Assembly: GCA_030141605.1 (NCBI GenBank)
Contig: JAQGDQ010000269.1
Coordinates: 62,001 to 126,000 of the forward strand
Origin: Tubiluchus corallicola
Lineage: Eukaryota > Priapulida > Priapulimorpha > Priapulimorphida > Tubiluchidae
DNA length: 64,000 nt
Direction of reading: 5' to 3'
The translations under genes were made by a program, and so were the position numbers. Positions 1 through 64,000 of the stretch are shown here, one piece after another. Positions within the stretch are counted from its first letter, which is position 1, and every line of letters starts with the position of its first letter. The notes beneath the pieces are model-generated. The model searched no databases and was not told the origin of the DNA. It saw only the letters and a list, made by a program, of their open reading frames with translations.

Positions 1-3000
1 GCCCCAATATTAAGCTGTTACATTACATAACTTACATTTTAATTGGTGCGTGATTCTAGAATGCAATAAGCAATTGTCCTTTAAAATAAAATTAGTGTGT
101 AGCGTTTGCGTATAACTAAACCCTGAATCTTTTCAATAAACTGTACTGAGATGAAACAAGCTAAGTCACAGTTTTGTAAATAATTAAGTTTTCTATTATG
201 ATAATCTGTGACTTCCAATAGTTTAATAGTTATTAATAATTGAAAACCTTGAATGCGGTGAATAATACAGTATCAATAAAAAATTTAAAAAAAATTAAAT
301 TATTATTGTTATGTAAGTGCATCATGCTTCCAATAATTAAGTAGACTTGTTAAGAAATTGCAGTATTCTGCATTCAGGAGTACTAAATGACATCATGTCA
401 TACCTAAAATTAATAGTATAGTCTAAAGTCACCTTGAACATAAATACTTCGTAGTTTCTGATTGTCCTGTTCTATTTATCTGTGATATTGATTTTCAAAA
501 TACCTGTACAATCGTCATATTAAAACAGTAAACTGAGTAAAGGCTAAACAATTCACTTTTTTATACGCTCACAATAGTAATATTATAGTGACAGTGATGT
601 GTTACGATCGATTATTTGAAGTTAAGCACGAGTTTTTCTTTTTTCAAGTTAGTCTCGACATTTACATAAGTTGAGACTAATTTTGCTGGTTCCTAATCAA
701 TTTTTGTTCATAAATTTTTCTTGTGCGGTTCTTAAAGTTTGGGAAATTTTTATTTATATGACAAAACAGGTTATGTCTTAAATCATTATAAAGTTACATT
801 CAAGAATTAAACGTTTTTCAACCTCAGTGGGGTTTTGGTTGTTACAGAGGAAGTGGCATAGACTATTGTTAATGGAGATTTTAGGTTTGGTGTGTCAGCC
901 TTTCTCGATGAGTTGTTTAGCTGATTCTTTTCGTTAATATTTTAACTCGTTTCTTTGGTCACGTTTTCCTTCCTGTGACTGGAAGAAATGTCCGTAGTTA
1001 TGAAATACAGTTTGTGTGAAAATTTTATGTCCCTTGAAGGTTAATTTTGGTTGAAAAGAACAGTCATGCTAGGCGAGATTACGTTACATTAGATTAGCTT
1101 AGGTTAGGTTACGTTAGGTTAAGCTAGGCTCACGTACATTTGCCACTTTGGCTCCACTTAGGGAACGCTACGTAGTTCATCTGAGTTCAACTCGTTAGGA
1201 TCCCGGCCTTTGGACATGACAACGTACTCGCCGCGCTTCGCTCTCCATTACTAAGTTTTTTCTATACTCGCGTGCCTTTGGCGGTGAAGCGAGAGAAATG
1301 TGGTACCCTTGTTAATCACCCGCCTTCTAAGCATTTTCAAAAGTATTTTACAAGTTTATGCTGAATAACTTAATATGACAATAATAATTTTTGTTTCACA
1401 ATAAATTTTATTAGGCAAACTGCTATTTGATAATCACAGTATGATAATGTAAGTAACTGCATAGCATTCATAGTTGTTATAATACAAAAATATAATAACA
1501 AAAATTTTACGTCGTAATCCTCATGGTGAGCTCTTGGCTCTTGCTTATTATTAGATACATACAATAGTTCTTTCGTAGATGGCAGCACAAGTGTTGTGAA
1601 TAAACTAAAGTGCAAAAACAAGTGACATGATGCATTTATTACACATTGCACAGTAAAAGATACAATTTACATAACATTGACGCTTCCATGTTACCAATCT
1701 ACATAACATTATTATAAGAAAAATCAAACTAACGCTAAAGCTTATAATTGTACTTACACCTTAGCGTTTTACTGCTAAACGAAACTTTAACGCTATGCTT
1801 GTTTTCGTAGAAAAATAATTACGATATAAAGTAGGAAATAAACTCTGTAAAAATAAAATTTATGCTGAAAATGATGAACATTTTAAAAATTAATCTATCT
1901 CTATGATCTTATAATGTCATAAAGAAAATAAGAATGTGTAAAAGCATATTGACTAGCATGTTGACTAGGTCAACTTATGACAAGTTTGTGCGCCCAGGTA
2001 GGCTACCTATGTATTATTTTCATCAATACACAATACTTAAGTATATCTGATAAACCGATTTAATTTTTATTGCTATAAATAGTGATAATAATGAAAAAAA
2101 TCCTACAAGAAAGGAAGAAAAGCACAACATTTCAAACTATACCACTGCAGTTTATCTTCAGGTGAAAAAAAGATCACAAAGAATTACCAATACTGATATT
2201 CTGGTTTTTTTTATTTGATAATGTTAACACATAAAGCTGTCACAGCGACAGCAATCATGTAGAAAAAACGGCTGAAGTACAGCATCAGTTCCTCTTGTGT
2301 CACATTCTGTCTTGTTACCAGTGAATTTGTACTTCTGTTATTTTCCTGTTTTTTTACTTACTTTGCATATTTTTCTTAAGTAATTGCATTGCACTCTTTA
2401 AGTGTGACATATTTATATATTATTAAAAAAACTCCCTGAAAAATTAGTATCACTAGTTCTATGATCTTTTTTACTTTTTCACCTGAAGGTAACTTTTTGT
2501 CTTTTTCATTAATTTAAATGTAAATAGTTTTTTTATTTATTACGTGTATTTTCGAAAAGTATGCCAAACTTCAGTAAATATCACTCTATAATTTACTTAG
2601 AGGCAGACCCACTGTACTGCCCTACATAGCTCCTACACAGACCTAGCTCTACATGAGTCTACACAGGCCTGGAGTACCTTTATATTTACTGCGTAGTAAA
2701 GGCCTATCATTTAGCGCCATCTACGGGTCACAAAAGAGCAAAGTGATGCGAGCATTACAATTCAGTGATTAAGCCTATTTTACAACAATTAATTAAATCA
2801 TTAACTTTATTTTTGAATGATTTCTTTCCAGTCCTCAGATAGGAGCCAAAATGTGAAAATTCGGGCAAATTACTCAGTCACACATGAGTAAACCGTATTG
2901 GGCCAGGCATAGTCAAGTGATAATTAGTCAAGCACCGTTCATGCCCACACATGAGCGTAATGAGTTACTGAATCTGTCATAGTCAAGTGATAAACATGGT

Positions 3001-3682
3001 CATGCTCGTGGATTTTAATCTGAATTCATTCAGTATTGTTATTTGTAAAGAAGTTTTGCTTTTGCTGTGCTCAATTGATTTTAGTTGCAGGAAATTAATC
3101 AGGCTTTTGCACTGAGCTGCTTGAATAGAATAAAAATAGGGATTACCCCTTTTTATATAAATTAACAATTTTACTTCTTCTAAAGGTAATTTAATTACTC
3201 TTCTTCGTAAGTGTATTAATTTCTCGGAAAATATACTCTTTGTAAATAAACCACCTCAGTTTTTTTTCTAAATAAATTACTCTTAATCACTTTGCAAAAA
3301 TTACTTTCATTCCTTTTGTAAATAAACTGGTTTAATTTCTTGAAGTAGTAATTAACTACACTTCTATAATAAATAGACTAGTTTAACTCCTCAAAAATAA
3401 TTAGATGTTGAACTTCTTTAATTCCTTGAAAAAAGTAACAATAGCTAAGCCTATAAAGTAGCTTATAAAGCCTATAAAGCCTATAAAGTACTTCAGTTAC
3501 TTGAAAATGCAGTTAACTACACTTCTTTGTAAATAAATTAGGGTAATTTCTTGAAAACAGTAACTATAGTTACTCTTGGATTAGCATAGTTGAATAATCA
3601 AGTGTAATCAAAAGCGGTTGATATAAAATAGTGTTTTTAAGCCCGACGGTCATTACAAATCGTGACGTCATGAATGACATCA
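1..3682. other. No gene seen; AT-rich flank with repeats
   Basis: I see no supportable exon here on either strand. The stretch probably contains the 3' UTR of AK3 (minus strand) near its right edge. It holds a short TTAGG-like run near 1085-1130, a locally GC-richer patch near 1190-1330, a hammerhead-like motif near 2121-2166, a diverged interspersed repeat at about 2841-3045 that recurs near 58600, and degenerate AT-rich tandem repeats around 3170-3600. Confidence 0.6.
2841..3045 (+). repeat. Interspersed repeat family C, first copy
   Basis: Similar to 58590-58860, with internal duplication of the CACACATGAG and CATAGTCAAGTGATAA words. It lies left of the AK3 gene. Confidence 0.6.
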
Positions 3683-10557
<6,875 letters not shown>

Positions 10558-11420
10558 GTCAGTTGCAAACGTTACTTTCCCGTAGCAGACGATGCTTCAC
10601 TAAAGTTGCCTCCTTCGTTTCTTCATCTTCCGCTGCTTCCAACACTGACACATTTCATTTGAAAAATAAGCAGTAGGTGGCAGCAGCGCAACAAGCCAAC
10701 TACAACAGAGCAAACACGTGAGAAATCTGTGTAGTGTTGATTGTTTCGCAAAAAGCAGTTTTAGGCAGTAATGTTTAATTTTTAGAACATACTAGTATTG
10801 TAAAGTCTTATTTTTAATCAATTTTATTAGTTCTTTGCTCTGTTTTATAAGAGCATTGTCTAAATTTGTTCTCTTAAACGTATAGCCCATTATTCCTGCA
10901 ATGACTATGTGACTAGTGTCTCTTTAAAAACAATTAAGATTTGCTGATTTTAACGGACTCTATTTGTAAACAAATTTACTTATAACAGTTTTGCAAATTG
11001 TAAATTTTCATGGGTTATCCAGAACAGCCAAATTATACGTGTAGTAGCCTCCTATTACTGTATTAGTCAATTTGTCGTTTTTATTTTTTGCTTTAACATT
11101 AATTTTTTATCATCACTCATTTTCATCATCTGTTTTATGGCCGTCAAATAAAAAGAACATGAATGTTGTACATCAGATTTATATGATTAGCTGCTTTTAA
11201 GTTTTATTATAAAATCTCAATTTGATGCTGATCTAGGTTAGGCTTCAACTCAGTTAGAAGCCTAGTCATTACCGTGATTGTGAATTTACCTGAAACATAG
11301 GGTCAGAAACCCATTTTCTAAACTAAATTAATGTATGTTTTTGAATTTATTTTCAGTAATAGTGACTGGTTTACAAAATAATTATTATCAGTGTGACTTG
11401 TGAACTAAAAAGCTAACATC
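10558..11420. promoter_or_regulatory. Bidirectional promoter region of AK3 and PUM3
   Basis: The start codons of AK3 (minus) and PUM3 (plus) are 863 bases apart, so both promoters and 5' UTRs must lie here unless there are undetected upstream exons. A CTCF-like word, GCAGTAGGTGGCAGCAG, lies at 10670-10686 on the AK3 side. No clear TATA box was found. Confidence 0.6.
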
Positions 11421-14400
11421 ATGGTTGTCGAATCGACTGAAAAAGAAGTAATTAAGAAACAACAGCTGACTGAGAAGGCTGAATCGCTGATGAAGAAGAT
11501 CAAAGAGAAAAAGGAGCATCGACGAAAAGAAATTGAGAGAAAGAAACTTCAGAAAGCAATCAAGCTGAAGAAATTAGCCAAAAAATGGGATAAAGTTGAT
11601 AGAAGTGCACAGCCAGAAAAAATTGCCGAAAAGGCAAAGTCGCAAAAGTTGGTTAAAGGAGATCTAAAATCTGTTAAAGTAAATAATTTCCTTATAAAGA
11701 AGTACTTTTATTTTTGATTATCGTGCCAGTTTGTAACAATTGTTATCTTACCATGCCTATGTTTACTTCCAGTTTTTTTTGTTATTTAAATCTGGTCTAG
11801 AGTTTATTTAAAGAAAATGCCATTTACTCGGAACTTTTATTAACGTAATATGATTGATTATTAACCTATAGTTTCATTTTATGGGAGTTGCTTTCTTTTT
11901 AGTATGAAGATGCCTCCGTTCAGCAGACCAAGAAAACTGTTACTGAAACGACTTTAGGAGAAAAGAAAAAGAGAAAACAATCTGACGTTAGCGGGGATGA
12001 CGAAAATAGTATACCTAATATTCCCAATCTTTTCTCGTGATCAGAAAGTTTTAATATTGATTCTCAGGCACTTTTTTAAAATACTGTTTGTTTTATTTTT
12101 TTGCTACTTGGAGAGAGTTTTATCTTTCATAGATTGGTAAATGTACTCAGGTGCCGTACGTATTGCAGACAGATGCTAGAATCTGCTGCTTTATGACATA
12201 ACCCGACCACTTCGAAAGCACACGAGCAATTCTTTGCTGAAAACAATTGAAATATGGTCTGATTTATAGTGAGCCAAAATTAAATTGATCATTTTAAGTG
12301 CCAGATGAAGCATTATTTCCTGGTATTAAACTAAATTGTGCATTTTTATAAAGAAAGAAAATGTTTCTGGTGCCTGTGCATCACTTTTATGATTGCCACT
12401 ATATAGAAATTATATAAAAAAAACCAAGTTATCAAAACTATGTAAATTTCTAATTTTTCGTATTACCAAATTTTTTCATAACTTAGTTCTCAAGTTGCTT
12501 TTGTTGCTTAGCATGCTAAGCCCTGTAGGCCTGGTAAAATGATATGCTAACCCCTGTAGGCCTGGTAAAATGATATGCTAACCGCTGTAGGCCTGGTAAA
12601 ATGATATGCTAACCCCTGTAGGCCTGGTAAAATGATATGCTAACCCCTGTAGGCCTGATAAAATGATATGCTAACCCCTGTAGGCCTGGTAAAATGATAT
12701 GCTAACCCCTGTAGGCCTGGTAAAATGATATGCTAACCCCTGTAGGCCTGGTAAAATGATATGCTAACCCCTGTAGGCCTGATAAAATGATATGCTAACC
12801 ACTAGCTTCTATCATCACCCTTTTACGGATGTTAACGATAACGCTACGTATCGATACTTATTGCTCACCTTTATAAAATCGCTTCACTTTTCTTTTCTAT
12901 TTATTTGCAGTAGTTATCCAAAGAAGTGGATAAAAATAATTATTTAGAAATATAAGCTTCTCAGACGCTGACTCATTTTCTTGTACTTTCGCCTGGCAAT
13001 AACGGCTATCTTCATTCTGAATTATACTGACAAAGTACTATATAGAGATCTCTTTATATACTTTGATACTGATGTACAGATGACAATGACACTGTACCGT
13101 ATTTTGAGTGTCACTCTCCCGGTCATGTGCAGCTTGCATAGATAAATATATTTATTGCAGTAATACGTTTATCTGCGGCAGCTTACTTGTTTATAATTAT
13201 TATGACAAAGAAACATGTGTTTCATAACTAACCATTTAAGTAGGCAGCATTGAATGCACTGAAGCACGTAATAATTTTAGTTATTAATGATACCTTTTCT
13301 ATTATTGTCTAGCTTTGGTATCGTTTTCATCGTTCAAAATGATTTATCACATCGTATTGTCTATAAAATAGCTGATCGTTGTCGTATCCTTGAAAAAATG
13401 TCGCATCGTATTGTTATTGTATCACCAAGTTTGTATCATTTAACTTCCCTACACTCTTTATCAACAGCTATTTAGATTTGTACAATTAGAAAACCCTTAT
13501 TTGCAACGCGTTGTAAGTTATGAGTAACTCATAATTGCTTAGTTTATGGCAATCTGGCAAATTTGTTCAAGGAACATTTGGAGCTAACATAACCTGATAG
13601 TTATTGACGCTAACAAGCTTCTGCTCAACCCTTGCAGGTAAAAAGATAAAGATCGATAAATCGAATTTGCATCAGCTGAAGAAGAAGCAGCGCAAAGTTG
13701 TTTACAAGCAGATGGACAATAGCAACTATGAATTGATTCAAAAAAGCAAGAAAATTTGGGAGGAATTAAGACAGTAAGTTTACATTTCATGATACAATTA
13801 ATTATAGATTTTTATAGTGAAGAAATGAGCAGCCATCCCTATTGTCAGTGCTTAGGTTTAAGTTTGGCACGTCTAGCGGTGCACGAAGAGCAACTTCGTT
13901 CTGACATGCAACTTTCACAAACAGTAAAAACAAGCCATGCACACTGTTAGCAATACAAACTACATAAGACGGTATAGTGTGTAGTTTTCTATCTGGAAGG
14001 TCGTGAGTTTGATACAGCGGCGGGGTCATACCATAGACTTTGAAAATGGTGCCTGCTGTTGTCCCGCATGGCACGTGGTATTTAGGGTAAAAGTGGGGTA
14101 ATAATAATCTCTGTTATGTAGTTGTAGTTTGTTAGTTACAGCTAGCGTTAAAAGCCTCTTGGCAGGCTTGTGTTGTGTCTCTTGAATTTAAAGCCAACTT
14201 TAAATAAAGTTATTGTTGTTATTATTATTATTATTATTATTATTGTTGTGACTATTATTATTAGCAGTTTCAATGGGTACATGTTCACAGTGACATTTTG
14301 CTCGTAAACAAAGCCATGTTACTTAATGTCATATATTGGGAAGCAGTAGCCATGTACCATTTTTACACATGAAAATAAAACGTGAGTGAAACTGTAACTG

Positions 14401-17400
14401 TCTGTTTAAACTAACTTTAGCAGGGTATATTGTTTTTTATTGTTTTTCTGACTGACTACTCCTAACACTGGATGCTAACACTAGTGAGTGTACATCTGTA
14501 CCCGTGCTGAATTGATGTCTTGTGCAAATAAAGGGGACCTGTTCAGTCCATGTCATTTCATTTATAAGTGTAACTCACATTTTGGGATGGTTTCCTGGTG
14601 CCTCAACTGATGACCCCGTTCCTTTGGTGGTAATTTTGTATGTGTTTAGTGTTGTAGATTTTATGATTTGTTGTTGTTTTTCTTTTTGTTGTTTGTGTGT
14701 GATGCTGACAGTTGATGTCGTTTGAGTTTAATTACCATTTGTAAATTGCATGTAAATGTTAAACTATGTTCTGGTATAACTAGGAAACTTATTGCTGGCA
14801 AACGTTTAGGATAACTGTGCAGTCACTGCTCCAACTTTTACCGAGGCTTTGAGGACAAGGACTTTGAAGCCCAGGAAGCCAAGTCCTGAGGAAAAAGAGA
14901 CCCAGTGACACATATTTAACTTGCACTCTAATAAAAGTTATCAATCCTTTATCGCTGAAGTAAAGAGTGACAGTGTTTCCAGGTGTTTGCTAAACAATCA
15001 TTTATTTGTATTACCATCATAGCACCTGTTCTGTAGACACAACCTGCACGAGGGACACAGGACAAATAAATAGCAAATTATTTCTGTGATTGTTTATTGT
15101 TTTAGCATTTTACTCTATGGCATATTTATGTAGCCGATATGCAATACTCATCTGCAGAAAGTTTATCATGATTCTGGCATTGAACCCGGATCACGTAGCA
15201 TCCAAAATATGAAAGAACAAACCGACCAGGGAAGTGATCAATCAGACCCCTGGGCGGCAAGGACCCAGCTTTGCAAACAATCATTAATTTGTATTACTCC
15301 TAAAGGGCTAAATGCCTGCCATTGTTATCATTACCAACAGCAAATTTTTTTTAAAACTTGCAGGCATGATTTAACCGTGGAGAAGCGTGTTAAACTGTGT
15401 CAACAACTTTACGAATTGATCAAAGGCAAAGCAGAGAAGGTATGGAAAATAACAAGGTCTTGTACCTGTGGTAAATTTCCTAATAATTAACAATTGTTGC
15501 TTTTTCGCTAATGTAAGTATTATTTAGTAAACAAAGTCAAAGTTTATGTTTTTATTTAAGCACTTTGGAAAGCCACAAGTGCCATTGCAGTTACAAGAGA
15601 GTTTATTGAGTACAAATGCAAGTTTTTGTTCAAATTAATTCTAAGCACGTGAAATTTTTATGCAGCTTTTCGTGTATAAGTGTCCATTATGGCGGAGACA
15701 GACACCTATCCTGTGAAATTTTATTAACTAAAATGCTTAATTTTTGCATTATTATCCAGTTTACTTCATACTTTCATGCTTTTATGTAGGTGTTTTATAT
15801 ATTTCTGGTACTAAAAGTCAAGGTTGCAAAAGTTCCTCAATTTTAGAAAGTAGTTGCTGTTCCTAGTTCTCTGGCAAGAAAAGAAACTAATTCCAGTTCT
15901 CAGTTCCTCCATGACGAAGGGAACTAATTCAAGTTCCTAGTTCCTCTAACTTTTCAGAAAAGGAACTAGTTCCAGTTCTCAGTTCCTCCATGACAAAGGG
16001 AACTAATTCAAGTTCCTAGTTCCTCTAACTGTTCAGAAAGGGAACTAGTTCCAGTTCCAACTTCCTTTACACCAAAGGAAACTTAGTTCATTTCCCATTT
16101 ACTGCATTACATTCTTTCCATTATGGACAGAATAATCTATGGTAGATGACCCTAAAGTAGCTGACGCCTCTTAAATATTTCTGAAATATATCAAAAATGT
16201 AGAAATTAGCAAAAGTTAGCTTTAGGTGGCCCTTGGAAAGGAAGTAGTACCAGCTCCAAATTCCATGATGTTACAATGAACTAGTTCCAGTTCCAAGCTC
16301 CTGTAAAAGGAACTAGTTTCAGGAATTTGTGCCATCAACTAAGCTGCTTTACAACCCTGCTGAAATTAGTCAACTTTTGCAATGTTCACATGCACTTAGT
16401 GTTTGTCTGTCAGTTTGTCAGGCTGAATAGCATAGGTATTTCACTTTTGACATGGTTCTTTTATTTTTCTGCAGCTTATTTTTGCTCATGATACTGTCCG
16501 TGTTTTTGAGTGTTTGGAGCAATATGGCACAAAGGACTACCGAACGGCAATCTTTAATGAACTACAAGGTAAGAAAACTTTAGGCATTTAGTTATGGGTT
16601 ATGGTAGATATGTGTTAATTAATGTGAGGGTATGAGACTGATCCAAACCTGTTATTTCTTTTAATTAAGAGTGCTTGAATGACTCATTTTGCTGTACTAG
16701 AGATGAACTGTTTTCTAATCAAATTAGTCTTTTGAATTTTTTACTTGTTTTCCTTGATTGATCCATTTCATGTACTTAACTTACTTCGTTTTTATGTCGT
16801 GTTCTTTATCTATACTGCATCGATATTTAAATCCCATCATTTTGACTCTGAGCAGCCTTATAGAAACCCTGTCTTATAACGATTCCTCAATTTACTGCAT
16901 GCTTTCATTGCTCTGTAAAGTATGCAAAGATGTTTACAACATGCTTGTTGCCATTTATCAAAATTACTGAACTAAAAAAACTGTCATTTTTAGGAAAATT
17001 ACTAGAAATGACAAAGTCGAAATACGCAAAGTTCTTCGTAAAAAAGGTGATTAAATACGGCACCAAAGAGCAACGTACAGCCATTCTAAGCAGTTGGAAG
17101 GGACAGGTATTTTGTTTAAACATTCTCTTAATATTGTTCACCTGCCTGCAAGGGGAACTGTTAAGGACTGCTTTTTGTGATTAAAGAAAAGCAGTGTAAC
17201 TCTGACTGAGGCCGATAGAATGAGATTAATAATTTAAACCCTTTATCGTATTTATGACTGGGATTTTCTCGTATCATGTTGCTGGCTATAGCATTATGTG
17301 TCGATCATTTGTTAGAGTGGCACATTAACCTCCTGATATTTAGATATCATGTGGAGTTTTCCACTCTGCTTTGTTCATTTTTTGTGGCGAACATGGTTGG

Positions 17401-20400
17401 TGAATTCGGTGTTTCCATAGCTCTTACTCGTCTGACAGCAAAATTGTTAGTATGGCATTTAATGATCTAGTAAATGCACTTAACTAGTGAATATGATAGT
17501 TTTTGATTAATTATGTGAGAGTGTAGAGTGAAGTTCAATTTAGGAATCCACATGTGTTAACTCTGCAGTAAAACTAAGAGCTGTGCACTACTTGCATGTA
17601 TTACATTTTTAAGCTAAATAACAGTCCTAAACTGCCTCTGCAAGAAGATTGCTGAACTAACAGGCATAATTTGATTTCTAAATGCGGGCAGAGAGCTTTC
17701 ATTTGAAATATAGATATGATTGATGGATGATATGGATGGTAATTTAAATTTTCTTTACTAAATTAAATTTTACATTTCAACAAGCAAAACAAATATTTTG
17801 AAGCCCTTTCCTTAGTGTTTTAACGTCAACAAACAAAGTTCCAAATTTTTTTTTGTTGCTTTATGTGTGTAAGGTGTTTTGCCTTGACAAGTTTATAGTT
17901 CTTTTGATCCGAGCTGTAAGACTGATTTTGTTGTTTCCTAGGTAACGAAGCTGGTGAAACATTCTCATGCTGCTGATGTTGTAGAATACTTTTATAACGA
18001 ATTTGCAAATGCCACTCAAAGACAACTTTTAGTGGGAGAGTTTTATGGGAGGGATTTTGCCTTGTTCCAGGTTTGTCCATTATTTCATCACTTTCATTAG
18101 TGCAGTTCTATATTCTCTAGTTTTTTTACCTTGTTGTTTTACAGCGTATTGCGCAGTGTAATTTTTTATATTTCATTGTCACTATGACTGTAAAGTCAGC
18201 AGCCAGGAGCAGTTTTCATAACCTAGCCATATTGGGGCATTTGAAATTGAGAACTTAAACAAACTGTTGCCATTCTATGGAATTTGCATAGACAGGGGTT
18301 GCGATATGTTTAAATCAAAATTTGTTGAAATAATAGTGCCTGTCTATTGAAATTGAGAACCAGTTAGATGCCGTTCTTACTAGTTTTCCTTATAAGGCAT
18401 TTTTCTTTGTCGGGATAATTAACAGGATCAGCAGTATTGTATTTTGTTAAAGAAACACTTATTGTCAGTGTGTATGGCAACCACTTATTCCAGCTTGAAC
18501 TAAAATGTTATTTTAGGAAGTTTCTTTAGAATACACGTATCATAAATTCCTCATCGTCACTCGGAGTGCAACCCAGCAGTGATATTCAAATATATTCTTT
18601 ATTTCTTGAAACCTTACCGAGGAATGCATGTTTTTCATTTTTATCTGATATTTTAACTTTTTTTTGCTGCATGGATAGACGCATGCAACACAGCAGTCAC
18701 TTGATGAAATTCTCAAGTTTGAACCAGCCAAAAAAGAAACATTGTTGAACCATCTGAAGGGACACTTGCTTCAGATGACAAATAAGTAGGTTGATATTAT
18801 TTCCGTATTCTTGCTCTTGAATGACTTGGCTTCATGTTATTGCTAAGCCAGCTTGAATTCACTAGTAAAACTGGAGATTTGGGACTTTAGCATGGTTGGT
18901 AAAGTTCCTCAGTTTTTCAGGAACTAGTTCCACGTTCCTCTTTGGCAACAGGTAAAGGTCTTTCGTGGTTTAAAATGTGGCGTAGAGAGCTACAGAAGAA
19001 TGAGGCACCTTGGCTGGGAAGTTTTTCATGTTTTTGACATAGTAGGGTCTACATCTTTTATCACCATGTTTTCACCTATTGTCAAGGCAAGTTGGCAACC
19101 ACAACATTAGCAAAAACCATTAACTAAGTCCTGGAGCAGGAAGTTTCGTAATCAGTGGCTCATGCTATGGGGTTATTTTAATGTCATGTTTAATACTATT
19201 CTGAGTTTTTTTTTTGTTGTGGACAGGCATCATACTTTCTCATTATAGTTGATTTATTTAATTGAAATTTCATTTTGAAATCAGTAAAGAATTTAATTGG
19301 TACAAATCTTACATAAAGCAATGGAGTTTGTTTTATATATAATGTCATATAATCAGTATCATATGATACACATGCTCTGAACTGCGAAGAAAGTAGAGGC
19401 ACTTAGGGCACCAACACACCTTAGCCCAGCGAGGATCAGGGGAACGTTTCATTCACTGCATTATTTTTCTGTTCATTATGCACAGAATAATCCGTGGTAA
19501 ATAGCCAGCACGTTTCAAAGCATTTCTGACAACAACAAAAAATGTTTGCTTTTATGTGAATCACCTAACTAAAATTGCAATTACATGTGTAAAAAATTGC
19601 AAAAGTTAACACCGAGTGGAACTTGGAAATGGAACTGACTTTAGTTTCAAGTTCTTCTGTGACAAAACCATAAATTCAAGTTCGTAGTTAAATTAATTTT
19701 TTGAAATGGGACCTACTTCCATTTCCAGGTTAGATTTTGCTATAGTTCCAGTTCCAAGTTCCTCAAAAAGAAACAGGTGTCAGGAAATTCATCCCATGAG
19801 CAAAATTCCTTTACACACCTGGAATATAGGCAACTATTGAATGTGCATAAGTTAAGTTATTTAAGTGAATTCTAAGTCAAAGTTATCCCAGGTTGTTACC
19901 TAGATTTTGTTTAAGCAAAATGCTACATGCGATGGCAGAAACAATACCCTAGTTTTCTTGATGTTTGTGTGGAAACCCTACGTAATGACAATTTTTTTAG
20001 CAAATATGAAATCCATTGTCATATAGATTAGTTGTTTTGCAGTTGTCTTACTATTTATGCATAGAGTTATGGAAAAGAATACTTCCACTGGAAAAAATGT
20101 CTTTCTTATCACTTACTATGTGTTATATTAATGACGAAACAATTTGAAATTACTTCTGACATTTTCTAATCTTGAACCGTAATTTCGGAACTTAAGAATG
20201 TTATTATTTTTCAGGCCAAACTGAATAGTTTAAATTAAATTTTCTGTAAAAATAACCACGTGTCTCATCCATTTCACCTACATTTAGTTATGTGCATAGT
20301 GTCACGTGACTGTTGTAGTTAAGTTATATGCACTAGGTTCATTTAACCTTTGACCTGCAACAACTGTGCATGAGCATAGTGAAGAGGCTTACTGGCAAAT

Positions 20401-23400
20401 GCTCAGTTCATGATATACATTCATTGACAGGGATATTCTTCAGCATAGTCTGGTACATCGGTTATTTTTGGAATTCTTACTACATGCTAACACTGAGAAG
20501 CTTAGGTCAGAGGTCGTCGAGGTGTTACGCGACTGTGCAGTACACATGATGCATACGCACGATGGAAGCAGAGTGGCCAGGCATTGTGTTTGGCATGGAA
20601 CTGCAAAGGTTAGTCTGGCACTATAATAAATGATGCTTCAGATTTGTGATGTGTGATAGTCTTAAATTGTCTACACTGTAAATCTCAGTAGTTGTGATTT
20701 GATCCACCATTATTAAAGAGTAGTGTAAACTGAAAAAAGTTTGAACTGAAAGTTTGTGAATTCAGCTTCAAAGCCTTGTTTGTGAAGTGATTTTTTCCAC
20801 CATTCCAAGCGAATTATATAGGTTAGCAATTACGCATTGTTTAACCTAATTGATTACTGACGGGACTATTGAATTACATAATTGTAAGCGAAACTAACAC
20901 TGTCGATAAAAGCAACACTGCTTCCGGCTGGGTGCTGATAACTTGCTTTCAACATTTGCATTTAAAAATTATTGAATTTAATGTTTAATCAATGAATCTA
21001 TGAAGACTTGCTGCTTAAAAAATGACAAAAGCAGATGGTATTTTTCATTTGCTGATAAGATTTGCTGGGACACAGCTAGCTATGGTCGTCTTCTAAAGGG
21101 TTCTCACCATCTGGTACTCACCATCAAACAAAGCTGACATGTCGCTCCCAGGAGCCGATAAACAACTTTTTTACTAATGTAATTTATCTGCCTGGAAATG
21201 ATTGCATAAAGCATTCCTCGCACTCTTCGCAAACGCTTTCATCATACATTAATTTTACTGTTTACAGTAGTGTATACCGTACCATATGTATCGCATCAGT
21301 ATTTTCAGAAATTACTGCTAATTAATGCTTGGTTGTTTCAAATGCTGTTAGCTAAATTTTAAATTAGCTAACATTTCTGTTTGTTTCAAAATGGAGTCAG
21401 TTCATAATGTTTCTGTTTCCTGTCAGTCATTATGACCACATTATGCATGATCTGTGACTTTGTTTACAATGCTGCAATGTCTCTGCCTATTAAAACTATT
21501 TCTGAACAAACAATTGATCTTGTGTAACTTCAACTCCTTAATGAAATATGAAGATGTCCTTTCCAGTTTCTAAGCATTGATTTATGTCCAAAGTTGTAAT
21601 GGTGACAAATTTTACTCCGTGTCAAGTAACTCCAGTTGTTTTCAGGTATGTCATGAAACCTGCCCTCAGGCTGAGCCACTTTTATCTCGCCTTCGCCTGT
21701 CTTTAATATTTTTACTCATGATATATTTTAGCGACATTTGCATAGCTTAAGCAAACTTATTGCCAATTCTTTAAATAAAGTAGAATAATTATATGTATCT
21801 TTTGTTTGTCAATAAAAATATTATTTAACAAATATCACTATTTTACTAGATATTTACTAAAAATAATGATATATCTTAAACAATATTTTTATTGACAAAA
21901 AAGAGATATACGTAGTTAATCTACTTTATTCAAAGAATTGACAACAATTTTACTTTAAGCTAAGTAAATGTCACCATGTACTATTTAAATTATCAATTCT
22001 AGCTTAGAGAACTTTGTTGAGAAACTGTTGTGCTCCCCCAAGAAAAAAGAAATTAGGTTCTTTTTTGGAAAACACGGGGAGTAAACAACGTATAAAAATA
22101 TACACAATAGAAAGTTAACACAATAGAATATTAATACAAAATTTATTAATGCGTTTCTTTTCATTTTTTTATCGTGCCTTTCAGGATCGAAAGTTACTTA
22201 TAAAAAGCATGAAGTCGCACGTACATCGGATATGCACAGACGAATACGCGCATTTAGTTTTATTATCTCTCTACGACTCCATGGATGACACCAAACTTGT
22301 AGAGAAAATTATATTGTCAGTAAGTGTCAGCAGCACTGCTGAAGTGGCTGTAGCATAAAGTAAATTTGTCGTAGTCTGAATGTTTCAAAAATTAACTGTT
22401 GTAGAGGTGATTTTTCAGTAACGATTCATAGTGATTGTACTCATTTGATGAATAGGCAAGCTCTAATACAGTCAAAAAAGTACCTGCAAATAAAAATTGT
22501 ATGTTTATCCTGTAAAAATGTAATTAACTTTTCGAAAATAGAATTAAAATGTTGACAACAGGCAAAGTTGCGGCAGTGTATTTAAGCACTTCGCACTGGT
22601 AAAGTGTGTCGATTTGTTTTCCATAGAATTTCAGTCAAGAAAATCATGACTGTTAAGTCAATAAAAATTCTGATGCCAAAGATTTTTAAAATAATTATGG
22701 TCATAGTTTCATAGTTAACTGATTGTGTCAGTGAGGCTGAAATTTTATTAATTTTCCTGTGGTGGTTCATGGCACCTTATAGGTATGTGCATTTTCATGT
22801 GAGTAAAGTGTGCCTGCCTTAGGTTTGATACTTGTTCTGGGTGGTATCATCCACAAACTTTGGCGCTGCCTACCTCGTAGAGGTAGGATGTATATACTGT
22901 GAACTTGACTGAGACACCTTTACTGGTTCAGTGGCTCGTCTGAGAGGGATACATTTGATGATGAGCTGAGCACAATCTTTGAATGCTGCCACTCCACAAA
23001 TATCGCATTGAGTAGGGCCTGTCCTTCAATGTTGTATTCCGGCTTGCAGAGTACCAAAGTTTACATACGTAAAAGTAAACTGGCAAGTAAAGCATTTGCA
23101 ATGAAAATTTATAATGTCCTTCATCAACACTTTATTTTTGCTGTAAGTTTTTCTCGCATGTGTGAACTTTTTGTATTCGTTTGTTTATTTAGGAAATGTT
23201 CAAATCATTAAAAGACATTGCCTTGCATCCAGTTGGACGTAAAGTTGTGCTGTATTTATTGTCGCGAAGAGATCCACTGTTCTTTCATCCAGACGTTGTC
23301 CGAAATTTAGCCGAAGGTGACAGTATTAAGACGAGGTAAAACCTGTTTTATTATGTTATGTAATTATGGTTATAGATGGTTCAAAATTTGACAACTGTCA

Positions 23401-26400
23401 GAAAATGGCCCCATTATCTGTGATTTTCTGCATCTTTTTGCATTGTTATTAGTGTAAGTGAGCATTTTATACCATATGCCGTAAACTAGTGAAAAGGATG
23501 TGCAAAACTGTAGGGAGGTGAGCATACACTACCAGAATTTGAAATTAAATCGAATTTTTGGCTTTTGAGCTAATTGAATAAAATCTATTTTGAATTGAAA
23601 CCATTTTTTACATATTTCACAGTACACAGTATGCAGTTCACACCCCTAGAGTGAACAGAACAGCCATTTTAATGTTTTGGGGGTTCTCACAGTGTGCATT
23701 TCACCCCTAGTGAACAGAACAGCCATTTTATAGTTTTGGGGGTCCTCACAGTATGCAGTTCACCTCTAGTGAATGGCCGTTTTAAACATTTTTGGGGTCC
23801 TGAAAGTATGCAGTCCTGTTTATATATATATTGATAGTCATGCATTAATACTTGTGACATGGTCCTGCTGCGTATTTTTTCCTTGTGCTCTTGTACCCTT
23901 GCAAAGAAGTAAGAAAAAAATGTATCTAATGGTAACTGCTAAATAAGTCAAGGTTACTGGTATTTGTTACTTCTAATGTTATACTTTTTTCATATACTGT
24001 TTTTTTCTACATCTCTACTCATCTACATTTTTTCTCTAGAATTCTCCTATATTTTACATCGACTTTCATTTACTTTAGCTGTACTTATTCAAAAATTAGC
24101 ATTGTTTAAGTTTTTGCAAACATGTTGATAATTTGCTGCGTAATGATGTTAATCACTTTTCAGTAAAAAGGATGCTCACATTAGAGAAAGAGAACTGCGT
24201 GAAGCCATCTCACCTCCTGCACTTTCGCTAATAGAGGAGCACACAAAAGACATGGTGCTAAACAAGTCAGCTTGTTTACTATCTCTTGCTATTCTCCAGC
24301 ATGCCATTGGTAGGTTGAAAGTGTAAGATTAGTGAATTTTCATATGCAGCTCAACTATTCACTTCAGAATTTCATGTCACCAAGTGTAGTTTTACTGTAA
24401 GTTTTGCATTATATATAGCTGTTGTGGAGATCCATTAGAATTGAATAGAAAGTTGTAGAATGTTCTAGAGAATAGTAGAACAATCTTTTTACCTTGTGTA
24501 CATGCACTGCGAATGTTTATTGTAAGGATAGAAGCAATCGTAGATTCTAGAACCTTCTAGTTGGTACGCTGTGCTCGTAGTGGTTTTTAGATTGTTCTGG
24601 TGTTGTCCATTTGCTCTGATATATAGGGCGGAGCTGGCCGCTCATTATTATTCTCAGATTCACACATTCTCCCATTCCTGCTTCCAGTTTATCGTATGCA
24701 ATTTTTCTATCACTTGACTGTACATATTTTGAGTTCCTTCATACTTTGTGTTGTAGAATTCTCACACAACAAATCTGTTTGATTTGACAACATGTTTTCT
24801 TGTTTTCTCTACAAGCCGTCTGAGAGAAAGAAACACAACATAACAATAGCGCCACGTAAAACTTGAAAATCTGAACTCGCATGTTGATGACTTCTTATAT
24901 AAATGCCATGACGTAGCATAGCTATATTACTGTCAATGACAAAGCATTGCTGTTTTACTTAGTTGCTAATAAGCTATCTGCAGCAGTCTTAATTAGTTTA
25001 TAGAAGTTTCTAAAGGCCTACGTAACAGACATTGAAATTTTTTAACGCATTATTATGATTACACAAAAAATTCATAGTTATTATTAAACAAAAGAGACAA
25101 AAATTAAATAACTTATGTTTTTCTGGGGAATTACGAATGTATGCATTAACGTATAGATCACCACATCTTTGGCGCGAGTGAGCAAGAATGATGTAGGCGG
25201 TACAGAAAGTGTCTTTGGTTACCGATGTTTGTTTACCGATCTTTAGTGACCTCGTGACTGTACGCATAAACATCATTCGTCTCGCACAACGAAAATGGAC
25301 GTTCTTCAAATTTTGTACTGTTCATAACAAAGTGATAAAAAGTCAAAAGAAATAAGTTTTACAATGAGTTTACAATAAAATAAATTGAATATTCGTAATG
25401 AGAGTAGGATTTTGTTGTAAAAGCTTATATTATAGTGAGGATTTAGTTGGACTTTAATATTGTAAATAAGTCTCATATGTCTCTAATGAAAACTTTCATT
25501 ATGTTTTCAGGAGATCAAAGTAAAGCATTAACAGCCATTGCTATGTTATGTGCAGAACAGTTTGTCTCTAGTGGCAGTGTTGAAATGCATCATATAGTTG
25601 AACACGTTGCTGGACATTTACTATTGAAGAAACTCATTCAGTCTGATGAAATACGCAAGCAAAATAACCAACGTAAGTTATTTATTCATTTATTTACCAT
25701 TTATTTGTACATGCTTGGTGCAAACATTACAATCATGTCAGTGAATTAATGCAAAAAAATACAACATTAGCCTTATTAAAACACACTCATTATAACTTAC
25801 AAGATACAAAAAGAAGAATGGGCACGATTATTCTGAAGGAGAAGCCTCAAGAAGCCAATTCAAACCATGAGAAGTTTATATAAAGTGCTATAGCAAAAAA
25901 TTGATGGAGTAACTTTGGCAATTGCAATTTCGATTCTCCAACACCTAATAGAGAATAAAATTGTTAGTACATGGAAATCAGACAGTAGTTATATATTCAA
26001 GTATATTGGTCAGTTCTATGTTACTTAAAAAGCTGAAGTTGTTATTTTCATTGTTATCTAAAAGGCCTAATAAAAACTGTACGGTATTCATTTTAACAGT
26101 ATCAAGACTTTGTATTTGCATTTACTGATGTATTATAAATATTTTTAAAAGTTTGCTCATATCCAACATATCAGAACTAGAGTGGTTATACAAGTTTTTA
26201 ACAAACTGTAAATTAGATCCTAGAATGGAATAAACAGACAGGCTTAGCATTACGATCAGAGAAGCTGATGCCCTTGAGCAGTGTCACATTTGTCTTTTCT
26301 TTAAAAACAGAAAGGAAAGGGTACAGTCAAGCTTCTGACTTCTGCTAGGATCTTTGTCTGGTAGAGCAGGTACATGGAGTTTTCCATATACTTTCTCTGT

Positions 26401-28876
26401 ACACTTTCTTTTTTAGAATTTTCCTGTATTTTTACACCCACTTTTGTTTACTTTAACCATACACTTATTCAAAATTTAGCAATGTTTATGCTTTTGCAAA
26501 TGTGTTGATAACTTGTGGGTTTAATATGTTAATCACTTGCTCTGACACACAAAGTTTTAAGCTGCGTTATTTGACAGTATATATGATGACAGGTAGTTAT
26601 CGACTTGTGACCGCAGTCGGTTCTGACTGATTGGTTGTAAGATGAATTGGATGCAAGTCAGACCCATATATTAAAGCAGTCACTAAATGTAACACATCGA
26701 ATGTGCACACATGTTAAGTACGGTAGCGCCTACAGATGAATTTATCGAAGATAGCGATTTAAAATTAATTTGTTTAAAAAATAGAAGGAACATTGAATTA
26801 TAGTCAGTTTTGTAGAACCAATTAATTAAGTTGTGCTTGGGTCATAAAATCGAACAGTCGTAAGTCAATGTGTATTTGTAATTGACATACCCTTGTCGTA
26901 TTCAGTATTCATCCATTATTGGTCATTATTGTACTTGCTTAATCTTGTACATTATATTTTGCCAATCAAATGTTATTAGTATGTTTTTCCCTGCATGTTT
27001 CCTCCACTCGGCATTTTATTTTATCATATTTAGAACTAGTAATTTCAAGGTGAATTGTTGTATTCATATCACTCTGTTAAGCAAATAATAACATTGCCAT
27101 TCCACTTGTAATGTATAGAAAAGCAAAGCATTAGTACACATTATGCACTAGTGCTATTTCAGGCCCATGTGTTTTGGACATTTTGTGAGTATTATGGTGT
27201 ACATTGTGATATGGACGCAATCAGATGGTGTACATTGTGATATGGACACAATCAGTGCAAATTAATTGCCAAAACATATTATTTAATTATATTTTTTGTA
27301 ATTTAAAATTTTATTGAAATAGCTTATAATAAAGAGCCATTTTTGGAACATTGTTTTGATTATATGCTCTTATGTTTAAGTTAAAACGTTTTGAAAAAAT
27401 TTCACAACTTAGCTGCTTAATTCGAGATATTCTCAGCAAGAGTTTTTATTCCAGTTTCATTTGCCGAGTTGCTGTTGGAACACCTACCAGAGGGGGCACT
27501 GAAGTCATGGCTTACGTGTAACAGAGGAGCGTTCGTCGTCATAGCGTACGTCTTATTTGTAACACTTTTGCATCTGCTTATTGTAAACTGGAAAAAAGTT
27601 GTAGCTGAATTTTTGCAAACTGAGCTTTAAAACTGATATTTTTGCAAGTCCACTTTAAATGAATAATACACGTTTGATAGAAATTTCTGGTTTCATTTCA
27701 TTTCTTTCAATCACGTTTAACTAGTTACGGGTGAATGTATCTCAATATTTACAATCGTATATCTGCGAGTATCAGTCTCTGTTATCATTGCGCGGTTTTA
27801 AAATAAACCTTGAACAGTTGTGTGGCTAGAAGTTTATATAAACTTTTCCGAGAGCGTGCGGCTTTGCAACATGTGGCTGTTGTTTGTCGTCAACGTTTAT
27901 GTCTGCGAGCCTGCTTAGATTACCAAGTGTTATTCAAGTTAGCGAAGTTTGAGTAAGCATCGTGAGTCCAGTGCAAAAATTAACACATCGTCTATTCTTT
28001 TTAATGTATAAATAAACAATAGAATTTTATTTTTACTGTATACACAATGTTTTGAGATGAGATACATTGGTTCTTAAGGGTCTTGTAACACCTGAAACTT
28101 TTGAGCACATTGTGGCAATATTTTGGAAATGATATACTTGCAACATTGTAAGAGAAAAAACACTGTCACTGGCAGTTTGACTAACTGACTCACATTCTTA
28201 TGTACAATTTTGTGATATGATTTGTTATTATATTATTACAATGGCAATATGCCATTTATTTTAATCCGCTACCTCTATATTGTGATGTTTCATTCTATTA
28301 CGAAGCCATTGCATATCAGGTCTAAAACGAATAATATGGAATGGCCTCATTGATTCAGCAGGCAAATGGACGGGTGTATGTGCCATCTAAGTACCTGTTC
28401 TGTAGTTCAACTAGCATGGAAGATGCAAGATAAGTTACTGGCAGTCTTTTAGCATTAATTTCTCTGTTTCGACGTCCATCTTTCTACAAAATACTAGCTA
28501 AAACACATTTCTGTATCACGGCAAAATTCGGCATTTAACCAGGATCTCATGGCCTCCGGAAAGTCTGCGTTCGAACCGACCAGGAATAGTGTCTACCAAC
28601 CCCTGTTTGAAAACAGGCGTTAGAGTACTTTTTGTATACGTAATGCATAAATTGTGCTGTTCTTATATTATGGAATTTAAATGTATTATTGTATCATGAT
28701 AAACTTGAAAGTCTTCAACCTTTTTGACATTCAGAAAATTGTATTTTTTTAGGTTACTGGAGACAGAAAATGCTAAAGTGGTCGATGAGGTAAAACAACA
28801 TTTAAAAGGCAGTAAAAAGCTCTTGGCAAGGCAGGAAACCAAGGGAGCAAAAATACTTCTGGAAAAACTGAAGTGA
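11421..28876 (+). CDS. PUM3: Pumilio homolog 3 (Puf-A/Puf6 family), 15 exons
   Basis: Exons: 11421-11678, 11903-12008, 13638-13773, 15364-15439, 16475-16568, 16994-17106, 17942-18070, 18679-18785, 20431-20608, 22185-22319, 23193-23335, 24164-24309, 25511-25672, 27455-27545, 28753-28876. Every junction keeps frame and the sum is 665 codons plus TGA; human PUM3 is about 648. The first 130 or so residues are Lys/Glu-rich and basic, fitting nucleolar targeting. The rest matches the Puf-like repeats and C-terminal CPL region of PUM3, for example THDGSRVARHCVWHGTAKDR, EYAHLVLLSLYDSMDDTKLV, HPVGRKVVLYLLSRRDP and CNRGAFVVIA. Puf6/PUM3 proteins bind RNA with little sequence preference and act in nucleolar pre-rRNA processing for the large ribosomal subunit. 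It faces AK3 head-to-head. Its introns hold many repeats, listed separately. Confidence 0.96.
12514..12800. repeat. 30-bp minisatellite in PUM3 intron 2
   Basis: About nine and a half copies of a 30-base unit (core GCTAACCCCTGTAGGCCTGG, then TAAAATGATAT) are arranged head to tail with very few differences. It is unrelated in sequence to the 30-bp array in the ACE gene. Confidence 0.97.
13965..14250 (+). mobile_element. Probable tRNA-derived SINE with (ATT)n tail
   Basis: A tRNA-like head with a B-box-like GAGTTTGATACAGC is followed by a body that ends in AAATAAAGTT and a (GTT)/(ATT)n microsatellite tail. That is the usual layout of a SINE. It lies in PUM3 intron 3. Boundaries are approximate and no target duplication was identified. 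Confidence 0.45.
15819..16359. mobile_element. hAT-like non-autonomous element rich in GGAACTAGTTCC
   Basis: The left end CAAGGTTGCAAAAG and the right end, reading CAGGGTTGTAAAGC on the other strand, form imperfect terminal inverted repeats. The flanks CTAAAAGT and CTGAAATT match at 6 of 8 bases, as expected for an old hAT target duplication. The interior is a tandem array built from the words GGAACTAGTTCCAGTTC and CAGTTCCTCCATGA. It lies in PUM3 intron 4; a relative lies in intron 8. Confidence 0.6.
18890..19822. mobile_element. Second, diverged copy of the GGAACTAGTTCC element
   Basis: The left end (GGTTGGTAAAGTTCCTC, then AGGAACTAGTTCC) and the right end (TCAGGAAATTCATCCCATGA) match those of the element at 15819-16359. 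The interior is longer and more diverged. It lies in PUM3 intron 8; exact ends are uncertain. Confidence 0.45.
21711..21985. repeat. Inverted repeat made of two mobile-element fragments
   Basis: The left arm (about 21711-21830) and right arm (about 21875-21985) are inverted, imperfect copies of the same segment, containing TTGTCAATAAAAATATT and its complement. Both resemble the interior of the hAT MITE at 45810. Transcribed, the arms could form a long hairpin in PUM3 intron 9. Confidence 0.65.
23622..23815. repeat. Short tandem repeat, about 60 bp x 3
   Basis: Three diverged units share CAGTATGCAGTTCACCCCTA, GTGAACAGAACAGCCATTTT and TTTTGGGGGTCCT. The array lies in PUM3 intron 11. Confidence 0.8.
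24001..24163. repeat. Intronic segment at PUM3 exon 12 acceptor, copied near 26400
   Basis: This stretch up to the exon 12 acceptor is similar to about 26395-26545 in intron 13. Shared words include GAATTTTCCTGTATTTTACA-type sequence, ACTTATTCAAAAATTAGCA and TTGTTAATCACTT-like ends. Either one copy arose by local duplication or both are copies of one old repeat. Confidence 0.6.
24420..24845 (+). mobile_element. Solo LTR with heat-shock-element motifs
   Basis: The 426-base block begins TGTTGTGG and ends CATAACA, a TG...CA retroelement terminus with short inverted ends. It is flanked on both sides by the same 5-bp word ATAGC (24415-24419 and 24846-24850), a typical LTR target duplication. Inside are a perfect three-part heat-shock element TTCTAGAACCTTC (24545-24557), a second imperfect one (GAATGTTCTAGAG, from 24458) and a TATA-like TATATAG (24620-24626). 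No internal retroelement coding sequence adjoins it, so it is a solo LTR in PUM3 intron 12. Confidence 0.72.
25007..25466 (+). repeat. Interspersed repeat family A, copy 1
   Basis: About 420-460 bases beginning near GACATTGAAATTTTTTAACG and ending near GAGGATTTAGTTGGACTTTA. Copies 2 and 3 lie at about 54208-54607 and 57686-58108 in the same orientation. Conserved interior words are GCGCGAGTGA, GTTACCGATGTTTGTTTAC and GTGACCTCGTGACTGTAC. It ends about 45 bases upstream of PUM3 exon 13. The class is not recognised and no clear terminal repeats were found. Confidence 0.85.
26395..26545. repeat. Second copy of the PUM3 intron 11 segment
   Basis: Similar to 24001-24163, the stretch before exon 12, but here it lies within intron 13 with no exon attached. 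Confidence 0.6.
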
Positions 28877-29294
28877 AATAGAAGTGAACTTTCAGAAAAG
28901 TTGGAATGAATTAGAAATTTTTGGAAAGTTGGATTGAAGCATTTGCAAATGAACTGTTTTGACCAAAATATAAGCGAACTTTTAGAAAACAAAGTGAAAT
29001 AGAAATGAATTTTTGGAAACTCGAAAATGGACATGACATGAAAATGAAATTTCTGAAACGTTGAGGATTTTCTAAAGCCAACTGCTTCAGTGTGAACAGG
29101 GATGACAAACAATGTCACTGCAAATGAACTGTTGTGAGCAAAATACAAGCGAACTTTTAGAAAAACTGAAGTGAAATAGAATTGAATTTTTGGAAACTGT
29201 AAAATGGACACGGCATGAAAATGAAATTTCGGAAAAGTTGAAGTTTTTCTAAAGCCAATTGCTTCAGTGTGAACAGGGGTGATAAACACTGCCA
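28866..29294. repeat. 175-bp tandem repeat at the 3' end of PUM3
   Basis: Two units with a 175-base period (starting at 28945 and 29120) share GCAAATGAACTGTT, GCGAACTTTTAG, GTGAAATAGAA, TGAATTTTTGGAAACT and CTTCAGTGTGAACAGGG. A partial older unit runs back to the PUM3 stop codon: the bases that encode the last residues and stop (GAAAAACTGAAGTGAAATAG) recur inside the second full unit. The array forms the start of the PUM3 3' UTR. Confidence 0.85.
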
Positions 29295-30021
29295 GCTCAC
29301 ATCATTTTCATTCCATTTTCACAGCTTTCTTATGTAAGAAAATTTTAAAGCAAATAAAAAGTATCTGAAGTTCCACTAAAGCACAGTGGTAACAAGTTTT
29401 CAAAACTTTTATCTTTTCGTCAAACGAATTAGAGAGATTATATAAAAGAAATTTACAATCATTGTATATCGGATAGAATTAATTTAGAATTTAGAAAAAT
29501 AAAGTTTTTATATATCACCAAAATTAAAATCAAGTCCTGCATTTCTGTGCAACACATTGGATGTATTCAAGATGATATAATAGTGAACAATGTACATTAT
29601 GCTTAACACTTAATCAACGATGTAGGTAAACGATGATGATAAATTAATACTTACGCAACACAATCCTGTATTTACCTAATTATAATATCAAATATATATA
29701 AAACTCCATCAAACGAATTTAATATTGTGTCACAAATGCTATAAGCATGACTAAGTAAGCATTTACAAAAAGCAATTCCTATAATTACAAAGCCCAAGAG
29801 TTATATTAGTGTTTTAATGGATTCACTGTATGGCAACTAAAACAGTTGCAGTAAACCAATTTTTAATGCTTATTTTCTTTACTATACTGATCCTTGACAT
29901 GCAGCTTTTTAAAGGAGCTGTGACCTAATATTGGCAAGTGAAGTTGATTACTAAAGCAATACGGTTAGCTTCGAGAGTGCAATGGTACCCTGTTTCATTG
30001 TCGCTTATCCTAGAGAGTAGT
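28877..30021. other. 3' intergenic region between convergent genes
   Basis: Apart from the tandem repeat at its left end, this holds the 3' UTRs of PUM3 (plus) and of the FN3 membrane-protein gene (minus). A polyadenylation-type AATAAA lies at 29498-29503 on the PUM3 strand. I see no other gene. Confidence 0.6.
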
Positions 30022-33000
30022 CTAGATGTCATCGGGCAGGTACGCAAACTGATCAGTATCTTCACTGCAACGAAAAAACATTAACTGAAATAAAATTCAC
30101 TGTTGATGTTGTTAACTATGTGAGATGAACCAACAGGTCCCTTTGGAATGCTACTTGCATAGGGAATTATCTTAATAAATCAGACAGAGGCACCCCCATC
30201 CAGTTACTCATCAAATACAATATTGCCTTACTTTGGGAACTCATCACAAACATTAGCAAGTCCGATTGTTGTCAGCATTTTACTTAGATGTTGATTATGT
30301 TAGTACTTAATTCTTGAATATGCATTAACAGAGTTTAAACAATGTTATTAATTTTTTTACAAAATATTTGGATGTGAAACGAAAACAAAATAAAGCACTT
30401 TGAAAAATGCACGAAGGAACTAAAAAGTGCCAATTTTGAAAAATGCGCTTGGGGGAGCGGCTGCTCCCTGTGCACCCCAATTAGCTATGCCACTGTCTGT
30501 GCTTTGACAAGAGTACATACATGCAGAGAAGATGCAATTAACTACAGTGAGCTATAAAAAAAATTATTGCTTTGATTAAGAGCGAGTTTTACGGATTTTT
30601 AATCAGTCTTGTCAACATGGAATCGTAAAACTGTGTGAAAAAAGTAAAAACAGATCACAAAATATACTCACTCCATATTCCAGATATTTCGTCTGCGGTG
30701 CCTGTGAAACTTCCTGATAACCACAATAATTAGGACAGTTATGGTTATAAATGCTACCATACCACAAATAACACCTGCAATAATTACCACGAACTTATAT
30801 ATATACACACACACAACCTCAATTAACAGTAATGAGCATATTTAAAATAAACTACTTTAAAAATGCTAATTACAAATATCCTCCACGTATTAAATTTTTA
30901 ACTGCCATGGAAAAAATTAAACACAATCCAAGTTAAAATATGGGAGAGCTCTAATGAGACATGTCATCTTTAACATAAAAAACGTAATGGCCTTTATAAT
31001 CTCGATGGTTATATATTACATTATATGATTATTCGTTACACAACCACTTGCTCAGTGTTTATAAACTGCCAAATTTTGTAAACCTTACTCTAAGGTTAGC
31101 AGTATAGTCTATTCAGGTATGCTAATTTATTCTTTTTACTTTCTTAAATTAATTCACTTTATTCTGGCAACAGCAATTGCATAGTTTTGAGTTTTTTCGT
31201 ATGCAGTCATTTTTACTACTTCTCTAACTTATTATATTTCAAATCAATGATGTTTAGCTAGTATTTTTGCTTGTAATTTTCTTGTTTTACACTGGTACAT
31301 ACTGCTTTAACATTTTATCTACAATTTTCAGCTGATGATGCCAACTAGGGTGAAAGCTTCAGAAATAATATATAATTGTTAAGACTATAAATGGCATTAC
31401 ATTTTTTATGTTAATAATCCAGGTTCATTAGTTTTTAATATTTCTTGTACACTACTTAATATACAAATAAGCAACAAGACATGTTCCACAGCAGGAAGGG
31501 TTGCTACTTCAACATACGTGATAAATTTAGGTAGATGACGCTGAGCTAAACACGGGCCTCTGTAAAGTTTTTGCTCTCCATTCTCACAAACACTAGCATT
31601 TTCCTATCATTAAGTAGCTTTAGTATTACCTGCTACTTGTGCAAATAGGGCTAATGCAATTCACTTTCTGAAACAACTAGTGTCCTGTACAACCAGGTTT
31701 AGCAATCAACAGGAAAGAATTGTACTTCAAAGACAATTCACTGAAATGTGTCTGACCATAAAATTACCTAAAGCAACGTCTCCAGCGTGACCTCGCGATT
31801 CTGCTATCTTAATGTCCGACACGCTCTCACCATTAGCAGTAGAATTTAAGTGGCTGGAATAATCACGAACCTTATCTACAAACAATCACACTTGTGTTAG
31901 GGATAAATAATAAGAATTAACATCAGGAGTGAAATGGTTTTAAGAGTGGTATGCTGCAAAAATCATTACATTTTCATTACTTAAAACCTTGGTGGTTGTA
32001 ATCAGCATCTAAAATGTTGGTTATAGCTACAAATGGTAAGGGATTTTTTACAAATTATCAATCACAAATGCAGGTTGTATTTAAACAGCATTATATCCAG
32101 TGGCGGCTCATACCTAAATTTAACGGGGGTGCTGGTTCAGAAAATTTTTAGCCATTGTTTTTTTTGCTTACTAATAGCCTAAATTGTTGCAGTTCAAGCT
32201 TGCTCCATTAATGGTAAGCACGTGGCAAATGACAACAAACTGTGTGAGTGACAGTACTTTCTCTACCTGGGCTGAGACGTGCGCATGGCCGCATGCGCAC
32301 AACAGCCAAACACCGCACTGCTGGAGCGTACTGTGCTGGGCTGTGAAGCAAACAGTACTACGATCACGTACCATGGTTCCGTACAAGTATAAAGAACTAA
32401 AAAAAGACTTATTATTTTGAATATTATTGATAATATCGAGTGAAAATTGGGGGTGCTGCAGTTCTACAGTACCTATACACGAGCCGCCACTGATTATATC
32501 ATTATAATTACATGTTGAATTACAGTCACATTTCAATAGCTGTGCTTGCATATTGTATATGATTTTCACCTTTCAAGAGATAGAAATAATGTAGCACATT
32601 CTTTAAATAGAAATTTCTCTTAAATAGAAATCGGTCCTGTAATTGCCGTTTCTTGGAAGCTGACAATCATATACATGTACAAATAAAGCACATCTCAAAT
32701 AATTTCATGTCAGAAAAAAGTGTGTATCATTACATTAAAATCATGGCATTTCATTGTTGCATTTTATTTCATTGCATTAAGATAAAGTTTGTTTTGAATG
32801 TCATTATTTTTAAAATTTAAATAAAATATCAACTCACGAAACTAAGTTTGACGCCACCAATAAGTAAGTAAATTTGTACACTTGGGAATCAGATTGCCAT
32901 GTGGTTCAAGTCACAAAACAAACCACATGGCAATTTCGTTGCTTAGTGCATAATTAATGCAAATTTTGGTGCCATCAAACTCGTTTCATAAGTCTACTGG

Positions 33001-36000
33001 AACATCACTAGTACATTTGAAAGTGAGCATCACATTTTGTTAACAAAATCAAGTTACTTTATTACTTTTTTACACATTCTTTTAAACACACTGACATGGA
33101 CAAGGTTTTTGGAGTAATAAAAGCACATGCATTTCTCATCTGTTCATCTAGCAAAGGGAAGTCTTGCAATGTGGCAGCATATACTTTGCGCTTAATTTAA
33201 ACCCACAAAAAGATGTTACATGTTGTACGATCCGGCGATCGAGCAAAACAAGTGATGTTACAGCTCTGCTCTAGATTAGCATGACAGCAGCAGAAAATAT
33301 TGCAAAACTTCAAATGTAAACTAAAAAATTCTCAACTACTGAGAGTTTACAGCAAGACGAATATCGTAAGTCGATTCGCAGCAAAAAAATTGAAAATCAA
33401 ATGAGCAAGTGATTTATGAAACACCCTGTACATACTATCTATTTCGGAAAGCTGTAGCATGCTGCCATCACACTGAGCATTGCACGGTTTTACCATAATT
33501 ACACCATTTTTTTGCAAGCTTCAAGACCGTACAAAAAACAGTTTACCTGTCGTAAAGGTGATAATGTTGGACCTGTGCTGTGCGTCTGTGACGTCATCGC
33601 ATACGATGTAGAAATTGTAGGTATGATTGACAAGCAGACCTGCAACAATACACAAGGTGCATTATTGTACCATGCATAGCCGAACCCACGTTTTGTAATA
33701 GTCAAACCCTGTTATAACAGCCCCCCCTTTATAATGGCAACCTCGCCTAATGCTCAAATTTTTAACAAGACAAGGCGGTATAAAGAGGCTTGAGTGTACA
33801 TCTTATACAACGTCTTCTATTATTTCAAATTTTGTGGTATGCACTACTTGCTGGATAAACTGGATATAAGATTTCCACTGCTGTCGGAGCTCCACAGGCC
33901 CACAAGAAACTTCGTGAGGACCACAGCTTTCCAGTTAGCGCATGCCTGCTTTTCTTAAAAATTTTCCTAAACACCACTAACTGTTAGTGAACTCATTAAA
34001 TGAGCTCTTTGGAAGGCAGATGATACAAACTACAATGAACCGCAGACTGACAAATGGGCAATCTATAACTAGGCACATTACAACACTTCCGCCAGGCTGA
34101 ATGTTAACAGCGTAGTTCCAGATTCTAATTCGGCAATTTCTTGCTAAGACAGCTATAGAACATAGACCCATTGTTACTATGTCATCTTTGCATCACCAAT
34201 CACCATATTAAGTGACCAATCTTTAAATGGGTAAAGAGCTATAGTTAATACTATATAGAATGTTTGCCCACTATTTTAAAAATGTGTATTTCAAAATGTT
34301 GATTATGGTTATTAAGCAAAATATTTTTCAAGCCTTTTGCCAATTAAACTTATACATGTAAAAGGTATAATGTAAATACAGATGGCAAGCAGAATCGAGG
34401 CTTTTACGGTCTTCTACAAACCAAGTACACTCTCAAAATATAGGCTCCCATCTGACGGATTACATGGGCGCATGAATAGCAGAAAAAAGTACTGGCGATG
34501 GCAACCTAAATAAAAACTACATACCGGGTATATTCACAATGCTATCCTGAGGAGAAAGACTTATTATTGATTTTTTGTCATTGTTGTTTAGACCATACAC
34601 AGCCTCACAAGAAACTAACGACAGATCCGTCAACTGTGTCCATCGGACATCGGCGAAATTCTTTCCTGATTTGACCAAGCTCACTTGCAGGTCTGAATGC
34701 TCAGAGACCATTTCTGGATAAAAGGAAATAGAACAGTGTAACAAGACAATAAAATTTTTGGTTAGTTTGAGAACAATTTTAGTAATTAATTATGCAGTAC
34801 AATTCGATCAAAATAAATCATGGTACTAATTGTAGCATTAAACCCTGGATTTCAAATGTTCAGAATTTGAATATAAATTTATAAAAAATATGTCATTGCA
34901 TAAGCCAAATATGGACTGATTACTCGTACTTTTGCACAATAGTTTATGTTAAACAGTTGCATACATACATACATGCAAACGTACCATGTAAGAGCGTGTG
35001 TGAACACTATCAGACTTGATTGGCTGGCTTTTCTGATTTTGACCACAGAAGTGAGCAAATTGAAGAAAACTGTGTCTTCTGTGCGAAGTTTCACTCCACT
35101 GAAAGTCACTGACCAGTTGCAAGCTACCGCAACCACTGGCAAAGTCGGGAAAACGAAAAACTCATTCGTCGAAAGCAGAATACTATGTGGTTATTGCAGC
35201 ATTCTGGGATAGTTATGGGAGTATTCCACTGCATTGTTCCACAGCGTTTCTTATTGTACCATTAAGTAGTACAGGCTCTTTGAATGATGCACATTTTTAC
35301 AGTAAAAAACACATATAAAGGGACAAAATTTAAAACCTGACTTGTGGCAGATGACAGACCAGTGAATGAGGCACTAGCAGCCAGCAACATTATAATTTTC
35401 TAAAAGTAAGCATTTTAAAAATTATCCAGTGATTGTTAAGCATATTACACTATAAAAATAAAAAGACGCTTTTATACTTTTGAACGATTAAAGCAGAAAT
35501 TTAACATAAGAGATAAGTAGCAGTGAAGCAGATACTTTCAATATTATGTATATAAATATGAACAAAACAATGCCCTGTTCACACATCAGTCACAATAATA
35601 GTAGCAATAAATACAGTAAACATTGTGTTCACACGCAATGATAAATTACACTGATAATAACTTACTGATGAGTACTGCAAAACACATTTTACAAGTAAGT
35701 ACTATTTGATAATTTCTACAGAATACATCTTATAATTTTATGGGACAATAAATTTAAACACAGATTTTTGTAATATAGTTATTTAGACAAATAAGAAAAG
35801 AACAGGTTACCTTGGTTGCCTAATAGACCCACAAAGAAAAACGAGTGTATTTCTACTTTTTCTAGCAAAAAAAGAGACGTTAACAATCAAGGTAATCTAA
35901 AGAATGATACCAGATGAAAATAAAATGTCTAATGCAGAGAGATAAGTCTAGTAAACCAGGAAGATTACTAGCAGTTCATTAAACAAAACAGCAAGTCTAT

Positions 36001-39000
36001 AGCACCCAGCTGAATACAAATCATAATTTTTAATTTAGTCTAGGCAACAAATCATTCAAATCAATGCTAATATATCACATTGACAAAAAAACAGATTGTA
36101 TCTCCATATCATAAATAACAACAGTTATGAATGCCATAATGATTAAGAATAGAAACAGAAATGTAATATAAGAACTACTGGTAAGTTGCATGTATGTATG
36201 TTGAACAGCATCCCAGTGTATCAAGGTTGCAAATTTGAGGGCATCAGATTTTTACATAAAGACAACAATTAAGTACAAGTAATAGGAAAGCTACGGAAAT
36301 TCACACACGGAAAATGGGACCCCAGTATTTACAAGAAATGGTTTTCACACTAATACATATCACTGAAAAGAGTTAGTGGGCCACATACGAATAAACTGAG
36401 TAATAACTGAAGAAGTTAAATGCAGCAAGTTTCTACTAAAGTTTTATTTTGATAGCAGAGTAAAAAATTAACAACATAAAATGGAGTTTCTTTATATACT
36501 GGAATAAATGCAAATTTAGTATGAAATCCAGAAACTTAAAACATGTATAAATATACTAGAAATCAAATCTCGTTTATCCACAACATGAAAATCGTTAATC
36601 TCAAAGTTTCACAAAGTTACCTTTTTACAATCTCTGAACAACTAGTTACTAAAAGTCCTGTAAATATCTTAAAGCTTCTCTAATGCAGATTTGGGTTACC
36701 TATTATCATAATAAATGATTATAAGCTATCGAAACAAAGTTATCAGGTGTTCTAACCACGCTAAAATACTGCACGTAAGATTCATTAAAATGCTAATGTG
36801 TACATACAAAATACTCGAATTGGAAGTATTGAGTTCACACTTACGGGTAGTCAACACAACTAAAATGATAATATCTTTGACAATTTACTAATAAATAATT
36901 AGTGTTTATAAAATTTAATAAAAATATAAATAACCTTCAAGTTTATAAAGATCGCTTGGGCACGTATTTTGTACAAAAGAATACAGTTCATGATTATTGA
37001 CAAGAATTCAATGAGATAGATCACTAGATCATTAAACGTAAATCAATATTAAATCTGACAACTATTGCTGTACCCCACAGTTTTTTATGGAGATGAATGC
37101 GATTAAAGTGCAATACTGTCACACAATTGTGTCATACAATGGTGATGAATTCACAGTTATAGTCATCGTGTTAACGGGATGATACGTTTTGTGATGTCCG
37201 TTAGCTATCACATGACTGGAACGCGTACAAACGCTTTCTATGGCTTTGTATAAATACATATAACTTGACTTCTCCTTCCAGATACCAGGCCTGCGTAAGT
37301 GATAAAGTTTTGCCGTTTGGTACACGTCCACACAATCGTCGTGTTCTAGCGCTCTGCACAAAGTGCACAATGCACACAGTGTGGCTGCTTCTTGACCGCC
37401 ATACTTGTCAATGACTGTAACAGGGCCAGCCTGAAAGTTCTTTTGTCTGCCTTGCACAAAATTCAAAAATTCAAACATCTGCGTAAAGCCAGCACACACA
37501 TCCGGCCACCCAGGATAATAGACCAACTTAGTCATTAGTTCATAGTCATCTTGCGTAGATTGCAACAAAAAGTCAATTTCTACATAACTGGCCTGCACTT
37601 TCTCCTCGACAACAGCCAATGTGAAAGTTCCATAATTTATCACAACATTCTTTTCTGGCCAAAATTTATCATACCTGCCTGTAGGATCTTCCTTTTCGAT
37701 TTCTTCCTCAGTTTTGCCTTCTTCCAAAGGTGTTAAAGTGCTGATGAGTATCAGCGTTTGGGAATTGTGATCCCAGATCATTTGCCAGAAATCCATGACT
37801 GTGTTAGGAAGGGGATGCTGAGTTATTATGTAATCTTGTAACCTGGTGAACCCTTGGAAGAATGAGGCATTAATGTAATCTGATCCATCTTCACCGGGTT
37901 TGGCTAATATTGCGACACGACGTGAGTCAACAGGTAGCCGAGTTTGACTCCTATTTTTTGAGCGATTGCACTCTCTTGTAGCATGATGCATGTGAAATTC
38001 CTTTGGCTTAAAAGAAACGACCAGTTCATACTGGGCATCAAAGTCGGATTGCCCCGTCTTTGGATCTGTCTGCTGTAAATTTTCTAAGTAGCCAGATAAA
38101 TTGGCACTGCGAACTTCAGTTTCACCACTTTGTATGTATTCTAACAAGGCATCATGAAGAAAGATATACTGTTCCTCAGTTTGCACCAAGTAGTTTCTCT
38201 GCTGCCGGATATGCTTTAAATAAGCGTAGACATTGACTGTCTGCTTCTGTTTTATCTGGCGCATCATGCTATCCAGAACACAATATGTTCCGGTTCTGCC
38301 CACTCCCGCACTACAGTGAATTATTATAGGTCCTGCGGAATCCGGGTTGATAATGGCTGACTTGCGCACGAAAGTCAAAGATGACAAAGTGAAATCCGGA
38401 ACACCGTGGTCTGGCCAATCAGTAAAATGATACTGATAGATAACTCTCTCTGATGAATGCTTCTTTTTGACTTTCAAATTTTTTATGGTGAACATTCTTA
38501 TAGTATAACTAGCCATGACAGTTTCACTCAGAAATTTCACTTGCAAATGTCCATATACTTCAGATCCTTCTTTTGGCCAGTACATGTCGCACTTACGACG
38601 TCCACGTTCGAGCAAATTTGTGATCATAACCAGTACAAAAGTGTTCTGCTCCCAAATCATCTGCCAAAAATCGATAAATGTAGTTACCAGAGGGCCCTGA
38701 GCAGCAATGTAGGCTTTTGGTTTGTGAAAGCCGTCAACATAGTTGGCATTGATGTAGTCGGAATGGCATTTTTCTTTTCCTGGGATTGGCTGCAACTTAA
38801 CACGGCTGTGATCGTAAGCAACAATGTTAACATATCTGTTCTTGTCTTTGTTTTCAAATTCAAGAGATGCATCGAAAGTTGCACCTGGAGGAGAATACCG
38901 TTGAATGGACTCATACTCTTGTGAAAAACCATCATCGCCATCAGCATGTAGCTGAGCTACATGTTTTGCCCAATCGCAGGTGCTTATTGGCATATATTCG

Positions 39001-41238
39001 GGGTCATCATACGTATCAGACAGCAGCGATGTCTGCTGCAAAACTCTGTGAGACTTGTGATCGTCCAGGTAGTAATATGCAGCTTGATAGCATTTGCTCC
39101 ACAGAGTGTATACAATGATGACAATGAGAAGCACAATAATAGCACATACTATTCCGGCTATCACGCCTTTGCTCATCACATTGTCATCAACCGTTGACGC
39201 CGATGTAACGAACTGTACTCCTTCCGAATACCCGCCTTTGAATAATCGCTTTGAATGGTACACACTCTCCACAGCTCCGACGACTTTAACTTCGTATATA
39301 GTTTTCGGTTTAAGGTGATTTACTATTGTGTATAAAACATGCGGTTTATCATCATATTCATCAGGTGGCTTTACTTGAATACTTCTTTGTAACTTTACGT
39401 GTGACCGCTTGGCTCTGCCATGATGTCTAAGTACTGTGTTATCGCTATCGTTGGACACTTTCCACAGTTCAACCCAGTAGAGGTCGACTTTACCATAAAT
39501 CATCTTAGGAGAGTCCCAAGATACATTTGCTGTTCGTGCGGATAAAGTTGTGACATTTACGTTAAGTGGAGGGCTTGGAGCTTTTACATCTGTGACAGTT
39601 TTAAGCTGTTCACTCTTTACACCACAACCTTTGCTCGTACATGCCACGACGAAGACAGCATACAACTTGTACGGCTCCAGATTTGGAATCACGCAGGTAT
39701 ACTGGTTTCCAGGAACAGTGATCGATCTCGTAATTTGAACATCTCCTCCAAAAAACGCGTGGTACATGACCTTATAAAGTTGAATTATTCCGGTACTTAC
39801 AAGAGGCGGCCTCCAAGACAGATGAAAAGAGCTATCTGTATGTTGAGATGCAGTCAAATTCACTGGCTTCTCTGGCACCCCTTCTTCTGTGTGTATGATA
39901 ATCTGCAAAGGTGGCCCATAATTTTTCCCATTATCAACTTGAATGTTAATAACATATTCCGTAAAATTACCATGTAAATTTGAAAGTTTCACGGACGTTT
40001 GCGGGTGTTTGATGTAAGTTTGTATATTTCGTTGGCTGCGGCCAATAGCTTGATAGACCAGTCTGTAACCAGCTAGTTTTCCATATAACTCATCTAATCG
40101 TGGCGGGGACCACGAAATGTTAACAGAATTGCTGCTTACATTGAAATAGGACACGTCTCTCACAACGCCTCTTGGAGTTTCCTGCAAGGTTTTCACATCT
40201 GAAGATTCATCGCTTGGGGCACTTCTACCAACGTTGTTGACTGCAAATATGCGAAAGCGGTAAACACTATTTGGTTGTAGCCGACCAATTTGACAGGAGT
40301 TTTCCTGGTGAGAAACGTGCAGCTCTCTGTAATCACTCCAGTCCTCATCTTTCAACCTCCATTGCACGATGTACTTAGTAATTTCACTGTTTTGGGATTT
40401 TAAACTATGTCGCCACGTGATGCTTACGGATCGTGACGTGATTGCATAGTGATCGGGTTTTCCTGGAGCTGAGGGTACATCCTGTACCACAATCTCTTTT
40501 ATGGCACTAGAAAATATGGAATCAACCGTGCAGTGGTAGCTTCCAGAATCTTCAGGCCGAACAGCAAGAATGTGTAGACTGTGTGCTCTGTCGATACTCA
40601 CTCGCGGATCTGCTATTATCTGCTTCCCGCTCTTGAAATCTCGGCGCGCTATTGTTGAAGAATTTCGATGCCATGCCACTTGGATAGCGTCATTAAAATC
40701 GTCACTTTCGGATTGACAAGGTATCACGGCTTCCGATCCAGCACGTTGAATTAAACCATTTGCAAACTCCAATAAACAAATAGATATCAAGTATGTGAAA
40801 AGACATACTTGCATCCCCATTAGGCTTCTTTTTCAGCAAATGATCTGACATAATACAGCTAAATTAGTTATGCCTAGTGGCAGTGGGGATCATATTCATA
40901 TGGCACGCAATGAATTATGAAGCACTTTAACTCAGATATGCAGATCTACAAAACCGACATAACTGTAAACTTCCTGTTGTTTTTAAACGGTTTTACCAAA
41001 ATACCTTCAACAAAATTCCTGAAAAAGACAAAATAATTGTAGAGTGAGCAATGTAGTGTTAGTCTTAATAAGTCTAACAAGCGCAATTGTCATTACCCGC
41101 TAAAACTGATGTAACACTATTTAGAAAACATAAAACTGGTAAAAACCATAGAACAATAAATTTCACTTTACGCTGAACTTGAGGTAAAAGTAACGCACAG
41201 TTCATACTCCAATTTATGCCATAAATTAAAACTGACAT
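30022..41238 (-). CDS. Small type I membrane protein with one FN3-like domain, 6 exons
   Basis: Exons in transcript order: 41097-41238, 34525-34713, 33547-33639, 31768-31875, 30672-30774, 30022-30064, with phases matching at every join. The sum is 225 codons plus TAG from the Met at 41238; an inner Met at 41205 and an outer one at 41340 are alternatives. Exon 1 ends in a good signal peptide (basic KVK, hydrophobic FIVLWFLPVLCFL, then SVTSVLA). Exons 2-3 form one fibronectin-III-like domain (DVRWTQL ... NHTYNFYIV ... NIITFTT). Exon 4 is a Ser/Asn-rich stalk. Exon 5 has one membrane segment (GVICGMVAFITITVLIIVVI) and a basic stop-transfer RKFHRHRRR. Exon 6 adds an acidic tail ending AYLPDDI. 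I do not recognise the family. Intron 1 encloses the phosphatase gene on the same strand. Exon 1 is the least certain part. Confidence 0.68.
32098..32492. mobile_element. hAT-type miniature element with perfect target duplication
   Basis: The ends CAGTGGCGGCTC and GAGCCGCCACTG are exact inverted repeats of 12 bases. They are flanked on both sides by ATTATATC (32090-32097 and 32493-32500), a perfect 8-bp duplication diagnostic of hAT insertion. The 395-base interior has no transposase; the short open frames in it are not gene-like. It lies in intron 3 of the FN3 membrane-protein gene. Confidence 0.9.
35200..37118. other. AT-rich stretch, probable 3' UTR of the phosphatase gene
   Basis: No exon could be supported. 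This lies downstream of the phosphatase stop codon and inside intron 1 of the FN3 membrane-protein gene, so it probably contains the phosphatase 3' UTR. No long repeat was noticed. Confidence 0.5.
37119..40820 (-). CDS. Receptor-type protein tyrosine phosphatase, Ptp99A-like, single exon
   Basis: A single 1233-codon frame encodes a whole receptor: signal peptide (residues 1-22), one Ig-like domain (Cys35 to the Cys of DSGSYHCTV near 97), four FN3 domains (about 116-545), one membrane helix (GVIAGIVCAIIVLLIVIIVY, about 555-577) and two cytoplasmic PTP domains. D1 is intact: WPD loop with Asp804 and the signature HCSAGVGRTG with catalytic Cys836. D2 keeps its fold but the signature reads IDKYGGQEAA, with Asp1138 in place of the cysteine. 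This is the inactive-D2 type of PTPRG/PTPRZ and insect Ptp99A, which also has Ig/FN3 ectodomains. It would dephosphorylate phosphotyrosine at the plasma membrane; Ptp99A works in axon guidance. The absence of introns is unlike its neighbours and suggests retroposition or wholesale intron loss. It is nested in another gene. Confidence 0.94.
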   Translation of the reverse strand: MGMQVCLFTYLISICLLEFANGLIQRAGSEAVIPCQSESDDFNDAIQVAWHRNSSTIARRDFKSGKQIIADPRVSIDRAHSLHILAVRPEDSGSYHCTVDSIFSSAIKEIVVQDVPSAPGKPDHYAITSRSVSITWRHSLKSQNSEITKYIVQWRLKDEDWSDYRELHVSHQENSCQIGRLQPNSVYRFRIFAVNNVGRSAPSDESSDVKTLQETPRGVVRDVSYFNVSSNSVNISWSPPRLDELYGKLAGYRLVYQAIGRSQRNIQTYIKHPQTSVKLSNLHGNFTEYVINIQVDNGKNYGPPLQIIIHTEEGVPEKPVNLTASQHTDSSFHLSWRPPLVSTGIIQLYKVMYHAFFGGDVQITRSITVPGNQYTCVIPNLEPYKLYAVFVVACTSKGCGVKSEQLKTVTDVKAPSPPLNVNVTTLSARTANVSWDSPKMIYGKVDLYWVELWKVSNDSDNTVLRHHGRAKRSHVKLQRSIQVKPPDEYDDKPHVLYTIVNHLKPKTIYEVKVVGAVESVYHSKRLFKGGYSEGVQFVTSASTVDDNVMSKGVIAGIVCAIIVLLIVIIVYTLWSKCYQAAYYYLDDHKSHRVLQQTSLLSDTYDDPEYMPISTCDWAKHVAQLHADGDDGFSQEYESIQRYSPPGATFDASLEFENKDKNRYVNIVAYDHSRVKLQPIPGKEKCHSDYINANYVDGFHKPKAYIAAQGPLVTTFIDFWQMIWEQNTFVLVMITNLLERGRRKCDMYWPKEGSEVYGHLQVKFLSETVMASYTIRMFTIKNLKVKKKHSSERVIYQYHFTDWPDHGVPDFTLSSLTFVRKSAIINPDSAGPIIIHCSAGVGRTGTYCVLDSMMRQIKQKQTVNVYAYLKHIRQQRNYLVQTEEQYIFLHDALLEYIQSGETEVRSANLSGYLENLQQTDPKTGQSDFDAQYELVVSFKPKEFHMHHATRECNRSKNRSQTRLPVDSRRVAILAKPGEDGSDYINASFFQGFTRLQDYIITQHPLPNTVMDFWQMIWDHNSQTLILISTLTPLEEGKTEEEIEKEDPTGRYDKFWPEKNVVINYGTFTLAVVEEKVQASYVEIDFLLQSTQDDYELMTKLVYYPGWPDVCAGFTQMFEFLNFVQGRQKNFQAGPVTVIDKYGGQEAATLCALCTLCRALEHDDCVDVYQTAKLYHLRRPGIWKEKSSYMYLYKAIESVCTRSSHVIANGHHKTYHPVNTMTITVNSSPLYDTIV

Positions 41239-41326
41239 GGCTGCTGCTGCAAAATCGGACGCAGATGCGGAGACAGGAAGGGAAGTGGAAATTATCGTGA
41301 AGTCGGTCGGAGGATGAAAAAAATCA

Positions 41327-41342
41327 CCACAAGGTGGCACTA
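41327..41342 (+). promoter_or_regulatory. CTCF-like motif
   Basis: CCACAAGGTGGCACTA closely fits the bilaterian CTCF core (CCASNAGRKGGCRS). It sits just upstream of the first exon of the minus-strand FN3 membrane-protein gene, within a divergent promoter region. The match is by eye only. Confidence 0.4.
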
Positions 41343-42114
41343 AAATTGATCAAAACAATCATGGCGCGGACATAAAAAGTTGTTTGTACATGTATGTACT
41401 GTTACAGACTTACAGTGATAGTTTGGAAGCGCAAAGATTTTAGTTTCCGACGTAACTTTCATTGTGATTAAGCACAGGAAAGTTGAGGTTTGCATAATCT
41501 ATTTTAAATTAGTTAGCTATTAAATTTACAACATTTGTTTTATCCTGTATCAGGCTTATTTTACTGTACTAGCTACAACTGAAATTAGGTCTTTAAAATA
41601 AAAACTCTGTATTTTGTGATTGCAATTACTACCATCAATCATTAACAGGCCAGAAAAAAGATAGACACACTTACAGATAAATAACAAATAGTCTTGCAAA
41701 ATGTTATTTGAAATACCAAGAAGACGAGAATCGTTGTGTTGCAGAATCGAAGTATAAATTGAAATCAAGTTATAAAAAGTTTTGATCAACAAAAATAAAG
41801 ATTTCATCTGCTCATAGTAGTTATCGTAAGGCAGCAATAGCAATACATGAATAAAACATTAAAAATTTAAGATTGAGTTGTGTGTCAGTTGCAACATTGG
41901 GTGATTTGCCAAATAGTCTTGAACTTGCTAAAATCAATATCATGACTGTACCAATGGGGAGAAATTGAACCGTGTGATAATGCAGTCTGTAGTGATTCTG
42001 TTTTACACTTAAATAATACTGGCTGCCAGGTTGCAGGTTGCTTCAGGATTGTTTTGATAGCTTGGAGATTTTGTGTAAAAACAGACAGTTTTATTTTTCA
42101 GAGAAAGTTTAAAA
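41341..42114. promoter_or_regulatory. Divergent promoter region of the FN3 membrane-protein gene and PLGRKT
   Basis: The minus-strand gene starts at or before 41238-41340 and PLGRKT starts at 42115 on the plus strand, leaving about 800 bases for both 5' regions. No coding exon was seen inside it. Confidence 0.5.
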
Positions 42115-44414
42115 ATGGGGTCTATTATTGCCAAAGGAATGGACGAAAATATGAAGAAGCAGCAGGAGTTCATGCTAGCTAATGGTCGTTTACAGGTAAA
42201 TAAATGAGTCTGCATTGATTTTTATACTTTTTATTTATACCATATAGTGATGACAGGTAAGTACAGGTCATCCCGAAACGCTTTCCCATAAACGAGTCGT
42301 TATTCGTCATCCTGATAGAGGTGTTTATAAAACAGACCTCCATCATCATTTAGCCCAGCTTCTCCTCTTTCAAAAGAGCTATAAATTTCCTTCCAAGACT
42401 GCCAACAAGAGCCAAGAGTATGTTTTTTCTACACGGTGTTCCTGCATGGAGCAAAAAGTGGTAATTTTTGGATGTTTTTCACATGTCCTTCCTAGGGGAA
42501 CACTATGTACAAAAAATGTCCTTGCAGTGCTCCTGTTTTCAAAAAATCTAGCAAGACCATGTTTGGGGGGGGGGGGGAAATTGAATTATTGGTATAAGGG
42601 CACTCTTGGTACCATGCATCTTTACACCACACAATTAACCGGGGGCTAACAACCTAGTTAGTCCGTTTTTGATTTTTTGCCGTAGTCAAACTTGTAGTCT
42701 CCAGGACCATTCATTTAAGCCAAATGAGTCAGTCACCTGCCACATTGCAGTTGTGCAGTCATGAGCCACTATACAGGTGGACAGGTAGGTAGACTGTTCA
42801 ACCCTTTAGCGCATCGGAGTAACGTGATCTATAAGTTGTTTGCATTACTCCTCACCTGACTGCACATGGAACCCCAATGAGTCCCACTCTTTGAAAAGAA
42901 ACATCATACACAGAATGTGCATTTTCAGTTACACTTCAGTGCAACCAGGTAAATTCAATGATTTAAAAAATACTAAGTGTTTATTTCTTACTTTTGCAAA
43001 ATGAAGGTATTCCATTCAACCATTGCTTCTTGGCAAGTGAAAACGTTCAGTTTTTGTTGTTCTTCTCAAAACTGCCACAAGTGCATTTGCAAGGCATTTT
43101 CAGAAAATGAGAGAGAGCGCTTGGTGGGATCTTGGAGGAAAACTTATAGCTCTTTGGGATGAGTAGAAACCGGATTATACCGTGATGTGGGTTTCTTTTA
43201 CAAACGTCTCTTCCAAGATGAAGAGTTGTGAGTTAATTTGGGGACATTTTTTCTGGATGACCCTGTATATGTTATACTTTGTTGTATTATATTTATGACA
43301 GGTGAGCGTGTTGTGGTTTTTACAGGCATTGTTTCTGCTTATAGCACCAGCAGTCAGAGTTACCATCTGTGTTTGCTCTTGGAACAGCACCTCCTTGTTT
43401 AATTACTATTAAAAGTATTAATAAAAAAAATTTCACAGTGCAAAATGAGGCTGCGAGATTAATAGGCGATCGCTAGTATCTAATTTTGGCACTACTGATG
43501 TGCAAACTGATCAGTGATCAATGCTCAGAGATTGTATAAATTATCGAGTTTGTTGCAGATGGAGCGCCAGATCCAGATGCAGCGATTGATGCAGCAGAGG
43601 ATGATGGCTACCAAAATTTCACAGTCCAGGGAATTATTTTGGTGGTGGCTTGCGTTCTACGGCACTGCTGCAGTTGGCATGTTTGTTGGGTAGGCAGTTA
43701 CTGTGTTCTAGTCAACTATGTCATCTTGATTAGACAGAATTAATTAAAGGAAAGGCCAAGCCTTCTGGGAAGTTGAGCTTATTTCACTGTTTGATAAAAA
43801 TGTGAGAAGGATTTAGCTTTGATAAGCGTCTCATGCAAATAGTAAAATCTGTTTTTTTAAACAGTATTTTACAATTTGATTTTGTAGCGCAAAGAAGAGA
43901 AAAAATAACGGCATGCTTGCACCACTGGTGCCTTTATCATTCATCGTAGGATATTTGGGCGACTTGGCGTATGGAACAAAGATCGAACGGATACGAAGTA
44001 AGTTACCTTGCCATTTTCATTTTAGGTTACTAATCATTTTAATTCACGAATGTAAAACAAATAGTATAGAGAACTAAAATATTTTTTACTGAAATGTACC
44101 AATTTGCTACCAATAAATGATGCTGAAATTTTTGTTACTAAAATGTGCCAAATTTTATGAAATTTACTTCATATATGGCACTGACTTATTTTTTTACTGA
44201 AATATACCAAATTCGCTACATAGATGGCTATGACATATTTTTTATTGAAATGTGCCAAATTTATCTCATAGATGGTGCTGAGGTGATCATGCTGGAGCAA
44301 GATGATTTGTTAGCAATGCCTTGTGGACCGCCAACGTTTGCAACAATAGAAAACGAAAGATTAAAACAACGAGATAAGGACACATTTGAACATAAACATG
44401 ACCTGTTCCTCTGA
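42115..44414 (+). CDS. PLGRKT: Plasminogen receptor (KT) homologue, 4 exons
   Basis: Exons 42115-42195, 43559-43689, 43888-43997 and 44272-44414 join in phase to 154 codons plus TGA; human PLGRKT is about 147. The N-terminal half is Gln/Met-rich and helical (MKKQQEFMLANGRLQ, then MERQIQMQRLMQQRMM). It is followed by two hydrophobic segments (LFWWWLAFYGTAAVGMFVG and LAPLVPLSFIVGYLGDLAYG) separated by a basic AKKRKNNG turn, the two-pass topology of the family. Human PLGRKT ends in a lysine that binds plasminogen at the cell surface. Here the C-terminus is HKHDLFL, with no terminal lysine, so plasminogen binding is not predicted. The ancestral role of the family is unclear. Intron 1 contains a mariner-like element. 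Confidence 0.92.
42264..43265. mobile_element. Degenerate mariner/Tc1-like element
   Basis: The left end CAGGTCATCCCGAAA and the right end TTTCTGGATGACCCTG are imperfect inverted repeats, each flanked by TA, the target of Tc1/mariner elements. The 1002-base interior has no intact transposase frame. It fills most of PLGRKT intron 1. Confidence 0.6.
44083..44285 (+). repeat. Tandem repeat spanning the PLGRKT exon 4 acceptor
   Basis: Three or four units of roughly 55-60 bases share ACTGAAATGTGCCAAATT followed by a CATAGATGGTGCTGA-like end. The last unit contains the real acceptor and first bases of exon 4; upstream units carry decayed versions of it (CTACATAGATGGCTATGA, CTTCATATATGGCACTGA). Confidence 0.75.
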
Positions 44415-47400
44415 GCTTCAATAGTCTTAAGAAAAAATCATTGTTTATTTCCTTTATTACAACAAATTTCTATTTATCTGGTGTGCAGGTTCTACATAGA
44501 GTTATAAACGTTTGTACCAATTTCATGGTTCTTATGTAACTGCAATCACAGAAATGATTACTTATGTAAATGTGGTAGAGCAGGACCTGAGACTGAACTG
44601 CTTGTTTTGCATAAATTTAGCTTTACATTTACCGAGACCCACCGTTCCTACCTATTGTACTGTAGACACTCTTAATAGACAGGTAACAGGCACTTAGGCA
44701 GGAAAAGACAGATTTTTATAAGTAATGACCATTAGTAAATAAGATAGCTGATCAGCATAGCTGACCTATTAGAGTGCCTTGGCATTTTTTGTTTTTTGTG
44801 TAAACGAAGCATCACAATGTTTGTAGTACTTACTTTCGCTACAGATATTTGTAAATAATGAAAGATTTTCGATTGCAAACTACCCACTTGACTTTCTTTG
44901 AGGGACATCTTTGAGTAATATGGTAAGGGTCTTTTATAACTGGTGTGCGTGGGCAGCAGGCGTGTATATGTATATGTACATCATTACTTGAAGAGTTTAT
45001 TCTTCGGGGTAAAAAAATCAGTGGAATACCTTTGTACAGGGGCATGATTGGTGAACGGGGGGTGGGAGGAGTAGAACTTTTACGCCACAGGATTTCAACG
45101 GCAGAAAAAAATAGAATAGTTTTTGCTGCCATAATGGGATTTGATGACCATTTGCCAGTGTAGGTCAACTATGACCATCCAGACAAAAAACCCTGTCTGG
45201 AAGTAATGAACTTAAGCTACAACTCCATGTGCGAGTGATGCATATTCAGACAATAACCATTACATTTGAGTGAATATGTATCACGGATTGCGCATTCCGT
45301 ACACATGGAAACAGTTCCACGTGTTTAAATATAAACTGTAAGGGCAGTAAGGATCACGCATTACGCGCACATGGAGTCGTACCTTTATGCAGAATACAAC
45401 TTCTCCTTAACAACCATCGAAGAGATTAGAACAGAATCATAACTGCGGCTAACTGTTTTCATGCTGTCTTTCCATTTAAATGGGATTTTGCTGTAATAAT
45501 ATGAGTCCAGGGTCACTACTATTCAATAGGTATATTTGCTTAGGTAATGATAATTTTCGAAATTATTCGTGAACTCAATTTGTTGCAATGATCAGCCGAA
45601 TTATTACATATTGATTAATTATGTGTTTTAAATTGTATACAGATTGAATGCAATAGTTAGTTGCCTTCTGATATCATGACAGGTGTGCAAGTGCCAGTCA
45701 TCATCATCATCATCATCATCATATGCCCGCTAAGTCTATTGTTGACATTGGGCAGGCAGACTTCTAAAATAAAAAAAAACTGCCTTCAAGACCAATCCTT
45801 AGCAATAGGCAGGGCCGGATTATCCTATAGGCTGCAGTATAGCCTGCAGTATAGATATTTCTTAAATGATATTTTTATTGACAAACAAGTCAAGTCTATT
45901 CTAGTTTGTTTTAAAAAATTGAAATAAGTTTACTTCAAGCTATGTAAATGTCGCTAAAATATATCACTAGTAAAAACATTCAAGACTGGTGCAAGTGAGT
46001 TAAGTGTGGCTCCATCTGAGGGGGGGGGCATAATTTCATTAGGCTAGGGATCCCAATTAGTCATAATCTGGCCCTGGCAATAGGCAAAAAGCGACAGTTA
46101 CTTCCAAACAGTACAGTATGCTTTGCAGAGCGTGACTGGCATCACACTAGCATTCTGTAAAACAAATAAATTTCACTTTAGCTCAAATTAGTGATTAATT
46201 TTATTGTAGCATAAAAGTTTATTTTTTGAGGGAATAGTTTTATGTGTTCATGTTAGCGTACATTTTTTTTGTGTGAATATTAGTAAATTAGCCACAAGAT
46301 AATAATTAATTTTATTATGAAAATAAAGCATAGGTATAGTTGTGAAATTACATTAATCATATCTTAAATTAATGCAGTTTGTGCAATTAAAATAATGTAA
46401 TTAGAATGAGCTTTCTGGGAGTGTAAAAGAAAAGATAATGTTCTTGGCAAAATTATCACTATGTCTAGAACATATAAATGTTGTTATTAAAACAATTATT
46501 ATTATTAATATTAATAAATACAAGCTCTTTCAACTGTTTAGCCAATTCTGTTCATTGTTTTTATTAAAGATTAATTTAATGACTCGAACACACAAATAAT
46601 GCCTTACATTAAATATATCAGGAAAGAACTTTGTGGTTCACATAAAATAGTCAGATGTGTTAAAATGGAATGAGATCTTCTGAATTTTGACACATATTTG
46701 GGCATGCAATAGGTAAGACAAATAACGATATATAATTGTTTCAATTATGATAAGCTTTTGAAAACAATTGCTGTGCTCTCGTAGTTGGACCTTAAACCTG
46801 TTGTCGTATATATATTATTAATGTTAGTGTATGTAGATTAATTGTTATTCTTATGCTGACACTGATATACGACATACAATCACACACACACACGTGTGGT
46901 CTCTGCCCTTGCACAATTTATAATTTATGTAAGAATAGTGTGAATAGTTGACATTTAATTTGTGAGTGAAATAGTTAGAATTAATATTCTGATACATGAA
47001 ACACGCTACTTACCATCACAGTTATATGTATTCGCATGTTAAGTGATTAATTAAGATCAGTTTGCAGAAGTTAAGCATAGTTGGTTGCGCTTAGCATTTG
47101 AGTAGGTGTTTTGGAATTTGGTAAAATTGAGCACTGGCCAAACCTTTGTTTTTAAATCCAAATAAGAACTGCATTCAGGAACAGTTCAACTGTCCTTGCA
47201 TTTAAGTAAGTAGGCCTAAATTTTAGAGATATTCGACTTTGTATCGTAGGAAAATTAGGAACTAGTTTCTTCCAGTGGAACAAAAGTATCGCTGTCTTCT
47301 AATGCCACACGTCTTTAATGGAACGAATTATAGTAAAAATGAATTTATGAAAAAGCTTAAATTCAAGTGTTGTCAGTTTATCATTTCCGTTTCTTGTAGA

Positions 47401-47888
47401 CTTCTTGAAAATTTATTTAGCAAGTAAGAAGCAAAAACAGTTTTCTATTAATTAAAGAATTCCTCAATTAAGAAGCCAGGGGAAAAAACTATATTGTAAG
47501 CAGCTGCTCTAGAAAAAACTCACAATTAAAAAATGAAAAGAAAACACAATGTTTCAAGCTACCGCTGTAGTTTATCTTCAGGCGAAAGAATAAGAAAGAA
47601 AAAAGAAAATTACTAATAATAATTTTTAGAACGTTCTATACTTGTCAATAAGAATTAAATTTGCAGCCTAGTCTAGAACAGCTTTCTCGTATTCGTCGTG
47701 CTAGTAATGAAAGCTAACACGTGGGTGAGGGTCTCAGACTGACATTTCTGTGCATAGTACAGTGCACCTTCTAGACAGCTGGGTTACTACTAGACATCTG
47801 GGCTATCATATCCTACGAAGCTGCTCCCTCGACCGTTGCATGTGTTCCACGATCATAGTGAAAAAAATCACCTTTATACCTTCAGCCA
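44415..47888. other. Intergenic region between PLGRKT and ACE
   Basis: It holds the PLGRKT 3' UTR, a short (CAT)n run near 45700-45722, the hAT MITE at 45810-46076, AT-rich unique sequence, a hammerhead-like motif at 47541-47586 and, at its right end, the ACE promoter region. No gene or exon was seen. Confidence 0.6.
45810..46076. mobile_element. hAT miniature element (MITE) with perfect 8-bp target duplication
   Basis: The 267-base element begins CAGGGCCGGATTAT and ends ATAATCTGGCCCTG, an inverted pair with one mismatch. GCAATAGG flanks it on both sides (45802-45809 and 46077-46084). There is no transposase. Relatives lie near 6200-6415, 21711-21985 and 59175-59370, so it typifies the commonest identifiable mobile family in the window. 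Confidence 0.93.
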
Positions 47889-62973
<15,085 letters not shown>

Positions 62974-63667
62974 GTAAGAATATTACATACCTTTTTAAGA
63001 AGAAAACTTCTTCTTAAAGTTTTCACTATAGTTGTTACCTATTAATTAAATAGTATTAACATTCTTGAATGAAAACAGGTTGATTTTTCATATGGTACCC
63101 CATTTTGAAATATGGTAACAAGTATGCATTTTAAGGCTTATAATAATTACAAAGCTTTTTGCATAATTAAATAATAAGTTAAAATCTTAATTAACAGCAG
63201 GTGAACCCAACTAGTGATGGCATCACAACTGAACATAGTATTTAATAGCACAAACATTCCATGAGCGTATTGCACGTGTTTGCAAAAGCGAAAATTGAAT
63301 CATAGTGCTACTGTATAACAGTCAGTGTGACAAAAATTCAAATTTCAAGTTTACATCTGTGCTCACTCATGAGCTTTTGAATGTGCGCACTGTATCACAA
63401 CTGAACTGAGGGGCACAGCTCCTGGTTTTTGTGCAATGCGTTTCCAAGATTTGGACACTAGTGCCCATCTAACTGGACATGACGAAATGCATGTCACTGC
63501 AAAGAACTAGCCACGTGAAATTACCATTCTATGGTAATATATTCTTTCACTATAAAAAATAGTATATTCCTTTTCAATATTTTATAGGATTGATTGTTTT
63601 GAGCTATAATTTAAGTTGGGTTTTCTTTAATAGTGGCTTGACCATATTAGTGTCAGTATTGAAAATA

Positions 63668-63765
63668 TTTGGTTTCAGTTCCCCGTGGAGATGCAAAGTT
63701 TTTTAGACTCTAATTTCGCCGTGCTTTCTCTGTTTATATGATTGATTTTGTGCATTATTTTGATA
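63668..63765 (+). mobile_element. 5'-truncated SINE copy
   Basis: Starts inside the tRNA-like head (TTGGTTTCAGTTCCCCGTGG) and continues through GATGCAAAG and TTTAGACT, matching the fuller copy that follows. Confidence 0.5.
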
Positions 63766-63835
63766 CAAAATGAATTGCAATTCCCCATAGGATAGACTTA
63801 TATTGGCTAGTAGTGTAAATTTCTGACTGGTGAAA

Positions 63836-64000
63836 GTCAGAATACCTCTGTGGTCTAACAATTAGCACATCTGTCTGAAAAGCAGAAGGCCCTTGGTTCA
63901 AGTCTCAGTGGAGGTGCAAAAACTTTCAGACTTCAATTTAATATTGTTTTCTTATATTTATTTGATTGCATGCAGCCAAGTTGAATAGCTGAATGTTCAC
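63836..64000 (+). mobile_element. tRNA(Phe)-like SINE, runs to the window edge
   Basis: Bases 63844-63915 fold as a degenerate tRNA. The acceptor arms ACCTCTG/TGGAGGT pair over seven positions with wobbles. The anticodon arm TCTGT-CTGAAAA-GCAGA has the anticodon GAA (Phe), and the B box is GGTTCAAGTCT. The T stem has mismatches and the tRNA-like part is followed by an AT-rich body shared with the copy at 63668, so it is a SINE and not a functional tRNA gene. Confidence 0.6.

Follow-up and report, generated by a model that had tools for sequence, protein, structure and literature searches.

The window analysed here, a stretch of 64,000 nucleotides from Tubiluchus corallicola, contains a single open reading frame of 1233 codons on its minus strand (40820..37119). 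The frame runs from ATG to TGA with no interruption and an in-frame stop lies 15 nt 5' of the ATG. The ORF is no chance frame: Pfam identified an Ig domain, four fn3 stretches and two Y_phosphatase stretches in it (E 1.3e-129). The 1233-residue product has the layout of a receptor protein tyrosine phosphatase: signal peptide, Ig domain, four FN3 domains, transmembrane (TM) segment and two phosphatase domains, PTP D1 and PTP D2. The signal peptide and TM segment were read by eye. The ORF and Pfam results agree with a preliminary description of this DNA, which had placed a complete Ig/FN3/TM/two-PTP receptor in a 1233-codon open frame. Contamination as the source of the receptor is unlikely; the same 311-kb contig carries multi-exon genes. 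Among the papers listed by a literature search there was no report of an intronless receptor PTP, which is no proof of absence in print.

Among 177,635 distinct PDB sequences, the best match to the receptor was PTPRG (2nlk, E 4.1e-182), followed by PTPRZ (6j6u, E 3e-169) and PTPRS (E 2e-158). The D1 domain contains the WPD motif and an intact active site (HCSAGVGRTG). The D2 domain is degenerate, with the P-loop Cys replaced (VIDKYGGQEA in the receptor, aligned with VHDEYGAVSA in PTPRG D2), and the catalytic Cys is missing from D2 of both proteins. Because of the PTPRG and PTPRZ matches and the Cys-less D2, the predicted protein is assigned to the R5 class of receptor PTPs (PTPRG/PTPRZ type), with an Ig/FN3 ectodomain. 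It shares the tandem PTP domains with PTPRG and PTPRZ. It differs from these vertebrate proteins in its Ig domain and four FN3 domains, in its coding region of one exon and in the ectodomain match that is missing: a carbonic-anhydrase-like domain was absent from the 12 Pfam families matched in the receptor. Drosophila Ptp99A is an R5-type receptor PTP that also has an Ig and FN3 ectodomain. The protein would be expected to have ordinary receptor PTP function, with recognition by the ectodomain, an active D1 and D2 as a non-catalytic partner.

Six minus-strand exons on the two sides of the receptor give one frame of 225 amino acids, with AG/GT at all internal borders and intron phases of 1, 1, 1, 1 and 2. 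Exon 1 (41097..41238) contains the ATG, a signal peptide and a phase-1 donor (GGTAATG), and the receptor transcript could also have it as a 5' exon. Exons 2 to 6 each join in frame. Exon 2 (34525..34713) has an acceptor in the top 0.1% of AGs in the window (0.097%), exon 3 (33547..33639) has one in the top 1%, and the acceptor of exon 4 (31768..31875) is weak, with 24% of window AGs as good; these three acceptors (34713, 33639 and 31875) were the host acceptors scored. Exon 5 (30672..30774) encodes a hydrophobic TM-like segment and exon 6 (30022..30064) carries the TAG stop. The predicted host protein thus starts with a signal-peptide-like sequence and ends in a short tail, with a single hydrophobic, TM-like segment. 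Pfam gave a TMEM154 match (E 0.015) that is under the Pfam cut-off and no fn3 match in the host ectodomain, though the latter looks FN3-like by eye. Shared ancestry of the host and the receptor was weighed and rejected, as the alignment of the host with the FN3-TM region of the receptor was weak and not significant (22.7%, E 0.18 without composition correction).

Host intron 1 (41097 to 34713) would be 6.4 kb in length and would contain the receptor together with its candidate AATAAA poly(A) signal (36443..36448, minus strand). Further candidate poly(A) signals (ATTAAA) are found at 36919 and 36034 on the same strand. A scan for first exons covered 34714-37118 and 40821-47800, and exon 1 was the most hydrophobic of the 13 candidates, two of which were exon 1 itself. 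An alternative host start at 35390-35342 has a weaker signal-peptide-like sequence and a phase-1 donor. Same-strand nesting of the receptor in host intron 1 is the simplest gene model and a plausible one, and we infer the splice from 41097 to 34713 from the borders, phases and signal peptide. The preliminary description had stated that the flanking exons join in phase and that the receptor lies inside the first host intron. The single 225-residue frame and its AG/GT borders bear out the first statement, with the reservation that the exon-4 acceptor is weak and the long splice is deduced; the second fits the same borders, phases and signal peptide, with the reservation that exon 1 might just as well belong to the receptor.

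To the right of the host, an ACE-like gene on the plus strand is represented by at least 10 exon matches. Its intron borders were set at the local sites with the highest scores, and of the nine introns modelled this way, eight are 331-1101 nt and the ninth, at 5186 nt, probably hides missed exons. Two stretches of this gene (57530-57574 and 58886-59005, plus strand) seem to be two versions of one exon start, and this seems to be a duplicated or mutually exclusive exon. Elsewhere in the window, a long array of repeated 12-residue units in several frames, with skewed composition, was noted at about 49843-52008 on the minus strand; it looks like a tandem repeat and not a gene. A match to the Rfam tRNA model at 63844-63916 on the plus strand (37.1 bits, with no ARAGORN call) is perhaps a tRNA-derived SINE.

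The acceptor TTTTGTCTTTTTCAG, followed by GAATTT with 41018 as the first base after it (minus strand), is a candidate 3' border of an intron in the receptor 5' UTR. It is located 198 nt 5' of the receptor ATG and 79 nt 3' of the exon-1 donor. When scored with a generic weight matrix, it ranked in the top 0.125% of the 7216 AGs in the window, which is like the host exon-2 acceptor, and it outscored all nine modelled ACE acceptors. Its score was matched in 2.1% of 848 control windows of 300 nt, which overlap and all come from the one 64-kb window, and regions 5' of genes may be T-rich. The acceptor suggests a 5' leader intron in the receptor gene. It is as strong as the host exon-2 acceptor and could take a splice straight from exon 1, which may thus belong to the host transcript, the receptor transcript or both. 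The earlier gene model had omitted this acceptor and with it the direct joining of exon 1 to the receptor. Such a join would create a 55-codon uORF whose end is 172 nt 5' of the receptor ATG, would leave four additional upstream ATGs, and would remove an intron of 79 nt, compared with at least 331 nt for the modelled ACE introns. The CpG profile at the receptor was uninformative on a promoter.

The assembly searched for further copies of the receptor comprises 343.5 Mb in 2344 contigs and may be incomplete. Among the best 38 of 150 candidates that were scored, the receptor matched itself at 100%. Next came a pair of LAR-type genes (43% and 41%), and below these a PTPN4-like gene, matches to fn3 domains and short hits to PTP exons. 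A COX1 search of the assembly gave no match. No second R5 gene, intron-bearing or otherwise, was found in the 343.5 Mb among these best 38 of 150. In addition, eight stretches of intron-bearing PTP sequence were fetched and compared by tblastn. The receptor matched them at 27-58% over short pieces, and in 16 of the 24 places (hand count) its score was equalled or bettered by a LAR or PTPN4-like query. The receptor thus appears to be the only R5-class gene found, with no spare copy.

All four intron-bearing PTP loci inspected have an intron at the catalytic HC-S codon, in the same place and phase; the split codon is AG^T in three loci and TG^T in one. This intron is absent from the receptor and from both LAR genes. 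In the PTP profile search, 22 of 74 rows start or end at profile positions 176-178, which is the HC-S site (hand count). Some fragment rows cross this position uninterrupted (e.g., C1030, C821, C637 and C2279), and the intron is therefore not universal among the PTP genes. Since the receptor lacks the intron of the four intron-bearing loci, its sequence supports the view that its coding introns were lost and are not primitively absent. The coding region of the receptor is intronless, as the earlier description had it, although relatives have introns.

The receptor is no outlier, as many other coding regions in this genome are also uninterrupted. In four PTP genes a single ORF encodes whole domains: the receptor, the two LARs and the PTPN4-like gene, which is uninterrupted for 897 codons. 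The LARs (G000:C1923, L009, and C1543, L010) have 1904 and 1916 codons in one ORF each and are 55% identical. A Sidekick gene is a single ORF of 2123 codons with six I-set and 13 fn3 domains, a receptor with Ig, FN3 and DB modules (the DB module hints at a protostome) is a single ORF of 1142 codons, and an ORF named by eye as polycystin-like has 2715 codons and no stop (G000:C1923:548857-557004). A distance of about 5.6 kb separates the polycystin-like ORF from that of the LAR gene on the same contig. Tyrosine-kinase-like domains served as a control family, some members of which could be mobile or foreign. Among 152 matches, at least about 42 rows (41 ORFs, by eye) covered 200 or more of 258 positions with no stop. 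Ten single-ORF kinases were fetched: for four the fetched stretch contains the whole frame, and for the other six it stops short of the 3' end of the frame, with over half of the frame lying beyond it in two cases. L049, L050 and L051 (on G000:C1849, C1602 and C1328) are three paralogous single-ORF proteins with a C-terminal tyrosine-kinase domain and, at the N terminus, a four-TM domain like that of CD20 (PF04103; E 4.4e-7 for L049, the one member scored). This is an unusual receptor-kinase architecture, and the three were fetched minus their last few residues. The preliminary description had given all neighbouring genes 4-15 exons as a contrast to the receptor. This agrees with the six exons of the host and the ten or more exon matches of the ACE-like gene, the two neighbours checked, and fails genome-wide.

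A rare upstream acceptor was defined as one within 300 nt of the ATG whose score was reached by less than 5% of the 848 control windows. Such acceptors were found for five of the seven single-ORF genes first studied and two of the ten sampled kinases, or seven of 17. In the LAR genes L009 and L010 the acceptor lies 266 or 82 nt before the ATG. No comparable acceptor was found upstream of the ATG of the PTPN4-like and polycystin-like genes, and none so strong upstream of the host start codon or the roughly placed ACE start codon. The seven of 17 are moderate evidence for leader introns. A different arrangement is seen in L047, a kinase with SH2-ANK-SH2-kinase architecture, in which a giant exon seems to begin in the middle of the first SH2 domain, just after TTTTTTAG, and the following 652 fetched codons are open; the upstream exon was not located. 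The first SH2 domain of L047 thus seems to be still split by an intron, which is the 5' retention expected of in-place recombination with cDNA. It was the only one of the 17 single-ORF genes with a sign of a retained 5' coding intron.

We consider it likely that the receptor, as the only R5 gene found, had its coding introns erased by way of reverse-transcribed mRNA, and that it has a 5' leader intron and is nested on the same strand in its host. All coding introns would have been removed at once through a reverse-transcribed spliced mRNA, and the leader intron that ends at 41018 would have been kept or newly gained. The receptor transcript would then use the acceptor at 41018 and a poly(A) site near 36.4 kb, and the host transcript would splice exon 1 to 34713 across the entire receptor unit. 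The route by which the cDNA acted is less certain. Recombination of the cDNA with the receptor gene in place is a serious possibility that falls somewhat short of an even chance. A 5' coding intron retained beside an uninterrupted remainder, as seems to be the case in L047, speaks for this route. The other route is a processed R5 mRNA that inserted in host intron 1, recruited the first exon or the promoter of the host, took over the function of the parent and outlived it, and to this we assign a tentative place, as a possible but rather doubtful history. The nested position on the same strand as the host fits a relocated copy better than loss in place. A parent-replacing retrocopy suits the nesting and the complete lack of coding introns about as well, and the failure to find a second R5 gene among the best 38 of 150 candidates and the precedent of amphioxus SYCP1, with its newly acquired 5' UTR, are also in its favor. 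Runs of A or T between 41300 and 34714 are all shorter than 8 nt, and the two receptor flanks share no exact direct repeat longer than 10 nt. A poly(A) remnant and a target-site duplication decay with age, so an old retroposition is expected to have lost both. However, many unrelated genes would each need such a replacement. That the receptor is a retroposed duplicate beside a surviving intron-containing parent, as the preliminary description proposed, is very improbable. The proposal fits an intronless receptor between two examined neighbours with introns, but the whole-receptor search gave no intron-bearing R5 exons among the best 38 of 150 candidates, and the intron-bearing PTP stretches matched the LAR or PTPN4-like query as well or better at most of the places compared (16/24).

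The gene models at the locus also have alternatives. It is unlikely, though worth weighing, that there is no nesting, with 41238-41097 a 5' exon of the receptor only and the downstream exons a gene with another start. The strong acceptor just 79 nt past the exon-1 donor and the weaker signal-peptide-like start with its phase-1 donor at 35390-35342 would suit this arrangement, but exon 1 is the most hydrophobic candidate and joins exon 2 in frame, and the receptor has its own signal peptide, to which exon 1 would add only a uORF. A further reading, also improbable, is that coding introns were erased gene by gene across the genome and that the receptor is now an alternative terminal exon of the host gene. 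The erasure would have occurred all at once in each case, by reverse-transcribed mRNAs, in many genes of signalling and neural adhesion, namely RPTP, LAR, Sidekick and kinase genes (one kinase is JAK-like by eye), and neighbouring genes would retain their long introns; the shared exon 1 would have two alternative splice targets, the receptor 79 nt away and exon 2 at 6.4 kb. Trans-splicing, by which a spliced leader would be joined at 41018 and the receptor cut from the host pre-mRNA with no promoter of its own, is highly unlikely. The acceptor has no cis partner at the intron lengths of the ACE gene and similar acceptors precede several other ATGs; however, the host and roughly placed ACE start codons and ten of the 17 single-ORF genes lack such an acceptor, and an Rfam scan of the 64-kb window found no spliced-leader RNA.

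Receptor PTPs and receptors of the LAR and Sidekick type are expected to be rich in introns and to have splice variants. The genome-wide pattern of uninterrupted signalling genes is more interesting than the receptor locus itself, and it is less ordinary that the neural-type receptors LAR, Sidekick and R5 are all affected while local neighbours keep long introns. A one-exon R5, two LARs and a Sidekick beside intron-bearing genes would be a good test system for cDNA recombination against retrocopy replacement, and for the question of how these receptors do without alternatively spliced coding exons. The receptor locus would be a test of how expression of a same-strand nested gene avoids blocking its host.

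Two published systems can be compared with the receptor. Amphioxus SYCP1 is described as a retrogene replacement with one coding exon of about 3.2 kb and a newly built 5' UTR (PMC5803294). As far as that description goes, SYCP1 and the receptor are alike in their single coding exon and in that no multi-exon parent is left. SYCP1 has 5' UTR exons upstream (PMC5803294), whereas the counterpart in the receptor is a candidate leader only, and the SYCP1 copy lies beside another gene, whereas the receptor lies within a presumed host intron. The replacement of SYCP1 was shown with transcripts; the receptor is known here from genome sequence alone, and the loss of its parent, unlike that of SYCP1, is an absence from one assembly. 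The second system is the russet mite Aculops lycopersici, reported to have undergone massive intron loss in a 32.5-Mb genome, with more than 80% intronless genes and a measured retention of 5' introns (PMC7738191). Its authors give recombination with cDNA (reverse-transcriptase-mediated), deletion and retrocopies as open alternatives (PMC7738191), and the reverse-transcriptase model of intron loss and its predictions have been set out elsewhere (PMC3652778). The two genomes are alike in the loss of multiple conserved introns from single genes, judging from the published account of the mite. Unlike that of Aculops, the genome studied here is 343.5 Mb, has neighbouring genes with long introns and only suggests 5' retention. 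The intron loss of the receptor would be a further case of known kinds, namely retrogene replacement and massive intron loss.
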